From NCBI RefSeq assembly GCF_000246855.1, contig NC_016609.1:7824744-7888743 (forward strand): a stretch of 64,000 nucleotides of DNA, in the 5' to 3' direction. The DNA comes from Niastella koreensis GR20-10 (GTDB lineage: Bacteria > Bacteroidota > Bacteroidia > Chitinophagales > Chitinophagaceae). Positions 1 through 64,000 of the stretch are shown here, piece by piece; position 1 is the stretch's first letter; each line of letters starts with the position of its first letter. The notes beneath the pieces were generated by a model. It worked only from the letters and a program-made list of their open reading frames with translations. It was not told the DNA's origin and ran no database searches. A program made the translations under genes and the position numbers.

Positions 1-987
1 ACTCGGTAAAAAAATAGCAATGGACCCAATTAAACAACCCAGTATTTGCCAGGTGGTGCCTTTGTCTTTCATTGCCATACCACCCATAAAAGAAGCGATG
101 GAAAATACGGGCCCCGGCATGGCGCGAACAATCCCGGCGCCGGTATAAAAATCGTTTCGCTCTATGCTGATTACGTTTCCTTTTTTATTGAGGTTCTTTC
201 TTATTACCACCGGCGACTTGGGACGTTCAACATATTGCTCATACATCATGGGTATCAGTACCTGTCCGCCGCCAAACACCAAACTTCCGAAGCGATAATT
301 ATTTTCAAACAGGTTCAATGGGCGGCGATTGGGCCAGTCGTTTTTACGGGCCATTTCACTGACAACCCCTGCCAGCAAAAAGATGATGGCAAACAGCCAG
401 ATGTTGGCCCATTTTATTTGTTTAACGGGTTGAGCTTTTTCGGGAATGCGTTTGTCGCTGAGATTAGTTATAAACCCACCCAATACCAACAGGATGGGGA
501 AGATCCACGGCGACTTAAACAACAGGTAAGTTGTGATGGAACTCACCACCATGATGACCCTGGTAATATTATTATGGATTGCCAATTTGAAAGATCGCAT
601 GGCGGCAAAGGCCAGAAATCCCACGGCCATTGGCTGAATGAATTTGAAAATGCCTTCACTCATTGCTTTACTGTCGAAAAATTCGAGCAGGAAAGAAAAA
701 GCGCCCATCAAAATACAGGCAGGGGCGATCCAGATGGCCAGGGTAAGAATGGCCAGTGGAATTCCGCCGCGTTTATACCCGATCAATGTTAACACCTGGG
801 TAGAGGAGGCGCCAGGCAGCAACTGGCAAAAAGAATTGTATTCAAGCAATTCCTGTTCGGTCACATCATGCCGGCGGTGAACAAAAGTTTTCATCACCAT
901 CCCAAAATGACCCTGCGGCCCGCCAAAGGCAGAAACACTATGCAAAAAAACGGCTTTTAAAAAAGGTATATGGCGCAGGAGGATCAT
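1..987 (-). CDS. chrA: Chromate transporter (CHR family), 3' end cut off by the window edge
   Basis: 329 codons are visible, starting at the ATG at 985-987; an in-frame TAA lies three codons upstream, so a longer start is not possible apart from a nearby TTG. The N-terminus has the CHR-family signature: [18 protein letters not shown], followed by [19 protein letters not shown]. Several hydrophobic segments follow ([35 protein letters not shown]). A second [11 protein letters not shown] half with [18 protein letters not shown] indicates the duplicated, long-chain form. Family knowledge: proton-coupled inner-membrane export of chromate/sulfate-like anions. The C-terminus lies outside the window. 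No chrB-type regulator is visible next to it. Confidence 0.88.
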
Positions 988-1047
988 TCGCAATTATTCA
1001 TCATTCCAAAAAATCACAATTTAGGCAATGTGCAACACTTCGACGTC

Positions 1048-1938
1048 TTATAATGATGGTTTCCAGCGCGATCGGGGTTCAAAATAATTCCAGCACAGAG
1101 TAGAGAGTTTTCGGGTCAGTTCCCAGGCTTCATTTGAGTTGTCCCAACTCTGGTCTTTCAGATTTTTAGTTTCCACAGAAAATATATACGGACCATGCGG
1201 CGCCATCACCAATAATATTTCACTTCGCGATGCATTTACACAACCATTTTTTGAGGCCACAAATATGTACGGCGGAATTTCTGCAATCGCTTGCTCGTCG
1301 TTGTAATTTCTTCCCAGTAACCGGATCATTTTTTCACTGGCCTTTTTACTGATTACTTCACCGTTGTAAATTTTTTCCATCAGCGTTCCCATTTCCCGGG
1401 GTGTTGTTTGCGCCCAGCCATATTGATTGCGGTTTGCCTCGCGACCCGGCGTTCTTGAATTCACCCGCATATTTACCAAACCCAACGAATCCAGAATTTG
1501 GTTGATGCGCGTTCCGTTGCCGGCCAAACTCTGCAACCACAAACTGGCGGTATTGTCGCTGGTAGTTAAGCTCAACATCATCACTTTATGCAATCCAATC
1601 TTCTCACCATTTTTGAATGAACCCAGAATATCTTCCCCGGCATAATACAACGAGTCGCGGTATTCGAGTTGCTGATGGTATTCCAGTTCACCTTTTTCAA
1701 TCTTATCTTCTATACCTATTAATATAGTTACCTTCACCATACTGGCAGTTGGGAAAATTGTGTCGGAATTGAACGCGGCCACTTTACCCGTCCGCAGATT
1801 TTTTACATACACCCCAATATCGCCATTCAAGCCTTTTACCGTTTCCTCAATTTTTTGCTGCAACCGGTGATCGATGTTTTGCGCCGAAGCAACACCAATA
1901 ATCAAAAGCAGGAAGAAGGTTATAAGATATTTTTTCAT
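1048..1938 (-). CDS. Exported serine hydrolase with class A beta-lactamase fold
   Basis: The ATG at 1936-1938 is chosen because it opens directly into a signal peptide (MKKYLITFFLLLIIGVASAQ); the upstream in-frame extension looks non-coding. Numbered from this Met, 296 aa show the class A motifs in the right order and spacing: S66-M-V-K69 (SxxK), S127-D-N129 (SDN) and an omega-loop-like E167-A-N-R-N171 (ExxxN). The usual KTG box is K230-N-G232. Family knowledge: periplasmic beta-lactamases and related acyl-serine hydrolases. It could be a true beta-lactamase or a housekeeping relative; the altered KTG box makes substrate prediction unsafe. It stands alone, with 109 bp to the next gene on the left-reading side and 149 bp to nadD upstream. 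Confidence 0.8.
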   Translation of the reverse strand: MKKYLITFFLLLIIGVASAQNIDHRLQQKIEETVKGLNGDIGVYVKNLRTGKVAAFNSDTIFPTASMVKVTILIGIEDKIEKGELEYHQQLEYRDSLYYAGEDILGSFKNGEKIGLHKVMMLSLTTSDNTASLWLQSLAGNGTRINQILDSLGLVNMRVNSRTPGREANRNQYGWAQTTPREMGTLMEKIYNGEVISKKASEKMIRLLGRNYNDEQAIAEIPPYIFVASKNGCVNASRSEILLVMAPHGPYIFSVETKNLKDQSWDNSNEAWELTRKLSTLCWNYFEPRSRWKPSL

Positions 1939-2087
1939 AATATGATTACATTCAATTATTTCCTCATATGCGAACTGGGGTAACCGGATTATGCCTTGCA
2001 AAGATTTGGAGAATTGATGAATTGTCCGCTGATTCTAATCAATTTCTAATAGCCTGCAGTGCTGTAGTATAACACTTCGTTTGCTCG

Positions 2088-2660
2088 TTATAGATAGTAC
2101 CTGTTTCTTTCAATTTCTTCCAGTACTTTATCGGGCACCAGGTAGCGAATAGATTTCCCCTGTTTTATATTATTGCGAATATGGGTGGCAGAGATCTGCA
2201 GCAACGGCGCATCGAGAATTTTGATAGTACCGGTTTTGAAATTATTGATTATGTCGTGACCAGGTCGCCGGTATACATAAACAGGACAGTGTTGCAGAAT
2301 GAATTCATAGTTTTTCCATTTGGCCAGGTTCTCAAAACTGTCGCTGCCCATAATGATGGCAAATTCATGCGTTGGATATTTTTCCTGTAAATAGGCCAGC
2401 GTATTTACGGTGTACGATGGCTGGGGCAAACGAAACTCAATATCGCTGGCTTTTAATTTCGGTTCGCCTTCAATGGCCATTTGAACCAGGTTCAGGCGAT
2501 TGTAGGAATTCAACAAACTGGCCGATTGCTTGAATGGATTTTGCGGCGACACCACCAACCATATTTGATCAAGATCAGAATTCTGCAACATGAAATTGGC
2601 GATGATCAAATGACCATGGTGAATAGGATTGAACGACCCGAAGTATAATCCGACTTTCAT
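2088..2660 (-). CDS. nadD: Nicotinate-nucleotide adenylyltransferase
   Basis: NadD transfers AMP from ATP to nicotinate mononucleotide in cytoplasmic NAD synthesis. The 190-aa product has the nucleotidyltransferase signature at its N-terminus (GLYFGSFNPIHHGHL; the two His of the HxGH motif), the WLVVSPQNPFK segment, the IMGSDSFENLAKWKNY segment and the C-terminal SATHIRNNIKQGKSIRYLVP (ISxTxIR) motif. Length is normal for the family. It is read away from the repeat tract at 2773-3010. nadA lies 8 kb away in the same window, so NAD synthesis genes are scattered rather than in one operon. Confidence 0.95.
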   Translation of the reverse strand: MKVGLYFGSFNPIHHGHLIIANFMLQNSDLDQIWLVVSPQNPFKQSASLLNSYNRLNLVQMAIEGEPKLKASDIEFRLPQPSYTVNTLAYLQEKYPTHEFAIIMGSDSFENLAKWKNYEFILQHCPVYVYRRPGHDIINNFKTGTIKILDAPLLQISATHIRNNIKQGKSIRYLVPDKVLEEIERNRYYL

Positions 2661-2772
2661 TATTGGTGATATCCGCGTTTAAAAAGTTCCGAAATTAATG
2701 CAAAGAAACAGATTCATTGGCGTGAATGGTGAATGGTCAGGGGTGAAATGTTTTGCGTATAAACAGAAGTTG

Positions 2773-3010
2773 GACAGTTGGTATACCTGAATTTCTAATT
2801 TAAAATGATACAGGAATAATTTGTAGCGTATATTTTTAAATTAGAAACGATATGCCAATAATTTATGAAGTACCATTTCTAATTATTACCGGTATGAAAA
2901 TAATTCGTAGCGTATTGTTTATAAATATAAACCAGGTGCTAATAATTTGTAGGCGTACATTTTTAACTGAAAACAGTATGCTGTAAATTATTCACGAACC
3001 GTTTTCAGCC
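2773..3010. repeat. Five imperfect ~42-bp tandem units with internal hairpins
   Basis: The core AATAATTTGTAGCGTA or a variant starts at 2815, 2857, 2899 and 2941, exactly 42 bp apart; a more diverged fifth copy (AAATTATTCACGAACCG) starts at 2985, and the second half of a preceding copy is visible from about 2781. The units also carry arms of complementary inverted repeats: TTTCTAATT near 2792 and 2877 against AAATTAGAAA near 2839, GTTTATAAATATAAAC at about 2917-2932, and CTGAAAAC (about 2967) against GTTTTCAG (3001). No ORF is present. It lies between the start of nadD and the end of the FeoA-like gene, so it could be in the FeoA transcript's 3' end or in the nadD promoter. Confidence 0.75.
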
Positions 3011-3059
3011 AGTACTTATCTCCAGGAATATTACAAACCTAAAAGAAAAAGGAACCGCC

Positions 3060-3293
3060 TTAAGCGATTCCCAGTTCTTCAACAAATATGTTATCGGCTT
3101 CATTTAATCGTAGGCTGAGGTTGTAACCAGCTACAATAATTGAGATGGGATCACCCAGGGGGGCAATCTGTTCTACCTTAACCAACTCTCCCGGTACACA
3201 ACCCATTTCCATTAATTTCAGAAACAGGTCGTTGTTTTCAAAAGAAAGTATCCGGGCAACGGTTCCTGCTCCAATTTCTGATAATCGTTTCAT
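3060..3293 (-). CDS. FeoA-domain protein, without an adjacent feoB
   Basis: 77 aa, about the size of a free-standing FeoA. The SH3-like FeoA pattern is clear: LSEIGAGTVARILSF, LKLMEMGCVPGELVKVEQIAPLGDPISIIVAGYNLSLRLNEADNIFVEE. In iron transport FeoA is a small cytoplasmic partner of the FeoB Fe(II) permease. No feoB is visible on either side, so this may be a stand-alone FeoA-domain protein with another partner, or its feoB lies elsewhere. It is divergent from ybeY, with 61 bp between the two start codons. Confidence 0.85.
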   Translation of the reverse strand: MKRLSEIGAGTVARILSFENNDLFLKLMEMGCVPGELVKVEQIAPLGDPISIIVAGYNLSLRLNEADNIFVEELGIA

Positions 3294-3314
3294 AATTCAA
3301 TAAGACAACAAATG

Positions 3315-3322
3315 TAGCTTTG
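3315..3322 (+). promoter_or_regulatory. Bacteroidota -7 box (TAnnTTTG) ahead of ybeY
   Basis: TAGCTTTG matches the Bacteroidota -7 consensus TAnnTTTG exactly and lies 32 bp before the ybeY start. I see no good TTTG -33 element at the expected spacing. Confidence 0.5.
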
Positions 3323-3354
3323 TATTAATTAATGACAGTTACGAATCACGAAAA

Positions 3355-3804
3355 ATGCCAACAAATAATTCAACTCCCCCCATTCATTTTCATTTTTTAG
3401 AACCCATATCCTTTACCCAGCGAACACTGGTAAAAGAAGTAATTCGGGATCTGTTCAAAAAGGAGAAGACTAAATTGGAACAACTCCGGTACATATTCTG
3501 TTCAGATGAATATCTTTTACAGATCAATAAGGAACACCTGAACCATAATTATTACACGGACATTATCACCTTCGATCTTTCCGAAACGCCCAATGCCACC
3601 ACCGGGGAAATCTACATTAGTGTAGACCGGGTTCGGGATAATGCCCAGAATTATGAAGTATCTTTTAAGCATGAACTGTTACGGGTGATCTTTCATGGCG
3701 CCCTGCACTTGTGCGGGTATAAGGACAAGTCGGGCAAGGAAGAACAACTAATGCGGAACGCTGAAGATAAATACCTGAAGTATTACATGTCAAAAGTCAA
3801 ATAG
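3355..3804 (+). CDS. ybeY: Endoribonuclease YbeY (rRNA maturation)
   Basis: YbeY is a single-strand endoribonuclease acting in 16S rRNA 3' end maturation and ribosome quality control. The 149-aa product has the metal-site motif H114-GAL-H118-LCGYK-D124, with Asp in place of the third His of the usual HGxLHLxGYDH; this substitution is common in Bacteroidota as far as I recall. The central YYTDIITFDLS and TTGEIYISVDRVRDNA segments also fit. In related genomes ybeY is often followed directly by mnmG; here the two are separated by 3.2 kb of mostly non-coding DNA. A hairpin terminator follows at 3865. Confidence 0.95.
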   Translation: MPTNNSTPPIHFHFLEPISFTQRTLVKEVIRDLFKKEKTKLEQLRYIFCSDEYLLQINKEHLNHNYYTDIITFDLSETPNATTGEIYISVDRVRDNAQNYEVSFKHELLRVIFHGALHLCGYKDKSGKEEQLMRNAEDKYLKYYMSKVK

Positions 3805-3807
3805 CAT

Positions 3808-3821
3808 GTTCCACGTGGAAC
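3808..3821. promoter_or_regulatory. parS-like palindrome (copy 1)
   Basis: GTTCCACGTGGAAC is a perfect 14-bp palindrome, starting 4 bp after the ybeY stop codon. It matches the chromosomal ParB-binding site family (consensus of the type TGTTnCACGTGnAACA). The flanks read T..T, so 15 of 16 bases fit TGTTCCACGTGGAACA. A second identical core lies at 5973. ParB would load here for chromosome segregation; parA/parB are not in this window. Confidence 0.7.
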
Positions 3822-3864
3822 TATGTGCATCTCGTGAAATAAATAATAAGCATTTGCATATTAT

Positions 3865-3896
3865 AAAGACCTGCGAACTAATCGCGGTCTTTTTAT
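3865..3896 (+). terminator. Terminator after ybeY
   Basis: The arms AAAGACC (3865-3871) and GGTCTTT (3886-3892) form a stem, extended by GCG/CGC across a one-base bulge, followed by a run of T. Confidence 0.75.
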
Positions 3897-4033
3897 TAAC
3901 TTGAAATGTAACCTTCATGGTCCTTGCGCGGATAAAAAATCAGTCACTCTCTTAGAGTCAATAAAGGGTAAACTGAACTCCATACTATATATTACAATCA
4001 TCAGTACATCTGCCCAGAAGGTCCTTTCCATTA

Positions 4034-4053
4034 TTGAAACCTGAAGGTTTCAA
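4034..4053. repeat. 20-bp near-perfect palindrome
   Basis: TTGAAACCTGAAGGTTTCAA: 9-bp arms around a 2-base centre. It has no T tract and sits about 210 bp downstream of parS-like copy 1 in non-coding DNA; it may be a protein-binding site or a cruciform. Confidence 0.6.
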
Positions 4054-5065
4054 AGAACAGCCGGCTTATCCTAAGAATAGTTGCGGAACATTCAAAGTAT
4101 GATTCATACCCTGAGAACATCCCTGGTAGGAATTGCTCAGAAATCAAAATATTGCAAACTTTAGTCAGCATCTAACTAACAATTCGGCATTTAGCACTAA
4201 CTATGAGTCATTTAGAGTAAACATTAGACCTAAAGTGATAAATCAGGAGCATTGTTTACAACTTCGACTAACATGTAAACAACTTTGTGACACATATTGC
4301 AAACATTGGTTCCCCTATTGCCGATATCCGTTCCAGAGTTAAGTACTTTCGAACTAAATTCAACGATTTACCAATCAAAGTCACAAAGTAGTATCCTATA
4401 CAGCATTTTTACTGCACTATCTGGTTACCTGGCTGCCCACCAAATGGAACCTTATATACTTTAACACCAAAATACAGAACTTACATTGAAGGGTAAAGAC
4501 CAAACACTCCTAGGTAAGGGTAGAAATCCCTACCCCAAAAACAACCAAGATCCTGACATAAATCTCCGGTCTAATAAAAGGTGTACCAGAATACTAAATC
4601 AGAGTTATAGCTTCTTCCAGCCAATATTCTGGTCAAGCAACAAGACCATCTTATAAACCCTAAGTATACCGGGCAATCCACTTTACATAAGCCTGTAAGA
4701 ATACCATTTAACCAATTCTTTGATAGCCCCGCCAAGTACCTTATGTAAGGTAAGTTCAAGTTAGTACCTGTTATGTTCCTTCCCTTACCTACAAGGTCCT
4801 TCTACATATTCTACCCATATCCCCATTTATAGAAGCCAGATATATACGGATTCTAGGCTGGACGCAAACGAGAAATGCTCGGCACTTCTTACTTAACTAT
4901 CGCGCTGGAACTTAACAAGTCAGCAACCAACAGAAAAAAGCATGGTAAGGAATAAGTAATACCCATAAAGGAGCAGTAAAAGCGAAATTACATAGGTGAT
5001 CTAAAGAACTGAGCCTGACACCTTAATTGATGTACCTCCATCAGCAGAATACTTAACCCTAAAGT

Positions 5066-5836
5066 CTAAGGAATGAAAGCCCCTATAAGCAAGTCCTTAA
5101 TAGAGGCACGTTTACGCCAAACCGCCCATACATAAGAACATTCCAAAACCAGAAGAGTAGTCAATTGAACAGGGTCATGGAAAACAAAAGGAGCAGCCAA
5201 AACAAGTAGGAGCATTATAATAACCGGGGTAATATTATATACATCTAATAATGATAAAATAATAGCAATCCAGGTAATCCAGTGGGTAGTGATGTTATGT
5301 ACAAAATTCCTCTCTTGGGTATGCCAGAACCAGAAGCATAAACCCAACGTAGAAGAAGTGACAAAACTAAGCCAGGAATTTCCCTTCCAATACGGCATAA
5401 GTTTATTTACCTCTACACGGGTCAGAAGTGCAGAACCACTATACACCTCAATCCTATCTAATCTCGCCGTACCCGTTTTTAACCCTGAGATCACCACCAT
5501 CTCAGCTTCCATGTTGGATAAAAGATTACTATACGTCTCTTTATAGCTACTACTCAAGATCTTTCCTTTGACTGTATAATGCAAGGTGATGGTAACAGGG
5601 GTTTGATATCTATTCTTAAAGCCAATCTTCCAGGCTTTGAATCCATTTATGTTCAACCTGTATTCTTTGGATTTCATTGCAGGAGGCCGGGAAGGATTAT
5701 ACCCTTGTACCCGCCAGGCTTTTGTTCTAAACTGGAAGGACTTAAAGTAGATTACTTCAACCCCAGGTATATTAATATCATTTAACAATCTTGATTCATT
5801 GTTTCCAGGTAAAAATCGGGAAGGAATCCAGGACAC
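5066..5836 (-). CDS. Predicted membrane protein of unknown function, possibly 5'-truncated
   Basis: I do not recognise this family. The frame opens with GTG; an in-frame TAA lies four codons upstream and there is no upstream ATG, so the start is uncertain (the first internal ATG is codon 54). Of 256 aa, residues 1-145 look soluble and beta-rich (VEVIYFKSF, TPVTITLHYTVKGK, EAEMVVISGLKTGTARLDRIEVYSG). The C-terminal part has about four hydrophobic segments (WLSFVTSSTLGLCFWFW; WITWIAIILSLLDVY; ITPVIIMLLLVLAAPFVF; LTTLLVLECSYVWAVW). It is the only plausible gene in the 3.2-kb gap between ybeY and mnmG and lies between the two parS-like sites. No neighbour suggests a role. Confidence 0.5.
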   Translation of the reverse strand: MSWIPSRFLPGNNESRLLNDINIPGVEVIYFKSFQFRTKAWRVQGYNPSRPPAMKSKEYRLNINGFKAWKIGFKNRYQTPVTITLHYTVKGKILSSSYKETYSNLLSNMEAEMVVISGLKTGTARLDRIEVYSGSALLTRVEVNKLMPYWKGNSWLSFVTSSTLGLCFWFWHTQERNFVHNITTHWITWIAIILSLLDVYNITPVIIMLLLVLAAPFVFHDPVQLTTLLVLECSYVWAVWRKRASIKDLLIGAFIP

Positions 5837-7002
5837 TTTAAAAGTATATTAGTCAAAAAATAAGGTTACCGGGTACAAGTATAAGGGATTTAACCAGAGG
5901 ATGCAATCATGCAATTACACAAGGAGGGTATAACGGAGTTAGACAACTTCCTGATGAAAGGAAAGTGGGGTGGTTCCACGTGGAACACGTCTGTGGTGGG
6001 AGTGTTCCTTACTCTGAAAGAAGATAGATTTTAATTCCATATTGGAAGTTGATAAGGCTGACAGAGTTAATAAAGGGTAGTCAAACGAATAAAAGATCTA
6101 AGTTTTTATAGGGAATCGCTCTCTGATATTTACAGGACGCCGGTAACAACCAAAAGGGGCTTGTGATGAAATCTTGGAAACATCTCCAGAAAGGGAAAAC
6201 GGTAAAACAAATCGGAAATAACTCAGGCAGGAATCTTCCATTATAAAAAAGGTATTAATACAGTCCCAAACCTTGGGCCTGAAGAAAACACAAACTTTAA
6301 CTCCCCACTAAAAGATAACCATTACCAAATGCCAGATGCTATTCAGAATAAGACCTCGGTAAAAGCAGTGCAAAACGAAACGTAATTACCAGATAGTAAG
6401 GCAGGGTAGAAGGCTTTACCAATTGAGCAATCAAAGAGGTCTACCACCATTTGCAGAGAATAAAACAAAGCAGTTAAACTGAATCTACTATTCTATATAG
6501 TTCCCTTTAAAGTAAATCCTTCTGATAAAGACTAGACACTCCCTCCTTGAATGCCTAATCATTCACCATAAAGGTCAAGTTAATAACCCTTTAAATCGTC
6601 TTTATATCCAGCGTATACCAGGGAGGGGTCAAAAGAAGATAACCAAAACAGATAGGGTTAATCTTACTGCGCAAAAGGAAACACTCAATTACCCTGAATT
6701 TCTGTTTCATTTGATTCCGTGAAAGACAAAAACAAGCACAACCTTTACTGACCCTCAAGGCAATTAGTCTAATGAACAGTCCCTTGGAGTTCCCCACCAA
6801 ATCCGGCCATTCACTTTACCTTAAGTTCTCACTCCATACTAATACATCCTCCTATCCTTTGAAGAAATTAAACTATTCGTTACCCAAGTGTATAACAGAT
6901 ATCATATCCCAAAAATCCCATGAATCCCACCCTTCCCGGTTCAGACCTAAGCATTTTCAATTATTCATAATTATCAATCTAAACAATCCCAGTCCCCAGT
7001 TG
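5837..7002. other. 1.17-kb non-coding stretch upstream of mnmG
   Basis: No convincing ORF. I counted about 16 CpG in 960 bp (6001-6960), far fewer than in neighbouring coding DNA, and C exceeds G on the + strand (for example 21 C to 5 G at 6901-6960). It carries the second parS-like palindrome near its left end. Confidence 0.6.
5973..5986. promoter_or_regulatory. parS-like palindrome (copy 2)
   Basis: A second perfect GTTCCACGTGGAAC, 2165 bp from the first, in intergenic DNA. With its flanks (G..A) 15 of 16 bases match TGTTCCACGTGGAACA. I found no third copy in the window. Confidence 0.7.
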
Positions 7003-7010
7003 TAATTTTG
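7003..7010 (+). promoter_or_regulatory. -7 box directly before mnmG; transcript may be leaderless
   Basis: TAATTTTG fits TAnnTTTG and ends only 4 bp before the mnmG ATG at 7015, so transcription would start at or next to the start codon. No clear -33 element was found. Confidence 0.4.
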
Positions 7011-7014
7011 CATT

Positions 7015-8877
7015 ATGTTTCCAGAATACGACGTAATTGTAGTAGGGGCAGGCCATGCCGGTTGTGAAGCAGCCGCTGCCGCCGCCAACCTTGGTTCAAA
7101 GGTGCTGTTAGTAACCATGAACATGCAAACCATTGCCCAAATGAGTTGCAACCCAGCTATGGGTGGTATTGCCAAAGGTCAAATTGTTAGAGAAATCGAT
7201 GCTATGGGTGGATACTCTGGTATCGTTACCGATCTAAGTATGATCCAGTTTCGCATGTTGAACCTTTCAAAAGGTCCGGCCATGTGGAGCCCGCGCGCAC
7301 AAAATGACCGCATGTTATTTGCCGCCACCTGGCGCGAAATGCTGGAGAAAACTCCTAATGTAGATTTCTATCAGGACATGGTTCGCTCCCTCATCATAAA
7401 AGATGGCCGGGCTTGCGGTGTGGTAACTGGTCTTGGCCATGAAATTCCATCGAAGTCAGTTGTTATAACCAGCGGTACATTTTTGAATGGTATCATTCAT
7501 ATTGGCGAAAAACAATTTGGCGGTGGTCGCGTAGCAGAAAAAGCTGCTACCGGTATTACCGAGCAATTGGTAGAATATGGTTTTGAAAGTGACCGACTGA
7601 AAACCGGTACGCCTCCACGTATCGATGGCCGCAGTTTGGATTATAGTAAAATGGAAGAACAGAAAGGCGACGAAAAAATGGTTGGCTTTTCTTACACTGA
7701 AACTAAAAAACCAATTGAACAACGAAGTTGCTGGATCACCTATACAAGCCAGAAAGTACATGACATTTTAAAAACTGGGTTCGACAGGAGTCCTATGTAC
7801 GCCGGAAGAATTGAGGGTGTTGGTCCAAGGTATTGCCCAAGTATAGAAGACAAGATCAATCGTTTTGCTGAAAGGGAAAGACATCAGCTTTTTGTAGAAC
7901 CCGAAGGTTGGAACACCGTCGAGATCTATGTAAATGGTTTCTCTACTTCGCTGCCTGAAGAAGTGCAGTATGCAGCGCTTCGCCAGGTTCCTGGTTTTGA
8001 AAATGTACGCATCTTCCGTCCTGGTTATGCCATCGAATACGACTACTTTCCACCAACTCAGTTGAACCATTCACTGGAAACAAAACTGATCAGTAATTTA
8101 TTCTTTGCCGGACAAATAAACGGAACTACCGGTTACGAAGAAGCCGCTTGTCAGGGACTGATGGCCGGCATTAACGCTCACCAAAAAGCAAAAGAATTAG
8201 ACCCGGTTATTTTAAAAAGAAGTGATGCTTATATCGGCGTGTTGATCGATGATCTTATCAGCAAAGGAACTGAAGAACCATATCGCATGTTCACCAGCCG
8301 CGCCGAATTCAGAACCATCCTTCGCCAGGATAATGCTGATCTTCGTCTTACCGGATTGAGTTATCAATTGGGTTTGGCTTCCCAGGAAAGAATGGACAAA
8401 GTGGCCAACAAAAGAGAAGGCGTTGAAAAAATAAAAGATATTCTTAAAGAGATCTCTCTTGATCCCAGTGAAGCCGATGGATTCCTGGCTGAAAATAATT
8501 CAGCTCCATTACCGCAGAAACAAAAAGCTACCCAGATATTGTTGCGCCCGAATGTTTCGCTGGAAGGTATGATGGCCGGCTTGCCAAAAATTAAAGAAGC
8601 GCTTACCGGCTTCACTAAGGAAATTATTGAACAAGCCGACATCCAGATCAAATACAATGTATACATCGAAAAAGAAAAAGAACTGGTAAAAAGAATGAAC
8701 CAGCTCGAAGATCTGCTGATTCCGGAAAACTTCGATTACAATAAGATCACTTCTTTATCGAATGAAGCATTACAGAAATTTAAAAAAATAAAACCGCGTA
8801 CACTGGGCCAGGCAAGCCGCATCAGTGGAGTGAATCCAAGCGATGTGCAAATACTGATGGTGTATATGGGACGGTAG
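7015..8877 (+). CDS. mnmG: tRNA uridine-5-carboxymethylaminomethyl modification enzyme MnmG (GidA)
   Basis: MnmG with MnmE installs the cmnm5 group on U34 of several tRNAs, using FAD and methylene-tetrahydrofolate. The 620-aa product has the N-terminal dinucleotide-binding motif (VIVVGAGHAGCEAAAAAANLGSKVLLVT), the conserved SCNPAMGGIAKGQIVREIDAMGG block, the GPAMWSPRAQNDR block, LKTGTPPRIDG and the second FAD-site motif FAGQINGTTGYEEAACQGL. Its C-terminal helical domain ends in the RISGVNPSDVQILMVYMGR block. Full length. gidA is a frequent neighbour of replication origins in bacteria, which fits the origin-like features on both sides here. Confidence 0.97.
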   Translation: MFPEYDVIVVGAGHAGCEAAAAAANLGSKVLLVTMNMQTIAQMSCNPAMGGIAKGQIVREIDAMGGYSGIVTDLSMIQFRMLNLSKGPAMWSPRAQNDRMLFAATWREMLEKTPNVDFYQDMVRSLIIKDGRACGVVTGLGHEIPSKSVVITSGTFLNGIIHIGEKQFGGGRVAEKAATGITEQLVEYGFESDRLKTGTPPRIDGRSLDYSKMEEQKGDEKMVGFSYTETKKPIEQRSCWITYTSQKVHDILKTGFDRSPMYAGRIEGVGPRYCPSIEDKINRFAERERHQLFVEPEGWNTVEIYVNGFSTSLPEEVQYAALRQVPGFENVRIFRPGYAIEYDYFPPTQLNHSLETKLISNLFFAGQINGTTGYEEAACQGLMAGINAHQKAKELDPVILKRSDAYIGVLIDDLISKGTEEPYRMFTSRAEFRTILRQDNADLRLTGLSYQLGLASQERMDKVANKREGVEKIKDILKEISLDPSEADGFLAENNSAPLPQKQKATQILLRPNVSLEGMMAGLPKIKEALTGFTKEIIEQADIQIKYNVYIEKEKELVKRMNQLEDLLIPENFDYNKITSLSNEALQKFKKIKPRTLGQASRISGVNPSDVQILMVYMGR

Positions 8878-8920
8878 AAAAATTGAATGTTGAATATCGA
8901 AGTATAAATACTTATAATAT

Positions 8921-8953
8921 AAAAAGGGCTTCTGAATTAACAGACCCTTTTTA
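8921..8953 (+). terminator. Terminator after mnmG
   Basis: AAAAAGGG and CCCTTTTT arms with inner CTG/CAG pairing around GAATTAA; it can act in both directions. Confidence 0.65.
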
Positions 8954-9022
8954 TTTACATAGTAAATATTTTAAATTCGATTATACCTATTATCAAACCA
9001 CCGGTTCTACTTCACTCAGAAT

Positions 9023-9802
9023 CTATATCTGTGAATAGGGAACCGGTTCTAAAAATACGCGGTGAATATTTGAAACCGTGTTGGCGTAGATTGGATCGTT
9101 AGATATCTTTTTCCAATCTGCATCGGCGCCAAACGCCGCCCAGTTTTTATCACGTTCCTCCATATTTTTAAACGTGATCATATACGTTAGGCATGGAAGA
9201 TTTGGTCCGGCAATGGCATCACCAAAAAATACCCGGTTCAATTTTGTTCTATCAAAAATGGTGAACTCTTCAGTATTGAACATTTTCACTTTTCTGCGTA
9301 CCGCATCTTCATTGTATCCTTCGTAAGTACGCATTTCAAAAATGCGGGTTTCCTTAGCAGGAATTTTTATTGCTGGCTGATTTTCAAAAGCAATCAACAG
9401 CGAAGAATTATACCTGTTGAAAACCGGTTTTTCAGCCGGCACTTTATCCCACTCGGCACTGTTCTGAATAAAGTCTTTGTCTGACTTTACTTTCATATTG
9501 ATATCGCCATACTCTTCCAATGAAGGATAAACGATCAGCACATAAACTTTGGCAGGTTCAGTCTTTCCAATTTCTTTGAAAACACCTACGTTCTTAACAC
9601 CGAATTTATTGAAGGCAGGAATCAATGCTTTCTCGAGATAAGCATGCAACGCATTCTGATTTCCGCCAAAATGAATTTCGTATTCCCGGATTTCATACAA
9701 TTCCTTTTTACCAGCCCTGGCTTCACCTGCATAAGATAATTTTCCTGCAAGCAATGCAGAAGATGTGATGGCAGCGTTCTGGATAAAGTTTCTTCTTTTC
9801 AT
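9023..9802 (-). CDS. Exported NIPSNAP-family protein
   Basis: 259 aa. The N-terminus MKRRNFIQNAAITSSALLAGKLSYAGEARA is a Tat- or Sec-like signal with twin Arg and the RRNFIQ pattern common in Bacteroidota secreted proteins. Two NIPSNAP ferredoxin-like repeats follow: YEIREYEIHFGGNQNALHAYLEKALIPAFNKFGVKNVGVF (about residues 36-75) and TRIFEMRTYEGYNEDAVRRKVKMFN (about 150-175). NIPSNAP proteins have no firmly known enzymatic role. It is read in the same direction as the fRMsr gene, whose stop lies 19 bp upstream, so they may be co-transcribed. Confidence 0.85.
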   Translation of the reverse strand: MKRRNFIQNAAITSSALLAGKLSYAGEARAGKKELYEIREYEIHFGGNQNALHAYLEKALIPAFNKFGVKNVGVFKEIGKTEPAKVYVLIVYPSLEEYGDINMKVKSDKDFIQNSAEWDKVPAEKPVFNRYNSSLLIAFENQPAIKIPAKETRIFEMRTYEGYNEDAVRRKVKMFNTEEFTIFDRTKLNRVFFGDAIAGPNLPCLTYMITFKNMEERDKNWAAFGADADWKKISNDPIYANTVSNIHRVFLEPVPYSQI

Positions 9803-9820
9803 ATGGAAAGCAAATATTAG

Positions 9821-10297
9821 CTATTCAAAAATGATGAGGTCCACAATTTCTTCGAGGAATTTTTTATCTGTTTCATCAAATGCAGCGAGTTGTTCACTGT
9901 CAACATCCAGCACACCCATCACCTTGTTGTTGCGAATTACCGGAACAACAATTTCCGATCTGGACTTACTGCTGCAGGCAATATGTCCGGGAAATTTTTC
10001 TACATCAGGCACCACAATGGTTTGAGCCTTTTCCCAGCTGGTGCCACAAACGCCTCTGCCTTTTTTGATTCGGGTACACGCCACCGGTCCCTGAAATGGC
10101 GCAAGTACCAATTGATTTTCTTTCACCAGGTAGAACCCAATCCACAACCAGCCGAACTGTTCCATCAACGCCGCAACAATGTTAGCCAGGTTTGCGACGA
10201 GATCGGGCTCGCCTTCAATCAATGCTTTTATTTGAGGAATTACAGATTTATATTTTTCTTCCTTTGTGCCCTGCACAATGCTCAAATCTTCTGCCAT
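9821..10297 (-). CDS. msrC: Free methionine-(R)-sulfoxide reductase, GAF type
   Basis: A 158-aa single GAF domain of the fRMsr (YebR/MsrC) class: FGWLWIGFYLVKENQLVLAPFQGPVACTRIKKGRGVCGTSW, then QTIVVPDVEKFPGHIACSSKSRSEIVVPVIRNNKVMGVLDVDS. The three conserved Cys of the family (PVAC, GVCG, HIAC) are all present. It repairs free oxidised methionine in the cytoplasm, with thioredoxin as usual reductant. nadA lies 119 bp upstream on the same strand. That gap holds a DnaA-box-like TTTTCCACA at 10396-10404. Confidence 0.9.
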   Translation of the reverse strand: MAEDLSIVQGTKEEKYKSVIPQIKALIEGEPDLVANLANIVAALMEQFGWLWIGFYLVKENQLVLAPFQGPVACTRIKKGRGVCGTSWEKAQTIVVPDVEKFPGHIACSSKSRSEIVVPVIRNNKVMGVLDVDSEQLAAFDETDKKFLEEIVDLIIFE

Positions 10298-10395
10298 GGA
10301 GCAAATATAGAGTTAAAGCTTATTTCACAAAACGATAATGTCTCAAATCGCCTCCCTTAACACCCATTGTGTCGAAATAGGGGCTTATTACCAGG

Positions 10396-10404
10396 TTTTC
10401 CACA
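10396..10404 (+). promoter_or_regulatory. Outlying DnaA-box-like 9-mer
   Basis: TTTTCCACA fits the relaxed DnaA-box consensus TTWTNCACA. It lies in the gap between nadA and msrC, about 1.1 kb from the dense cluster on the other side of nadA, with a TTATTCCAC next to it. Confidence 0.35.
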
Positions 10405-10415
10405 GGTTATTCCAC

Positions 10416-11426
10416 TTATAAACCATATTTAGCGCTGATTTCCAGCATTCTATCAATTGGTTGCTGAGCTGCCTTGCGTAATTCCTCGTCCATGTTGATT
10501 TCCGGTGTTTCGTACTCCATGCACAGGTACAGCTTTTCCAGGGTATTCAACTTCATGTGTGGACAATCGTTGCAGGCGCAGCTGTTATTGGGTGGTGCGG
10601 GAATGAAAGTTTTATTTGGAGAAGCTTTTTGCATCTGGTGCAAAATGCCGGTTTCGGTGGCAACAATGAATTCGGTGGCGTCACTCTGCTGACTGTATTT
10701 CAGCAAACCAGTTGTGGAACCGATATAGTCGGCTATTCGCAGCACCGCCTCTTCACACTCGGGGTGGGCGATGAATTTTGCATTGGGGTGGCGGGTCTTC
10801 AGCTTAGTGATCTTTTCCAGGCTGAAAATTTCATGCACCATGCAGGCGCCATTCCACAAAACCATATCCCGGCCGGTTTTCTTCACCAGGTAGGCGCCTA
10901 GGTTTTTGTCGGGGGCGAAAATGATTGGCTGGTCTTTCGGCACACTTTCCACAATTTTCTCGGCATTGCTCGAAGTAACGATGATGTCGCTCAGCGCTTT
11001 GATCTCGGCCGAGCAATTCACATACGAAATCACGATATGATCGGGATGCTGTTCTTTGAACTTTCTGAATGGTTCGGCCGGCGCGCTGTCGGCCAGCGAA
11101 CAACCTGCATTCAGATCGGGCAGCAGTACCTTCTTGGCTGGATTTAAAATTTTCGCTGTTTCGGCCATGAAGTGAACGCCGGCAAAAACGATGATATCCG
11201 CGCTGGTTTTTTCCGCCTGCTGCGCCAAACCCAAACTATCCCCAATGTAGTCAGCCACATCCTGAATATCTGGCTCCTGGTAGTAGTGCGCGAGCAGCAC
11301 CATATTTTTTTCTTTTTTCAACCGTTCGATTTCCGAAAACAAATCGATTGTGGGGTCAATCTCGATATCGAGGAATCCTTTCTTCGGCACATTTTTTTTT
11401 GCGTTAGCTACGTGGATATCTTCCAT
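10416..11426 (-). CDS. nadA: Quinolinate synthase
   Basis: NadA condenses iminoaspartate with dihydroxyacetone phosphate to quinolinate, the first committed precursor of NAD, using an oxygen-sensitive [4Fe-4S] cluster. The 336-aa product has the family blocks [42 protein letters not shown] and [20 protein letters not shown]. The cluster ligands fit C109 (AGCSLAD), C195 (GACMVHE) and C288 within CACNDCPHM. No nadB or nadC is adjacent. Its start borders the candidate replication origin, so its promoter must lie within that AT-rich strip. Confidence 0.96.
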
Positions 11427-11996
11427 AGTATTTATATTAATTTCTTTTTTTTATAAATAACCTATTACTATTACGGCTGTGAATTAGTGGATAAAAAGCT
11501 TTTCAGGAAATTTGGTAAAGTTACAACAACCTGGTTATCCACGGTTTTCCACTTTCTCTCCACATCTAACAAATAAGGACTGGCGTAGGTTTTAGGCAGT
11601 TTTCCACCCTGGTGGATTAAAAAGGGCCTGAAGAAAATTAACGATAATAACACCCAAAAAGTCTGTTAATGGAGGTCTAATAACTTAGGGGTTTTATACA
11701 CCGCCCGGTAGGTGAAAGTATGGATCGAAACTTATTGCCCAACTATCCACCGTTTCTGACGAGCGAAAACCCGGGTTACCAACATATTTTAGAGGTTATC
11801 CAGTTTTAATGTTAGAATTGTTTTCACGACACTGTTCCACAACCTTCGCATATATTATAAAATTTGGCGTTATTCACAGCCGTGGAGATTGGTAAAACCT
11901 TTATTTGATGCTGGTTTTGAGCGGTTTTCCACAGTTTGTTCATAAACATTTTTCACCTATTTTTGCCATCCTCTATAAAAAGAGGTATACACTTTT
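11427..11996. other. oriC: Candidate replication origin: dense cluster of DnaA-box-like 9-mers
   Basis: A 570-bp gene-free region between the diverging nadA and ppiD genes. Forward-strand hits near TTATCCACA: TTATCCACG 11535, TTTTCCACT 11545, TTTTCCACC 11600, CTATCCACC 11743, TTATCCAGT 11796, TGTTCCACA 11833, TTATTCACA 11870, TTTTCCACA 11925, TTTTTCACC 11949. Reverse-strand hits: TAATTCACA (11478-11486), TTATCCACT (11486-11494), TAATCCACC (11611-11619). Two match TTWTNCACA exactly (11870 and 11925). An AT-rich strip (11428-11475) at the nadA end could serve as the unwinding element. Two parS-like sites lie 5.5-8 kb away. The origin call is inference; dnaA itself is not in the window. Confidence 0.6.
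11935..11965 (+). promoter_or_regulatory. Bacteroidota promoter of the ppiD-like gene, adjoining a DnaA box
   Basis: TTTG (11935-11938) and TATTTTTG (11958-11965) are separated by 19 bp, matching the Bacteroidota consensus TTTG-N19-TAnnTTTG. The DnaA-box-like TTTTCCACA at 11925-11933 ends one base before the -33 element, so DnaA could influence this promoter. Confidence 0.65.
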
Positions 11997-14147
11997 ATGT
12001 CAGTTATTCAATCTATCCGCGACAAAGCAGCGTGGATTATCATTGGTGCGATTGCATTGGCCCTTATCGCCTTTATTGTACAGGATGCCCTTCAGGGAGG
12101 TGGCCGTGGTTTGTTCAGCGGTAATTCAACTACGCTGGGTAAAGTCAATGGTACCAGTATCGATCTGCGCGATTTTGAGGCACGTTACAAAATGGCCGAA
12201 GATAACTACCGCAATCAGAATTACCCCGTGAATGATCAATTGCGTAGTCAGATCCGTGAGAGTCTGTGGAACGAGTACGTAGAGGACGCGTTAATGACAG
12301 ATGAATATGCCAAGCTCGGCATCACTATATCTGACAAAGAAGTGGGTGATATACTATATGGTGATAACCCACCCCAAATGTTAAAACAACAGTTTACCGA
12401 TTCAACCGGTAGATTCAATGCAGCGGCTGCTTACCAGGCCATTCGTTCACTGAAAAAAGGTACACCTCAATACAACAGCTTCTGGGGTGAGTTTGTACCC
12501 GCCCTGGAAAAAAGCCGTCAGCGTGAAAAATTCACTGCGCTGGTTGGAAAAAGTATGTACGTTCCAAAATGGTTGCTGGAGAAAACCAATGCCGAGAACA
12601 GCCAACGTGCTGCGATTTCATATGTGAACGTTCCATATTCTTCTATTCCTGATTCCAGCATCACCGTATCAAACGAAGATGTGCAGGATTATATAAATAA
12701 ACATAAAGACGCATATCAACAGGAAAATGGACGTACCCTGATTTATGTTTCTTTTGATGCATCTCCAACCTCTGCGGATAGCGCAAAAATAAAAGATGAC
12801 ATAGCCAAACAAAAAGATGCTTTGGCCGCTGCCAACACTACTGCTGAAATTCAAACCGTAATGGCTAACAGCGGCAGCGAAACGCCCTATTTTGATGGCT
12901 ATGTACTGAGCAGCCATATGCAAATGGGCAATGCCGATACTTTGCGTAAACTGGCCGATGGCCAGATCATCGGGCCTTACCAGGATGGTCCGAATTTTAC
13001 CATGGCTAAAATGATTGGCCGTCGCCAAATGCCCGATAGCGTAAAATGCCGTCACATCTTAATTAAAATAGGTGATCAGCAGGGTCAGGCAAGAACCGAT
13101 AGTGCTGCTAAAAAATTGATCGATAGTATCCAGGCCGCAATTGCAGGTGGCGCCAGCTTCGACAGCATGGTGGCTAAATATAGCGACGATGGTGGCAGCA
13201 AGGAAAAACGTGGTGATCTTAACCCCGGCGAATACGAATTTAATTCACTGCAGTTCTCTAACCTGAGCAAGGAATTTGCTGAGGTGATCTTCTATGGTAC
13301 CCCCGGCGAAAAGAAAGTAGTAAAAGTTGAGAACCAGTCTTACAGCGGTTACCATTATATAGAAGTACTGAGCCAGAAGAAAGTGGAAACAGCTTTCAAA
13401 ATTGCTTATATCTCACACGCCATTGTTCCAACTGATGAAACAATCAACACCGCCAGTGGCAGGGCATCGCAGTTTGCTGCTGCCAGCCGCGACACCAAGC
13501 AGTTTGATGAAAATGCTACCAAAGAAAAACTGAATAAATTACAGGCCGATGTGAAAGAATCTGATTTCATGATCATGGGTCTGGGTGAGTCACGCGAAAT
13601 TATTCGCTGGGCTTTCAATGATGCTAAAAGAGGATCTGTTGCTGAGCACGCTTACCAGGTAGGTGATAAATTTGTAGTACCTGCAGTTGCCGGCGTTTCT
13701 GAAAAAGGAACCATGTCTGTTGAAAAAGCCCGTCCATTGGTTGAATACAAAGTTCGCAATGAGAAAAAGGCCGACAACATTGTAAAGAAAATCGGCAGTG
13801 CTTCAACACTCGAAGCAGTAGCACAGGCTACCGGTCAACAGGTATTTAACAATGACAGTATTTCTTTCGGCAGCACCTTTATTCCAAATGTGGGTAACGA
13901 ATTGAAAGTACTGGGCGCTTCTTTCAACAAAGACTACCAGTCAAAAATTTCTGGTCCAATCAAAGGTGAAATTGGCGTTTTTGTTATCAAGGTTAATAAC
14001 ATCAGTGCGGTACCTAATCCAAACTTTGATGTGAAAGCACAACAACAGGCCATTCAACAACAAATGGGTTCTATGTTTGGCTACCGGGTTATGGAAATTA
14101 TGAAAAAATCTGCAGACATAAAAGATAATAGAATTAAGTTCTTCTAG
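11997..14147 (+). CDS. Membrane-anchored peptidyl-prolyl isomerase (SurA/PpiD type)
   Basis: 716 aa. One N-terminal membrane helix (WIIIGAIALALIAFIVQDAL, residues 13-32) anchors the protein, with the remainder in the periplasm. A SurA-type N-terminal chaperone domain follows (LGKVNGTSIDLRDFEARYKMAEDNYRNQ). A parvulin domain sits at about residues 345-465 (VKCRHILIKIGD, SFDSMVAKYSDDGGSKEKRGDLNPGEY, GYHYIEVL). The C-terminal third has a weaker second module. This is the PpiD layout: assistance of outer-membrane and periplasmic protein folding. It has its own promoter at 11935 and a very strong terminator at 14168, so it is a single-gene unit. Confidence 0.9.
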   Translation: MSVIQSIRDKAAWIIIGAIALALIAFIVQDALQGGGRGLFSGNSTTLGKVNGTSIDLRDFEARYKMAEDNYRNQNYPVNDQLRSQIRESLWNEYVEDALMTDEYAKLGITISDKEVGDILYGDNPPQMLKQQFTDSTGRFNAAAAYQAIRSLKKGTPQYNSFWGEFVPALEKSRQREKFTALVGKSMYVPKWLLEKTNAENSQRAAISYVNVPYSSIPDSSITVSNEDVQDYINKHKDAYQQENGRTLIYVSFDASPTSADSAKIKDDIAKQKDALAAANTTAEIQTVMANSGSETPYFDGYVLSSHMQMGNADTLRKLADGQIIGPYQDGPNFTMAKMIGRRQMPDSVKCRHILIKIGDQQGQARTDSAAKKLIDSIQAAIAGGASFDSMVAKYSDDGGSKEKRGDLNPGEYEFNSLQFSNLSKEFAEVIFYGTPGEKKVVKVENQSYSGYHYIEVLSQKKVETAFKIAYISHAIVPTDETINTASGRASQFAAASRDTKQFDENATKEKLNKLQADVKESDFMIMGLGESREIIRWAFNDAKRGSVAEHAYQVGDKFVVPAVAGVSEKGTMSVEKARPLVEYKVRNEKKADNIVKKIGSASTLEAVAQATGQQVFNNDSISFGSTFIPNVGNELKVLGASFNKDYQSKISGPIKGEIGVFVIKVNNISAVPNPNFDVKAQQQAIQQQMGSMFGYRVMEIMKKSADIKDNRIKFF

Positions 14148-14167
14148 TTTATAAGTTAACAAGTTGA

Positions 14168-14207
14168 TAGGGTTGACGAGTTTTAAACTCGTCAACCCTA
14201 TTTTTTT
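14168..14207 (+). terminator. Strong terminator after the ppiD-like gene
   Basis: Arms of 16 bp (14168-14183 and 14185-14200) are perfectly complementary around a single central T, followed by seven more T. Nearby, at 14263-14284, a further palindrome (AGGTTAACCT flanked by TGTCAAC direct repeats) belongs to the word-repeat family described in the findings. Confidence 0.9.
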
Positions 14208-14347
14208 GATATTTATTCATACCAGCCTGTTTATCAGCGCGAAACTCAGGATCTCGCCTTACTTGTCAACAGGTTAACCTGTCAACTTTTCAACTGTCTT
14301 CTTAAATGTACTATCTAAACTTATTAACTATTTAGCCTATTCCGTGT

Positions 14348-14355
14348 TACCTTTG
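14348..14355 (+). promoter_or_regulatory. -7 box before the DUF2480 gene
   Basis: TACCTTTG fits TAnnTTTG and lies 20 bp before the start codon at 14376. No convincing -33 element. Confidence 0.45.
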
Positions 14356-14375
14356 TAACTGATAAGTGAAAGTAT

Positions 14376-14882
14376 ATGAGTGAAGAAATAGTAAATAAAG
14401 TCGCGCAAAGCCAGTTGGTCACCCTCGACCTGGAAAGCTATTTTCCTGCGGAAGAGATTGCGGTCTTTGACCTGAAGCCTCATTTATTTATGGAGCTGAT
14501 CCTGAAAGAAAAGGAATTTCGCGCCGCCTTGCAAAGCAATGACTGGAGTGTTTACCAGGATAAAGTAGTAGCCGTTACCTGTACAGCCGATGCCATTATT
14601 CCCATGTGGGCATATATGCTGGTAGGTTCGTACCTGCAGCCGGTTGCAAAGGATATTGTTTTTGGCGATGAAGCTACTGCCCGTCAACAATTATTTATAC
14701 AGAAGATCGAATCCATAGATACAACGCCGTATATTGATAAAAGAATTGTGGTAAAAGGATGTGGGGATATACCCATAGGAGAGTTTGCCTACCTGGCCAT
14801 TACCAAAAAGTTGATGCCGGTAGCCAGGAGTATTATGTATGGCGAACCTTGCAGCACAGTGCCTATCTTTAAAAAGAAATAA
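14376..14882 (+). CDS. DUF2480-family protein
   Basis: 168 aa matching, from memory, the Bacteroidota DUF2480 pattern: EEIVNKVAQSQLVTLDLESYFP, DLKPHLFMELILKEKEFRAAL, DWSVYQDKVVAVTCTADAIIPMWAYMLV and a C-terminal VVKGCGDIPIGEFAYLAITKKLMPVARSIMYGEPCSTVPIFKK. The conserved Cys in VTCTADAIIP, VKGCGD and GEPCST could bind metal, but function is unknown. No signal peptide or membrane helix. It has its own terminator. Confidence 0.85.
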   Translation: MSEEIVNKVAQSQLVTLDLESYFPAEEIAVFDLKPHLFMELILKEKEFRAALQSNDWSVYQDKVVAVTCTADAIIPMWAYMLVGSYLQPVAKDIVFGDEATARQQLFIQKIESIDTTPYIDKRIVVKGCGDIPIGEFAYLAITKKLMPVARSIMYGEPCSTVPIFKKK

Positions 14883-14889
14883 CTAACGA

Positions 14890-14919
14890 AGCCGATGCCA
14901 TAGCGTCGGCTTTTTTTTT
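14890..14919 (+). terminator. Terminator after the DUF2480 gene
   Basis: GCCGATGC pairs with GCGTCGGC (one G-T pair), followed by nine T. Confidence 0.85.
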
Positions 14920-14953
14920 GCTTGCTACACTAATAAACTAAAACTGCCCGACC

Positions 14954-16360
14954 ATGGACGTTGAAATATTAGCACGCATCCAATTTGCATTTACTATTGC
15001 CTTTCACTACATCTACCCGCCTTTAAGTATCGGACTTGGTTTATTGCTCGTTGTATTTGAAGGCCTGTATTTGAAAACGGGCAATAAAATGTATGAGCAG
15101 ATCACCCGTTTCTGGATCAAGATCTTTGCCCTGATCTTTGGTATTGGTGTAGCAACCGGTATTATAATGGAGTTTGAGTTTGGTACCAACTGGGCCACCT
15201 ATTCAAAGTATGTGGGCGATATTTTCGGAAGCGCGCTGGCAGCTGAAGGAATTTTTGCATTTGCTTTGGAGTCGGGCTTTTTAGGGATCCTCATTTTTGG
15301 CTGGAACCGGGTTAGCTCGCGTGTTCACTTCTTCTCCACTATCATGGTCTTCCTGGGATCTATGTTCTCCGCCATCTGGATCGTGGTAGCCAACTCCTGG
15401 CAACAAACGCCTGCCGGTTTTCATATCGTAGGCAGTGGTATGGAAGCCCGCGCCGAGATCACCGATTTCTGGGCCATGGTGTTCAACCCATCGAGCGTAC
15501 AACGGCTGATGCACGTTTGGATAGCCGCCTTCCTGGCCGGAATTTTTTTAGTACTGAGTGTGAATGCCTGGTATATCTTAAAAGGAAAACACCTCGAAAC
15601 TGCAAAACGCTCTTTCAAAATAGCCCTGATTGCTGCAACTGTTTTCTCCCTGTTACAATTGGTAGCAGGACATAGCAGTGCCGATGTGGTATACAAACAT
15701 CAGCCCGCAAAACTCGCTGCGCTCGAAGGGCATTACGATTCCATGGCCGCAGCAGATATGTTCTTACTGGGCTACGTAGATCAAAAAAATCAAAAAGTAA
15801 CCGGGATAAAAATCCCCGGTGGGTTATCTTTTCTCACTCAATTCGATTTTAAAAAACCGGTTAAAGGATTGAACGCTTTTAAACCGGATGAAAGACCCAG
15901 CCAGGTAAATACCATTTTCCAGTTCTATCATATTATGGTGGGGCTGGGCATGTTTATGATTGCCTTAACCCTGTATGCATCGTGGTTGAGTTTCAGGAAT
16001 AAATTGTTTGAAAAACGATGGTTGATGTGGGTTTTCGTATGGGCGGTGCTGGGACCGCAAATAGCCAACCAAACCGGTTGGTTTGCTGCAGAAATGGGCC
16101 GGCAGCCCTGGGTGGTATATGGTTTGTTGAAAACATCTGACGCCCTGTCGAAAACTGTTTCCGCTAACCAGATTGTGTTTTCCCTGATCCTGTTTGCATT
16201 GGTGTATACCATGTTGTTTGTGCTGTTCCTGTATTTATTGAACAAGAAAATTGTTCATGGCCCCGTTGATTACGGAACAAAGGAAGATATTGAAGAAGGA
16301 AGTAAACGAGATAACCCGGTATTGGATCATACCGGCGGCCATGCTATTGCAGCGCACTAA
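14954..16360 (+). CDS. cydA: Cytochrome bd quinol oxidase, subunit I
   Basis: Subunit I carries the quinol site and all three hemes of the high-affinity, proton-motive-force-generating bd oxidase in the inner membrane. 468 aa with the expected multiple helices. The b595-ligand region is near the N-terminus ([23 protein letters not shown]18). [14 protein letters not shown] and the C-terminal [16 protein letters not shown] block are also present. The region between GHSSADVV and the QFYHIM helix is short, so this is the short-Q-loop type. cydB starts 27 bp after the stop. No small CydX/CbdX partner is visible. Confidence 0.96.
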
Positions 16361-16387
16361 CCCAAATACTCACTACAATTGTAAACA

Positions 16388-17422
16388 ATGGAAACTTTCT
16401 TAGGACTCGATTATAATATTTGGTGGTTTTTAGTATTTGGCGCTGTGATCAGTGGGTATGCGATTTTAGATGGGTTCGATTTGGGCGCCGGTTCGTTACA
16501 CCTTTTTTTAACAAAGGAACAAAGCCGGCGCATTGCGTTGAATGCGATCGGTCCAGTATGGGATGGGAACGAAGTATGGCTGGTTATTGGCGGCGGCGCC
16601 CTGTTTGCCGGATTCCCGGTGGCGTATGCAGCCATCTTCTCTGCTTTTTATGTGCCGTTCATGGTATTCCTGGTGGGACTTATCTGGAGAGGTGTAGCCA
16701 TTGAATTCAGAAGTAAAGAGCCTGGTGTATTATGGCGCAAAACCTGGGACATTGTGTATTGCGCGGCATCCATTATCATCTCATTATCGCTTGGATTAAT
16801 GTTGGGGAATGTTGCGTATGGAATTTCATTGAACGAACACAAGGAATTTTCGGGCAACTGGTTATCGTTCTTTAATTTCTTTTCCATCATGGTGGCCATT
16901 ACCACGCTGGCTTTGTTTATGATGCATGGCGCTATTTATCTCACCATGAAAACCGAAAGCCGGTTATATACCAAACTGTATTTGCTGGCGCGGCAGTTTA
17001 TCATCTTTTTTGTACTGAGTTTTGTGATCACTACTTTGTACACGTTATTGTATGTACCGCACCTGAGCGATTTTTTCAGAGATCATCCTTCTTCTTTTAT
17101 TGTACCTATATTAATGGTACTGGCCATTGCCAATATTCCCAGGTTGTTGAAAAAAGGGAAATACCAGTATGCGTTTATATTTTCTTCTGCAACTATTGCC
17201 TTACTGTTGATAATGGTGGCGCTGGAAGTGTTTCCTTATTTATTGTATTCAAGAGGAAATCCTCAAAACAGTATTACGGTGCATAATGCGGCGGCATCAC
17301 CTAAGACTATGAAGATCTTATTGATTATTGCATTGATAGGAACACCATTGGTGGGAACGTATACTTCGTTTGTATTCTGGACATTCAAAGGGAAAGTAAA
17401 ACTCGACGAAACAAGTTATTAA
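16388..17422 (+). CDS. cydB: Cytochrome bd quinol oxidase, subunit II
   Basis: 344 aa with eight or nine hydrophobic segments. Typical CydB start: WWFLVFGAVISGYAILDGFDLGAGSLHL, then RIALNAIGPVWDGNEVWLVIGGGALFAGFPVAYA. The C-terminal GTPLVGTYTSFVFWTFKGKVKLDE is also family-typical. It pairs with CydA to form the functional heterodimer. The operon ends in a long hairpin at 17440. Confidence 0.96.
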   Translation: METFLGLDYNIWWFLVFGAVISGYAILDGFDLGAGSLHLFLTKEQSRRIALNAIGPVWDGNEVWLVIGGGALFAGFPVAYAAIFSAFYVPFMVFLVGLIWRGVAIEFRSKEPGVLWRKTWDIVYCAASIIISLSLGLMLGNVAYGISLNEHKEFSGNWLSFFNFFSIMVAITTLALFMMHGAIYLTMKTESRLYTKLYLLARQFIIFFVLSFVITTLYTLLYVPHLSDFFRDHPSSFIVPILMVLAIANIPRLLKKGKYQYAFIFSSATIALLLIMVALEVFPYLLYSRGNPQNSITVHNAAASPKTMKILLIIALIGTPLVGTYTSFVFWTFKGKVKLDETSY

Positions 17423-17439
17423 GGATTGCTGATTTCGGG

Positions 17440-17484
17440 ATTTAGAGATTTTGGGATTTGAATGAAGTCCCAAAATCTCTAAAT
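17440..17484. terminator. Long hairpin between convergent cydB and the isomerase-like gene
   Basis: Perfect 17-bp arms at 17440-17456 and 17468-17484 with an 11-base loop. Neither side has a long T run, so it may act as a bidirectional terminator or an mRNA-end stabiliser. It also fits the word-repeat style of other gene ends in this window. Confidence 0.6.
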
Positions 17485-17498
17485 CAGAAATCTCAAAA

Positions 17499-18494
17499 TC
17501 ATTTAATCATTGAGCCCACTCTCTCAAGCAGGGCCTTGGTTTTTTTGATGCCTTCATCTTCACTCAATTTATCGCCTTCATACTCGATGCCCATATAGCC
17601 ACTGAAGCCGGCTGCTTTTACTACTTTCAGCATTTTTAAATAATCGGTTTCAATGCAATTACCCTGGTCATCAAAATCATGGGTTTTGGCGCTTACGCCT
17701 TTTGCATAAGGCATCATTTCACCCACCCCTTTATAACGGTCATATTCTTCAATACATTTAGCGCCCCACTGAGCCCCGCCTTCGCGTTTGATACAGAAGT
17801 TTCCGAAATCGGGCAGGGTGCCCACGTTTTTACGGCCTACCTTTTTCATTACCCCAGCCAGCCATTCGCCGTTGGAGGTATAGCCGCCGTGGTTTTCTAC
17901 TATTACATTAATACCGGATTTGCCGGCATATTCACCCAGTTTGCTCAGCGACTCAGCGGCCGATTTTGCTACTTCTTCTGCACTGCCCTGGCCGAAAGCG
18001 TTTACGCGTATGGTTATACAACCCAGGTATTTGGCAGCATCCACCCATTTATAATGGTTCTCTACCGCTTCGTTTCTTACCTTGGCATCGGGTGAGCCCA
18101 TTTCACCTTCCCCATCACACATGATCAGGTGATTTTTAACACCGTTATCATTACAGCGTTTCAACAACTCGGCCAGGTATTTTTCATCCTTTGCCTTGTC
18201 TTTGAAAAACTGGTTTACATATTCTACCACACTGATGCCATAGGTGTTTTTGGCCATGGCAGGAAAATCGAGGTTATCCATTTCTTTTGCAAACAGCTTC
18301 TTGTGCAACGACCATTGGGCCAGCGAAATGGTAAAAAACAGGGGAGCGGGTGCTATTCCTGGTTCAATAGGATGATCTTCTGTTTGAATTCCTTTGTTGG
18401 AAGGATTGATAAATGACAACCCGGTGGAAGCGGCGCCAAAGCCGGCTGCCAATCCACCCAGTTGTTTTAAAAAATGTCGGCGATTTGAGGGCAT
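17499..18494 (-). CDS. Exported sugar phosphate isomerase/epimerase-like TIM-barrel protein
   Basis: 331 aa. A Tat-like signal ([21 protein letters not shown]) is followed by an AP-endonuclease-2/xylose-isomerase-like TIM barrel: [103 protein letters not shown]. Metal-binding Glu/His/Asp positions of the fold are present in those strands. Substrate unknown; relatives include hydroxypyruvate isomerases and sugar epimerases. It stands alone. Confidence 0.82.
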
Positions 18495-18552
18495 GGCAAT
18501 AATTGTTTGGTGATACTTAAAGTTCGGGAATTAGCACCATCAAACAATCACA

Positions 18553-19656
18553 TTAAAACCACCCTTTTTTTCTAAAAACCCTGATCATCCAAAGGGGAAT
18601 AAGCAACATGGCGCCTACTGCCAGAAAAAATCCCCAACGGTTATGGATGTAGGGGATTGTTTCAAAGTTCATTCCAAAGATGCCACCAATAACGGTTGCA
18701 GGAGCCAGTAAGCAGGTAACTATTGCCATTACCTTCATTACTTCATTCATTCGAAGGTTCACATTATTTATATACAGATCCTGCATACTGGCTATCAAAT
18801 CACGATAGTTTTCGCTGAGATCATAAGCCTGTATAATATGATCATATACATCTTTAAAATATTTGGTATTGTTCTCATCCAGCAGGTCACTGTCACTGCG
18901 AATAATACCGTTCAACAGATCACGCACCGGTGAAAAATTTCGTTTCAACACGATCAGTTCTTTCCGCAATTGGTTTATACGGGCCAGGGAACGGGTATTG
19001 GCATTACGGATCACTTCTTCTTCCACGATCTCTATCTGCTCGCTCACTTTTTCCATTACGAGAAAGTAATTATCAACAATCATATCAAGCATGGAATAAC
19101 ACAGGTAATCGGCCCCGCGTTGCCTGATCTTGGCGTTGTTGATCTTAAGCCTGTGTCTTATGGGATCAAACACATCCCGCTCGGAATCTTCCTGGAAGGA
19201 AAGCACATACCTGGGACCTACTATTATGCTGATCTGTTCTGTTTCTATCGATTTTTTCTGTTCGTTCCAGTATAACATATTCAGCAGGCAAAATAAAATA
19301 CCCTCTACCTCATCAAACTTGGGGCGCTGGTTAATGCTGAGAATATCTTCAATAACCAGCGGGTGAATGCCATAGTCGTTACTAATGGTTTCCACTTCGT
19401 GTTTACGCAACCCGTCGATGTTGATCCAGCTGATGTATTTGCCTGCTTTACAATGCAGGCAATCTGCTACACTCTCCGCCCCGTATTCCTGTACGGAATG
19501 GGCATCGTATTCGTATACGAAGATCTTTACTTCTTTGGCTTCTTCCCGGTGCGGTACAATAGTGGGATTTACCTGCAATATTTCCTTGGTTCGGGCGGTT
19601 CCGAACAAATTAGGCAACATTAAATAACGCAGGTATTTCTGAGGGCTCATACTCAT
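18553..19656 (-). CDS. corA: Magnesium/cobalt transporter CorA
   Basis: 367 aa, with a long cytoplasmic N-terminal domain and two C-terminal membrane helices joined by the diagnostic GMN motif (IGGIFGMNFETIPY). The helical stalk is visible in YFLVMEKVSEQIEIVEEEVIRNANTRSLARINQLRKEL. CorA forms a pentameric Mg2+ channel in the inner membrane. The C-terminal RVFRKKGWF fits the family's basic tail. No regulatory RNA element is obvious upstream. Confidence 0.95.
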   Translation of the reverse strand: MSMSPQKYLRYLMLPNLFGTARTKEILQVNPTIVPHREEAKEVKIFVYEYDAHSVQEYGAESVADCLHCKAGKYISWINIDGLRKHEVETISNDYGIHPLVIEDILSINQRPKFDEVEGILFCLLNMLYWNEQKKSIETEQISIIVGPRYVLSFQEDSERDVFDPIRHRLKINNAKIRQRGADYLCYSMLDMIVDNYFLVMEKVSEQIEIVEEEVIRNANTRSLARINQLRKELIVLKRNFSPVRDLLNGIIRSDSDLLDENNTKYFKDVYDHIIQAYDLSENYRDLIASMQDLYINNVNLRMNEVMKVMAIVTCLLAPATVIGGIFGMNFETIPYIHNRWGFFLAVGAMLLIPLWMIRVFRKKGWF

Positions 19657-19759
19657 AAAACAAAAATGGCTAAAAAATGCGAAAAATCATTTCCTGCAGT
19701 TAGATAACGCATGGTTAATAAGGGCATTGCATAAAAACCGCCAAAACCGGCAATTATAC

Positions 19760-20326
19760 CTATTCTACAGAATTCAGGGTAAGATCGGCACCCAGGGTGT
19801 TCCCTTCGATTTTTAATAATAAGGGGGTAGCTGCATTGTTCAGGATCCAGATATGGGTGGAACCATTGGAGCTTTCCAGGTAATATGCATCAACAGTCTT
19901 GCCAGAAATCTTTAATTCTTGCTGCTCGGTGGGTTGTTTTACGGTATAAGTCTGTTGGTCGAAATTGATCTTTTTGTCTTTTTGCAACATGTCCCATTGG
20001 GCTTTTGAGAACAGTATTGCCACCTGGTCATCGGCCAGATCTTCTACGGTGCCGGGTGTGGGCTGGCCCCAGAAACCACGGTTACCGCTTTCGATCGATT
20101 TGTTTTTCATAACCCAGCCGCCGCTGCCAAAGCCATCTACGCTCCAACCCACTTTAACATAGGCAGCCGATAATGAATCTAATGAAAATACACAGGAGAA
20201 AGGTTGGCCATTCACCATGGCGGAATAGTTGAGCTTGGTGCCTTGTTTTATGGCAGGCGAAAATTTGTCCTGGCCAAAAGCCGCAGCGGCCACGAACAAG
20301 CTAAGTGCGAAAGCGATTTTTTTCAT
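19760..20326 (-). CDS. Exported protein of unknown function
   Basis: The ATG at 20324-20326 opens into a signal peptide (MKKIAFALSLFVAAAAFGQ); the upstream in-frame extension runs through repeat-like DNA and is unlikely to be translated. The mature part of about 170 aa is probably beta-rich (KFSPAIKQGTKLNYSAMVNGQPFSCVFSLDSLSAAYVKVGWSVDGFGSGGWVMKNKSIESG). I do not recognise the family. Its C-terminal half (LKISGKTVDAYYLESSNGSTHIWILNNAATPLLLKIEGNTLGADLTL) resembles the periplasmic lipid/lipoprotein-handling beta folds only loosely. It lies between corA and the KdnB-like gene with no clear operon link. Confidence 0.7.
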   Translation of the reverse strand: MKKIAFALSLFVAAAAFGQDKFSPAIKQGTKLNYSAMVNGQPFSCVFSLDSLSAAYVKVGWSVDGFGSGGWVMKNKSIESGNRGFWGQPTPGTVEDLADDQVAILFSKAQWDMLQKDKKINFDQQTYTVKQPTEQQELKISGKTVDAYYLESSNGSTHIWILNNAATPLLLKIEGNTLGADLTLNSVE

Positions 20327-20384
20327 ATAACAGGTTTTGTTGGTGAATTTACACAATGGCTGAATTGCTGAATAATAAATTATG

Positions 20385-20425
20385 ATTAACGCTAAACGCA
20401 AAACGCCTGACGCGGAGCGCTTAAT
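20385..20425. repeat. Word-repeat element (AACGC type)
   Basis: The words AACGC, AAACGC and GACGC recur in GATTAACGCTAAACGCAAAA and the following 20 bases. The same vocabulary appears on both strands at 23480-23575. Confidence 0.45.
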
Positions 20426-20500
20426 GCAGAAATGGACAATGCAAAAAGCCGGAATTGCTCCAGGCAACTCCGGCTTAATAAATATGATGTAAGGCGGTAA

Positions 20501-21595
20501 CTACAACTTTTCGTATAAGGCCCGCAGTTTCTCCCGGGTCATTATTTTTTCCCAGTCTCTACCCAGTGCATTTTCCCACAGGGGTTTCATGCCCAGCGAT
20601 ACGTTAATCATCGTATCGAACTGCTCATCGGTTAAGCCCTTGCAAATACCAACGGGGATATCGATATTATTTTTCTCAACCATTTTTTTAAACTCTGCAA
20701 CGCCTTCTGGGTAGTAGGGTTCCAAATGGTTCATCACAATACAATTGCCAATACCATGTTTAGTGCCCAGCAGGTAGCTTAAGCCATAGCTTACCGCGTG
20801 CGCCACGCCAACCTGTGAATACGCGATGCTCATACCACCGGCATAAGAAGCCATCATCAGTTTATCGTCACTTTCGGTATCCCAATGGTCTTTGGTAACA
20901 AAAACTTCCCGGCACAATTCCAGGGCTTTCTCGCCATATGATTTACTGAATTCGTTGAGGTAGGTTCCCTGCAGGCTTTCAATGCAATGGATATAACAAT
21001 CCATACCGGTATAAAAACGCTGGTTAACCGGTGCATTGGCGGCTAATTCAGGGTCCAGTACTATTTGGTCGAAGGGGGTGAAATCGGAGTTCATGCCCAG
21101 TTTGCGGGTTGGCCCGGTTAATACCGTAGTACGGGAAACTTCGGCGCCTGTTCCGCTAAGGGTGGGTATACCGGCTTTGTAAACACCGGCTTGTTTAACC
21201 AGGTCCCAGCCCTGATAATCGGCTGAAGAACCGGGATTGTTCATCATTAAAGAAACTGCTTTGGCCAGGTCGAGGGTTGAACCGCCGCCAATACCAATAA
21301 CGCCACTCACGGTACCGAACTCATCTTTTAATTGTTTGGCCAGTTTATCAACCTGGGTGGTTTTTGGTTCGTAGGTTACGTCTGCAAAGATCACTTTGTC
21401 TTTACCACGAAGGGGAATGCGGTTTATTAACGGCTTTCCGTCGCCGGTAGCGGCGCCTTTTTCAAAAAAATGATCTACGAGAAAGATCATGGGCGCATCG
21501 CCTTTTCTATGTGGAGCTAAAATTTCATCGAGCTGGTTAAAACTGCCTCGGCCATAAATAACATAGCTGACCATTTTAAAGTTTCTGAACTTCAT
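20501..21595 (-). CDS. Iron-containing alcohol dehydrogenase, probable Kdo 8-oxidase (KdnB-like)
   Basis: 364 aa. The NAD-site block GVIGIGGGSTLDLAKAVSLMMNNPGSSADYQGWDLV and the metal-site blocks GMDCYIHCIESLQGTYLNEFSKSYGEKALELC and VAHAVSYGLSYLLGTKHGIGN place it in the Fe-dependent alcohol dehydrogenase family. The detailed pattern (MVSYVIYGRGSFNQLDEI, IPTLSGTGAEVSRTTVLTGPTRKLG) matches, from memory, KdnB, which oxidises the C8 alcohol of Kdo as the first step to 8-amino-Kdo. The partner transaminase KdnA is not in the window. kdsB lies 4.3 kb away, consistent with lipid A-core sugar modification. General alcohol dehydrogenase is the alternative. Confidence 0.7.
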   Translation of the reverse strand: MKFRNFKMVSYVIYGRGSFNQLDEILAPHRKGDAPMIFLVDHFFEKGAATGDGKPLINRIPLRGKDKVIFADVTYEPKTTQVDKLAKQLKDEFGTVSGVIGIGGGSTLDLAKAVSLMMNNPGSSADYQGWDLVKQAGVYKAGIPTLSGTGAEVSRTTVLTGPTRKLGMNSDFTPFDQIVLDPELAANAPVNQRFYTGMDCYIHCIESLQGTYLNEFSKSYGEKALELCREVFVTKDHWDTESDDKLMMASYAGGMSIAYSQVGVAHAVSYGLSYLLGTKHGIGNCIVMNHLEPYYPEGVAEFKKMVEKNNIDIPVGICKGLTDEQFDTMINVSLGMKPLWENALGRDWEKIMTREKLRALYEKL

Positions 21596-21659
21596 ATGCT
21601 TACGCTAAATGATTTTTAACAGATACTGTGATTTAGCCGTGCGAAGGTCGGAATCAATG

Positions 21660-21750
21660 GGCAATAGACAATAGGCAATTGGCAAATGTTGTCGAATTTT
21701 TTACCCTCTTATTCCCTGTCGGGGCTTCTTATTGCCTATTGTCTATTGCC
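21660..21750. repeat. Perfect 20-bp inverted repeat between GH32 and KdnB-like genes
   Basis: GGCAATAGACAATAGGCAAT (21660-21679) is exactly complementary to 21731-21750, with a 51-base loop. The words GACAATAGGCAA and CAATTGGCAA recur at 35425-35457. It may end the GH32 transcript. Confidence 0.7.
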
Positions 21751-21781
21751 AATTTGCTGTATTTGACACTTTAATCCCTTG

Positions 21782-23299
21782 TTATTGCCAGATCGACTTA
21801 AGAGCCCATACCCTGGTTGATAAAATCTTGGTGGTGCCTTCTTCACTAAAAAATACGATCCCATCCAGGTTGGCAGCGGGGAAAAGCTGGGTGGTAAGCA
21901 CCGTAGCGCCGTCATTGGCATAAACTTCCAAAATACTTTTATCTAAAAAGGCATGCAGGCTCAGTTTCCCGGCCTGCAAAGGAACCCGGGCCGTAGCGGA
22001 GGTAACGGCGGCAAACTGGTTATCGAAATGAATATTACCGGTTTTGGAACGGTCGATACTTAATTGCTGAGTCGCGGCATTGTAACTTATAATAATACCC
22101 AGTCCATCGTCTGCTGCCAGCCTGATGCCGCAATTGCCGGCGGTGGCGGGAATAAGCTCTGCATCCAATTCCAATACCTGGCCTTTGGCCGGGAAGACCA
22201 ACTCACTGCTGGTGCTTTTATTTTTCCATTCAACAACAGCGCCCCGAAGGTTTTTTAACGCTTTAACGGGATGTTGTAATAATGTCCAGGTATTGCCGGT
22301 TTTCTTCAACTGCAACGAACGGGGTAGCGACATGGCGCTTCGCCATGGTGAGGTAGGAATGGCCTGCGCATATTTCCAGTTATTGGCCCAGCCTATCAGC
22401 ACCGGATCCTGGCCGGCCGGCAGGTTGTTATAAGTAATACCGGCGTAAAAGTCGGGGCCGTAATCGGGGCGAAGGATGGTATCGGCCGGGTTTTCATTGT
22501 GGAAAACGGTTCCATCAAATTCTCCCACGAAGTATTGCATGGTGAATTGTTGTGAATTCATGAGCACCCATTTGCCTTTGCCGGTGTGTCCATCTACGGG
22601 CACCTGCAACAGATCGGGACATTCCCAAATGCCGCTGACATCACCGGCAGGTCCAAAATCGCTCAGGTGCGTCCAGGTTTTCAGATCGGGGGAACCATGA
22701 AACTGCACGATGTGTTCATTGGGCAGCACCGTTACCATGATCCATTTTTTACCCCGTTCGTACCAGAATACTTTAGGGTCGCGAAAGTCTTTTTTATGCA
22801 GGTCCAGCACCGGGTTGCCGGAATATTTTGTCCAGGTACTGCCATCATCCAGACTATAGGCAATGTGCTGGGTTTGCATATAGTCATCTGGTTTTGATTT
22901 ATCGGGGATGATGTGTGCCGTATATACGGCTATCAGGGGAATTTGTCCGGGTTTTTGGGCGAAACCGCTGCTGTTGTTTTTATCAACCACACAACTACCG
23001 CTGAAGATCATGTTCTTTTCATCTTCTGGAATAGCCAGCGCCAGCGGCTGCCAGTGCAACAGGTCTTTACTTACCGCATGCGCCCAGCTCATATGGCCCC
23101 AGGTATTACCCATGGGATTGTATTGATAAAACAAATGGTATTCACCCTTATAATAAACCAGGCCATTAGGGTCGTTCGTCCAGTTATGATGGGGGGAAAA
23201 ATGATATTGCGGGCGATAGGGTTCTTTATAAGTTGGCCTGCTCTGTGAATAAATACCAACAGGCAGCAGGGCTGTTAAGAATACCAACATGGCTTTCAT
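21782..23299 (-). CDS. Glycoside hydrolase family 32 (levanase/invertase-type fructosidase)
   Basis: The second ATG (23297-23299) is used because it opens straight into a signal peptide (MKAMLVFLTALLPVGIYSQ). 505 aa. The five-blade propeller motifs are present: W40-TNDPNG with nucleophile D43, R173-D174-P175 stabilising the transition state, and E226-C227 with the acid/base Glu. A C-terminal beta-sandwich follows (SLHAFLDKSILEVYANDGATVLTTQLFP). It hydrolyses beta-fructosidic bonds in sucrose, inulin or levan; sequence alone does not decide which. It is secreted. No SusC/SusD pair or fructokinase-like PUL surrounds it, although a ROK kinase lies 1.7 kb away on the same strand. Confidence 0.93.
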   Translation of the reverse strand: MKAMLVFLTALLPVGIYSQSRPTYKEPYRPQYHFSPHHNWTNDPNGLVYYKGEYHLFYQYNPMGNTWGHMSWAHAVSKDLLHWQPLALAIPEDEKNMIFSGSCVVDKNNSSGFAQKPGQIPLIAVYTAHIIPDKSKPDDYMQTQHIAYSLDDGSTWTKYSGNPVLDLHKKDFRDPKVFWYERGKKWIMVTVLPNEHIVQFHGSPDLKTWTHLSDFGPAGDVSGIWECPDLLQVPVDGHTGKGKWVLMNSQQFTMQYFVGEFDGTVFHNENPADTILRPDYGPDFYAGITYNNLPAGQDPVLIGWANNWKYAQAIPTSPWRSAMSLPRSLQLKKTGNTWTLLQHPVKALKNLRGAVVEWKNKSTSSELVFPAKGQVLELDAELIPATAGNCGIRLAADDGLGIIISYNAATQQLSIDRSKTGNIHFDNQFAAVTSATARVPLQAGKLSLHAFLDKSILEVYANDGATVLTTQLFPAANLDGIVFFSEEGTTKILSTRVWALKSIWQ

Positions 23300-23479
23300 A
23301 TGCAATCAGTTTGGGTTTTCTAAATCTACTTATTTTAGCCGAAACCAAACTCATAGACAAAATCTATTGTTTTATAGAATATTCCTATGAATATCTATAT
23401 CATTTTTTATCATCTTTGCGCGCATCTAACCAGGGCTCCGCCAGTTGGCGGACAACGATTGTTTCCCATCCAAATTTTA

Positions 23480-23575
23480 AAGCTGAACGCTATATGCGTA
23501 ACGCCGAACGCCAAATACAATGGTGGCTATCGCGTAATGTATTTGCGTTTTGCGTTGAACGTTTTGCGTAAATAA
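23480..23575. repeat. Word-repeat element (AACGC/GCGTT type) upstream of ahpC
   Basis: GAACGCTATATGCGTAACGC and following bases, then GCGTTTTGCGTTGAACGTTT: the same 5-8 base words occur in both orientations, allowing imperfect hairpins. It shares vocabulary with 20385-20425. The ahpC promoter must overlap or lie beside it. Confidence 0.5.
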
Positions 23576-23588
23576 TTAAACCCATAAT

Positions 23589-24158
23589 ATGAGTTACAGA
23601 ATTTTGTCTATTGGAAGTCAGTTTCCGGCATTTAAGAAGAAAGCGGTTGTATCTATCGAGAAAGGAAAAGAATTTATGGAAATCACCAACGATTATGCTG
23701 CCGCTAAAGGCAAATGGACAGTGATGTTCTGGTGGCCTAAAGATTTCACGTTTGTATGTCCTACCGAAATCGCTGAATTCAATAAAAAACACAGCGAATT
23801 CACTGACAGAGATGCCGTTTTGATCGGCGCTTCAACCGATTCAGAATTTGTGCATGCAGCCTGGAGAAGAGATCACAGCGATCTGCGCGATCTGAAATTC
23901 CCCATGCTGGCGGATACTTCTAAATCACTGGCTGAAGAACTGGGAATTTTAGACCAGGAAGAAAAAGTGGCCCTGCGTGCTACTTTCATCATCGACCCAC
24001 AAGGTATTGTACGCTGGGTAAGTGTGTACGATCTGAATGTTGGCCGTAACGTACAGGAAGTGGTTCGTGTACTGGATGCTTTGCAAACAGACGAACTGTG
24101 CCCCTGCAACTGGCAAAAAGGTCAGGAAACCCTGACTGAGCAGCTGAACATGAATTAA
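23589..24158 (+). CDS. ahpC: Peroxiredoxin, AhpC/TSA family
   Basis: 189 aa. The peroxidatic Cys sits in FTFVCPTEI (C57) and the resolving Cys in the C-terminal ELCPCNW, giving a 2-Cys AhpC-like enzyme that reduces H2O2 and organic peroxides in the cytoplasm. Other family blocks: WTVMFWWPKDF, LIGASTDSEFVHAAWRRDH, FPMLADTSKSLAEELGIL. An AhpD-like gene follows 77 bp downstream, after an intervening hairpin terminator, so AhpD is probably the electron donor (there is no ahpF here). No OxyR-type regulator is adjacent. Confidence 0.93.
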   Translation: MSYRILSIGSQFPAFKKKAVVSIEKGKEFMEITNDYAAAKGKWTVMFWWPKDFTFVCPTEIAEFNKKHSEFTDRDAVLIGASTDSEFVHAAWRRDHSDLRDLKFPMLADTSKSLAEELGILDQEEKVALRATFIIDPQGIVRWVSVYDLNVGRNVQEVVRVLDALQTDELCPCNWQKGQETLTEQLNMN

Positions 24159-24182
24159 TTTTCACGCTTAGGGATCAATAGT

Positions 24183-24217
24183 ACAGGGCCGGTTATGCCG
24201 GTCCTGTTATTTTTTTA
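24183..24217 (+). terminator. Terminator or attenuator between ahpC and ahpD
   Basis: ACAGGGCCGG pairs with CCGGTCCTGT (one G-T) around TTATG, followed by a run of T. Read-through would lower ahpD expression relative to ahpC. Confidence 0.75.
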
Positions 24218-24235
24218 AAAGCAAACTATAATAAC

Positions 24236-24835
24236 ATGAGCCAGGGAACTCTGATACAAAACGAGACTTTCAACAATATGTTGAATGATCTGCAAATACC
24301 TGACTATACCCCTTCTGCTACCGCTCAGCAATTGATACAGGTAGAATCGAGATATATAAAGGATCTGAAGATCAATGTGAGCAATGTGCTGAACAACACG
24401 CAATACCTGAATAAAAAAGAAGCGTTGTTACTGGCCTATGCCGTAGCAGTGAATGAAAAGTTTGATCTGCTGAAAGAGACTTTTTATAAACAGGCGCAGG
24501 AAGCGGGTGCTACTGAAGCCGAACTGGCTGAAATTGTTTCGTGCACTTCTTTAATGAATGCGAACAATATTTTCTACCGGTTCCGTCACTATGTGAAGAA
24601 GGATTTTTATACCAACACCCCGGCGGGTATAAAAATGAGCATCATGATGAACCCGGTTGTAGGCAAAGAATTTTTTGAACTGGTGAGCCTGGTGGTTTCT
24701 TCGATCAATGGTTGTGAAATGTGTATTACTTCTCACGAACATTCCATTTTACAACATGGCGGCACTGAAAGCCGGATCTTTGAAGGCGTGAAACTTGCAG
24801 CGGTCATTAAGTCGTTAATAACTGTATTAGCATAA
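24236..24835 (+). CDS. AhpD-like carboxymuconolactone decarboxylase-family protein
   Basis: 199 aa, all alpha. The AhpD redox motif CxxCxxxH is present as NGCEMCITSHEHSI near the C-terminus, on the helix after VVGKEFFELVSLVVSSI. The N-terminal half repeats the fold (LNKKEALLLAYAVAVNEKFDLLKETFYKQAQEAGATEAELAEIVSCTSLMNANN). AhpD proteins pass electrons from a lipoyl carrier to AhpC. Placement directly after ahpC supports this role. Confidence 0.88.
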   Translation: MSQGTLIQNETFNNMLNDLQIPDYTPSATAQQLIQVESRYIKDLKINVSNVLNNTQYLNKKEALLLAYAVAVNEKFDLLKETFYKQAQEAGATEAELAEIVSCTSLMNANNIFYRFRHYVKKDFYTNTPAGIKMSIMMNPVVGKEFFELVSLVVSSINGCEMCITSHEHSILQHGGTESRIFEGVKLAAVIKSLITVLA

Positions 24836-24837
24836 GT

Positions 24838-24914
24838 CGGCAAACGGCAAACGGCAAACGGCAAACGGCAAACGGCAAACGGCAAACGGCAAACGGCAAA
24901 CGGCAAACGGCAAA
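24838..24914. repeat. Eleven tandem copies of the heptamer CGGCAAA
   Basis: 77 bp of perfect heptamer repeats start 3 bp after the AhpD-like stop codon. A reverse-complement piece, GTTTGCCGTTT, lies at 24971-24981, so a hairpin can form around the short spacer. The tract sits between two convergent genes. Confidence 0.95.
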
Positions 24915-24987
24915 GAATTTCGGGCGGCGCAAGATCGCCTATTAATTTCAAAGCCCGCGAACCCTTTCACGTTTGCCGTTTCACGAT

Positions 24988-25899
24988 TTATGCAACCAAT
25001 GCCGCAGCACCGAATACACCAGCACTATCGCCCAAACTGGGTTTTAGTATCTGTACATCAACCCGGTTATTGAAAATAAATTTATGCAGTGATTCTACCC
25101 CGGCGGTGTAAATGCTGTCGATATTGCCAACCCCGCCACCCACTACAATCACATCGGGATCGAGCAGATTGGTAATTACCGATACCGCTTTTCCAAAGAA
25201 ATGATTCAACCGGTCGATGGTTTTAATGGCAGCAGGATCATTACCCTGCAGGGCATGATTCAATATATCTTTTAAAGAAAGCATGGAACCGGTGACACTT
25301 TTATAATATCGTTGTAACCCGGGGCCTGATAACACGGTTTCCACACAACCGGTTTTTCCACAATAGCAGGGACCGCCGGATTCGTCGAGGAAATTATGGC
25401 CCCATTCGCCGGCAATACCATGTTTGCCATTCCACACGTGTCCGTTCACAACAATACCGCCGCCTACACCGGTGCCCATTATTATGCCGAACACCATTTG
25501 TGCATCGGGTGCTTTTTCTTTCACCACACCCCAGTGGGTTTCGGCTAAAGCAAAACAGTTGGCGTCGTTGGCCAGCACACAGGGAATTCCCAGTTTTTCT
25601 TCCAGGTCTTTTTTGAGGGGTTGTCCGTTCAGGGCCGTGCTATTGCAATTTTTCATGGTTTGCAATATAGGGTCAAGCACGCCCGGCGTACCCAGCCCAA
25701 TGCGGGCAGGCTGCAGGCCTGATTGCTTTTTCATTGTTTGAACCAGGCTCTCAATCTGGCCAATGATGTGTTCGTATCCCTTGTATCCTTCTGTGTCGAT
25801 CCGGGTGCGTAAAATGGGTTGCGGATTATCTAACGATGGAACTATGGCACCTTCTATTTTGGTTCCTCCCAGGTCGATACCCCAAAGTGGTTGCGTCAT
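24988..25899 (-). CDS. ROK-family sugar kinase
   Basis: 303 aa. N-terminal phosphate-binding loop WGIDLGGTKIEGAIV, catalytic region ANDANCFALAETHWG, second phosphate motif GIIMGTGVGGGIVVNG, and the ROK zinc motif GEWGHNFLDESGGPCYCGKTGCVET (the CxCGxxGCxE pattern is complete). Sugar specificity cannot be read from the sequence; glucokinase, fructokinase and N-acetylhexosamine kinase are all possible. The gene follows kdsB by 27 bp on the same strand and is very probably co-transcribed with it. The nearby GH32 gene makes a fructokinase role tempting but unproven. Confidence 0.92.
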   Translation of the reverse strand: MTQPLWGIDLGGTKIEGAIVPSLDNPQPILRTRIDTEGYKGYEHIIGQIESLVQTMKKQSGLQPARIGLGTPGVLDPILQTMKNCNSTALNGQPLKKDLEEKLGIPCVLANDANCFALAETHWGVVKEKAPDAQMVFGIIMGTGVGGGIVVNGHVWNGKHGIAGEWGHNFLDESGGPCYCGKTGCVETVLSGPGLQRYYKSVTGSMLSLKDILNHALQGNDPAAIKTIDRLNHFFGKAVSVITNLLDPDVIVVGGGVGNIDSIYTAGVESLHKFIFNNRVDVQILKPSLGDSAGVFGAAALVA

Positions 25900-25926
25900 G
25901 GTGTTGGTTGTTTATTTCGGCAATCG

Positions 25927-26652
25927 TTATAAAAGCTTAGCTGCTCTTTCCAGGTCCTCGGGCGTGTCAATTTCAACACCCATATATTCTGTTACTACCA
26001 TTTTTAATGGTACGCCGTTTTCGAGGTAACGGAGGCATTCAATTTTTTCAGCAGCTTCCAATGGGGTCATGGGCCAGGTGGTAAAGCTCATGAGGGCATC
26101 TTTGCGGAAAGCGTATACCCCAATATGTTCATAATAGATGGGCTTCGCTTCGTTATTGCGCGGATAGGGAATTATGCTTCTGCTAAAGAAAAGCGAGTTC
26201 ATATGTTTATCAACCGCTACTTTCACATAATTGGGATCGGCAATAAACTGCGGTTCTTTCAACACCTGCATCAGGGATGCTACCTGCACGTTCTCTCCTG
26301 CGGCGCCTTCAAAAACCTGCAATAATTTCTGTAACGGTTCTTTTTTTACAAAAGGTTCATCGCCCTGCACATTTACTACGATATCAGTTTCAATATCGGC
26401 CACCGCTTCGGCAATGCGGTCGCTGCCACTTTCATGTTGCTGACGGCTCATACATGCTCTGCCGCCGTTTGAAATAATTTCATTATAAATAATATCACTA
26501 TCTGTTACCACCCATACTTCATCAAATAAACCTGTGGCCACGGTATTATCATAGGTATGCCGAATAACAGTTTTGGTTCCCAGCAGCTGCATCAATTTGG
26601 CAGGAAACCGGGTTGCCGCATAGCGGGCCGGGATCATTGCAATTTTTTTCAT
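25927..26652 (-). CDS. kdsB: 3-deoxy-manno-octulosonate cytidylyltransferase (CMP-Kdo synthetase)
   Basis: KdsB activates Kdo with CTP for lipid A-core assembly in the cytoplasm. 241 aa: MIPARYAATRFPAKLMQ at the N-terminus, VVTDSDII, MSRQQHESGSDRIAEAV, VVNVQGDEPFV, YYEHIGVYAFRKDALM and LEAAEKIECLRYLENG are all KdsB blocks. It heads a two-gene unit with the ROK kinase and diverges from the ATP-grasp gene. Confidence 0.95.
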   Translation of the reverse strand: MKKIAMIPARYAATRFPAKLMQLLGTKTVIRHTYDNTVATGLFDEVWVVTDSDIIYNEIISNGGRACMSRQQHESGSDRIAEAVADIETDIVVNVQGDEPFVKKEPLQKLLQVFEGAAGENVQVASLMQVLKEPQFIADPNYVKVAVDKHMNSLFFSRSIIPYPRNNEAKPIYYEHIGVYAFRKDALMSFTTWPMTPLEAAEKIECLRYLENGVPLKMVVTEYMGVEIDTPEDLERAAKLL

Positions 26653-26781
26653 CGGGATAAAGATAAGAAAAGCCGACTTGAATGCGGGATAAACGCAGTC
26701 ATTTCATTATATTTGGATAGAACGCATTTTTCCCACCAGCGATTTGCCTGCCAGCATTTAACGACACCAAAACTAATCTGT

Positions 26782-28230
26782 ATGCAAGCTACCGAATTGC
26801 TAAGAACGTACTATGTCGATACCAATACCTGGGATGAAATGTACAGGGATTCCTCTGTACGGGAACAGTACCAGCGGGTGGTGGCCTTTATGCAGCAGCT
26901 CGACCAGGATGAGCTAAACAAAAAAGAAGAACTGGCCAAAAGACTGTTCATGAGCCAGGGAATTACGTTCACCGTTTACAACAGCGGTGAAGGCATTGAA
27001 AAGATCTTTCCATTCGACATTATTCCCCGTATTATTACCGCCTCAGAATGGGACCACATTGAAAAGGGCATCAAACAACGGCTAAAAGCGCTAAACTTTT
27101 TTTTAAAAGATGTTTACCACAAACAGTTTATCTTAAAAGATGGGGTAGTACCCATTGACATGGTATATAGCTGCCCGCATTATTTGCGTGACATGTATAA
27201 CCTGCCGGTGCCTTACGATCTGTATGTGCATATAGCAGGTATTGATCTTATTCGTAATAACGACGGCTCGTTTTATATTCTGGAAGATAACCTTCGAACG
27301 CCTAGCGGGGTAAGTTATATGCTGGAGAACCGGGAGATCACCAAACGCCTTTTCCCCGATCTGTTGCCACAGAACAACGTGCGAAGTGTTATGGAATATC
27401 CTAATATTTTACATAAGAACCTGGTATCACTATCGCCCCGGCAAATAGCCAATCCCACCATTGTATTATTAACGCCCGGTATTTATAATTCAGCCTATTT
27501 TGAACACACCACGCTGGCCCGGTTAATGGGGGTTGAACTGGTAGAAGGCCGAGATCTGGTGGTGGATAACCACCGCGTATACATGAAAACCACTTTTGGC
27601 CTGCAGCAGGTGGATGTTATTTACCGGCGGGTTGATGATGAGTTTCTTGACCCGCTGACCTTTAATCCAAACAGCGTACTGGGTATATCAGGAATAATGA
27701 GCGCCTACCGGAAAGGAAATGTAGCCATTGTAAATGCAGTTGGTAATGGCGTGGCCGATGACAAGGCTATTTATTGTTATGTGCCCGATATGATCCGCTA
27801 TTACCTGAACGAAGAACCCATATTAAAAAATGTACCCACTTACCGGTTAGATGATCCCGAACACCGGGAACACGTTTTCAACAACCTCGCCAGCATGGTG
27901 GTAAAGAAAACCAATGGCAGCGGTGGTTATGGGATGTTAATGGGCAATACCGCCAGTGAAGAAGAAATAGTGGAATACTGTGCGGCTGTTAAAAAAGATC
28001 CACGCCAGTTTATTGCGCAGCCAATTATCAGTTTATCCTCAGCGCCCTGTTATATGCAGGGAAAATTGCAACCCCGCCGGGTTGACCTTAGGCCCTATGC
28101 CCTGTGCGGACCCGATGGTATTGAGATTGTTCCGGGTGGTTTAACCCGCGTGGCACTGCGTGAAGGGTCGCTGGTGGTTAATTCGTCGCAGGGAGGAGGT
28201 AGTAAGGATACGTGGGTGTTAGCAGGTTAA
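26782..28230 (+). CDS. Circularly permuted ATP-grasp family protein (DUF404/407 type)
   Basis: The start at 26782 (MQATELLRTYYVDTNTWDEM) is chosen because the longer frame overlaps kdsB on the other strand and its translation looks like a shadow. 482 aa: NFFLKDVYHKQFILKDGVVP, VPYDLYVHIAGIDLIRNNDGSFYILEDNLRTPSGVSYMLENR, GIMSAYRKGNVAIVNAVGNGVADDKAIYCYVPDMIRYYL and KTNGSGGYGMLMG are typical of the circularly permuted ATP-grasp family. These are predicted ATP-dependent peptide-bond (amidoligase-like) enzymes. It is followed by alpha-E and transglutaminase genes, a combination noted in comparative genomics. The substrate is unknown. Confidence 0.88.
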   Translation: MQATELLRTYYVDTNTWDEMYRDSSVREQYQRVVAFMQQLDQDELNKKEELAKRLFMSQGITFTVYNSGEGIEKIFPFDIIPRIITASEWDHIEKGIKQRLKALNFFLKDVYHKQFILKDGVVPIDMVYSCPHYLRDMYNLPVPYDLYVHIAGIDLIRNNDGSFYILEDNLRTPSGVSYMLENREITKRLFPDLLPQNNVRSVMEYPNILHKNLVSLSPRQIANPTIVLLTPGIYNSAYFEHTTLARLMGVELVEGRDLVVDNHRVYMKTTFGLQQVDVIYRRVDDEFLDPLTFNPNSVLGISGIMSAYRKGNVAIVNAVGNGVADDKAIYCYVPDMIRYYLNEEPILKNVPTYRLDDPEHREHVFNNLASMVVKKTNGSGGYGMLMGNTASEEEIVEYCAAVKKDPRQFIAQPIISLSSAPCYMQGKLQPRRVDLRPYALCGPDGIEIVPGGLTRVALREGSLVVNSSQGGGSKDTWVLAG

Positions 28231-28297
28231 TTAGCAAATTAGAAAATGTGAAAATGGAATACACCACTGCGCGGCGTGCTTCGTCGCGGCCGGAAAA

Positions 28298-28345
28298 CGG
28301 GTAACCGGCACCCTGTAACCTGCAACTTGTAACCTGAAACAGCTA
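28298..28345. repeat. Word-repeat element (GTAACC/CTTGTAAC type)
   Basis: GTAACCTGCAACTTGTAACC with flanking ACCGGCACCCT resembles, in reverse orientation, the element at 42357-42420. It sits between the ATP-grasp and alpha-E genes. Confidence 0.5.
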
Positions 28346-28392
28346 AACAGGATCACAAATCATACACTTCAAATTATAAACAGGTTTTTTAG

Positions 28393-29328
28393 ATGCTAAG
28401 TAGAGTCGCCGATAGTTTATACTGGATGAGCCGCTATATGGAGCGCAGCGATGGTATTTTGCGAATGCTGAAGGTTAACTATATGTATTCGCAGGACAGC
28501 GTTCATGAATTTTCGTGGAAGCCTGTTTTGCGCCTGTTCACCTATTTGGAAGAAGCAGAAGCCAAAAAGCTGGAAACAAACCCACGCGGTATTTTGCAGT
28601 TCATAGTAGCCGACAAAAGCAATCCAAACGCCATTGTAAATATTGTAACCCGTGCACGTGAAAATGCCCGTAGCGTGCAGGATCACATTACTAAAGAACT
28701 GTGGCAATGTTTGAATGATTATTATCATACCACCAAGGAAGACTGGCTGCCTAACTGGCTGCAGAAAGATGATCCTATTACCATCCTGGATGTGTTGATA
28801 AAACAGGGATTGTTATATTATGGAACGGCCGATATAACCATGTCGCGGGGCGAAGGCTATTCCTTTATGAACATTGGCAAATTTCTGGAACGCGCTATTT
28901 TATCGGTAGACCTGCTCAATGTGCGTTTCCTGAATAACCGGTTTGATGAAGACACTGCAGCCGATGCCCCTTACTGGAAGTACCTGTTATTATCCATAGC
29001 AGGGTATGAACTCTACCTCAAAACATACAGGTCGGGTTTTGATGGCCGCAATGTGGTGGAACAGGTAGTGCTGAACAATCATTTTCCCCGTTCTGTTATC
29101 TACTCCATAACCCGGTTGCAACGGTACTTCGACCGCCTGAAGCAGGAAGGCCAGGTAAATAATTACCAGCAGCTCGATTTTATGATCGGCAAACTGCTTA
29201 GCAAGGTGCGGTATTCAACGGCAGATACCATTATCAGCCAGGATCTTCACCAGTATTTGAGCGACATTAAAATTGACCTGTACGCCATTGCCAATGCCCT
29301 GAACCAGTGTTGTTTTGCGTATACTTAA
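28393..29328 (+). CDS. Alpha-E domain protein (DUF403)
   Basis: 311 aa, almost all helical. The N-terminus LSRVADSLYWMSRYMERSDGILRMLKVNY and FMNIGKFLERAILSVDLL, then FPRSVIYSITRLQRYFDRL, are standard DUF403/alpha-E blocks. Its role is unknown, but it nearly always sits beside the circularly permuted ATP-grasp gene, as here (162 bp downstream), and before a transglutaminase-like protease, suggesting a shared peptide-synthesis or peptide-tagging pathway (inference from published domain context). Confidence 0.88.
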   Translation: MLSRVADSLYWMSRYMERSDGILRMLKVNYMYSQDSVHEFSWKPVLRLFTYLEEAEAKKLETNPRGILQFIVADKSNPNAIVNIVTRARENARSVQDHITKELWQCLNDYYHTTKEDWLPNWLQKDDPITILDVLIKQGLLYYGTADITMSRGEGYSFMNIGKFLERAILSVDLLNVRFLNNRFDEDTAADAPYWKYLLLSIAGYELYLKTYRSGFDGRNVVEQVVLNNHFPRSVIYSITRLQRYFDRLKQEGQVNNYQQLDFMIGKLLSKVRYSTADTIISQDLHQYLSDIKIDLYAIANALNQCCFAYT

Positions 29329-29346
29329 AACCAGTATCCAATTTCG

Positions 29347-29354
29347 TATTTTTG
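29347..29354 (+). promoter_or_regulatory. Possible internal -7 box before the transglutaminase gene
   Basis: TATTTTTG fits TAnnTTTG and ends 6 bp before the start at 29361, so a second, nearly leaderless transcript is possible in addition to read-through from the alpha-E gene. Confidence 0.3.
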
Positions 29355-29360
29355 CCAACC

Positions 29361-30326
29361 ATGCCACAATTCAAAATTCATCACGTTACCAGGTATACGT
29401 ACGAGGTTCCGGTTCGCGAGAGTGCCAACCAGATCATTTTGTTCCCTGTAAAAGATGAGTACCAGACAGTACTAAAACAGGATCTTTTCATTACCGGTGA
29501 GCCGGTGGTGGATATTTATAAAGATTATTATGGCAACGAAGTGGGCTCTTTTACATTTGCCGATGCCCATACCGAGCTGAAAATCGATTCAAAAATTGAA
29601 GTGGTTACCAAAGCAAGACCATTGCCTGTAGATTCAACCCCAAAAGAAGAACAATGGGATAGTTTACAGGCAGTAAAATACCAGGTGCCATTTATTGATT
29701 TTCTGAAACAGGAATCCTGTGAGGCGGTGGATGAAATAAAGCGCGATACCCATGTGGGCCAATACCTGCAGGTTACCCCGTTGACAGCCGCTCAAAAACT
29801 GAATGAATATGTTTTCCGGCAATTTCAATATATAAAAGGAGTTACCAGTGTTGAAACTACTCCCGATGAGATCTGGAAACTAAAAGCCGGTGTTTGCCAG
29901 GATTTTGCCCATATTTTATTGGTTATGCTCCGCATGACCGGCATTCCTGCCCGCTATGTAAGCGGCTATGTTTGTCCAAACCGCAATGGAATGCGGGGCG
30001 AAGGCGCCACTCATGCCTGGGTAGAGTCCTATATTCCCAATTATGGCTGGCTGGGTTTGGACCCTACCAATAATTGCTTTGTAAACGACCTGCATGTTCG
30101 CCTGGCCGTAGGCCGAAACTTCAGCGATTGTTCCCCCGTAAAAGGAACTTATAAAGGCACCAGCAATCATAATCTCGAAGTAGGTGTATCGGTAAGTTAT
30201 GAAGACGGCCATATCAACGATGACCAGGGTACTATTTTAACTGTTCAACCCAGTACAAATGGGGAGCAGAAGGGAGATGAGAACTCTTATAGACGCTATA
30301 TGGAAATGATTCAGCAGCAACAATGA
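29361..30326 (+). CDS. Transglutaminase-like cysteine protease family protein
   Basis: The start at 29361 (MPQFKIHHVTRYTYEVPVRES) matches the usual beginning of this family; the earlier in-frame start overlaps the alpha-E gene. 321 aa: the bacterial transglutaminase N-terminal domain (residues 1-90) and then the papain-like core with the complete triad C179 (AGVCQDFAHI), H218 (THAWVES) and D234 (LGLDPTNN). No signal peptide, so it is probably cytoplasmic. It is the third gene of the ATP-grasp/alpha-E module, 32 bp after its neighbour, and may cleave the product made by the ATP-grasp ligase. Confidence 0.9.
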   Translation: MPQFKIHHVTRYTYEVPVRESANQIILFPVKDEYQTVLKQDLFITGEPVVDIYKDYYGNEVGSFTFADAHTELKIDSKIEVVTKARPLPVDSTPKEEQWDSLQAVKYQVPFIDFLKQESCEAVDEIKRDTHVGQYLQVTPLTAAQKLNEYVFRQFQYIKGVTSVETTPDEIWKLKAGVCQDFAHILLVMLRMTGIPARYVSGYVCPNRNGMRGEGATHAWVESYIPNYGWLGLDPTNNCFVNDLHVRLAVGRNFSDCSPVKGTYKGTSNHNLEVGVSVSYEDGHINDDQGTILTVQPSTNGEQKGDENSYRRYMEMIQQQQ

Positions 30327-30328
30327 CG

Positions 30329-30424
30329 GTTTATAGTTTGAGGTTTGTGGTTGCCTGAAATTCGAGCTGTACGACTAATATAAACATGCTGCATTAGAAG
30401 AACTACAAACCATAAACTACAAAC
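30329..30424. repeat. Inverted word-repeat hairpin between convergent genes
   Basis: GTTTATAGTTTGAGGTTTGT (from 30329) is largely complementary to AACTACAAACCATAAACTAC (from 30401). It begins 3 bp after the transglutaminase stop and ends 3 bp before the convergent desaturase stop. Confidence 0.55.
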
Positions 30425-30426
30425 AT

Positions 30427-31245
30427 CTAGTAATCAGTCTTGATATTTTTATTGAACGGAAGCTTCAACTGATAAGATAAACTCTCATCCGGCTTACCCT
30501 CCAACACATCCAACCCATATTGCAATTGATTGGGATCAGTGTAGGCAAAGGTGCCAAAGAGGCGGTCCCACAAAGAAAAGATGTTGGCGTAATTGGTATC
30601 GGTGAACGGGCGTTTGTAATGGTGATGCACCTTGTGCATATTGGGCGAAACGAAGATCCAGCTGATAGGTTTATCCAGCCAGAGCGGCACCCTGATATTG
30701 GCGTGATTGAAGTGCGTGAAAATAGCCGACACACTCCGGTACAGGAAATACATACCAATAGAAAGCCCCATTGCATATACGCCTATAATGGTAAAACATT
30801 CCCGCCAGATCCATTCACCGGGGTGGTGCCGGGTACCGGTGGTAACATCAACCTTGGTATCGCTGTGGTGGATCATATGAAACTTCCACATGAATTTTAT
30901 TTTGTGCATCAGGAAATGCGGGGCATACTGCGCAAAGAAATCCATAAACAGCAAACCGATAATTATATTAGCCCATAATGGCAGGTTGAACAAATACAGT
31001 AAGCCAAAATGATGGCTGGTAACCCATCTGCAGGCCAGAATGGTGATGGAGCCTAAGAGAATATTCAGAATAACCGTGGTGGTAAGGAAAACCAGGTTTA
31101 CACCGGCATGTTTGTACCGTTTCCAGGAGAATTTAAACAGGGGGTAATAGCCTTCAATCAGCCAGAAGAAGATCATTCCGCCCAGCAAAATGGCCATTCG
31201 TTGCCAGGAGGCAATATTCTCCCAAAAGTTCATAAAAGCTTCCAT
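30427..31245 (-). CDS. Sterol desaturase / fatty acid hydroxylase family membrane enzyme
   Basis: 272 aa with four or five membrane segments (MAILLGGMIFFWLIEGYY, VNLVFLTTTVILNILLGSITILA, WANIIIGLLFMDFFAQYA, IIGVYAMGLSIGMYFLYRSV). The di-iron His clusters of the superfamily are present: HFLMH, KFHMIHHSD, HFNHANI and HKVHHHYKRPFTDTNYAN. It hydroxylates or desaturates a lipid at the inner membrane; the substrate is not predictable. ATG codons at 31245 and 31233 are both possible starts. It stands alone. Confidence 0.88.
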   Translation of the reverse strand: MEAFMNFWENIASWQRMAILLGGMIFFWLIEGYYPLFKFSWKRYKHAGVNLVFLTTTVILNILLGSITILACRWVTSHHFGLLYLFNLPLWANIIIGLLFMDFFAQYAPHFLMHKIKFMWKFHMIHHSDTKVDVTTGTRHHPGEWIWRECFTIIGVYAMGLSIGMYFLYRSVSAIFTHFNHANIRVPLWLDKPISWIFVSPNMHKVHHHYKRPFTDTNYANIFSLWDRLFGTFAYTDPNQLQYGLDVLEGKPDESLSYQLKLPFNKNIKTDY

Positions 31246-31344
31246 GGAGCAAATCGTTTACCCATAATTTACGAATAAAATTCCGGTTCGCCCAGTTTAC
31301 GGGTTGGATGCATCAGATATAAAATTTTGCAATAGCAACAATTA

Positions 31345-31380
31345 AAATAAAAAATGCCGACGTTATTGCCGGCATTTTGT
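31345..31380 (-). terminator. Terminator after dnaN
   Basis: Arms AAAATGCCG (31351-31359) and CGGCATTTT (31370-31378); on the minus strand the stem is followed by an A/T-rich tail with six T. Confidence 0.75.
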
Positions 31381-31411
31381 TTATGAAAAACAAGATATAT
31401 AAAAATAGCGA

Positions 31412-32527
31412 TCAGGTGTTCAGCATTAATGGCATTACCAGCATCATCAGTTCTTCATTTTCATCCTGCTCGCCGGGGCGGATGATACCAGCTTTGGTAG
31501 AAGTAGATAATTCAACTGTTACTTCATCAGTATCGGTAGCGCTGAGCATTTCGATCAGGAATTTGGCATTGAATGCAATTTGCAGATCTTCTCCATTGTA
31601 CTGACATTTCATGCGCTCATTACCCTCAAAGGAGAAATCGATATCCTGCGCTGTCAGCTGCAACTGGCTGCCGCTGATGCTTAATACGACCTGGTTGGTG
31701 CTTTTATTACTGAAAATACCCACGCGGCGTAAAGCGCCCTGGAAATCGGTGCGGTTTACAGTGAGTTTATATGGATTATCTGTAGGAATTACTACTTTAT
31801 AATCAGGGAAACGGGCATCGATGAGGCGGCAGCTTAACTGTGTGGTGCCATGAATAACAAACAGGTGATTGCTGTTATAGCTAACAGTGAGCTCATCATC
31901 ATTCACCGGCATGGCGCCTTTCAACAGCGTAAGCGGTTTTTTAGGCACGATGAGCGAATCAGTTTTAGGACAGCTAACATCGGTGCGTTTGTAACGAACC
32001 AGGCGGTGTGCATCGGTAGCTACAAACTGCAAACCTTCTTTATTCATTTCAAAGAAAACCCCTGTCATAGCCGGGCGCAGATCATCGTTACTAACAGCGA
32101 ACAATGTTTTGTTGATGGCAGTAACCAGGGCCGCCGAGGCAATGGTGAAAGAATTGGTGTCATCAGCCACAGGATCCTTGGGGAAGTTATCGGGATTTTC
32201 ACCCATCACTTTATACTTACCATTATCGCTGGTTATTTCAACCGCGTAATTTTTGTCGATATTAAAAGTGAGCGGTTGCTCTGGAATGTTCTTTAAAGAA
32301 TCCATCAGTATTTTAGCCGGGATACAAACGCGGCCGGTGTCTTTGGCTTCCACCTCCAGCTGAATTTTCATTACCGTTTCCAGATCGGTTGCCACCACCG
32401 ACAGTTGATTTTTTTGTACATCAAACAAAAAATCTTCCAGGATCGGCAGTACAGTATTGGCATTTATCACCCCGCTAATCTGTTGTAATTGTTTCAATAA
32501 AGCCGAAGATGAAACGATAAACTTCAT
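31412..32527 (-). CDS. dnaN: DNA polymerase III beta subunit (sliding clamp)
   Basis: 371 aa with the three-domain clamp pattern: MKFIVSSSALLKQLQQISGVINANTVLPILEDFLFDV, then PDNFPKDPV with INKTLFAVSNDDLRPAMTGVFFEM, FVATDAHRLVRYKR, and the C-terminal LVMPLMLNT. It encircles DNA and tethers polymerase. Here it stands alone without dnaA or recF; separation of dnaN from dnaA is common in Bacteroidota. It lies 20 kb from the candidate oriC in this window. Confidence 0.97.
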   Translation of the reverse strand: MKFIVSSSALLKQLQQISGVINANTVLPILEDFLFDVQKNQLSVVATDLETVMKIQLEVEAKDTGRVCIPAKILMDSLKNIPEQPLTFNIDKNYAVEITSDNGKYKVMGENPDNFPKDPVADDTNSFTIASAALVTAINKTLFAVSNDDLRPAMTGVFFEMNKEGLQFVATDAHRLVRYKRTDVSCPKTDSLIVPKKPLTLLKGAMPVNDDELTVSYNSNHLFVIHGTTQLSCRLIDARFPDYKVVIPTDNPYKLTVNRTDFQGALRRVGIFSNKSTNQVVLSISGSQLQLTAQDIDFSFEGNERMKCQYNGEDLQIAFNAKFLIEMLSATDTDEVTVELSTSTKAGIIRPGEQDENEELMMLVMPLMLNT

Positions 32528-32931
32528 ATAACTGATTAAGATTTGAGCAAATATAGGGTTATGACTGAATAATTTACCCGGTTTTTTTAAAACACGAAAT
32601 CCACAAATATGCTATCTTGCCTGCAGCTGTGTATTCCAAACCGTAGTAACGATCAACCAGCCGTTACCCCGTTTTACCACAAAACGGGCCATTCAAAACA
32701 GTATCCGGCAGGCTTGGTTAGGTGGCTTTCCCACATAAAATTAGAAGCGGGTTTTCGTTATTGTTCGGCAAAGGCTGAACACGTATTTTAGCGTTACCCA
32801 TTGAGCATTAAGCCTTAAGCGGGTATTGGGTATTTTTCAAAACCAATGACAAAAAATTAAATAAACAGCAATTTTATTAGTCATATACTGTTTATATAAT
32901 ATTCTGATATTTAAAAACAATATAACCTTAT
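32528..32931. other. 404-bp intergenic region between divergent dnaN and the protease-partner gene
   Basis: No convincing ORF. It contains a short word-repeat (GAGCATTAAGCCTTAAGCGG, about 32804-32823) and, from 32840, a very AT-rich strip leading to the next start codon that probably holds the promoter. Confidence 0.5.
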
Positions 32932-34263
32932 ATGTTTGACAAATTATTCGGTCGTGGTAAAAAGAGCCCGGAGCAGGCGCTTCAGGCAGTTCAACCCGAT
33001 ATTCCTTTTGGCCGCTATTCCGATAATAACAAATCGGTTGAAAAAGTGCGCCGCTGGACCGATGCCGACAATCTTTTCAAACAGCAATCCTATTACGACA
33101 GCATCGCGGCATTTTTTGACTACCTCGCTGATGATAAATTAGGTAATGTTATCCTGAACCGGAATAACGAGAGTGGCACCTTTCAGGTGTACCAGGGCTC
33201 CAAGATCGTTCGGGGCGAATTTGACAAGGATAGCCTGAAAGCTGAAATTACCCTGGCGAAAATGCCCCAGGCCAGCGTACCGGTTATGCGCCGCCTGCTG
33301 GAGATGAATTTCAACCTCTATTACAGCCGGTATGCCCTGGATAATGACCGACTGTGCATGCGGTTCGACAGCGATATAAGAGCCGCCAATCCCAATAAAT
33401 TGTACTACGGGTTAAAAGAGCTGGCCATAAAAGCCGATAAACTGGATGACCTGCTGGTGCAGGAATTTGCCGCCCTGCAAACGGTAGATACTGAACACAT
33501 CATTGGTATTCCCGAATCGGAAAAAGAGGTGAAATACAATTTCATGCTCACCTGGATCAGGGAAACGCTCGACTATGCCGCCACCCTGGACGCCGATAAG
33601 TTTTCGGGTGGAATTGCCTACCTGTTATTGTCACTGGCCTTCCGCATAGATTTTTGTATTTGTCCCGATGGAAAACTGTTGAACGAGCTGGAAAAGATCG
33701 TGGAGATTTATTATCGCAAGGATGAAAAAGGCACTATCGATCGCAACCAGGGCATGATAGAAGGTTATAAGAAACTGCTCACAAAAACAAAAGAAGAGGT
33801 ATACCCGTACCTGTTCCGGTCAAAACATACATTCGCTATTGTGATGCCGCAACACCACCAAACCGTTGTAGACGCCATTAATGCGGCGGCGAATAATGTA
33901 GTGTGGTACCGCGATAACAATTACCCGCTTATTGCCAATAATGTAATGGAGTACGCGCTTACCTTCAGCCAGTATTCTTACAGTTTGCCCAAACCGCTTA
34001 CCGAACTGGTATTGCTGTTTATGCAGATCAACTACCGTGCGTATTTTGAAGCGCTTGGATTTTCCGTTCCCTATTATGATGCACAGGCCAATCAGTTTGA
34101 CCAGGAGCTCATAAACGGACGGATTCAGCAGATCGTTTCTGCCTGGCAGACGAAGTACCCCAAGCTGAATTTTAAAACGGAAAGCCTGCAGTTACAAACC
34201 CTGCTAACGTTTAACAGCAGCTTTAGTACTGAGCTCACTACGTTAAATTTCGACGCAAACTAA
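32932..34263 (+). CDS. Cytosolic protein of unknown function sharing a domain with the adjacent protease
   Basis: 443 aa with no signal peptide or membrane helix. I do not recognise the whole protein. Residues 75-180 look like a YbjN/secretion-chaperone-like alpha/beta domain (GTFQVYQGSKIVRGEF, MPQASVPVMRRLLEMNFNL, KADKLDDLLVQEF). The same order of motifs appears at the C-terminus of the protease encoded 62 bp downstream (MPTDALKIKPLYQFLLQENY, KADYYDDLLKNDF). Residues 270-430 form a second, mostly helical region (FRSKHTFAIVMPQHHQTVVDAINAAANN and onward). The shared domain and adjacency suggest that the two proteins work together, perhaps as adaptor and protease. Confidence 0.75.
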   Translation: MFDKLFGRGKKSPEQALQAVQPDIPFGRYSDNNKSVEKVRRWTDADNLFKQQSYYDSIAAFFDYLADDKLGNVILNRNNESGTFQVYQGSKIVRGEFDKDSLKAEITLAKMPQASVPVMRRLLEMNFNLYYSRYALDNDRLCMRFDSDIRAANPNKLYYGLKELAIKADKLDDLLVQEFAALQTVDTEHIIGIPESEKEVKYNFMLTWIRETLDYAATLDADKFSGGIAYLLLSLAFRIDFCICPDGKLLNELEKIVEIYYRKDEKGTIDRNQGMIEGYKKLLTKTKEEVYPYLFRSKHTFAIVMPQHHQTVVDAINAAANNVVWYRDNNYPLIANNVMEYALTFSQYSYSLPKPLTELVLLFMQINYRAYFEALGFSVPYYDAQANQFDQELINGRIQQIVSAWQTKYPKLNFKTESLQLQTLLTFNSSFSTELTTLNFDAN

Positions 34264-34325
34264 TTACATAAACCAACAGGTACCACCCCGGTGGTGACTG
34301 CCTGCTGGTGCAAAATATTTAATCA

Positions 34326-35423
34326 ATGGTTCAGGATATAATTGGCCAGTTTCAGACCGCCATCATACAAATAGCCACCCAATCAGGTACCGGTACCGGG
34401 TTTTATGTAAAGGAATTCGATTTAATTGTAACCAACGATCACGTGGTGCATGACAATCCCGAGGTTACCATTGCCGGTAAAAACTTTGAGAAAACCCTGT
34501 CGCGCGTATGGTATACCGATCGTAAACACGACCTGGCTTTCTTACAGGGCCCCGCCAATGTGGAAATCCCTGAAATTCGCCTGGGCCAGTACGATGGCCT
34601 GAAAGACGGCGATGAAGTGGTAGCCATTGGCCACCCCTTTGGTTTTAATTATTCCGCTACACAGGGGGTTATTTCAAAAGTCGACCGTGTGCGCGATGGT
34701 TTAAAATTCATCCAGATCGATGCGGCCATCAACCCCGGTAACAGCGGCGGACCATTGGTAAATACCAATGGAGAGGTGATTGGCGTGAATTCGTTCAAAA
34801 TACAGGGCGGCGATAATATGGGTTTTGCCTTACCGGTTAATTACCTGCGCCAGGCGCTGCAATTATATGCGCCGCACAAAGGGGTGACCAGCACGCGTTG
34901 CCACAGCTGCGACTACCTGGTATTGCCAGAAAACATAGATTCTGAAAAGTATTGTCCTGCATGCGGTACCGAGGTAAAACTGCCACAAATGCCCGAACAG
35001 GAAGTGGTGCCAACCGGTGTGGCCAAAACCATTGAAGATATTTTAAAAGAACTTGGTAAAGACATCAAGCTTGCCCGCGAAGGTGTAAATCGCTGGGAAG
35101 TGCGTGAAGGAAGCGCCAAGATAAAGATCACCTACAATGCCGAAAACTACTTTGTAGTGGGTGATGCATACCTGTGCCAGATGCCGACAGACGCCCTGAA
35201 AATAAAACCGCTGTACCAGTTTCTGCTGCAGGAAAACTACCGCACCAACAGCCTGGTATTAAGCTGCCAGAACCAGAACATTGTGTTATCGTGCATTATG
35301 TACGACCTGGACATTACTCAGGATGGCGGCGTAAAAACGTTTGATAACCTGTTTAAAAAGGCTGATTATTACGACGACCTGCTGAAGAATGATTTTGGTT
35401 GTGTGGATAGAATAGAGGAGTAA
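34326..35423 (+). CDS. Cytosolic HtrA-type serine protease with zinc ribbon and C-terminal YbjN-like domain
   Basis: 365 aa. Residues 1-180 are a trypsin-fold protease with a complete triad: H39 (TNDHVVHD), D69 (RKHDLAF) and S140 (INPGNSGGPL). No signal peptide or membrane anchor is present, unlike periplasmic DegP/DegQ, and no PDZ domain follows. Instead there is a zinc ribbon, C192-x2-C195 and C210-x2-C213 (RCHSCDYL, KYCPACGTE). A linker then leads to a C-terminal domain (about 265-357) similar to that of the upstream protein. It is probably a cytoplasmic regulated protease; its target is unknown. The upstream gene ends 62 bp before it, and recX starts 38 bp after it. Confidence 0.85.
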   Translation: MVQDIIGQFQTAIIQIATQSGTGTGFYVKEFDLIVTNDHVVHDNPEVTIAGKNFEKTLSRVWYTDRKHDLAFLQGPANVEIPEIRLGQYDGLKDGDEVVAIGHPFGFNYSATQGVISKVDRVRDGLKFIQIDAAINPGNSGGPLVNTNGEVIGVNSFKIQGGDNMGFALPVNYLRQALQLYAPHKGVTSTRCHSCDYLVLPENIDSEKYCPACGTEVKLPQMPEQEVVPTGVAKTIEDILKELGKDIKLAREGVNRWEVREGSAKIKITYNAENYFVVGDAYLCQMPTDALKIKPLYQFLLQENYRTNSLVLSCQNQNIVLSCIMYDLDITQDGGVKTFDNLFKKADYYDDLLKNDFGCVDRIEE

Positions 35424-35424
35424 T

Positions 35425-35457
35425 CAATTGGCAATAAGCAATTGACAATAGGCAAGA
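35425..35457. repeat. Word-repeat element (CAATTGGCAATA type)
   Basis: CAATTGGCAATAAGCAATTG is followed by ACAATAGGCAAG. The words GACAATAGGCAA and CAATTGGCAA also occur in the inverted repeat at 21660-21750. It fills the gap between the protease and recX genes. Confidence 0.5.
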
Positions 35458-35461
35458 AAAG

Positions 35462-35959
35462 ATGTTACAAAGGAAACAACAGTATAGCAAGGAGCAGGCG
35501 TTGCAAAAGTTACGGCATTATTGCGCTTACCAGGAACGCTGCCATGCCGAGGTGAAAGAAAAACTGTATTCTTTCGGATTACGCAAACAAATGGTGGAAG
35601 AATCAATTGCTCAGTTGATCGAAGAAGATTACCTGAACGAGGAACGTTTTGCCATTCAGTTTGCCGGGGGCAAATTCCGCATGAAACAATGGGGCAGGGT
35701 AAAAATAGAACATGCCCTTAAGCAGAAACAGGTGAGCACCTATTGCATAAACAAGGCTATGAAGGAGCTGGATGCGGAAGACTATGTGAAAACCCTGCAC
35801 AAACTGGCAAAGCAAAAATGGGACACTGTAAAAGGGGAAGGCGTGAACGGGTTTGTGAAAATGGCTAAGACTACTGATTATTTATTGCAGAAGGGCTTTG
35901 AGCCGGAATTGGTGAGGGAGGCGATCGGAAGGCTCAGGGAAATTAAAAATGAGGAATGA
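35462..35959 (+). CDS. recX: RecX-family regulator of RecA
   Basis: 165 aa, all helical, basic. The three-helix RecX repeats are visible: QALQKLRHYCAYQERCHAEVKEKLYSFGLRKQMVEESIAQLIEEDYLNEERFAIQFAGGKFRMKQWGRVKIEHALKQKQVS, then a third repeat near the C-terminus (TTDYLLQKGFEPELVREAIGRLRE). RecX binds RecA filaments and limits recombinase activity. No recA is adjacent. Only a 38-bp repeat-like gap separates it from the protease gene, so co-transcription is possible. Confidence 0.88.
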   Translation: MLQRKQQYSKEQALQKLRHYCAYQERCHAEVKEKLYSFGLRKQMVEESIAQLIEEDYLNEERFAIQFAGGKFRMKQWGRVKIEHALKQKQVSTYCINKAMKELDAEDYVKTLHKLAKQKWDTVKGEGVNGFVKMAKTTDYLLQKGFEPELVREAIGRLREIKNEE

Positions 35960-35979
35960 GGAACAACTCAACTCACCAC

Positions 35980-37110
35980 TCACAATTTCCACTTATCCGT
36001 ATTCCTCTTCTTAACCGTAAAGTAAAAGGTAGCACCCACGCCTGGCGTAGCTTCCACCCATATTTTTCCATTGTGCAGTTCAGTTATCTTTTTACAATGA
36101 GCCAGTCCTATACCGGTGCCTTCATATTCGTTTTTTGTATGCAGGCGTTGAAAGATAACAAATATGCGTTCCCGGTATTTTTCATCAATTCCAATGCCGT
36201 TATCTGTTACACTAAATTGCCAGCTGTCTTCATGCGGCGTTACAGTAATATTAATTACCGGCGGTTCACCCGGTTTCCTGAATTTTAGCGAATTGCTCAA
36301 CAGGTTTTGAAAAAGCTGTTTCATTTCGGTAGAATAACCTGAAATAAGTGGCAGCGGGTCGATATTTATTACAGCCTTACTTTCCAGGATGGCCATTGCC
36401 AGGTCGCTCAATACTTCCTGCACCACCTGGTTACAGTCAACCGGTTCAAGTATATGTTCCCGGCCAAGCCGTGAATAATCGAGCAGGTCCTGCACCAGCC
36501 GTCGCATCCGGTCAGAGGCATCGGTGATGTAGTTAATATATTTAATTACATTTTCGTTGGTCTCGCTTTTATAATGCCGCTTCAGCAATTCAACAAAACC
36601 CGATACGGTCCGCAGAGGTTCCTGCAAATCATGGGAGGCCACATAGGCAAACTGTTCCAGCTCTATGTTTTTTCGTTTAAGATCCTGGGCATATTCCTTT
36701 TGCCGGTCTTCCGCTTCCTTTCGTTCGGTAATATCACGAATAAAAGCACAAAAGAAATCATGCTCCTTCAATCGCATTGGTATGATGGTTAGCTCAATGG
36801 GAAACTCGTGACCATTGTGGTGCAGGGCAGAAATTTCAAAAACTTTATTTAGAACCGTTGCCTGGCTGGTGTTTATATACCTATTTAAACCCGCTTCATG
36901 TAATGCCCGGTAATGTTCGGGAATAATGGTTTCAGACAAGCGGCGGCCCATTACCTCGGCTTCAGTAAAGCCAAACGTTTTTTCCGCTTGTGGGTTCCAG
37001 ATGATAATATACCCATCGGTATCAATACACACAATGGCATCGAGCGCCGAATTCATGATCAGCCGGGTGGTTTCCTCACTTGACCAGATATTTTCTTTGA
37101 TTTCCTTCAT
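35980..37110 (-). CDS. PAS-domain sensor histidine kinase
   Basis: The ATG at 37108-37110 (MKEIKENIWSSEETTRL) is preferred because the earlier in-frame start would overlap the response regulator. 376 aa with no membrane helix: a PAS domain (residues 11-125; LDAIVCIDTDGYIIIWNPQAEKTFGFTEAEVMGR, ITERKEAE), a short coiled coil (130-155), a HisKA domain with H160 in YVASHDLQEPLRTVSGF, and an HATPase domain (NLLSNSLKFRK, VTDNGIGIDEKYRERIFVIFQRLH, GTGIGLAHCKKITELHNGKIWVE). A soluble sensor kinase, 17 bp after the single-domain response regulator gene. The signal is unknown. Confidence 0.93.
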   Translation of the reverse strand: MKEIKENIWSSEETTRLIMNSALDAIVCIDTDGYIIIWNPQAEKTFGFTEAEVMGRRLSETIIPEHYRALHEAGLNRYINTSQATVLNKVFEISALHHNGHEFPIELTIIPMRLKEHDFFCAFIRDITERKEAEDRQKEYAQDLKRKNIELEQFAYVASHDLQEPLRTVSGFVELLKRHYKSETNENVIKYINYITDASDRMRRLVQDLLDYSRLGREHILEPVDCNQVVQEVLSDLAMAILESKAVINIDPLPLISGYSTEMKQLFQNLLSNSLKFRKPGEPPVINITVTPHEDSWQFSVTDNGIGIDEKYRERIFVIFQRLHTKNEYEGTGIGLAHCKKITELHNGKIWVEATPGVGATFYFTVKKRNTDKWKL

Positions 37111-37127
37111 AGAAAACAATCGCGGGA

Positions 37128-37559
37128 TTAGCATACATCCGGACAAAACCGGGACAGTATTTTTTTTATTACTTCGGGTTCCAGGGGTTTATTTTCAAAT
37201 CCTGAGATCTCAATATTCTTTTGCGCAGCCACTTCATCGTCGGGGATTAGCGAGGTAGTAAGCATTACCATTACTATGTTGGCCTTTTGGTAAGGCGGTA
37301 ATTTTTCATAATGTTGCAGAAACTCCCAGCCATCCATACCCGGCATGTTAACATCCAAAAAGATCAGGTCAGGCCGGGGATGCATCTTACCATTGTTTTC
37401 AAAGGTGCCTGTACCGGTTAAATACTCCAGGGCTTCCACGCCGCTGGTAACCACTTCAACATGATGGGCGCATCCCATTTCCTGAACAATCAATTTGTTC
37501 AGGAAATTAGTGGGCTCATCATCATCGATGAATAAAATGCACATCAGCTTTTGTTTCAT
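37128..37559 (-). CDS. Single-domain (CheY-like) response regulator
   Basis: 143 aa, receiver domain only. Acidic pair D12/D13 (FIDDDEPTN), phospho-acceptor D69 (IFLDVNMPGMDGWEF), T101 (VMLTTS) and K124 (ENKPLEP) are all present. With no output domain it acts by protein contact or phosphotransfer. It is the first gene of the two-gene operon with the PAS kinase. Confidence 0.92.
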   Translation of the reverse strand: MKQKLMCILFIDDDEPTNFLNKLIVQEMGCAHHVEVVTSGVEALEYLTGTGTFENNGKMHPRPDLIFLDVNMPGMDGWEFLQHYEKLPPYQKANIVMVMLTTSLIPDDEVAAQKNIEISGFENKPLEPEVIKKILSRFCPDVC

Positions 37560-38217
37560 GATGCCCTTGTTTAATTATCAGATCATGTACAAGCCACTAA
37601 ATGAAAGCCTAACCAGCCTGGTGTATCATTACAATATCATGATATGGTGCGCGGGAAAATTTGATTTCATAAGGTTGGGACGCTGTAGGAAGAACGTTTC
37701 GCGTAAAGGAAAATAAATAAAAGCAACCTTTAGGGTATAAGTAAAAATAAGCATATTTCAGGGAAAGCATAAAAAAACCTCCCGATATTATCGGGAGGAT
37801 AATTAATTAATTAAAGGGATCCTTGGTAAACGTTCTGGTCTTTCAGGATTGGATAGATTTTTAACGGACATTGGACGGTACGGTTTTTCACCTATTGGAT
37901 TCTGATAGCTTTCAAAGGTTACTTACTGGTATTTTTCAGGAAATTAGATCGCGTTAACTGTTAACACCACAAAGATGCTGCGCCTCCAGACTATTTCAAA
38001 CTATTTGCCTGTTTAATTGGACCGGCTTTGTATTAAACTTATTTTGATTTAGTGGCATACCCTTAGACTACTTATTTTACTTACACGCACCTGGTCTGAT
38101 AGGGGTATGAGTTCATCTCGTTCTGTATACACAAATTGCTATTTTTTCTGCTGTTGGGCATTGCTTATTTGTATGTAAGGCATTTAAAGAAGTCAGTAAA
38201 AATGAAGGAATAGGTGC
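37560..38217. other. 658-bp intergenic region with an isolated minus-strand terminator
   Basis: No ORF of interest. The terminator at 37771-37798 lies about 420 bp downstream of the FUSC gene's stop. The segment in between is therefore either a long 3' untranslated region or a separate non-coding transcript. I see no secure RNA family. Confidence 0.45.
37771..37798 (-). terminator. Perfect hairpin terminator, minus strand
   Basis: CCTCCCGATA (37778-37787) and TATCGGGAGG (37789-37798). On the minus strand it is followed by seven T. It is far (about 420 bp) from the end of the nearest minus-strand gene. Confidence 0.8.
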
Positions 38218-40443
38218 TCAACCGGCAGCGGCCAGTTGCAAGCTTGCCTTTTTTATATCGGCTGTAACATCATGAATGATCCTGAATTCATCGGTAACCG
38301 ATTTCACCTCCAGTAACAATTTACGAGTTTCGGTATCAGTTAAACCCTGATGCAATTCTTTATGTCGGCTCATCATTAAGTTGGTTACCCTTTTATCTAT
38401 CATTTGCCATTGCGGCGCCCGGGCCGATTCGGCCGGTGTTGTTTCTCCCCTAAGAATGGCGGAAGAAGCGCATAATTCTGCCTCGATATAATTGGTTACC
38501 GGAACAAAATCCTTGGTAACATTGGCTACCGCAAATTGTTGCCCGAAGTGTGATAAAGTGGCAATATGCGAGGTAAGCAGGTGGTTATACACCACAAACT
38601 GGTGAATGATGTTGATATTTTTCTGTTGCCACTTGGGGTCGCCCAGCATGCGCGTAAAGGCATCGGATAAATTGCCCAGCGCCACAAATGCTTCTTTACG
38701 GCTGATGCGGTATTCAATAGGTGTTACCTGTTTACCCATAAAATTGTTAATAGCCGTTTTAAACCAGGCTGTGTTCTTTTCAATAGCCGTGGCAATAAGG
38801 CTCGAGATCTGCGAACGCTCCCAAAGCGGAACGATCAACAGATTGGCAATAAAAGCAATTACAGATCCAATAGTGGTATCTATCAGGCGATCGGTCAATA
38901 CATTTTTTAATGGAATGTCGTACAACAATTGAAAGATCAGCAAGACATAGGGCGTCATAAAAATAACCGCGAACATATAGTTGGTGCGCAGCAGGCTGTA
39001 CGTGCCCAGCATCAATACCAGCATGATCCCAAATAAAACAGTCCGGTCCTTTATAAAATACAGGATCACCAAACCTATGGTGGCCCCGGCTATTGTTCCG
39101 AATAGCCTTTCAAAATTCCGTTTTTTGGTAAGGCTGTATTGCGGTTTTAAGATCACAATTATGGTGAGTAAGATCCAGTAACTGTGCCCCACATGCAGGA
39201 ACAAGGAAGCAATATAGCCGGCCAGGGTAGCCAGGCTTACCCGTAGCGCATGCCTGAAATAGTTCGATTGCATGCTGAGGTTATCAATAAGTGTTTTGAA
39301 GCTGAAGTTCTGCCGGTTTATAAACTTCTCATACTCATCGGGCGTATTGACTTTGCCAACTTTCTGTTGATAGGTTGTATATAAATGCAGGGTATGCATG
39401 CGGTCGGCAATGTCTTCGATATTGCTCAGAATATTCCGCATGGTAATATAATATTCCAGCGTTTCAGGCGTACGCTTTGTGTTCCGCAGCTCAATGTAGT
39501 ACCGGCGCGTTTCTTTAATAGCATCGGCCAGGGCAGTAGTTTCGCGCGAGCGGCGGCCGCTTTTTACGGCAATGCTGATATCATCGAGTTCGGCGGCCAG
39601 TTGCATAATCAGCTGGCGGTAGCGGGTCATCAGTTCGGTTCCATCAAAAGCTGCATGCAGGTCTTTATAGTCATCGTGGTACGAGGTCATGATCTGCTCA
39701 AACAGATCGACGAGGGTTCTGAAAAGCATCAACAGGGTACGTCCTGTATTGGTTGTTTCTTTTACAATGTCACGGCTTTTATAAAATAGCTCCCTTACCA
39801 ATTCCTGTTCGGTATGAACGATCGCCTGCTGTTCTATCATCTGTCGATAGATCTTATCGAAATCGGCGTTGGTATCGTAAAACTGAGCGCGAATACGAAT
39901 ATAATTGGCAGTAGCGGCCATGCATTCGCCCAATGCCTGCTGACCCAGCCGGTAGGGGGCAAATTTGTGAAGCAATAAACTTAAACCGGTATACCATAAG
40001 CCGCCCAGCAGAATATAAGCCGCCTGAATTATCACCTCCCGTCCATGCCCCGGGTGCGACATTTGTAAAACCATGATGAGCAAAGCATTAACCCCAATGG
40101 CGATGGCGCGGGCGCCATACACCCCAATCATGGAGAGCACAAAACAAAAACCTGTGATGAGAATGCCCAATAGAACAGGGTAGGCGGCTGCAAGACTGGT
40201 TAATGAAGCAACAATGATCAAAAACAACAAGCAAATCAGCATACCATTACGCCGGTGGTGAATAGGACCAGGATTATCGGTACCACTTACACACATGGCG
40301 CCCAGCGATACGGCCACCCCTTGCGACAGCATATCGAAATAGCTAAAAATAAGTGCGGGCAAAACAACCCCTGCCGTAATACGTACGCCGGAGCTAAGAT
40401 AATAACTGTACAAAAAGCTCTTATACTTCTTCAGATAGTCCAT
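38218..40443 (-). CDS. FUSC-family (YccS/YhfK-like) inner membrane protein
   Basis: 741 aa. An N-terminal membrane block of five or six helices (VRITAGVVLPALIFSYFDML, GMLICLLFLIIVASLTSLAAAYPVLLGILITGFCFVLSMIGVYG, AIAIGVNALLIMVLQM) is followed by a long cytoplasmic helical region. A second membrane block has the FUSC motif: HALRVSLATLAGYIASLFLHVGHSYWILLTIIVILKPQYSLTKKRNFERLFGTIAGATIGLVILYFI. Relatives are YccS and the aromatic acid exporter AaeB. No membrane-fusion partner is adjacent, so substrate and even transport are unproven. Confidence 0.88.
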   Translation of the reverse strand: MDYLKKYKSFLYSYYLSSGVRITAGVVLPALIFSYFDMLSQGVAVSLGAMCVSGTDNPGPIHHRRNGMLICLLFLIIVASLTSLAAAYPVLLGILITGFCFVLSMIGVYGARAIAIGVNALLIMVLQMSHPGHGREVIIQAAYILLGGLWYTGLSLLLHKFAPYRLGQQALGECMAATANYIRIRAQFYDTNADFDKIYRQMIEQQAIVHTEQELVRELFYKSRDIVKETTNTGRTLLMLFRTLVDLFEQIMTSYHDDYKDLHAAFDGTELMTRYRQLIMQLAAELDDISIAVKSGRRSRETTALADAIKETRRYYIELRNTKRTPETLEYYITMRNILSNIEDIADRMHTLHLYTTYQQKVGKVNTPDEYEKFINRQNFSFKTLIDNLSMQSNYFRHALRVSLATLAGYIASLFLHVGHSYWILLTIIVILKPQYSLTKKRNFERLFGTIAGATIGLVILYFIKDRTVLFGIMLVLMLGTYSLLRTNYMFAVIFMTPYVLLIFQLLYDIPLKNVLTDRLIDTTIGSVIAFIANLLIVPLWERSQISSLIATAIEKNTAWFKTAINNFMGKQVTPIEYRISRKEAFVALGNLSDAFTRMLGDPKWQQKNINIIHQFVVYNHLLTSHIATLSHFGQQFAVANVTKDFVPVTNYIEAELCASSAILRGETTPAESARAPQWQMIDKRVTNLMMSRHKELHQGLTDTETRKLLLEVKSVTDEFRIIHDVTADIKKASLQLAAAG

Positions 40444-41139
40444 GAATTATTAAAGTACGTATTTTTTAATGTGTGTACACCAAATATTTAAAAATAACGA
40501 TTGGCTAACATGCTTATTATAAAACTGGTAGAGAAACCCTTACCAATTACCCAGTTGATTTTTGATAAAAATGTTGCCTGCTATGGCCAATTTAATATCC
40601 CATTGGTGTTTTTTTAATTGTAAAGTTGTAACTTTAAAAAGCTGTATGACTTTTGCCATCTATTATACAGATGGTACTCTCCTGAAATTTATTGATATAC
40701 TTATACCTGCTATAATTTTTAAAGCTATCGATCTTCCGTGCTCCCATTAAATGCGTCCAGGGCAAAGTGTGACCCATAACTACCCACCTTATTCATTCGG
40801 ATCCACCCTGATTTGTATAACATATGCCACGTTTTAGTATATGTGGAAAAAAATGGCTGCACATTTAGGTTACATAGATAGTGTATGGCCACTGGCATTA
40901 TAATTTTAGCCATTTATAATAACGATTGCTTAACGTTTTTAGTAAGTGCAATTTCGTGGTTATGTCACTGTTGAACCACCCGTCTTAGTAAAGCAACTCA
41001 TATAGACTCAAAAGCAATAGCAACTTTCCCCCGAACGTTCTGAACCAATTAGATAAGGCTACATGTTGTGATAATGAAGCAGGCCCCAATACTATGAAAA
41101 TTAAAAATCAATATTTGCTCACGTTAAAAATTTAGAACT
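40444..41139. other. 696-bp intergenic region
   Basis: AT-rich with only short frames lacking family resemblance. One short hairpin (about 40620-40638, AAAGTTGTAACTTT) is visible. It separates the divergent FUSC gene and the 83-aa gene; promoters for both are expected here but none is clear. Confidence 0.5.
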
Positions 41140-41391
41140 ATGGAGCTGGAAGAACCTGTTTTAAAAATTTTACGCAAGAAGTACCAACCATCTTCTTTTA
41201 TTGAAACGCATTGCAATCACTACGATCTGGCCTTTAAAACTGATAAGGAAGGCGATGCCATTGTATTGGTCCTTGGCCGTAAGGACAATACGGGGTGTAT
41301 AAAGGGAGAACGCTTTACACGCCGGCTCCGGCAGATGACAGATGGCAGGATTGTCAAAGAATTTTGGGAACACAAAGGCAAAGCAAGCTAA
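41140..41391 (+). CDS. Small protein of unknown function (83 aa)
   Basis: Not recognised. Soluble, basic; begins MELEEPVLKILRKKYQPSSF and contains a beta-rich middle (YDLAFKTDKEGDAIVLVLGRKDNTG) and a C-terminal helix (ERFTRRLRQMTDGRIVKEFWEHKGK). The codon choice and composition resemble neighbouring genes, which supports its being real. It precedes the NlpE-like gene by 138 bp on the same strand. Confidence 0.6.
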   Translation: MELEEPVLKILRKKYQPSSFIETHCNHYDLAFKTDKEGDAIVLVLGRKDNTGCIKGERFTRRLRQMTDGRIVKEFWEHKGKAS

Positions 41392-41529
41392 GCAGGATGG
41401 GTCCTTATTTACCGAAGGGCAAATTACAAAGATCCGTACCCTTTTTCTTTGTTTTAATAAACACGGCCCATTCTTTGCAGGAACAACCTTCACTTTCCGT
41501 TAAATCATCCCTTTGGAAAATAAATAACA

Positions 41530-42330
41530 ATGAGATCCTGTTTTGGCCTGTTTATGCTGGTTATTATAGCCTGCAATGATCCTGTACCAGTACCCGTACC
41601 ATCTGCCGCGGATACTACTACCACAATCGATACATTATTTTCCTTACGCAACGTTGACCCTGATGATACCGATACACCCACCACTTTTGTTCCCGGTTAT
41701 TATACCGGTACCATACCTTGTAACGACTGCAGCAATATCACCAGGAAAGTTTTATTATTAACTGACCATACATTTCACCTGAAAGATGAGTATAATGGAA
41801 GGGATCTGCCGCCCCGGGAATCGGAAGGCCGGTGGCTAACCACCAGCGATCAATTGCAGTTGTTAGTGAATAATGCGCTTATCAAACGTTTTGCTGTTAC
41901 CAATAAAGGCCTGAAAGAAGTGAGTTTGACAGGGGCGCCCGTAGCACTTTATTCAAATACGTATCTGAGCCGTACAATATTAGGAGCTGATAATATTGCC
42001 TGGATGGAGAAAAAAGCTGCGGGGATAGATTTTTTTGCCCTGGGTAATGAACCGTTCTGGCTAATGGAAATTGATAAAGAGAAACAGATCAGTTTTTTGC
42101 AGGTAGATAGCACGCAGCCTGTGGTATTTCCCTATGTAGCCGCCACTCAGCAAAACGGACAGTACATCTATAATACAGAAACCAGCACCGCCGGTATGCA
42201 AATAATTATAACGCCCATGTTTTGCAGCGATGGCATGAGTGATAACTGGTATGAGTATAAGGTGGAGGCGAAGTATAACGGCGTTACTTACGTGGGATGT
42301 GGGGTGAAACTAAACGGGTTGCCGGATTGA
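41530..42330 (+). CDS. NlpE-like / COG3650-type lipoprotein
   Basis: 266 aa. A lipoprotein signal with lipobox LVIIAC (Cys about residue 15) predicts lipid anchoring. Residues 55-140 resemble the NlpE N-terminal (MliC/copper-resistance) domain: GYYTGTIPCNDCSNITRKVLLLTDHTFHLKDEY, with its CNDC motif. Residues 165-266 resemble the COG3650 domain (FALGNEPFWLMEIDKEKQISF, MFCSDGMSDNWYEYKVEAKYNGVTYVGCGVKL). NlpE senses outer-envelope stress in enterobacteria; here an envelope or metal-stress role is only an inference. A word-repeat hairpin follows. Confidence 0.85.
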   Translation: MRSCFGLFMLVIIACNDPVPVPVPSAADTTTTIDTLFSLRNVDPDDTDTPTTFVPGYYTGTIPCNDCSNITRKVLLLTDHTFHLKDEYNGRDLPPRESEGRWLTTSDQLQLLVNNALIKRFAVTNKGLKEVSLTGAPVALYSNTYLSRTILGADNIAWMEKKAAGIDFFALGNEPFWLMEIDKEKQISFLQVDSTQPVVFPYVAATQQNGQYIYNTETSTAGMQIIITPMFCSDGMSDNWYEYKVEAKYNGVTYVGCGVKLNGLPD

Positions 42331-42356
42331 GTGAAGTGTTGTTTTCGTAGCAGTAG

Positions 42357-42420
42357 TTACAGGTTACAAGTTTCAGGGCACCGGTTACTTGTTTTCCCTG
42401 TAACCTGAAACTTGTAACTG
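42357..42420. repeat. Word-repeat hairpin between convergent genes
   Basis: GTTACAAGTTTCAGG (42363-42377) is perfectly complementary to 42404-42418, with an inner GGTTAC/GTAACC pairing. The words match 28298-28345 and about 57989-58016. It may terminate both convergent transcripts. Confidence 0.7.
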
Positions 42421-42427
42421 ATTCTAT

Positions 42428-42715
42428 TTAAATATTAGGCTCTTCGTTTTCTGTATTCTCCAATTCGGGCAAATGCGCCACATCTCTAAGAATCGCCCGT
42501 TCATCGTCAATAGTCAATTCGCCGCCACGCAAAGAGCGGTAATAGGCCTGACCGGCTGCAATAGCTGCTTCCCGGTCGTCGCCGCCCAGCGCCGTTTCAT
42601 ATTTATCTTTTAGCATTTTAAGGGCATCAGTTTTATTCAGGTAACTTACTGAAATAAAAATGATGACAAGAAAGCCAAATGCAAGGAATAATATTTTCTC
42701 AGTCAGGCTCATCAT
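42428..42715 (-). CDS. Small membrane-anchored protein of unknown function (95 aa)
   Basis: One N-terminal membrane helix (ILFLAFGFLVIIFISVSYL, residues 8-26), then a charged soluble region (KMLKDKYETALGGDDREAAIAAGQAYYRSLRGGELTIDDERAILRDVAHL). The middle looks like a helical tetratricopeptide-like hairpin. It starts 28 bp after the M1 peptidase stop and is probably co-transcribed with it. Function unknown. Confidence 0.7.
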   Translation of the reverse strand: MMSLTEKILFLAFGFLVIIFISVSYLNKTDALKMLKDKYETALGGDDREAAIAAGQAYYRSLRGGELTIDDERAILRDVAHLPELENTENEEPNI

Positions 42716-42743
42716 ACTGCCGCGTATTTATAACAAAGGTAAT

Positions 42744-44687
42744 TTATTGCGCTTTCCATATATTATTCTGGCGGTTGGCATCGGGTAGCATCTGGTCCGG
42801 ATCGATGGTAACCGTTGTAATGGCTTCCGGAACCGGAACTGATAATGTATAGGTAGTGTGCTGGAACCAGGTTTCAACCGGCAATTGCAGCCGTTGCGTA
42901 GTACCATTACTGAAAGTTAGTTGAATAACAACCGGCATCACCATTTTATTAAAATTGGCAATAGTGATTGTAGCCATGTTACCGGCTAGGCTTACCTGCT
43001 GTACCGCCTGGTCGAGTGGCCAGTTGTTGATAAACCATTCCCGCCAGAACCAGGTGAGGTCTTCGCCACTTTCATTATCCATAGTGTGGAAAAAGTCCTC
43101 AGGCGATGGATGTTTGAATGCCCAGTTGTGGATATAGCGTTTAAAAGCATAGTCGAACCTGTCTTTTCCGAGAATATATTCCCGCAACAGGTGCAACCCA
43201 AAGGCAGGTTTGAAATAAGAAATGGGATGGCGCCAGGTTTCCGGAATGGCATCTGCCGCCAGCATCATGGAAGGCGCTTTGGGATCGTTTAAATAGGGTA
43301 ATATTTCATCGGCCGGATTGCCGCCGCCAGGTGCATATTCACTGTCGCGCTTAGGTGCATATTCGCCCTTATTGAAAACATCCGATGCATACAGGTCGAT
43401 AAAAGTATTAAAGCCTTCATCCATCCAGGCATGGCTGCGTTCGTTTGACCCAACGATCATCGGGAACCAGTTGTGGCCTATTTCATGGGCGGTAACCCAG
43501 TATAATTCTTTCCCTTTATCATTTATGCCATCGAACAAAATACCTGGGTATTCCATCCCACCTGCAATACCGGCTTCATTGATAGCCGTAGGGTAGGGAT
43601 ACACGAACCAGGTTTCAGAAAAATGTTCAATAGAAGCTTTCAGGTATTCTGTTGACCGGCCCCAGGCTTCGTTGCCTTCGCTTTCAACCGGGTATACCGA
43701 CATGGCCATGCATTTTTTGCCATTGGGTAAATTAACCCTTGCGGCATCCCACATAAAAGCAGCAGAAGCGCCAAAAGCCACATCGCGGGTATTGTTCATT
43801 TTAAACCGCCAGGTCAGGTTGCCCTTTTGCACCGGCCGGCTGTGCGGATCGGTAATTTCTGCGGCAGACCTGATGATAATTGTTTTATCGCTGTTGCGGG
43901 CTGCAGCCAATCGTTCAATTTGTTTTGGCGTAAGTACTTCTGCAGGGTTTTGTAATTCACCCGCGCCTGCTACTATTATATTCCAGGGAACTGTTATGCT
44001 GTAATCGAAATTGCCGTACTCGCAATAAAACTCACCACTGCCTAAAAAGGGCAAAGTGTTCCAACCGACCAGGTCGTCATACACGCACATCCGCGGATAC
44101 CATTGCGCAATTTCGTAAATGGTGCCATTTTTTGTTTTTACATAATCGGTGCGGCCCCCAAATGCGCCGGGAATGGTGTAATGGTATTTTATCCGGATGG
44201 TGATAGTGCCGGTTTTTGCCGGCAGGGCTTTGCTCAACCTGATCTGCATACGCGTATCAGTAACTATATAATTGGCAGTAGTAATTTTAGCGTCCTGCTG
44301 AATTTGCGCTTCGTCAATGGAATACCCGGTTGTAAACTCCTGCGGTTGCTGATCGGTTAAATAATTACTGCGTGCACCTTTTTGATAGGTATTCTGATCG
44401 AGTTGCAACCATAAGGATGATAAGGAATCAGGGCTGTTATTGGTATAGCGGATAACCGCATATCCCGTCAGTTGCTGTTTTACCGTATCAATGGTAGCCT
44501 GCAGGGTATAATCGGCCCGGTTTTGCCAGTAAGCCTGGCAGGGTGCGCCATTGGCCGACCGGATGGTACTGCTTTTATTGGTATAAAATCCCGGTGCAAA
44601 TGTTTCTGCCGGATCGTATAACGGTTTGGATTGTGCAAAACCTGTGATTGATAAACCTAATGTGACTAACAATAATAAATGGCGCAT
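42744..44687 (-). CDS. Exported M1-family metallopeptidase
   Basis: 647 aa with a signal peptide ([19 protein letters not shown]). The M1 pattern is complete: the exopeptidase motif GGMEYPG (377-383), the zinc site H401-E-I-G-H405 and the third ligand E424 ([10 protein letters not shown]). The N-terminal beta domain (about 60-240) and the C-terminal beta-sandwich (from about 575) are also visible. An aminopeptidase of the leukotriene-A4-hydrolase/aminopeptidase N clan, acting in the periplasm or at the surface. Upstream on the same strand is PBP1A, separated by a strong terminator. Confidence 0.94.
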
Positions 44688-44705
44688 GTGGCAATATAAA
44701 AGAAA

Positions 44706-44737
44706 AAGGGCCGACTAAAAATTTTTAGTCGGCCCTT
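44706..44737 (-). terminator. Perfect palindromic terminator after PBP1A
   Basis: A 32-bp perfect palindrome (arms AAGGGCCGACTAAAAA and its complement), with an A/T-rich tail on the minus strand. It separates PBP1A from the M1 peptidase gene. Confidence 0.85.
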
Positions 44738-44757
44738 AATACTTTATATGTTAAACT

Positions 44758-46992
44758 TTAATATCCACTTTGTGCAGTATCTACCGGAGCTGTACCGCCT
44801 TCGCCATCAATAACCGGCTTTTTAGTCCAGTCTGGAATAGTGTCCATAACCATCCCCTGTGGTTTTACAAAAAGATGTTTGGCATCCAGCCCGGTTCTTT
44901 TGTCTTTTAAACAGTTTGCATAAAAATATGCCCAAACCGGTAAAGCCACTGAAGAACCCTGACCAACAGCGGTACTGCTGAACCGGATAAAACGATCGTC
45001 GCAACCTGTCCATACACCACACAATAACTGCGGCGTGTAACCCATAAACCAGGCATCACTGTTATCGTTGGTTGTACCGGTTTTACCGGCCACGTTGGCG
45101 ATGTTAATGCCATAGCTGGCAGTGCGTTTACCGGTACCATGATTAATTACGCCCTGCATCATGGTGATCACATTATAGGCTGTTGATGCGCTGATCACTT
45201 CTTTGCGTTCTGAAGTAAATACCTGTAAAGGGTTACCATTCTTATCTTCAATGCGGGTTATGTAAATTGGTTTTACCGAAAAACCGCCTGTAGGGAACAT
45301 GCTGTATGCCTGCACCATTTCGTACAGTGAAATTTCACCACTACCCAAACAAATCGCGGGCACCGGTTCAATATCTGTAGTAACGCCACAGGTTTTAAGG
45401 AAACTCACAAACCGCACCGCGGCGTCATTGCCTTTGTTACCCATGTTTTTCATGATATAGGCAGTAGCGCAGTTACGTGATTGAGCCAGCGCTTCGGCCA
45501 TTGGCATGGTTTGGTTGGAGCACGAAGCGTTGGTAGCTGGTACCGGACCAAAACCTTCAAAGTTTTGCTGTACATCTTCCACCGGTGTTGCGGGGGTAAA
45601 ACCACCGTCATTGATGGCCAAACCGTACAACAGCGGTTTAATGGTACTACCTACCTGGCGTTTGGTGCCAATGTTCGCGTGATCGAATTTGAAGGTTTTA
45701 AAATCAACACCACCTACCCAGGCTTTGATGGCGCCTGATTGTGGGTCCATAGCCAGGAAACCGGCCTGTAACATCTGACGGCAATATTTAATACTGTCGT
45801 ATGGCGTCATCAGGGTATCGATCCCGTGTTTATCATTCCACGCAAAAACCGTCATTTTGGTTGGTTCTTTGAAACTATTGCGGATCTCATCATCGCTCTT
45901 GCCTTCCTTCTTCATGTTCTTCCAGCGATCGCTTTGTTTCATGGCTGCTTCCAGCACATTCTCATGATCTTTCCATACTGAACCGCTCTTAACGTTCTTT
46001 TGTGCGTTCAGAATTTTTTGCATGTATGGAATGTGGCGGGCAACTGCTTCTTCAGCGTACTGCTGCAACACGGGGTCGATGGTTGTATATATTTTCAATC
46101 CATCTTTATAAATATTATAAGGCTTGCCGGTAGCGGGGTTCTCATGGTCTTTACACCATTTTTTTAATTCTTCGCCCAATACTGAGCGGAAGTAAGGCGC
46201 AAGGCCGGTGTTTTCATTCAGCTTTCTATAATTCAGCTTTATCGGTTCCTTGCCCAAAGCATTAGCTTCAGCTTCGGTTATAAAATTACTTCTCACCATT
46301 TGGTGCAATACCGTATTTCTTCTATCCTTTGCTCTTTCAGGATACCTGCGTGGGTTATACATCTGATTTCCCTTTAACATCCCTACAAGAACTGCGGCCT
46401 CTGAAGTGCTTAACTCTGAAGGTTCTTTTTGGAAAAAGGTACTGGAGGCATTTCTGATACCATATACGTTGTCGCTAAACGCAACTGTATTTAAATAAAG
46501 AGTGATAATTTCTTCCTTGGAAAAATTACGTTCCAGTCTTACCGCAATAATGGCTTCTTTTACTTTCTGAATTAGCCGCAGAATTAAATTGCGGGTAGCC
46601 CAGTCATCGGTAAACAGGTTTTTGGCTGTTTGCATGGTGATGGTACTGGCGCCACCGCTGGTACCAAAAGAGGCGAAGGATCGCATGAGCGAACGGCCGT
46701 CGATGCCGTTGTGTGAATAAAAACGCTCGTCTTCAGTAGCCACCAGAGCATTTATCACCTGGGGGCTGATGTCTTTAAACTCCACATCAATACGGTCTTC
46801 AATGAGGTATTTACCCATCAGGGTGCCATCTTCGGCATATACCTGGCTGGCGATGAGCGCAGTTGGGTTTGATAATTCTTCGATGGAAGGCATTTTGCCT
46901 AATAAACCAACACTGGCAGAAACAATAAACAACACGCCACAGATCAATCCGCAAAAAAAGACCCACCAGAAGATTTTTACTGCCTTTTTCAT
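44758..46992 (-). CDS. Penicillin-binding protein 1A (transglycosylase/transpeptidase)
   Basis: 744 aa. One N-terminal membrane helix (residues 7-31). GT51 transglycosylase domain: catalytic E87 in ATEDERFYSHNGID, then GGASTITMQTAKNLF and RNFSKEEIITLYLNTV. Transpeptidase domain: S449-T-I-K452, S505-R-N507 and K637-T-G639 all intact. It polymerises and cross-links peptidoglycan. The C-terminus is short and rich in Gly/Pro. Upstream is a 256-bp gap; no obvious operon partner. Generic names used for it are mrcA or pbpC-like; I leave the symbol open. Confidence 0.95.
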   Translation of the reverse strand: MKKAVKIFWWVFFCGLICGVLFIVSASVGLLGKMPSIEELSNPTALIASQVYAEDGTLMGKYLIEDRIDVEFKDISPQVINALVATEDERFYSHNGIDGRSLMRSFASFGTSGGASTITMQTAKNLFTDDWATRNLILRLIQKVKEAIIAVRLERNFSKEEIITLYLNTVAFSDNVYGIRNASSTFFQKEPSELSTSEAAVLVGMLKGNQMYNPRRYPERAKDRRNTVLHQMVRSNFITEAEANALGKEPIKLNYRKLNENTGLAPYFRSVLGEELKKWCKDHENPATGKPYNIYKDGLKIYTTIDPVLQQYAEEAVARHIPYMQKILNAQKNVKSGSVWKDHENVLEAAMKQSDRWKNMKKEGKSDDEIRNSFKEPTKMTVFAWNDKHGIDTLMTPYDSIKYCRQMLQAGFLAMDPQSGAIKAWVGGVDFKTFKFDHANIGTKRQVGSTIKPLLYGLAINDGGFTPATPVEDVQQNFEGFGPVPATNASCSNQTMPMAEALAQSRNCATAYIMKNMGNKGNDAAVRFVSFLKTCGVTTDIEPVPAICLGSGEISLYEMVQAYSMFPTGGFSVKPIYITRIEDKNGNPLQVFTSERKEVISASTAYNVITMMQGVINHGTGKRTASYGINIANVAGKTGTTNDNSDAWFMGYTPQLLCGVWTGCDDRFIRFSSTAVGQGSSVALPVWAYFYANCLKDKRTGLDAKHLFVKPQGMVMDTIPDWTKKPVIDGEGGTAPVDTAQSGY

Positions 46993-47140
46993 AGATCAGA
47001 GATTATAGGTACAATACTGGATGAATGTTAAAAAAGATAATATATTGGTACAGTGTTCCCCGGCAAGGTACAATAAACAAGTCTCAACCGAAAGCCCTCC
47101 GCTGGAATTTATACAAATCTTTATGATCGAAGAATGATGC

Positions 47141-47181
47141 CAAAAAAATAAAACCGGCCACTGCTGACCAGTTTATTTATA
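47141..47181 (-). terminator. Imperfect hairpin after the EamA transporter gene
   Basis: AAATAAAACCGG pairs with CCAGTTTATTT across a small mismatch; A/T tails on both sides. Next to it (47219-47254) is a word-repeat tract (TTAAGCGTTCGGCATTAAGC) that extends into the gene's last codons. Confidence 0.5.
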
Positions 47182-47248
47182 ACCTAAAAACCCAATTACT
47201 TTAAAATTATTTGTATTCGCGTTAAGCGTTCGGCATTAAGCGTTCAGC

Positions 47249-48250
47249 CTAAATCACCGCCTTTTGCCTGGGCGTAATAACAATATTATCTTTTATGGAA
47301 GAAGATGAATCATTTGCTACCGACTTTTTTTCGCTGCGATATTTTGCGAGGTTTATCAATAGGACACTCAGCAGGATCACCGCCAGTCCGGTAATTTGCA
47401 GAAAACTTATGTGCTCACCTGCAAAAAGCATCCCTAATAAAACTGCTACTACGGGATTAACATAGGCATAAGTGCTTACCTGTGTGGCCGGACGTACCTG
47501 TAACAGCCATACATAGGCACTAAAACCTGCCAGCGAACCCATGGTAATAAGGTAGAACACCGACAACCAGGAACCTGTTGTTACCGACGCGATTTGAAAT
47601 GTGCTCCATTCATGATTTATAAAACTACTGGGCACAAAAACAATTCCGGCAGCCAGCATTTGCCATGCTGTGTTAACCGTTGCTGAAGTAGATTTTGAAT
47701 TGTATTTGGAATACAGGGAGCCGCCGGCCCAGGCCATGGCACCAATAATCAACACGATCAAACCTATAACCTGGTGGCCATTGCCTGCGCCCAAAGCTTT
47801 TGAAGCCTGTTCACTGAATAACAGGATCACTCCAATGAAACCAACGATCAACCCTAAAATAGTAGAGCTGCTGGTAAGATTTTCCTTCCACTTGGGTTTA
47901 TCCAGCACCACAAACCAGATGGGCGCCGATGAAACCAGTACCGCTACCAGCGAACTGGCCAATGATTGTTCGGCCCAGATAACAGCGCCGTTACCAACAA
48001 ACAACATCAGTAAACCACTCACCAGCGCAGGTTTTATATGAGCCCAGTTAAATAATTTTTCACCTCTGATAGCACACCACCCAAGTAATAAGCCGCCTGC
48101 AATCAAAAAGCGAATGGCGCCCAGGATAAAAGGCGGAATATGCCCAACAGCGCGTTGTATAAAAAAATACGTTGAGCCCCAAACCAGGTACACAGTTGCA
48201 AAGGCAATTATAACTAATAGTGGAGAAGCGCTTTTTTTTACATCACTCAT
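47249..48250 (-). CDS. EamA/DMT-family permease (RhaT-like)
   Basis: 333 aa with about ten helices in two EamA repeats: ATVYLVWGSTYFFIQRAVGHIPPFILGAIRFLIAGGLLLGW and, in the second half, YLITMGSLAGFSAYVWLLQVRPATQVSTYAYVNPVVAVLLGMLFAGEHIS. These transporters export amino acids or metabolites. The gene starts 4 bp after the Lrp-type regulator's stop, so the regulator is likely to control an exported amino acid or similar compound. Confidence 0.92.
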   Translation of the reverse strand: MSDVKKSASPLLVIIAFATVYLVWGSTYFFIQRAVGHIPPFILGAIRFLIAGGLLLGWCAIRGEKLFNWAHIKPALVSGLLMLFVGNGAVIWAEQSLASSLVAVLVSSAPIWFVVLDKPKWKENLTSSSTILGLIVGFIGVILLFSEQASKALGAGNGHQVIGLIVLIIGAMAWAGGSLYSKYNSKSTSATVNTAWQMLAAGIVFVPSSFINHEWSTFQIASVTTGSWLSVFYLITMGSLAGFSAYVWLLQVRPATQVSTYAYVNPVVAVLLGMLFAGEHISFLQITGLAVILLSVLLINLAKYRSEKKSVANDSSSSIKDNIVITPRQKAVI

Positions 48251-48254
48251 ACAG

Positions 48255-48725
48255 TTAAATTTTAGGAATCACCAATTGTTGTTGCTCTTTCACGGTTTCC
48301 AGAACGATGGTTGTTTTCGTGCTTGCGATGTTAGGGATCTTTTGCAGCTGGTTACGCATCAGCTGCATCAGGGTTGATGAGTCGGCAGTGCGCACTTTTA
48401 TAAGATAGCAATCTTCACCGGCAATATGATGTACTTCCTGCACCTCCGGGATAGCCGCTAACGCCTGGGCCGTACTACTGCTGCAGGTAAAACCTTCAGA
48501 CGAGCGGATGAAAATAAAGGCCAGTAATTTTTGTTGTATGGAGGACGGATTGATCTGGGTGGAATAACCCTGGATCACCTTTTTCTGCTCCAGCTTTTTA
48601 ACCCGTTCCAGCACTGCCGAAGGCGCCATGTTTAATTCGCGGGCCAGATCGGCATTTGAAATGCGGGCATTGGCCTGCATGCGCTCCAGGATTTGCAGAT
48701 CGGTATTATCTAAAACAACATCCAT
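48255..48725 (-). CDS. Lrp/AsnC-family transcriptional regulator
   Basis: 156 aa. N-terminal helix-turn-helix (LDNTDLQILERMQANARISNADLARELNMAPSAVLERVKKLEQKKVIQGYSTQINPSSI) and C-terminal ligand-binding (RAM) domain (IPEVQEVHHIAGEDCYLIKVRTADSSTLMQLMRNQLQKIPNIASTKTTIVLETVKE). It is the first gene of an operon with the EamA exporter, an arrangement typical of amino-acid-exporter control. Confidence 0.94.
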   Translation of the reverse strand: MDVVLDNTDLQILERMQANARISNADLARELNMAPSAVLERVKKLEQKKVIQGYSTQINPSSIQQKLLAFIFIRSSEGFTCSSSTAQALAAIPEVQEVHHIAGEDCYLIKVRTADSSTLMQLMRNQLQKIPNIASTKTTIVLETVKEQQQLVIPKI

Positions 48726-48801
48726 TCCGATGAATTTTCTGTAAAGTTAGGGTATTTCTGAATAATATTCTGTTAGCAAGAATGTTTTAAGAAATTTATT
48801 G

Positions 48802-48809
48802 TAAATTTG
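48802..48809 (+). promoter_or_regulatory. -7 box of a short transcription unit
   Basis: TAAATTTG fits TAnnTTTG. With the terminator at 48974-49006 it bounds a transcript of about 190 nt that contains the 38-codon ORF. Confidence 0.45.
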
Positions 48810-48835
48810 TAGAGTGTTACCGAATATTAATCGGC

Positions 48836-48952
48836 ATGGGGTTGTTATTGTTTGAATTACAAATGATTAGAGCAAAACAAGTGTTAGTAAGTACACAAAC
48901 CGGCAAGGTTAACCTGCTGAATTATTCGGTTTTAAAGTTTAAGTATCAGTAA
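48836..48952 (+). CDS. Possible small protein (38 aa) or non-coding RNA
   Basis: ATG at 48836, stop at 48950-48952, translating to MGLLLFELQMIRAKQVLVST and 18 more residues (basic at the C-terminus). It lies between a TAnnTTTG box and a hairpin terminator, so it is transcribed as its own unit; whether it is translated is unclear. I do not recognise it. Confidence 0.35.
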   Translation: MGLLLFELQMIRAKQVLVSTQTGKVNLLNYSVLKFKYQ

Positions 48953-48973
48953 CGGATTTAGCCATGAAAAAGT

Positions 48974-49006
48974 AAAAGTCATCTGTTGCAGGGTGACTTT
49001 TAATTT
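48974..49006 (+). terminator. Hairpin terminator of the short unit
   Basis: AAAAGTCA (48974-48981) and TGACTTTT (48994-49001), followed by AATTTTAT. Confidence 0.65.
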
Positions 49007-49141
49007 TATAAAAGAATCCCAAATTATGCCTGCAAGAAAAGGAGATATACGTTTGTAAAGAGTAATTCGTTATATTGAACACTTCTTGTGCCTTATACTA
49101 TAGACAGGCTTTTGTAACTTTACCCATTTAAATCAGAATAT

Positions 49142-49291
49142 ATGTCATTGTTTAATACCAATAAGAAAGACAAAAAGAAAGGCAACACTGCAACCGGTAA
49201 TAAGGCCCCTATTCCAACCAAAGGAAAAAGCAATACTAAGGGCGCTGCCAAATCAACACGCGTAGCGGGTCGTGCGCAACGTGGTTCATAA
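49142..49291 (+). CDS. Small basic protein (49 aa)
   Basis: MSLFNTNKKDKKKGNTATGN begins a 49-aa, Lys/Arg-rich, low-complexity product ending VAGRAQRGS. Similar short basic proteins starting MSLF-(S/N)-NKKDKKKG occur, from memory, in other Bacteroidota, which supports a real gene. It may bind nucleic acid, but there is no domain evidence. A box resembling TAnnTTTG (TAACTTTA) lies about 20 bp upstream. Confidence 0.6.
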   Translation: MSLFNTNKKDKKKGNTATGNKAPIPTKGKSNTKGAAKSTRVAGRAQRGS

Positions 49292-49478
49292 TGTATTTTT
49301 TTCCACAAATAGGTGTTTAAATTACCCACTTGTTGTGCGTTAAACGCATAAGGGCCATCGTAAATCCTCCGCTGAAAAATGTGAAGAATTACCAGTCAGC
49401 AAACTGGCATAGCAGGGCTTTTCCGGCATAGTTGTTGAAAAACTACTGTATTCATATAACTAAAAAGGGAGGATTCTT

Positions 49479-49754
49479 ATGAATGCACGAAAGAATGCAA
49501 CGAGAACAAGAACAGAGGAGTTTGAAATGCTGGTTGACGACACTCCGCTTTTTGTAAAAGCCACTGCATTTCAAACCTATACTATGGAAACGCAATACCG
49601 GGTAAGTGTGAATGGTAGTCCTGTGTATATTTTTGGATGGCACCCGGCATTAAAGCGAATAACCGCCATCGACAGAGGTTCTACCGCGAGTAATATACCA
49701 CCCAAGGTCGTTGATGCAATTGGGGACCAGTTATATCACCGGATGGCAGCCTAA
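49479..49754 (+). CDS. Small protein of unknown function (91 aa)
   Basis: Not recognised. MNARKNATRTRTEEFEMLVDDTPLFVKATAFQTYTMETQYRVSVNGSPVYIFGWHPALKRITAIDRGSTA: a single beta-rich domain with a basic N-terminus. It has an AGGGAGGATT Shine-Dalgarno-like sequence 7 bp before the ATG, unusual for this genome. A strong terminator at 49785 ends the unit. Confidence 0.7.
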   Translation: MNARKNATRTRTEEFEMLVDDTPLFVKATAFQTYTMETQYRVSVNGSPVYIFGWHPALKRITAIDRGSTASNIPPKVVDAIGDQLYHRMAA

Positions 49755-49784
49755 GTATACATTTTTTAGAAATCTTCTAAATGA

Positions 49785-49813
49785 AGCACCGATTTCAAAT
49801 CGGTGCTTTTTTT
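49785..49813 (+). terminator. Terminator after the 91-aa gene
   Basis: AGCACCGATTT (49785-49795) and AAATCGGTGCT (49797-49807) with a one-base centre, followed by seven T. Confidence 0.9.
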
Positions 49814-49995
49814 ATTGTAAGAATTAATTAACTTTCCAACTAATATATAAACCCTGGGTATAACGGTATGGGTTAAGCACAATACCTGCCGGCAACTCCC
49901 AAACCCTCATCCGAAAAATAAGCCCTTCGCCTTAAACGGTAGTAATTTTCATAATAATAAAATACGATTATGCTTGCATAATTGAAGTTTATTGT

Positions 49996-50505
49996 ATGCA
50001 GTCCTATATTAACCACCTACTTGCTGATATTGCCGAAGCCTGCCGGGAACAACCACCTGAATCGTATTCTGCCGCCACCGGAGAAAATGATCTGGAAGCC
50101 ATTGAACGATATTTTGAAGAAGTGGAACAATGGCTCGAGAATGAACCGGAGCATGATTTCAGTTATTATTGCGGATTACTAATAGAACAGTTTCCGCCTG
50201 CGGAACAGTTAACAAACGAGCAAATGGAAGCCGTAAGTCTTGCATTTGAAAAATTGTTATTTACCTGGAACATTGGGGTGGAAATGCCGGAGAAACTACC
50301 CGTTTCCAGAAAATATACCTTGCTCATAAGTGTACTTGAAAAAAAGGTGGCCATTGTCGAAAATGGTTTTGAAACCGTTGAGTTCTGCAGTTATGACCCG
50401 CCATCCTGTCCGTTCGATGAATGGTGCACATGTAAAGAACTGGGCCTTAAAGATCAATATGATGATGACCTGGAGGACGTTGACCCGGACAGCATTCCTT
50501 TTTAG
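49996..50505 (+). CDS. Acidic protein of unknown function (169 aa)
   Basis: Not recognised. Soluble, acidic, helical N-terminal half (INHLLADIAEACREQPPES, DLEAIERYFEEVEQWLENEPEHDFSYYCGLLIEQFPP). The C-terminal half has a Cys-rich patch (FCSYDPPSCPFDEWCTCKELGL), then an Asp/Glu-rich tail ending DSIPF. Four Cys in the patch could bind a metal. The DxIPF tail resembles the SSB-like DDLPF tail of the next gene. It is 85 bp upstream of the DUF3127 gene on the same strand. Confidence 0.6.
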   Translation: MQSYINHLLADIAEACREQPPESYSAATGENDLEAIERYFEEVEQWLENEPEHDFSYYCGLLIEQFPPAEQLTNEQMEAVSLAFEKLLFTWNIGVEMPEKLPVSRKYTLLISVLEKKVAIVENGFETVEFCSYDPPSCPFDEWCTCKELGLKDQYDDDLEDVDPDSIPF

Positions 50506-50590
50506 GGCTGTTAAAAAATTGTGAGATCAAATTTCCCGAAATGTGAACGGTAAACATACCTTTGATGAGATATAAAAGAAATTACTAGCT

Positions 50591-50962
50591 ATGGATATCA
50601 GCGGAAAAATTATTCAGTTCTTACAGGTTCAGTCTGGCCAGGGAAAAAACGGTACCTGGAAAAAGCAGGAATTTATTCTTGAAACAGGCGACAATTATCC
50701 TAAAAAAGTATGTATCGCTGTTTGGGGCGATAAAATTGATATGGGCAGCTTTAAAACCGGCGACCTGGTGGATGTTTCTTTTGATGTGGAAAGCAGGGAA
50801 TACAATGGCCGTTGGTACACCGATGTAAAAGCCTGGAAAATGGCTCCCAAAGGTGGTGGCGGTAATAGCAGCGCTCCGGTGCCCGGCAATAACAGCAACT
50901 TCAACACTATGCCTGGCACTTTTGAAGCATCGTCTGGCGGCGATGACGATCTGCCATTCTAG
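50591..50962 (+). CDS. DUF3127-family protein, SSB-like tail
   Basis: 123 aa. N-terminal OB-fold-like domain of DUF3127 type (MDISGKIIQFLQVQSGQGKNGTWKKQEFILETGDNYPKKVCIAVWGDKIDMGSFKTGDLVDVSFDVESREYNGRWYTDVKAWKM), then a Gly/Ser/Asn-rich linker and the acidic C-terminal tail GGDDDLPF. The tail is the classic single-stranded-DNA-binding-protein interaction motif, so ssDNA binding and recruitment of repair/replication partners are plausible. Function is not demonstrated for the family as far as I know. Confidence 0.85.
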   Translation: MDISGKIIQFLQVQSGQGKNGTWKKQEFILETGDNYPKKVCIAVWGDKIDMGSFKTGDLVDVSFDVESREYNGRWYTDVKAWKMAPKGGGGNSSAPVPGNNSNFNTMPGTFEASSGGDDDLPF

Positions 50963-50983
50963 GTAAGTTGCCTTAAAAAGATT

Positions 50984-51017
50984 AGCGGCGATGGTCATTT
51001 GACTATCGCCGCTTTTT
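50984..51017 (+). terminator. Terminator after the DUF3127 gene
   Basis: AGCGGCGATGGTC pairs with GACTATCGCCGCT (one G-T), followed by five T. Confidence 0.85.
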
Positions 51018-51038
51018 ATTGATAGAACCGTCTCAAGC

Positions 51039-52199
51039 TTAGTGTATAACCAGGTTGAATTGCTTGGCCTGCTGCCTGATTATTTTTTCAATTTCAGTTT
51101 CAAGCGTTTGCTCATTGCCCCCATTGGCGCGGCGTGCTTTCTCCGCATTTATGTAAGCCTCTCTCTTTACCGATACTACCGAGATCTCTTTTTGTATAGC
51201 TGTGCGTTGGTTGCTTTTGGTAGTTACTATTTGTTTTAACTCTGTACGGCTTTTGTTTTTTAAGCTGTCGGGCAGGGTAGCCATATCTACTTTCTCAACC
51301 ATGGCAGCATCGTCCTGGCTGGCATCTACAAGGTCCCAGGTGGAATTGTTGTACAATTGTTTTTTGCTTTTAACAGCCACACGCTGTGCCGCAGCTGCTT
51401 TATTCAGTCCGTAATTCATTTTATCTACCTCAGCCTGTTTTGAGATGTTTGCCTGACCGGCTTTTCCATATCCAATATAAGTTCCGTTTAATTGAATGTT
51501 CAATTGAAATAATACAGTATCGTAAGGAGTAGGAATATCAATTACCTGTGCATTTTGATTGATGTTGGTAAAGCTGCCGGTTCCGCATTCACTGCCCAGG
51601 TTCCAGTGTTCGCGAATGCCCTGGGCCCTGTCGCCGCAATAAATAGTGTTGATAATTACCCCTTTTTTCCTGGCCTCGGCACAGGCCTGGGTATAACTGA
51701 TGTCGCCCTGTAAAAAATCTTCATTACCGGCAATAAAAATTACTTTATAGTCATCAGGATTGGCGTCCCATTCAAGGCTTGTTAAAGAAGTATACATAAC
51801 ATGGCCGCAATATTCATCGCCGCCATTGGTAGTAAGGCTGAACAATTTGCGGGATACTTCGTCGAGATCACGGGTAAAATAGCTGATCTGTTTTACATAG
51901 CCAGCTTTCGCGTCATTGGTAGGGCGGCCATATTCATACAGCGCAATTTCAACGGTTGGCGCCACATCGTTACAGGTGGCTTTGCCCAATACGCTTACCA
52001 TGTTCCATAACTGGGCTTTGGCCTGGCCAATAAGGCCATCCATACTGTTACTTACATCAAGCAGCACTGCAATCTGTACTTTCTTTTGGCGGCTGGGTGC
52101 AGGTGTATTATGAGTAACAGGTGGCTTCTTTGAATAGATGAGGGTGGTGGCGCCCAGGATCAGCAGGCTGCCTGCACATAGTTTATACAGGGTGTTCAT
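51039..52199 (-). CDS. Exported/anchored von Willebrand factor A domain protein
   Basis: 386 aa. An N-terminal hydrophobic segment (LYKLCAGSLLILGATTLIYS) acts as anchor or signal. The VWA domain (about residues 40-230) begins with the MIDAS motif DVSNSMDG (DxSxS), with supporting Thr and Asp in TTNGGDEYCGH and FIAGNEDFL. The C-terminal region (280-385) is helical and charged, possibly coiled coil. VWA proteins mediate metal-dependent protein contacts; a partner is not visible. The gene stands alone. Confidence 0.85.
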   Translation of the reverse strand: MNTLYKLCAGSLLILGATTLIYSKKPPVTHNTPAPSRQKKVQIAVLLDVSNSMDGLIGQAKAQLWNMVSVLGKATCNDVAPTVEIALYEYGRPTNDAKAGYVKQISYFTRDLDEVSRKLFSLTTNGGDEYCGHVMYTSLTSLEWDANPDDYKVIFIAGNEDFLQGDISYTQACAEARKKGVIINTIYCGDRAQGIREHWNLGSECGTGSFTNINQNAQVIDIPTPYDTVLFQLNIQLNGTYIGYGKAGQANISKQAEVDKMNYGLNKAAAAQRVAVKSKKQLYNNSTWDLVDASQDDAAMVEKVDMATLPDSLKNKSRTELKQIVTTKSNQRTAIQKEISVVSVKREAYINAEKARRANGGNEQTLETEIEKIIRQQAKQFNLVIH

Positions 52200-52297
52200 A
52201 CAATATGTTTAGAATTGGATGCACCCCGGTTTTTGTTTGCATAAAGGATATAGATAATAAGAAGCCCTTTTTGATTATTTTAACAATTGACGACATA

Positions 52298-52331
52298 AAA
52301 AAGGTGACGGTTTTATCCCGTCACCTTTTAT
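52298..52331 (-). terminator. Terminator after the Hsp20 gene
   Basis: AAAAGGTGACGG and CCCGTCACCTTTT arms around TTTTAT; on the minus strand it is followed by T-rich sequence. Confidence 0.8.
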
Positions 52332-52349
52332 TCACCTGTTTACATAAAC

Positions 52350-52748
52350 TCAGCTAATGGGAATTTCCTGTTTTGGAAAGCTTGCTCCTTCAACCAAGGG
52401 TAAACTAACCTGCAGCACGCCGTCAACATATTTGGCGGTAATGCGGGTAGTGTCCATGTTCTCATTCAGTAAAAAACTTCTTACAAAACCACCGCGGCTG
52501 TATTCCCGCTGAACCCATTCAAAACGGGGAAAATCCGTAGGCGGGGTGTAAGTAATCGTAAGCTCCTTACCCCTGATGTCAATAGCAAAATGTTCCTTAA
52601 TACGACCCGGCGCAAACACCAGCATTTCATAGCTGGTTTCTGTTTTGTATACATTTACGGCTGCCCGTTGCATACTCCGGTAAGGCAGGTGCCGGTGACT
52701 GCCTCCGTAATGTTCGCCTTTTGCGGCGCATGACTTGTTGTAGTTCAT
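52350..52748 (-). CDS. Small heat shock protein, Hsp20/alpha-crystallin family
   Basis: The ATG at 52746-52748 (MNYNKSCAAKGEHYGGSHRH) is chosen; the longer frame overlaps the divergent gene. 132 aa. The alpha-crystallin domain is clear: AAVNVYKTETSYEMLVFAPGRIKEHFAIDIRGKELTITY, then FVRSFLLNENMDTTRITAKYVDGVLQVSLPLVE. The C-terminal IxI-type motif is present as QEIPIS. An ATP-independent holdase in the cytoplasm. It is divergent from the GreA-like gene. Confidence 0.9.
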   Translation of the reverse strand: MNYNKSCAAKGEHYGGSHRHLPYRSMQRAAVNVYKTETSYEMLVFAPGRIKEHFAIDIRGKELTITYTPPTDFPRFEWVQREYSRGGFVRSFLLNENMDTTRITAKYVDGVLQVSLPLVEGASFPKQEIPIS

Positions 52749-52804
52749 GTTGTATATTTTTATGAATGACGGTTGAACAGGCCGGATATTGTATTTTAGC
52801 GGTT

Positions 52805-53272
52805 GTGACGGAATCAGAAAAAATAGCACACAAAAACGGGCTCAAGCTGGCTGCACAACAAGTTATTGAGCAACGCATTGCCGCTGCCAAAAAGTTGATT
52901 GATAATGCACAGGAAGCGGCAAACAGCGAAGAAAAGAGTTCAGTAGGCGATAAATATGAAACAGCGCGGGCGATGAACCAGCTGGAAAAAGAGATGCACT
53001 CCAAACAGCTGGCCCAGCAAATAAGGGAACTGGCGCTGCTCCACGAGGTAAAAACCGAGGTGATTTACACGGTGGCCAATATGGGCGCCTGTATTGAGTG
53101 TGCCAACCTCACCTTTTTCATTGCGGCCGGTTTAGGCAAACAAACCATCGGTGGTAAACAGATCATCTTCCTTTCTCCACAGGCGCCGTTGGCCAGATTA
53201 TTACAAAACAAAAAAGCGGGTGAATCCTTTGTCTTTAATGGGAAAGACACCGTGATTGAAACGGTTTATTAA
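52805..53272 (+). CDS. GreA/GreB C-terminal domain-family protein
   Basis: Start uncertain: the GTG at 52805 (then TESEKIAHKNGLKLAAQQVIEQRI) is preferred because an ATG at 52766 would begin 17 bp from the divergent Hsp20 start. About 155 aa. An N-terminal helix (EQRIAAAKKLIDNAQEAANSEEKSSVGDKYETARAMNQLEKEMHSKQLAQQIREL) is followed by a GreA-like FKBP-type C-terminal domain (FFIAAGLGKQTIGGKQIIFLSPQAPLARLLQNKKAGESFVFNGKDTVIETV). Often misannotated as a 3-oxoacyl-ACP synthase in Bacteroidota. It may be an RNA-polymerase-binding protein, but its coiled coil is short compared with GreA. Confidence 0.75.
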   Translation: MTESEKIAHKNGLKLAAQQVIEQRIAAAKKLIDNAQEAANSEEKSSVGDKYETARAMNQLEKEMHSKQLAQQIRELALLHEVKTEVIYTVANMGACIECANLTFFIAAGLGKQTIGGKQIIFLSPQAPLARLLQNKKAGESFVFNGKDTVIETVY

Positions 53273-53334
53273 GGAAGGGTTACATTATTATTTCTGTATG
53301 CTTTTCCTGTATCTTGCGTCCCTAATTTAATATA

Positions 53335-53559
53335 ATGGCAACAACAAAGATTACAGTTAACAGCAATGGTTCATTACGGGTAGAAGGTGATTTTGAAATT
53401 GTGGATAAAAACGGCAATGTGTACGATTTGGGTGGTCGTGAAGTGATTTCAATTTGCCGTTGTGGAATGTCGCAGAACAAACCTTTTTGTGATGGTTCAC
53501 ATAAAGGCCACTTTGAACATGAAGCCGTAGCATTTAGCCTCCCTCCCAAGAAACCATAA
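53335..53559 (+). CDS. CDGSH iron-sulfur domain protein
   Basis: 74 aa. The [2Fe-2S] ligands are in the standard CxCx8-9CDGSH pattern: C41, C43, C52 and H56 (CRCGMSQNKPFCDGSHKG). A MitoNEET-like cluster; roles in redox or cluster transfer are proposed for the family. It is convergent with the asparaginase-domain gene, with 20 bp between stop codons. Confidence 0.93.
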   Translation: MATTKITVNSNGSLRVEGDFEIVDKNGNVYDLGGREVISICRCGMSQNKPFCDGSHKGHFEHEAVAFSLPPKKP

Positions 53560-53579
53560 AGCTGAGTAATCAGCTTTTT

Positions 53580-54086
53580 TTATTTTGCGGCAGTAGGTAC
53601 CGGTAATTCTTCAAAAATTCCTGTCTGTCTGTTCTTCCGCACATTATCCCAGTTAAAAAACCGGCCATTCATAGCAACATATACGCCGGGAGGAAGTGAT
53701 TGAACAAAAGCCAGCGCACTGCCCAGGTTGAACAGGCCATCAGAGCTACCAAACTTAATGGGGATCATCGCGCCGGTTAATACAACGGTTTTACCGGTAA
53801 CTTTTTTTGCCAGCACCCGGGCAGTTTCGGCCATGGTATCGGTGCCATGCGTAATAACTATCCTGTCTTCATCACATTGCTGGCATTCTTCAGCGATCAG
53901 GTTACGGTGATCGGATGTCATCTCAAGGCTATCGATCATCATGAGTGTTTTAATATGTACATTCAGTCGACTTCTGCCTTCAGCCAACAGCTCATCCATA
54001 TGGGTATCTTTAAAATACAACTCACCATTCAGCTCATTATATTCCTTATCGAAAGTGCCGCCTGTGATAAAAATTCGAATAGCCAT
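53580..54086 (-). CDS. Asparaginase N-terminal-domain protein (half length)
   Basis: The ATG at 54084-54086 (MAIRIFITGGTFDKEY) is used; the longer frame adds only seven unlikely residues. 168 aa. It carries the first catalytic Thr motif (ITGGTFDK) and the second motif (VITHGTDTMAETARVLAKK), plus KTVVLTGAMIPIKFGSSDGLFNLGSALAFVQ. Typical L-asparaginases have about 330 aa; the C-terminal domain that completes the active site is absent. Such short asparaginase-domain proteins are known, so this is probably not a pseudogene, but activity as L-asparaginase is doubtful. Confidence 0.88.
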   Translation of the reverse strand: MAIRIFITGGTFDKEYNELNGELYFKDTHMDELLAEGRSRLNVHIKTLMMIDSLEMTSDHRNLIAEECQQCDEDRIVITHGTDTMAETARVLAKKVTGKTVVLTGAMIPIKFGSSDGLFNLGSALAFVQSLPPGVYVAMNGRFFNWDNVRKNRQTGIFEELPVPTAAK

Positions 54087-54306
54087 ATCCAATGTTTGTA
54101 AATACAAAGATATTAGTTAATGTAGGCATAATCCCCTCTTTAACAGTCAATCAGACAAAAATTGAATCTGTGAATGATCGTGGAAGATTCGTTACAAATC
54201 ATTCACCATACGAGTAAAAGCGCTAGATAATATTTAATGATATCCCCAATTTGATGTTGATGGAACACACCAGTTCGGGTATTGGAGGGATTTGTTTTTT
54301 AGTGGT

Positions 54307-54314
54307 TATTTTTG
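54307..54314 (+). promoter_or_regulatory. -7 box of the two-component operon
   Basis: TATTTTTG fits TAnnTTTG, 17 bp before the response regulator ATG at 54332. A TTGG at 54282-54285 lies 21 bp upstream as a possible -33 element. Confidence 0.45.
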
Positions 54315-54331
54315 TGTAAACACATTCAGCA

Positions 54332-55021
54332 ATGAAGATCCTTTTGGTGGAAGACGAGGCAGCATTGGCCAGTATGCTGAACAAAGGGCTGAAGGAGGCC
54401 GGGTACGAAGTAACGGTGGCGCCCGATGGCCTTATTGGACATGAAATGGCCATAAAAAACCAGTTTGATGTGATGGTCCTGGACATAATGCTGCCGGGCC
54501 TGAATGGTATTCAATTATGCAAACAGATACGCCGCCAGCAAATTGATACACCCATCCTGATGCTGACAGCACTGGGCACTACCGAAAATATTGTGGCCGG
54601 CCTCGACAGTGGCGCGGATGATTACCTGGTTAAACCTTTTCATTTTGCTGAACTGGAAGCCCGGCTGCGAACGCTGATACGCCGTAAATCGGCGGGAAAT
54701 GCCATTCAACCCGAGGTGCTGCAAATAGGAAATCTTACCCTGAACATCAATACCCGCTCAGCCAGCCTGAATGGCGATCCTGTTCCCCTCACCGCAACAG
54801 AATATCGCCTGCTTGAATTTATGATGCATAACCGCGGCCGCGTGTTGAGCCGGATGGAGCTGCTGGAAAATGTGTGGGGAATAGATTTTAACATGAGCAC
54901 CAATGTGGTGGATGTATATGTGAATTACCTGCGCAAAAAAATAGATACCAATCCGGCACAGAAACTTATTCATACAATGATAGGGATGGGCTACATTCTT
55001 AAAGAAGATAAAAAAAGCTAA
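54332..55021 (+). CDS. OmpR/PhoB-family response regulator
   Basis: 229 aa. Receiver domain with D8 (VEDEAA), phospho-acceptor D51 (VMVLDIMLPGLNG) and K100 (DDYLVKPFHFAELEARLR), then a winged-helix DNA-binding domain (LTATEYRLLEFMMHNRGRVLSRMELLENVWGIDFNMSTNVVDVYVNYLRKKID). The cognate kinase starts 5 bp after its stop. Confidence 0.96.
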   Translation: MKILLVEDEAALASMLNKGLKEAGYEVTVAPDGLIGHEMAIKNQFDVMVLDIMLPGLNGIQLCKQIRRQQIDTPILMLTALGTTENIVAGLDSGADDYLVKPFHFAELEARLRTLIRRKSAGNAIQPEVLQIGNLTLNINTRSASLNGDPVPLTATEYRLLEFMMHNRGRVLSRMELLENVWGIDFNMSTNVVDVYVNYLRKKIDTNPAQKLIHTMIGMGYILKEDKKS

Positions 55022-55025
55022 ACCA

Positions 55026-56399
55026 TTGAAGATCCAGACAAAAACCGCCTTATTGTTCACGGTGCTAACGGCATTGTTGATCCTGCTCATCAGCTTTACC
55101 ACTTATTACCTGGTGACCCGGTTTGCGTCGAACGATTTTTTAAAACGCCTGGAACTACGCGTACGGGTAGCTGCCAAGCTTCGCTTTGAACAGAATAAAG
55201 TATCTACCGCCACCTACCAGGAATTACGCCGGCAATACCTGGAAGTGCTGCCTAAGGAACAGGAGTATTTGCTTACCTGGGATTCTGTTACCGGCATCAT
55301 TCATCCCGAAGTAAATTCAAATCTGCCACAGTCATTTTACCGTCAGATAATAGCCGCAAAAGGCCAAACCGTATTTATTGAAAAGAACAAGGTGCATTAT
55401 GCAGGTATTTTGTATCGCAATGAGGGGAGGAATTACCTGGTTATAAAATCAGCTGTAAATGAATTTGGGAACCGCTTGCTGAGCACGCTTTTCCGTATAA
55501 AGGTCATCATATTTATAGTGGGCGTATTGCTGGTATTCACCGCCGGTATTTTCTTTAGCCGCAAAACCTTTCAGCCTGTGCGCCAGCTCATCAGCAAGGT
55601 GCAGGACATCAGCGCGCATAACCTGCACCTGCGCCTGGAGCACAAGAAAGGAAAAGACGAAATGACGGAATTGGCGCATACATTCAATACGATGCTCGAC
55701 CGCCTGCAAACCGCTTTTGAAACCCAGAATAACTTTGTAAGCAATGCCTCCCATGAGCTGCGCACGCCGCTAACCACCATTATGGGCGAGGCCGACATAG
55801 CGTTGAAAAAAGCACGCACCAATGAAGAATACCGGCAAAGCCTGCAGGTGATTTTAAATGAAGCCATGAAGCTTGACCATTTGACCAGCAGCCTGCTGGC
55901 CCTGGCTCAAAGCGGTTTCGATGGCAAAAAGCAACGCCGCACGGTTGTTAGAATGGATGAATTGTTACTGGAAGTAAAACATGCGGTAGATGAACTGCAC
56001 CCCAATAATAAAGTTCGGTTACATTTTGGCGAATTGCCACCGAATGAAAAACAATTATCTGTAGAAGGAAACTATCATTTATTAAAACTGGCCCTCACCA
56101 ATATTGTAATGAACGCCTGCAAGTACAGCAACGACCGGCCCGTGCAACTGTTGCTTCAGGTAGAAAAAGAAAAGATCAGGATCGGCATTGTTGATGAGGG
56201 CATTGGTATTCCTTCAACAGAATTGAAATATGTGTTTGAGCCATTTTACCGCGCTTCCAATACCGACAGATTTGAAGGGCATGGGGTAGGGTTGCCCCTG
56301 GCACGGAATATTATCCGGTTACACGAAGGCGAGTTGCTGATAAAGTCAGAAGAAGGGAAGGGCACAGCCGTAGAGATTACTTTACACTCACAACATTAA
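55026..56399 (+). CDS. Membrane sensor histidine kinase with HAMP domain, TTG start
   Basis: The start codon is TTG (55026), giving MKIQTKTALLFTVLTALLILL, a normal kinase N-terminus with a membrane helix at residues 9-30. No ATG lies nearby in frame. 457 aa: a periplasmic sensor region (about 31-155), a second helix (158-178), a HAMP domain (about 179-232), HisKA with H243 (NASHELRTPLTTIMGEADI) and HATPase (NIVMNACKYSNDRPV, DEGIGIPSTELKYVFEPFYRASN, GHGVGLPLARNIIRLHEGELLI). The TTG start and the 4-bp gap from the regulator suggest lower, coupled translation. The signal is unknown. Confidence 0.94.
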   Translation: MKIQTKTALLFTVLTALLILLISFTTYYLVTRFASNDFLKRLELRVRVAAKLRFEQNKVSTATYQELRRQYLEVLPKEQEYLLTWDSVTGIIHPEVNSNLPQSFYRQIIAAKGQTVFIEKNKVHYAGILYRNEGRNYLVIKSAVNEFGNRLLSTLFRIKVIIFIVGVLLVFTAGIFFSRKTFQPVRQLISKVQDISAHNLHLRLEHKKGKDEMTELAHTFNTMLDRLQTAFETQNNFVSNASHELRTPLTTIMGEADIALKKARTNEEYRQSLQVILNEAMKLDHLTSSLLALAQSGFDGKKQRRTVVRMDELLLEVKHAVDELHPNNKVRLHFGELPPNEKQLSVEGNYHLLKLALTNIVMNACKYSNDRPVQLLLQVEKEKIRIGIVDEGIGIPSTELKYVFEPFYRASNTDRFEGHGVGLPLARNIIRLHEGELLIKSEEGKGTAVEITLHSQH

Positions 56400-56518
56400 T
56401 TTTCTAATCCCATTCTTATCTCTTTTTTAATGCATTCTTAAATGCCTCTTAGGGGTCTCTAATCCCAAAATGCCAGCTTTGCTACTGTAAACTTCATTGT
56501 TCATTTAAAGATTACAGT

Positions 56519-57028
56519 ATGCGCAATATTTTGGTACCCACCGATTTCTCATCTTCCTCTTTCGACCTGGTTGAAAAAGCCATTCAAACCATGGGCGGGC
56601 AGGTGGTGAACATAACTATGTTCCATGCTTTCCAGATCCCGTTTTTTGTAAGTGACCTCATCAGGAACCAGCGGCAGCCTTACCATGATCTGTTGACAGA
56701 TTCATTTAGAAACAACTGCAAACAAATAAAACAACAATTTCCAAAACAGGTGAACAGTATTGTTTTCCGTCATTTATATGGCAATACACCCGCCGTATTC
56801 CGCCATTTTGTTGATGCGAACGATATTGACCTGATCGTATACCCCGAACAATATGAATTTGTTCCGGTGCATCCCGACAGCGTAAACCCCGACAGGATGT
56901 TCAAAAAGAGCAATGTTCCTTTATTGCGCCAGTTCAAAGTAAAACGGCGGATAGTGACCATGCCTGAAATAAGAGCGGTGGAAGAAGAAACAGTGGCTTT
57001 GTTGAAGCTGTTGAATGCGCAGAGTTGA
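56519..57028 (+). CDS. UspA-like stress protein
   Basis: 169 aa. Begins with the UspA motif MRNILVPTDFSSSSFDLVEKAI and continues with an alpha/beta pattern (VNITMFHAFQIPFF, VNSIVFRHLYGNTPAVFRHFVDANDIDLIVYPEQYEF). The ATP-binding GxxGxxxxS motif of ATP-binding Usps is missing, so it is probably the non-nucleotide-binding type or a diverged form. It lies 119 bp after the histidine kinase gene and 37 bp before the bestrophin gene, so the two-component system may control both. Confidence 0.75.
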   Translation: MRNILVPTDFSSSSFDLVEKAIQTMGGQVVNITMFHAFQIPFFVSDLIRNQRQPYHDLLTDSFRNNCKQIKQQFPKQVNSIVFRHLYGNTPAVFRHFVDANDIDLIVYPEQYEFVPVHPDSVNPDRMFKKSNVPLLRQFKVKRRIVTMPEIRAVEEETVALLKLLNAQS

Positions 57029-57065
57029 GTGACATGATTATTTGAGAACGTTAATAAATACCTCA

Positions 57066-57977
57066 ATGCTACTAAAAAAGAATATCCCCATTGCCTATGT
57101 GTTTGGGAAAGTAAAATATGAACTGCTGGTAATATTGATATATAGTTTGACTATCGCAGTGATCCATCAGTTTTTTTTGAAAGTGCCCATAAGTATCCCA
57201 CTGTCCATACCCACTATTCTGGGAACGGTGATCTCGTTGCTGTTGGGTTTCAGAAGTAACCAGGCTTACGATCGCTGGTGGGAAGCGCGGCAGGTATGGG
57301 GCGCCATTGTGAACGACTCGCGTACCCTGGCCCGGCAGGTAATCAATTTTACCGAAAGTCAGTACGAAGAAGATGAAGTAATGCAGTTGCGGCAGCGAAT
57401 GATTCGCAGGCAGATGGGTTGGTGTTATGCATTGGGGCAAAGCTTACGCCGGATGAACCCTGTTAGCGGACTGGAGAAATTTATCAGCCGCCGGGAACTG
57501 GAAAACCTAAGCCGGTTTAACAACGTACCCATGGCTATGCTGGACCAGCATGGGCGCGATTTAAAAAGGGCCCTGGAAGAAGGCTATATAAACCGGTATC
57601 AGCAAATGGAACTGGACCGTACGCTTACCCGCTTATGCGATGCCATGGGTAAATGCGAACGTATTAAGAACACGGTTTTCCCCAGCACGTATAGCTTATA
57701 TATTCACTTCTCCCTGTTGTTGTTTATAGGTATGCTGCCATTTGGCGTAATAGAACACTTTGGGTTTTTGGAAATACCGGTGGTAGTGGCTATCAGCGCC
57801 TGTTTTTTACTGATAGAAAAAATGGCCATTCATTTACAGGATCCTTTTGAGAACAAGCCAACGGACACGCCTATGACTGCCATTGCCAGTACTATTGAAA
57901 AGGACCTGCGGCAACTGTTGCACGATCAGGAGGAACCGGAAGAAAAACGCCAGGAGGCATTCTATTATATCATGTAG
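57066..57977 (+). CDS. Bestrophin-family ion channel
   Basis: The start at 57066 (MLLKKNIPIAYVFGKVKYELL) is preferred; the longer frame uses a non-ATG start. 303 aa with four hydrophobic segments (LLVILIYSLTIAVIHQFFL, IPTILGTVISLLLGFRSNQAYDRWWEARQVWGAIVNDSR, YSLYIHFSLLLFIGMLPFGVIEHFG, PVVVAISACFLLIEKMAIHLQDPFENKPTDTPM). The RSNQAYDRWWEAR and DPFE/PTDTPM blocks are bestrophin signatures. Bacterial bestrophins form pentameric channels for anions or sodium. It is the last gene of the two-component cluster; a terminator follows. Confidence 0.92.
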   Translation: MLLKKNIPIAYVFGKVKYELLVILIYSLTIAVIHQFFLKVPISIPLSIPTILGTVISLLLGFRSNQAYDRWWEARQVWGAIVNDSRTLARQVINFTESQYEEDEVMQLRQRMIRRQMGWCYALGQSLRRMNPVSGLEKFISRRELENLSRFNNVPMAMLDQHGRDLKRALEEGYINRYQQMELDRTLTRLCDAMGKCERIKNTVFPSTYSLYIHFSLLLFIGMLPFGVIEHFGFLEIPVVVAISACFLLIEKMAIHLQDPFENKPTDTPMTAIASTIEKDLRQLLHDQEEPEEKRQEAFYYIM

Positions 57978-58018
57978 GGTTAAAAAGTGGAAGTTTCAGG
58001 TTATGGGGCACAGGTAAG

Positions 58019-58053
58019 CAAGGCTTCCCGAATCTGTCGGGAAGCCTTGTTCT
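58019..58053 (+). terminator. Terminator after the bestrophin gene
   Basis: CAAGGCTTCCCGA pairs perfectly with TCGGGAAGCCTTG around ATCTG; a short T-rich tail follows. Just upstream (about 57989-58016) lie word-repeat pieces related to 42357. Confidence 0.85.
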
Positions 58054-58078
58054 TTATGTAAAAAAATTATTAACCTGT

Positions 58079-58108
58079 TTTGTTATTTACAATCTTTTAT
58101 TAGTTTTG
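58079..58108 (+). promoter_or_regulatory. Promoter of the 42-codon unit
   Basis: TTTG (58079-58082) and TAGTTTTG (58101-58108) with an 18-bp spacer: a good Bacteroidota promoter. Transcription would start near 58115. Confidence 0.6.
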
Positions 58109-58129
58109 CATCCTCGATAATCACAAACA

Positions 58130-58258
58130 ATGATTAAAACCATCACATACAAAACAGGTATAAGCGCACATGCTGCGATCAGAGCAGTTATTGCCAGTAC
58201 TTGTATTGTCTTTATAGGCAATGGGGAGACAAACCCATTTGCGGATAAGAGGGATTAA
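58130..58258 (+). CDS. Possible small protein (42 aa) in a short transcription unit
   Basis: ATG 58130 to stop 58256-58258: MIKTITYKTGISAHAAIRAV then IASTCIVFIGNGETNPFADK and RD. A short hydrophobic stretch (AVIASTCIVFIG) is too short for a normal membrane helix. It lies between the promoter at 58079 and the terminator at 58286, so it forms a transcript of about 200 nt. It may be a small protein, a leader peptide or a non-coding RNA. Confidence 0.45.
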   Translation: MIKTITYKTGISAHAAIRAVIASTCIVFIGNGETNPFADKRD

Positions 58259-58285
58259 TCATTTCAATAATAATAATAATATTGA

Positions 58286-58315
58286 AGCCGTCCCGATATC
58301 CGGGACGGCTTTTTG
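58286..58315 (+). terminator. Terminator after the 42-codon ORF
   Basis: AGCCGTCCCG and CGGGACGGCT arms around a short centre, followed by five T. Confidence 0.85.
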
Positions 58316-58372
58316 TTTGTCTCCCCCGCGAAACTTCCCCACCATCAACAAATCAATTTTTTAATCAGCAAT

Positions 58373-58426
58373 ATGAAATTCGTAATCAAAACAATAATGA
58401 GCTCATTCGGGAAACACATTCCGTAA
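58373..58426 (+). CDS. Possible leader peptide (17 aa) before the EF-G gene
   Basis: ATG 58373 to stop 58424-58426: MKFVIKTIMSSFGKHIP. Its start resembles that of the preceding 42-codon ORF (MIKTI / VIKTI). A hairpin with T run (58451-58488) lies between it and the EF-G start, so the arrangement is leader-ORF plus terminator, as in attenuators. Very short; translation is unproven. Confidence 0.25.
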   Translation: MKFVIKTIMSSFGKHIP

Positions 58427-58450
58427 TGGCAGGATTGTTTTGCATATTGC

Positions 58451-58488
58451 AAAAGGCCCTCCGTTACTGAAACGGGGGGCTTTTTTTA
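58451..58488 (+). terminator. Terminator or attenuator directly upstream of the EF-G paralogue
   Basis: AAAGGCCCTCCGTT pairs imperfectly with AACGGGGGGCTTT around ACTGA, followed by seven T. The EF-G start codon is only about 23 bp further on, so unless a promoter lies in that gap, EF-G must be transcribed by read-through. Confidence 0.7.
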
Positions 58489-58510
58489 TTTATTCTATCA
58501 CTAATACTAT

Positions 58511-60574
58511 ATGAAACGGTTACAACAATACAGGAATATTGGAATTATGGCACACGTGGATGCAGGTAAGACAACAGTTACAGAACGCATGTTATATTAT
58601 ACAGGATTTATCCATCGCTTAGGGAATGTTGACGAAGGTAATACCGTGATGGATAGCGATCCGCAGGAAGAAAAGCGAGGCATTACTATTTCTTCGGCGG
58701 CAATTACCACCTATTGGAAATATGCGGGGGATACTTACCAGGTCAACATCATTGATACCCCAGGTCACGTTGATTTTGCAGCTGAAGTGGAAAGATCGTT
58801 GCGCGTGCTGGATGGTGCCGTGGCAGTTTTCTGCGCCAAGTCGGGTGTTCAACCACAATCGGAAACCGTATGGCGGCAGGCTAACCGATATAATATCCCA
58901 CGTATTGTACTGATAAATAAAATGGACCGGCAGGGAGCGCAATTTATGCGCGTGGTGGAAGAGATCAGGCAAAAACTACATGCGAATGTAGTACCTGTTC
59001 AATTACCCATTGGAGCGGAAGATGCGTTTAGTGGAATTATTGACCTGGTAGAAATGAAGGCGTTGTTATGGAACAGCGATGATGGCCAGCATTATGAAGT
59101 CAATAATATTCCGGTTCATCTGTTAGCAGAAGCCGAACAGCATCGCAATCATTTACTGGAAGAATTGTCGCTGACCAGTGAAGCACTGCTTGAACAATTC
59201 ACCACGGATGCGCAAAGCATTACTGTTGAAAGTATCTGTGAAGCATTGCGTGCGGCCACTATAAACAGGCAACTGGTGCCCGTATTATGCGGCGCTGCTT
59301 ATAAGAACAAAGGCATTCAGCCGTTGCTCGATGCAGTGGTGCAGTATTTACCATCGCCGGTTGAGATCCCGGATGCTACAGGCATTGATCCGCATAACGA
59401 CGAACCGGTAACTGTGCGTACAGACAGCGAAGCGGCTTTCGCCGGATTGGCCTTTAAAATAATCGCCAACGATTACACCGGTAAGCTGGCAATGGTGCGC
59501 GTGTATTCGGGAACCTTACAACAAGGTGATACGTTGTGGAATGGCAGAACAGGTAAAAAGGTGCGGGTGAGCCGTTTGTTGCGTATCATGTCTGATAAAT
59601 ATGAAACCGTTGAACAGATAGGTGCCGGTGATATTGGGGCGTTGGTGGGATTGAAGGACGTGCGAACGGGCGATACCCTGGCAGATCCTGAACATCCGGT
59701 ATTGTTGGAGAACATTCACTTCCCCGAACCAATGATCGGGTATTCCATTGAAGCAAAAACCGGCAAGGAATCAGGTAAACTGAGTGAAGCCCTGGCGCGT
59801 TTGTTGGAGGAAGACCCAACGTTGGTGGTGGAAACGGATAAAGAAACCGGGCAAACCATTTTGAAAGGAATGGGTGAGCTGCACCTGGAAGTAGTGTTGG
59901 AGAAACTGGCTACGGAATATGAAGTAGCTGTTAATAAAGGAAAACCGCAGATCGCTTACAAAGAGATCTTCACGCAGCCTGTTCTGCACAAAGAGGTATT
60001 TAGAAAGCAGAATGGCGGCTCGGGCAGTTTTGCCGAGATCCATTTTGAGTTGTCGCCGCGTGAACAGGATGTGCCGGGGTTTGAATTTATTAATGAGATA
60101 AAAGGCGGCGCCATACCGAAGGAGTTTATTACTTCCGTGAACAAGGGCTTTGAGGCCGCTATGCAATCGGGTGCGTTGGCTGGATATCCGGTTAATTCCA
60201 TGCGCATACGATTGTTCGATGGCGCTATCCACGAAAAGGATTCCAGTGCGCAGGACTTTGAACAGGTGGCTGGTATGGGTTTCAAGGCAGCTGCGGTAAA
60301 AGCGGCGCCCAGGTTGCTGGAGCCTGTGATGCTGGTAGATGTATCAACACCCGATGAGTATACCGGCGCCATCACTGGTGACCTGAACCGCCGGCGCGGT
60401 GTTATCAAAGGCATTGAAATGAAAGACAATGTACAATGCATAAAAGCAGCAGTGCCATTGTCGGAATTGTTTGGATACATTATGACGTTGCGGAGTTTAT
60501 CATCTGGCCGCGCAGGCGCCTCGGTAACCTTCCATAATTATCAATTGGTTCCGGGTAATATTTCTGTTGCTTAG
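58511..60574 (+). CDS. Elongation factor G paralogue (stand-alone EF-G)
   Basis: 687 aa. All GTPase motifs are intact: G1 AHVDAGKTT (14-22), G2 RGITI, G3 DTPGHVDF, G4 NKMD and the downstream G5 region. Domain II-V blocks are present: GTLQQGDTLWNGRTGKKVRV, ESGKLSEALARLLEEDPTL, KGMGELHLEVVLEKL, GSGSFAEIHFEL and DLNRRRGVIKGIE. It is not in a ribosomal-protein (str) operon, so it is probably a second EF-G beside the housekeeping fusA; B. thetaiotaomicron has a starvation-induced second EF-G that is GTP-hydrolysis-deficient, but here the catalytic His (DTPGH) is present. Upstream terminators hint at attenuation. Confidence 0.9.
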   Translation: MKRLQQYRNIGIMAHVDAGKTTVTERMLYYTGFIHRLGNVDEGNTVMDSDPQEEKRGITISSAAITTYWKYAGDTYQVNIIDTPGHVDFAAEVERSLRVLDGAVAVFCAKSGVQPQSETVWRQANRYNIPRIVLINKMDRQGAQFMRVVEEIRQKLHANVVPVQLPIGAEDAFSGIIDLVEMKALLWNSDDGQHYEVNNIPVHLLAEAEQHRNHLLEELSLTSEALLEQFTTDAQSITVESICEALRAATINRQLVPVLCGAAYKNKGIQPLLDAVVQYLPSPVEIPDATGIDPHNDEPVTVRTDSEAAFAGLAFKIIANDYTGKLAMVRVYSGTLQQGDTLWNGRTGKKVRVSRLLRIMSDKYETVEQIGAGDIGALVGLKDVRTGDTLADPEHPVLLENIHFPEPMIGYSIEAKTGKESGKLSEALARLLEEDPTLVVETDKETGQTILKGMGELHLEVVLEKLATEYEVAVNKGKPQIAYKEIFTQPVLHKEVFRKQNGGSGSFAEIHFELSPREQDVPGFEFINEIKGGAIPKEFITSVNKGFEAAMQSGALAGYPVNSMRIRLFDGAIHEKDSSAQDFEQVAGMGFKAAAVKAAPRLLEPVMLVDVSTPDEYTGAITGDLNRRRGVIKGIEMKDNVQCIKAAVPLSELFGYIMTLRSLSSGRAGASVTFHNYQLVPGNISVA

Positions 60575-60590
60575 TTACCCTGTTTATTCA

Positions 60591-60624
60591 ACAAGGCTTT
60601 CAAAAAAGAAAGCCTTGTTTTTTT
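60591..60624 (+). terminator. Terminator after the EF-G paralogue
   Basis: ACAAGGCTTTC and GAAAGCCTTGT around six A, followed by a T run. Confidence 0.9.
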
Positions 60625-60675
60625 ATTATATCATTACCATTTGGTTAAGAAAAAAGCGAGCATTACAATTTCTTT

Positions 60676-60683
60676 TATATTTG
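60676..60683 (+). promoter_or_regulatory. -7 box before the ECF sigma gene
   Basis: TATATTTG fits TAnnTTTG and ends 6 bp before the sigma factor ATG at 60690. A TTTG at 60640-60643 is too far upstream (32-bp spacer) to be a normal -33 element. Confidence 0.45.
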
Positions 60684-60689
60684 TCCTAC

Positions 60690-61265
60690 ATGCACGCTTA
60701 TCAAAGTTTTACCGATCAAACTTTGCTCACGCTGCTAAGGCAGGGTGATAAGGACGCGTATACAATCATTTATGATCGGTATAAGAACCTGTTATACAAC
60801 CACGCGTATAAAAAACTAGGTGATCCTGAAGAAGTAAAAGATGTGCTGCAGGAACTGTTCACCAACCTGTGGAATAAACGGGCCGATATTCCGGTGGCCG
60901 TTAACTTATCGGGCTATCTGTATACAGGCATCAGGAACCGCGTGTTGAATTTGCTCTCTCATAAAGAAGTAGAAAATAAATACCTCTCTTCTATTCAACG
61001 GGTTACACCCCGGGAAGATTACAGCACCGATCTCGCCATCAGGGAAAAAGAACTGGCCGATCTTATTCAAAAAGAAATTGACCAGTTGCCACCCAAAATG
61101 CGTGAAGTATTTCTCCTGAGCAGAAAAGAAAATCTCTCCCACCAGGAAATTGCCGGACAGTTATCCATCTCAGAACAAACGGTTGCGAAACAGGTAACCA
61201 ATGCACTCCGCATCCTGCGCCTGCGCCTCGGCTCTTTATTTATCCTGCTCCTGATGTTGCGGTAA
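60690..61265 (+). CDS. ECF sigma factor (FecI-like, SusC-linked)
   Basis: The ATG at 60690 (MHAYQSFTDQTLLTLLRQGDKDAY) gives the usual Bacteroidota ECF start; the longer frame runs through a terminator. 191 aa: region 2 (TIIYDRYKNLLYNHAYKKLGDPEEVKDVLQELFTNLWNKRADIP) and region 4 (LPPKMREVFLLSRKENLSHQEIAGQLSISEQTVAKQVTNALRILRLRLG). The short hydrophobic C-terminus (SLFILLLMLR) is common in this group. It directs transcription of the downstream fecR/susC unit after anti-sigma release. Confidence 0.94.
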   Translation: MHAYQSFTDQTLLTLLRQGDKDAYTIIYDRYKNLLYNHAYKKLGDPEEVKDVLQELFTNLWNKRADIPVAVNLSGYLYTGIRNRVLNLLSHKEVENKYLSSIQRVTPREDYSTDLAIREKELADLIQKEIDQLPPKMREVFLLSRKENLSHQEIAGQLSISEQTVAKQVTNALRILRLRLGSLFILLLMLR

Positions 61266-61344
61266 AATTATTTTTTCAGGTCGTCTACCTGTTCGCCTGT
61301 TACTCGCCTGTCTTAGCATATAGAAGGAAATCATTAAACCATAT

Positions 61345-62463
61345 ATGCATCCAAAAGACATTCAAAAATTATTAAAGAAATACCGGGAAGGAACCTGTAC
61401 CAATGAAGAAAAAGCTTTGTTGGAAAGCTGGTACCAAAGCTATGAGTTAAGCGATCTTAAAGAGATCCCGCAGCACATTCGCGATGAACACCTGAACGAG
61501 GTGTGGCAGTCATTGCCGGTACATGACCGTAAGGTGCGCCGCATTCCCTGGCTGCAATTAACGGCTGCTGCGGTATTGTTGATAGCATTCGGCACGGTGC
61601 TTTATTTGTATTTAAATAAACAGGTAACAAATCATCCCGGCACCCGGCAGGTGGCCGATCATGCTATTATCCCCGGTAGCAATAAAGCCATTCTTACCTT
61701 GAACGATGGACGCCAGATCAGTCTTACCGATGCAGCCAACGGCCACATTGCAGACCAGGCCGGGATTACCGTTACTAAAAAATCCGACGGGCAATTATTA
61801 TATACCATTACAGAAAGTAATGCCGGTGAGGTCATCACTTTCAATACCATTGAAACACCACGCGGTGGACAGTACCAGGTAGCCTTGCCAGACGGCACCA
61901 AAGTTTGGTTGAATGCCGCTACCTCATTACGGTTCCCCACCCGGTTCTCATCAACAGAACGGATGGTTTACCTGGATGGGGAAGCCTACTTTGAAGTGGC
62001 GCATAATAAGAACAGTCCTTTCAAAGTGAAATTGAACAACCAGCAGGTTGAAGTATTGGGAACACACTTTAATGTAATGGCTTACAGAGATGAGAGCGCC
62101 ATCAAAACAACCCTTTTGGAAGGATCTGTAAAACTCACTGCTCCGGTTGGTTCTATATTGTTACAACCGGGCCAGCAGGGATACATAGCTGAATCCAAAT
62201 TCCAAAGTGAGCAGGTAGACGTTACCATTGTAACGGCCTGGAAGGATGGCTTATTCAAATTCAACGGCATCGGGCTGCGCACGTTGATGCGCCAGATAAG
62301 CCGTTGGTATGATATAGAGATTGAGTATGAACCCGGCATAAAAGATGATGTGGTGTTTGGCGCTATCAGCCGTACCTCCGACCTCTCCAAACTACTGCAT
62401 GTCCTGGAGTTGGGCGGGGTACATTTTAAACTGAATGGCCGCAGGCTGATGGTGCTGCAATAG
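61345..62463 (+). CDS. FecR-family anti-sigma regulator
   Basis: 372 aa. N-terminal cytoplasmic anti-sigma region (residues 1-65, KLLKKYREGTCTNEEKALLESWYQSY), one membrane helix (about 70-90), a FecR periplasmic domain (YQVALPDGTKVWLNAATSLRFPTRFSSTERMVYLDGEAYFEVAHNKNSPFKVKLNNQQVEVLGTHFNVMAYRDE) and a C-terminal DUF4974-type domain (FKFNGIGLRTLMRQISRWYDIEIEYE). It relays the signal from the STN domain of the SusC receptor to the sigma factor. Confidence 0.95.
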   Translation: MHPKDIQKLLKKYREGTCTNEEKALLESWYQSYELSDLKEIPQHIRDEHLNEVWQSLPVHDRKVRRIPWLQLTAAAVLLIAFGTVLYLYLNKQVTNHPGTRQVADHAIIPGSNKAILTLNDGRQISLTDAANGHIADQAGITVTKKSDGQLLYTITESNAGEVITFNTIETPRGGQYQVALPDGTKVWLNAATSLRFPTRFSSTERMVYLDGEAYFEVAHNKNSPFKVKLNNQQVEVLGTHFNVMAYRDESAIKTTLLEGSVKLTAPVGSILLQPGQQGYIAESKFQSEQVDVTIVTAWKDGLFKFNGIGLRTLMRQISRWYDIEIEYEPGIKDDVVFGAISRTSDLSKLLHVLELGGVHFKLNGRRLMVLQ

Positions 62464-62631
62464 CAATTCTGATGACTAAATTATTAACAACAAAAACAAG
62501 GGGGGCTGCATGATAACATGATTACCTGCCATAAATAAAAACCGGAAGTGCTCCAACACTCCCGGCAATTAGGCAATCAGAAAATAAAGCGTTAACCAAA
62601 TTATCTCTCATCACCTAAACTTCGCAAAAGT

Positions 62632-64000
62632 ATGTATTTAAGCCATGGAATGAAAATGCCCTTTCAACTAAGGTTTGGAAGCGTAAAATTCCTGCTGCTA
62701 CTGGCTGGTCTATTGGCGATTGCTGGCTCCTATGCCCAGGAGATCAGTTTTTCCGAAAAGAATGCGCCTTTAAACAAGGTGTTCAATATCATAAAACAGC
62801 AAAGCGGCTTTGATTTCTTTTACAAAGGAAATGCCATCAACAATATTAAAGTAACTGCTACGGTAAACAAGGCTTCCATTGACCAGGTACTTAGCCTTAT
62901 ATTAAAAGACCAACCGTATACTTATGTGGTGACCGATAAAACAGTGATCATCAGGCAAAAGCAGCCCGAGAATAAACCGGAAAAACAGGTTACTGCGCCT
63001 GCACCAGCCGATAGTACTATTAAAGGAAAGGTGACCGATAAAAAAGGCGACCCTTTACCAGCTGTAACAGTACGGTTAAAAGGTGCGCTAACAGCTACGG
63101 CTACCGCCGCTGATGGTAGCTTTAGTATAGCCGTACCAAACGGAAATGGCGTGCTGGAATTTTCTTATATCGGGTATGTAGCTGAATCTATAGCCATCAA
63201 CCACCAGGCAACGATCAATATACAACTGGCGGCTGAAGATAAATCGATGAGCGAAGTGGTGATCGTTGGTTATGGCGAGGTTGCCAAAAAAGACCTTACC
63301 GGTTCCGTATCGACCATAAAATCGGAAGCGTTTGAAAACGTGCCCATTGTTACCATTGACCAAATGTTACAAGGTAAAGCGCCGGGTTTACAGGTAAGCA
63401 GCATTAGCGGTCAGCCTGGTGATGGTACTACCATTCGCATCAGGGGTGGAAATTCACTTAGCGCCAGTAATGAACCATTGTATGTGGTAGATGGTATTGT
63501 TGCGGGTGATGATTTCAACCCCAACTTATTGAACCCCGAAGATGTAAGCAGCATCGACATCCTGAAAGATGCCTCCTCCACCGCTATTTATGGTGCACGC
63601 GGATCAAACGGCGTAATACTCATTACCACCAAACGTGGAAAGAGCGGCAGGGACCGGATTTCCCTGAACGCCTATACCGGTTTTCAGGAAATTCCCAAGT
63701 ATATAGCCATGATGAATGGCCGCGAATACGCTCAATTAGTAAATGATCAGTTGGTTTCACAAGGGAAACCTATTTTTTACACCAACATCGATACAGTAGC
63801 CAATACCAACTGGCAAAGAGAGATCACACAAAAAGCCAATCAATCGAATTTATCAGCACAGATCTCCGGTGGCGATCAAAAATCAACCTACCTGCTTTCT
63901 GCCAACTACAGCGATCAGGAAGGGATCATCATGAACTCCGGTTATAAAAGGTACCAGTTTCGCAGCAACGTAGCGCGTAACGTAAACAAAATGCTGGAAG
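62632..64000 (+). CDS. SusC/RagA-family TonB-dependent receptor with STN domain, 3' end cut off
   Basis: The ATG at 62632 begins a frame open to the window edge (456 codons). A signal peptide (about residues 14-35, ending SYAQ) leads to an STN signalling domain (about 38-103: ISFSEKNAPLNKVFNIIKQQSGFDFFYKGNAINNIKVTATVNKASIDQVLSLILKDQPYTYVVTD). Next come a carboxypeptidase-D-like regulatory domain (IKGKVTDKKGDPLPAVTVRLKG to INIQLAAEDKSMSEVVIVGYG) and the plug (VSTIKSEAFENVPIVTIDQMLQGKAPGLQVSS, TIRIRGGNSLSASNEPLYVVDGIV, ILKDASSTAIYGARGSNGVILITTKRG). The receptor imports a glycan or other large ligand and signals to FecR. The cognate SusD should follow beyond the window. Confidence 0.95.
   Translation, partial: MYLSHGMKMPFQLRFGSVKFLLLLAGLLAIAGSYAQEISFSEKNAPLNKVFNIIKQQSGFDFFYKGNAINNIKVTATVNKASIDQVLSLILKDQPYTYVVTDKTVIIRQKQPENKPEKQVTAPAPADSTIKGKVTDKKGDPLPAVTVRLKGALTATATAADGSFSIAVPNGNGVLEFSYIGYVAESIAINHQATINIQLAAEDKSMSEVVIVGYGEVAKKDLTGSVSTIKSEAFENVPIVTIDQMLQGKAPGLQVSSISGQPGDGTTIRIRGGNSLSASNEPLYVVDGIVAGDDFNPNLLNPEDVSSIDILKDASSTAIYGARGSNGVILITTKRGKSGRDRISLNAYTGFQEIPKYIAMMNGREYAQLVNDQLVSQGKPIFYTNIDTVANTNWQREITQKANQSNLSAQISGGDQKSTYLLSANYSDQEGIIMNSGYKRYQFRSNVARNVNKMLE

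What the first reader, a model, noticed from the sequence alone, without database searches (positions are those of the whole stretch)
11427..11996. Candidate chromosomal replication origin between nadA and ppiD
The 570-bp gap between two diverging genes carries about twelve 9-mers close to the DnaA box TTATCCACA on both strands, two matching TTWTNCACA exactly, plus an AT-rich strip at one end. Two parS-like sites 5.5-8 kb away and mnmG close by fit an origin-proximal region. Origins in Bacteroidota are often away from dnaA and are poorly annotated. My hand counts of GC skew in intergenic strips are mixed, so skew does not decide it.
Basis: partly seen in the sequence, partly recalled or inferred. 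Interest (0 to 1): 0.8.

Follow-up and report, generated by a model that had tools for sequence, protein, structure and literature searches.

The report
Chromosome replication origin beside nadA
The gap between nadA and ppiD is very probably where this soil bacterium starts copying its chromosome, over a million bases from the starter gene dnaA, and it carries an unusual version of the short DNA repeat at which bacteria are thought to open the double helix first.

Summary
The window lies in a single 9,033,684-base contig of a Niastella-like bacterium (Chitinophagaceae). GC skew switches from minus to plus here: best breakpoint window 12,001, bootstrap 5-95% -9,999 to 21,001. dnaA lies 1.2 Mb away. 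The gap has the densest set of loose DnaA-box matches in 1.244 Mb of this chromosome (16 per 570 bp, next best 10, mean 2.0). The only two perfect parS-like palindromes of the genome lie 5.4 and 7.6 kb away. The arrangement nadA / DnaA-box cluster / ppiD is kept in 68 of 75 testable named loci of the family. In 18 genomes chosen because the repeat element is not at ppiD, it is at nadA in 17. Beside nadA sits an unwinding-type module: tandem boxes, G+C spacer, four 3-base repeats, A+T-rich strip. Its repeats read 5'-TAT TAC TAT TAC on the strand where Bacillus has mostly 5'-TAG/TAA; the usual form occurs in 0 of 68 gaps, and the DnaA residues that contact guanine are replaced. One relative's skew contradicts the picture (G086). 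All evidence is computational.

The parts
11427..11996 (.). Proposed oriC, intergenic between divergent nadA and ppiD
   Evidence: Skew breakpoint, top-ranked loose DnaA-box cluster, genus and family conservation
11427..11462 (.). A+T-rich strip next to nadA, proposed melting region (DUE)
   Evidence: 93% A+T in 11427-11456; largely invariant in the 10 genus genomes aligned
11462..11474 (-). Trio-like 3-base repeat array; minus strand TAATAGTAATAG (11473-11462), plus strand 5'-TAT TAC TAT TAC (11463-11474)
   Evidence: Sequence. TA[AG]x3 in the nadA-proximal 170 bp of 63 of 68 family gaps. With a box within 16 bp on the same strand 58 of 68 against 0.3 in shuffles. In 56 of 117 family genomes the four-repeat pattern lies 374-1025 bp upstream of ppiD, all 56 on the opposite strand
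11475..11477 (.). Short G+C spacer between boxes and repeats
   Evidence: Sequence; G, C, C at 77, 70 and 79% of 61 aligned gaps
11478..11486 (-). DnaA box TAATTCACA, repeat-proximal of a tandem pair
   Evidence: 2 mismatches; within 2 mismatches in 7 of 10 genus genomes
11486..11494 (-). DnaA box TTATCCACT, better-matching member of the tandem pair
   Evidence: 1 mismatch; kept in 10 of 10
11535..11543 (+). DnaA box TTATCCACG
   Evidence: 1 mismatch; 10 of 10
11545..11553 (+). DnaA box TTTTCCACT, close behind the previous one
   Evidence: 2 mismatches; 10 of 10
11600..11608 (+). DnaA box TTTTCCACC
   Evidence: 2 mismatches; 10 of 10
11743..11751 (+). DnaA box CTATCCACC
   Evidence: 2 mismatches; 10 of 10
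11776..11784 (+). Weak DnaA box TTACCAACA
   Evidence: 2 mismatches; 10 of 10
11870..11878 (+). DnaA box TTATTCACA (exact TTWTNCACA)
   Evidence: 1 mismatch to TTATCCACA; 9 of 10
11925..11933 (+). DnaA box TTTTCCACA (exact TTWTNCACA)
   Evidence: 1 mismatch to TTATCCACA; 10 of 10
11937..11945 (-). Weak DnaA box TTATGAACA
   Evidence: 2 mismatches; 10 of 10
3808..3821 (.). parS-like palindrome GTTCCACGTGGAAC
   Evidence: One of only two perfect palindromic matches of GTTNCACGTGNAAC in 9.03 Mb
5973..5986 (.). parS-like palindrome GTTCCACGTGGAAC
   Evidence: As above
10416..11426 (-). nadA, quinolinate synthase; the flanking gene that the element mostly stays with
   Evidence: PF02445, E 5.5e-127
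11997..14147 (+). ppiD-type peptidyl-prolyl isomerase; usual but not constant right neighbour
   Evidence: PF13623 and rotamase domains
7015..8877 (+). mnmG (gidA)
   Evidence: PF01134, E 7.8e-164

Best explanation
11427-11996 is the DnaA-dependent chromosomal origin of this Niastella. Proposed sequence of steps: DnaA, made from a gene 1.2 Mb away, binds the boxes at 11478-11945. From the outward-facing tandem pair at 11494-11478, an oligomer extends over the short G+C spacer onto the plus strand of the four 3-base repeats (11463-11474). It captures their bases and opens the A+T-rich strip 11427-11462, where helicase is loaded and two forks leave. ParB bound to the two parS-like sites at 3.8 and 6.0 kb would segregate the new origins. 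Shown by computation: place of the skew switch, box enrichment, parS-like sites, conservation of the module, and the DnaA residue changes. Inferred from other bacteria: DnaA binding, melting, strand choice, helicase loading and ParB binding. The confidence given is for the location; for outward capture on the plus strand it is about 0.45.
For: Skew: breakpoint at window 12,001, bootstrap 5-95% -9,999 to 21,001, 0 of 5000 block permutations reach the score. 36 of 40 samples agree with an origin here and a terminus opposite; the best free fit puts the origin between 7.66 and 8.11 Mb and the terminus at 3.16-3.27 Mb, near the antipode 3.32 Mb. Boxes: first in 1.244 Mb for four definitions. parS-like: two perfect palindromes in 9.03 Mb, both within 8 kb. 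Conservation: 10 of 10 genus genomes. nadA neighbour in 68 of 75 named ppiD loci with at least 700 bp upstream, box density there 7.6-28.8 per kb. Repeat element upstream of ppiD in 56 of 117 family genomes, about 0.03 expected on a crude estimate, and upstream of nadA in 17 of 18 chosen genomes. Closed relatives: G112 skew 9 of 9, G105 6 of 8; G058 7 of 11, its best free fit including this gap by a small margin.
Against: G086, a closed relative with intact module and top-ranked box cluster, does not fit: 9 of 20 samples agree, and its local cumulative skew peaks instead of dipping near nadA-ppiD. Skew resolves only to about 15-20 kb; four other local minima in the 464 kb come within 40 units of the lowest. 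The strictest DnaA-box definitions do not single the gap out. In G100 nadA has no such cluster. 31 of 117 family genomes have no exact match to the four-repeat pattern. 4 of 7 named ppiD loci without nadA have only 2-4 boxes in 700 bp. No experiment was available.
Confidence: 0.94

Rival explanations
1. A DnaA-titration or regulatory cluster (datA-like, or a DnaA-controlled divergent promoter of nadA and ppiD) that happens to lie near the true origin a few to 20 kb away.
For: DnaA-box clusters can be regulatory (recalled). The skew interval is wide, and other box clusters exist at window 43,025 and 68,036.
Against: The order tandem boxes, G+C spacer, 3-base repeats, A+T strip is conserved in the family. 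The element is at nadA in 17 of 18 chosen genomes where it is not at ppiD, so a shared promoter is not what is kept. It outranks the other loose-box sites in the 464 kb around it.
Confidence: 0.04
2. The origin is at dnaA (contig position about 1), as contig numbering suggests.
For: dnaA is the usual indicator of oriC (PMC10225481 passage); the contig starts just before dnaA.
Against: Only 26 of 40 skew samples agree. The 2.1 kb around the dnaA start holds 4 loose boxes. None of the three parS-like places is near dnaA. dnaA lies at 0.74, 1.43 and 3.0 Mb from the nadA-ppiD gap in three closed relatives.
Confidence: 0.01
3. (On mechanism, given that this is the origin.) The repeat array works with canonical 5'-TAG/TAA trios but of reversed polarity: DnaA would run along the minus strand toward the boxes, seeded by other boxes or by looping, rather than along the plus strand from the tandem pair.
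For: On the minus strand the array is a textbook TAA-TAG-TAA-TAG.
Against: In the genus alignment no good DnaA box is seen on the nadA side of the array (by eye). In B. subtilis, reversing box 6 or boxes 6/7 inactivates incC (PMC6669920 passage). Spacing of 11 nt from the better box fits outward loading (peak 10-13 in PMC8287927).
Confidence: 0.3

Closest known systems
Bacterial chromosomal origin (oriC) with basal unwinding system (BUS) as in Bacillus subtilis
   Same: Tandem DnaA boxes with the better-matching one farther from the repeats, short G+C spacer, 3-base repeats, then A+T-rich DNA; 11 nt from the better box to the array (published peak 10-13, PMC8287927)
   Different: Repeats read 5'-TAT/TAC on the strand where B. 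subtilis has 5'-TAG/TAA/AAG (PMC10316083 passage); usual-polarity repeats beside a box in 0 of 68 gaps. DnaA positions Arg202 and Glu228 are Ile and Ala. dnaA is 1.2 Mb away
Escherichia coli oriC with T-rich TTATT single-strand DUE motif
   Same: Origin away from dnaA; T-rich 3-base pattern on the strand that would be captured (resemblance only; the E. coli motif is taken from PMC10316083 passages)
   Different: Regular 3-base array in a conserved position next to a tandem box pair; nadA/ppiD context
Predicted oriC of Prevotella intermedia OMA14 and other Bacteroidetes in DoriC
   Same: Multiple DnaA boxes at a skew switch far from dnaA, stated as common in Bacteroidetes (PMC4755523 passage)
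   Different: The passages seen name no flanking genes or unwinding module; the DoriC entry for this species could not be read here

Membership tests
DnaA-dependent bacterial chromosomal origin (oriC) | Lies at the minus-to-plus GC-skew switch, opposite the terminus switch | tested here: met
DnaA-dependent bacterial chromosomal origin (oriC) | Cluster of DnaA boxes above chromosome background | tested here: met
   (loose definitions; exact TTWTNCACA alone does not decide)
DnaA-dependent bacterial chromosomal origin (oriC) | A+T-rich unwinding element beside the boxes | tested here: met
   melting itself not tested
DnaA-dependent bacterial chromosomal origin (oriC) | parS sites nearby | tested here: met
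   (consensus recalled; ParB gene and ParB binding not tested)
DnaA-dependent bacterial chromosomal origin (oriC) | Initiates replication in vivo; binds DnaA | not testable with these tools
   Needs marker-frequency sequencing, footprinting or an origin plasmid
DnaA-dependent bacterial chromosomal origin (oriC) | Same position and skew relation in close relatives | tested here: inconclusive
   Position conserved. Skew fits in G112 (9 of 9) and G105 (6 of 8), weakly in G058 (7 of 11), not in G086 (9 of 20)
Basal unwinding system (BUS), canonical | DnaA box within 16 bp of an array of at least three 3-base repeats with central A | tested here: met
   rule read in PMC8287927. With four repeats the permissive rule is met in 66 of 68 gaps in either polarity, but also in about 20 of 68 shuffles, so it discriminates poorly
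Basal unwinding system (BUS), canonical | Repeats of consensus 3'-GAT-5' (5'-TAG) on the strand with the 5' tail | tested here: not met
   0 of 68 gaps with three [CT]TA repeats on the box strand; the strand here reads 5'-TAT/TAC
Basal unwinding system (BUS), canonical | DnaA residues contacting adenine (Asn187) and guanine (Arg202, Glu228) | tested here: not met
   Asn187 kept, Arg202 to Ile and Glu228 to Ala in 14 of 14 family DnaA examined; the paper itself says none of these residues is universally conserved
Basal unwinding system (BUS), canonical | DnaA separates the strands in vitro | not testable with these tools
   Strand-separation assay needed
DnaA-titration locus (datA-like) | Box cluster away from the skew switch, without unwinding module (definition recalled) | tested here: not met

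The most novel reading that the evidence does not exclude
Origins of this family open with a changed DnaA-trio code: DnaA extends along 5'-TAY-3' repeats (position 3 a pyrimidine where Bacillus has a purine). Loss of the guanine-contacting residues Arg202 and Glu228 would have made this possible. Both residues are also absent from the DnaA of the eight other families of the class sampled, so an altered code could be wider than this family; but 6 of those 8 also lack Asn187, which this family keeps, so their reading may differ again.
Probability: 0.45. Interest if true: 0.75.

Novelty: new variant of a known kind. Interest (0 to 1): 0.6.

Why it matters
Bacteroidota origins commonly lie far from dnaA (PMC4755523 passage), and none of the papers listed by my searches showed me an experiment on one; I read few of them. 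A conserved nadA-linked origin gives a sequence anchor for placing oriC in Chitinophagaceae assemblies, for rotating records and for growth-rate estimates from coverage. The variant repeat together with changed DnaA pocket residues makes a sharp test of how DnaA reads single-stranded DNA: same architecture, different bases, different residues.

Tried and rejected
Origin at dnaA: rejected on skew (26 of 40), box count and parS-like sites.

Second match of the repeat pattern in this genome at C1:7,780,940: rejected. It lies inside a 953-residue reading frame that looks like DNA polymerase I by eye (no family search run on it), with at most 4 loose boxes per 500 bp around it.

Exact TTWTNCACA as evidence: rejected as undiscriminating.

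Extension to other families of the class: the ppiD neighbourhood is not the origin there. 26 of 26 non-family ppiD loci examined (of 115 non-family genomes with a match) lack nadA, with 1-9 boxes per 500 bp. The CACA form of the pattern occurs in 8 of 115 non-family genomes, none of those 8 loci holding nadA; the reversed control has about 15 matches in the same 115 by my count of the list, so this is chance level.

Reading the array as a canonical Bacillus-type trio, as I first noted it (notebook): corrected after strand statements in PMC8287927, PMC8235120, PMC7561715 and PMC10316083.

Rfam: no match in the window.

Papers: of PMC8287927 I read section 13, part 1 of 2 of section 14, and passages. 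Of PMC6669920, PMC10721633, PMC7561715, PMC8235120, PMC10316083, PMC10225481 and PMC4755523 I saw passages only. Others were seen as search listings. Supplementary tables (DoriC or BUS lists) could not be read, so whether this oriC is already listed there is open. Statements that something was not found in print rest on searches only.

Recalled, from no call: the DnaA-box and parS consensus that I started from, the E. coli R1 convention, what datA is, and the identification of the 9,033,684-bp genome as N. koreensis GR20-10.

Full report
Setting. The window is positions 7,824,744-7,888,743 of a single 9,033,684-bp contig, G000. The nearest named relatives by ppiD are Niastella and Longitalea. 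The size matches, from recall, Niastella koreensis GR20-10; no call names the genome.

Observation. The gap 11427-11996 lies between divergent nadA and ppiD. It contains 12 nine-mers within one mismatch of TTWTNCACA and two exact ones. To judge chance I scanned 1.244 Mb of the same chromosome: a contiguous 464 kb around the window plus 39 separate 20-kb samples, one overlapping sample (L019) dropped. For TTATCCACA with up to two mismatches the gap is first (15 in the gap, 16 in the best 570 bp, next site 10, mean 2.0). It is also first for TTWTNCACA with up to one mismatch (12, next 8), for TTWTNCAC (8, next 4) and for TTWTCCAC (5, next 4). It is not first for exact TTWTNCACA (2, best elsewhere 3), and only ties for TTATCCACA with up to one mismatch (4 at three places) and for TTTTCCAC (3 at two places).

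Skew. Forty 20-kb samples spread over the contig, with extra ones near the terminus, are mostly plus from about 7.8 Mb through the contig end to about 3.2 Mb and mostly minus elsewhere. With the origin at the finding and terminus opposite, 36 of 40 have the expected sign (those starting at 1.575, 2.925, 3.26 and 6.75 Mb do not); with the origin at dnaA, 26 of 40. The best free fit puts the origin between 7.66 and 8.11 Mb and the terminus between 3.16 and 3.27 Mb. In the contiguous 464 kb the cumulative minimum is at window 10,539, with other local minima (20,935; 13,542; 27,520; 6,997) within 40 units of it. A one-breakpoint fit gives window 12,001, bootstrap 5-95% from -9,999 to 21,001, and 0 of 5000 permutations of 10-kb blocks reach its score. 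The resolution is therefore about 15-20 kb; the boxes and the module pick the gap within it.

parS-like sites. GTTNCACGTGNAAC occurs at three places in 9.03 Mb. Two are perfect palindromes, both in the window (3808, 5973); the third is imperfect, at 2.52 Mb. The control pattern read backwards occurs once per strand. The consensus is recalled, and I did not look for parB.

dnaA. The only Bac_DnaA match of this genome is at C1:555, 1.2 Mb away. In closed relatives dnaA lies 1.43 (G086), 3.0 (G058) and 0.74 Mb (G112) from the nadA-ppiD gap. That Bacteroidetes origins commonly lie far from dnaA is stated, citing DoriC, in PMC4755523 (passage).

Conservation. All 10 genus genomes searched have ppiD, and the upstream 570 bp align with 82% mean column identity. 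Of 15 loose boxes in the gap, 8 are kept in 10 of 10, one in 9 of 10, and six in 3-7 of 10. In the family, 25 of 28 unnamed loci examined have nadA upstream of ppiD (in 2 of the other 3 the held upstream DNA is short). Of 80 named loci, 75 had at least 700 bp upstream; 68 of these have divergent nadA, with gaps of 487-997 bp and 7.6-28.8 loose boxes per kb. Downstream of ppiD, where more than 1 kb was held, the density is 1.4-7.1 per kb. Of the 7 without nadA, 3 still have 11-12 boxes in 700 bp and 4 have 2-4.

The unwinding-type module. On the minus strand next to nadA the sequence is TTATCCACTAATTCACA (two boxes sharing one base), GCCG, TAATAGTAATAG, then A+T-rich DNA. An array of at least three TA[AG] occurs in the nadA-proximal 170 bp of 63 of 68 named gaps; L198, L208, L218 and L219 have it with one base changed and L160 has none. 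With a box within 16 bp on the same strand it is found in 58 of 68 (shuffles: mean 0.3, maximum 2). Over whole genomes, MACANNNN(TAR)4 has 121 matches in 86 of 117 family genomes. The reversed control has about 72 by my count of the list, so some 65 of the matches are background. In 56 genomes one lies 374-1025 bp upstream of ppiD, every one on the opposite strand (about 0.03 expected on a crude uniform estimate). Of the other 61 genomes I then took 18: those whose match was elsewhere in a suggestive place, plus G105 with no match. In 17 of 18 an array of at least three repeats lies within 300 bp upstream of nadA, together with 9-16 boxes per 500 bp; G100 has neither. So in these genomes the element goes with nadA, and ppiD is the movable neighbour; 43 of the 61 were not examined.

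The variant. In B. [quoted passage not shown] For H. pylori the other strand is stated to read 5'-CTA (PMC8235120). Here the corresponding (plus) strand reads 5'-TAT TAC TAT TAC. Repeats in the usual orientation beside a box occur in 0 of 68 gaps (shuffles 0.2). The permissive rule of any bases around a central A, taken with four repeats, is met in 66 of 68 in both orientations, but also in about 20 of 68 shuffles. In the B. subtilis structure Asn187 contacts the adenine, and Arg202 and Glu228 the guanine (PMC10721633 passages). Aligned DnaA segments show Asn187 kept, Arg202 to Ile and Glu228 to Ala in 14 of 14 family members examined. All 8 sampled DnaA of other families of the class also lack Arg202 and Glu228, and 6 of these 8 lack Asn187 too. 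The paper says none of these residues is universally conserved, so this is suggestive only. Either DnaA reads TAY repeats on the plus strand, or it uses canonical repeats on the minus strand with reversed polarity; sequence alone cannot decide. I favour the first because the tandem boxes face outward at the published spacing and I see no good box on the nadA side in the genus alignment.

Results against. G086 has an intact module at 6,042,233 and the top-ranked box cluster of its local 200 kb. Yet only 9 of 20 skew samples agree, and its local cumulative skew has its maximum near the gap. Its best free fit reaches only 14 of 20 and would put a terminus-type switch there. Scrambling by inversions or misassembly is possible but untested. 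G058 agrees in 7 of 11; its best free fit (9 of 11) includes the gap but a neighbouring placement scores almost as well. G105 agrees in 6 of 8 with short 5-kb samples, G112 in 9 of 9.

Verdict. Location as oriC 0.94; given that, outward TAY capture as the opening mechanism about 0.45, reversed polarity about 0.3, the rest open. As an origin it is a new member of a known kind; in its unwinding repeat it is a new variant.

Noticed in passing
G086 (unnamed closed relative), C1 around 6.04 Mb: Intact nadA-module-ppiD gap, but scrambled skew over the chromosome samples and a local cumulative maximum there; heavy inversion, misassembly or a different origin.
   Followed up: partly
DnaA of G000 (L002:99-1577) and 13 family relatives: Positions equivalent to B. 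subtilis Ile193 and Lys222 are Ser and Ala in 14 of 14 family members, while the 8 DnaA of other families of the class keep Lys222 and none has Ser at 193.
   Followed up: partly
G100 (unnamed relative): nadA lacks the DnaA-box cluster and repeats; a pattern match lies on the ppiD contig at C17:3093 instead.
   Followed up: no
window 43025-43135 and window coordinate 68036-68450 (outside the window, C1 about 7.893 Mb): Two further small DnaA-box clusters (4 within 570 bp at up to one mismatch), possible titration or regulatory sites; the first lies inside ORF 42744-44687.
   Followed up: no
C1:7780940-7780959: Match of the repeat pattern inside a reading frame that looks like DNA polymerase I; taken as chance.
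   Followed up: yes
C1:2520860-2520873: Third, imperfect parS-like site 2.52 Mb into the contig, near neither the origin nor the predicted terminus.
   Followed up: no
window 1048-2001: Beta-lactamase-like (PF13354) reading frame about 9 kb from the origin; ordinary family match.
   Followed up: no
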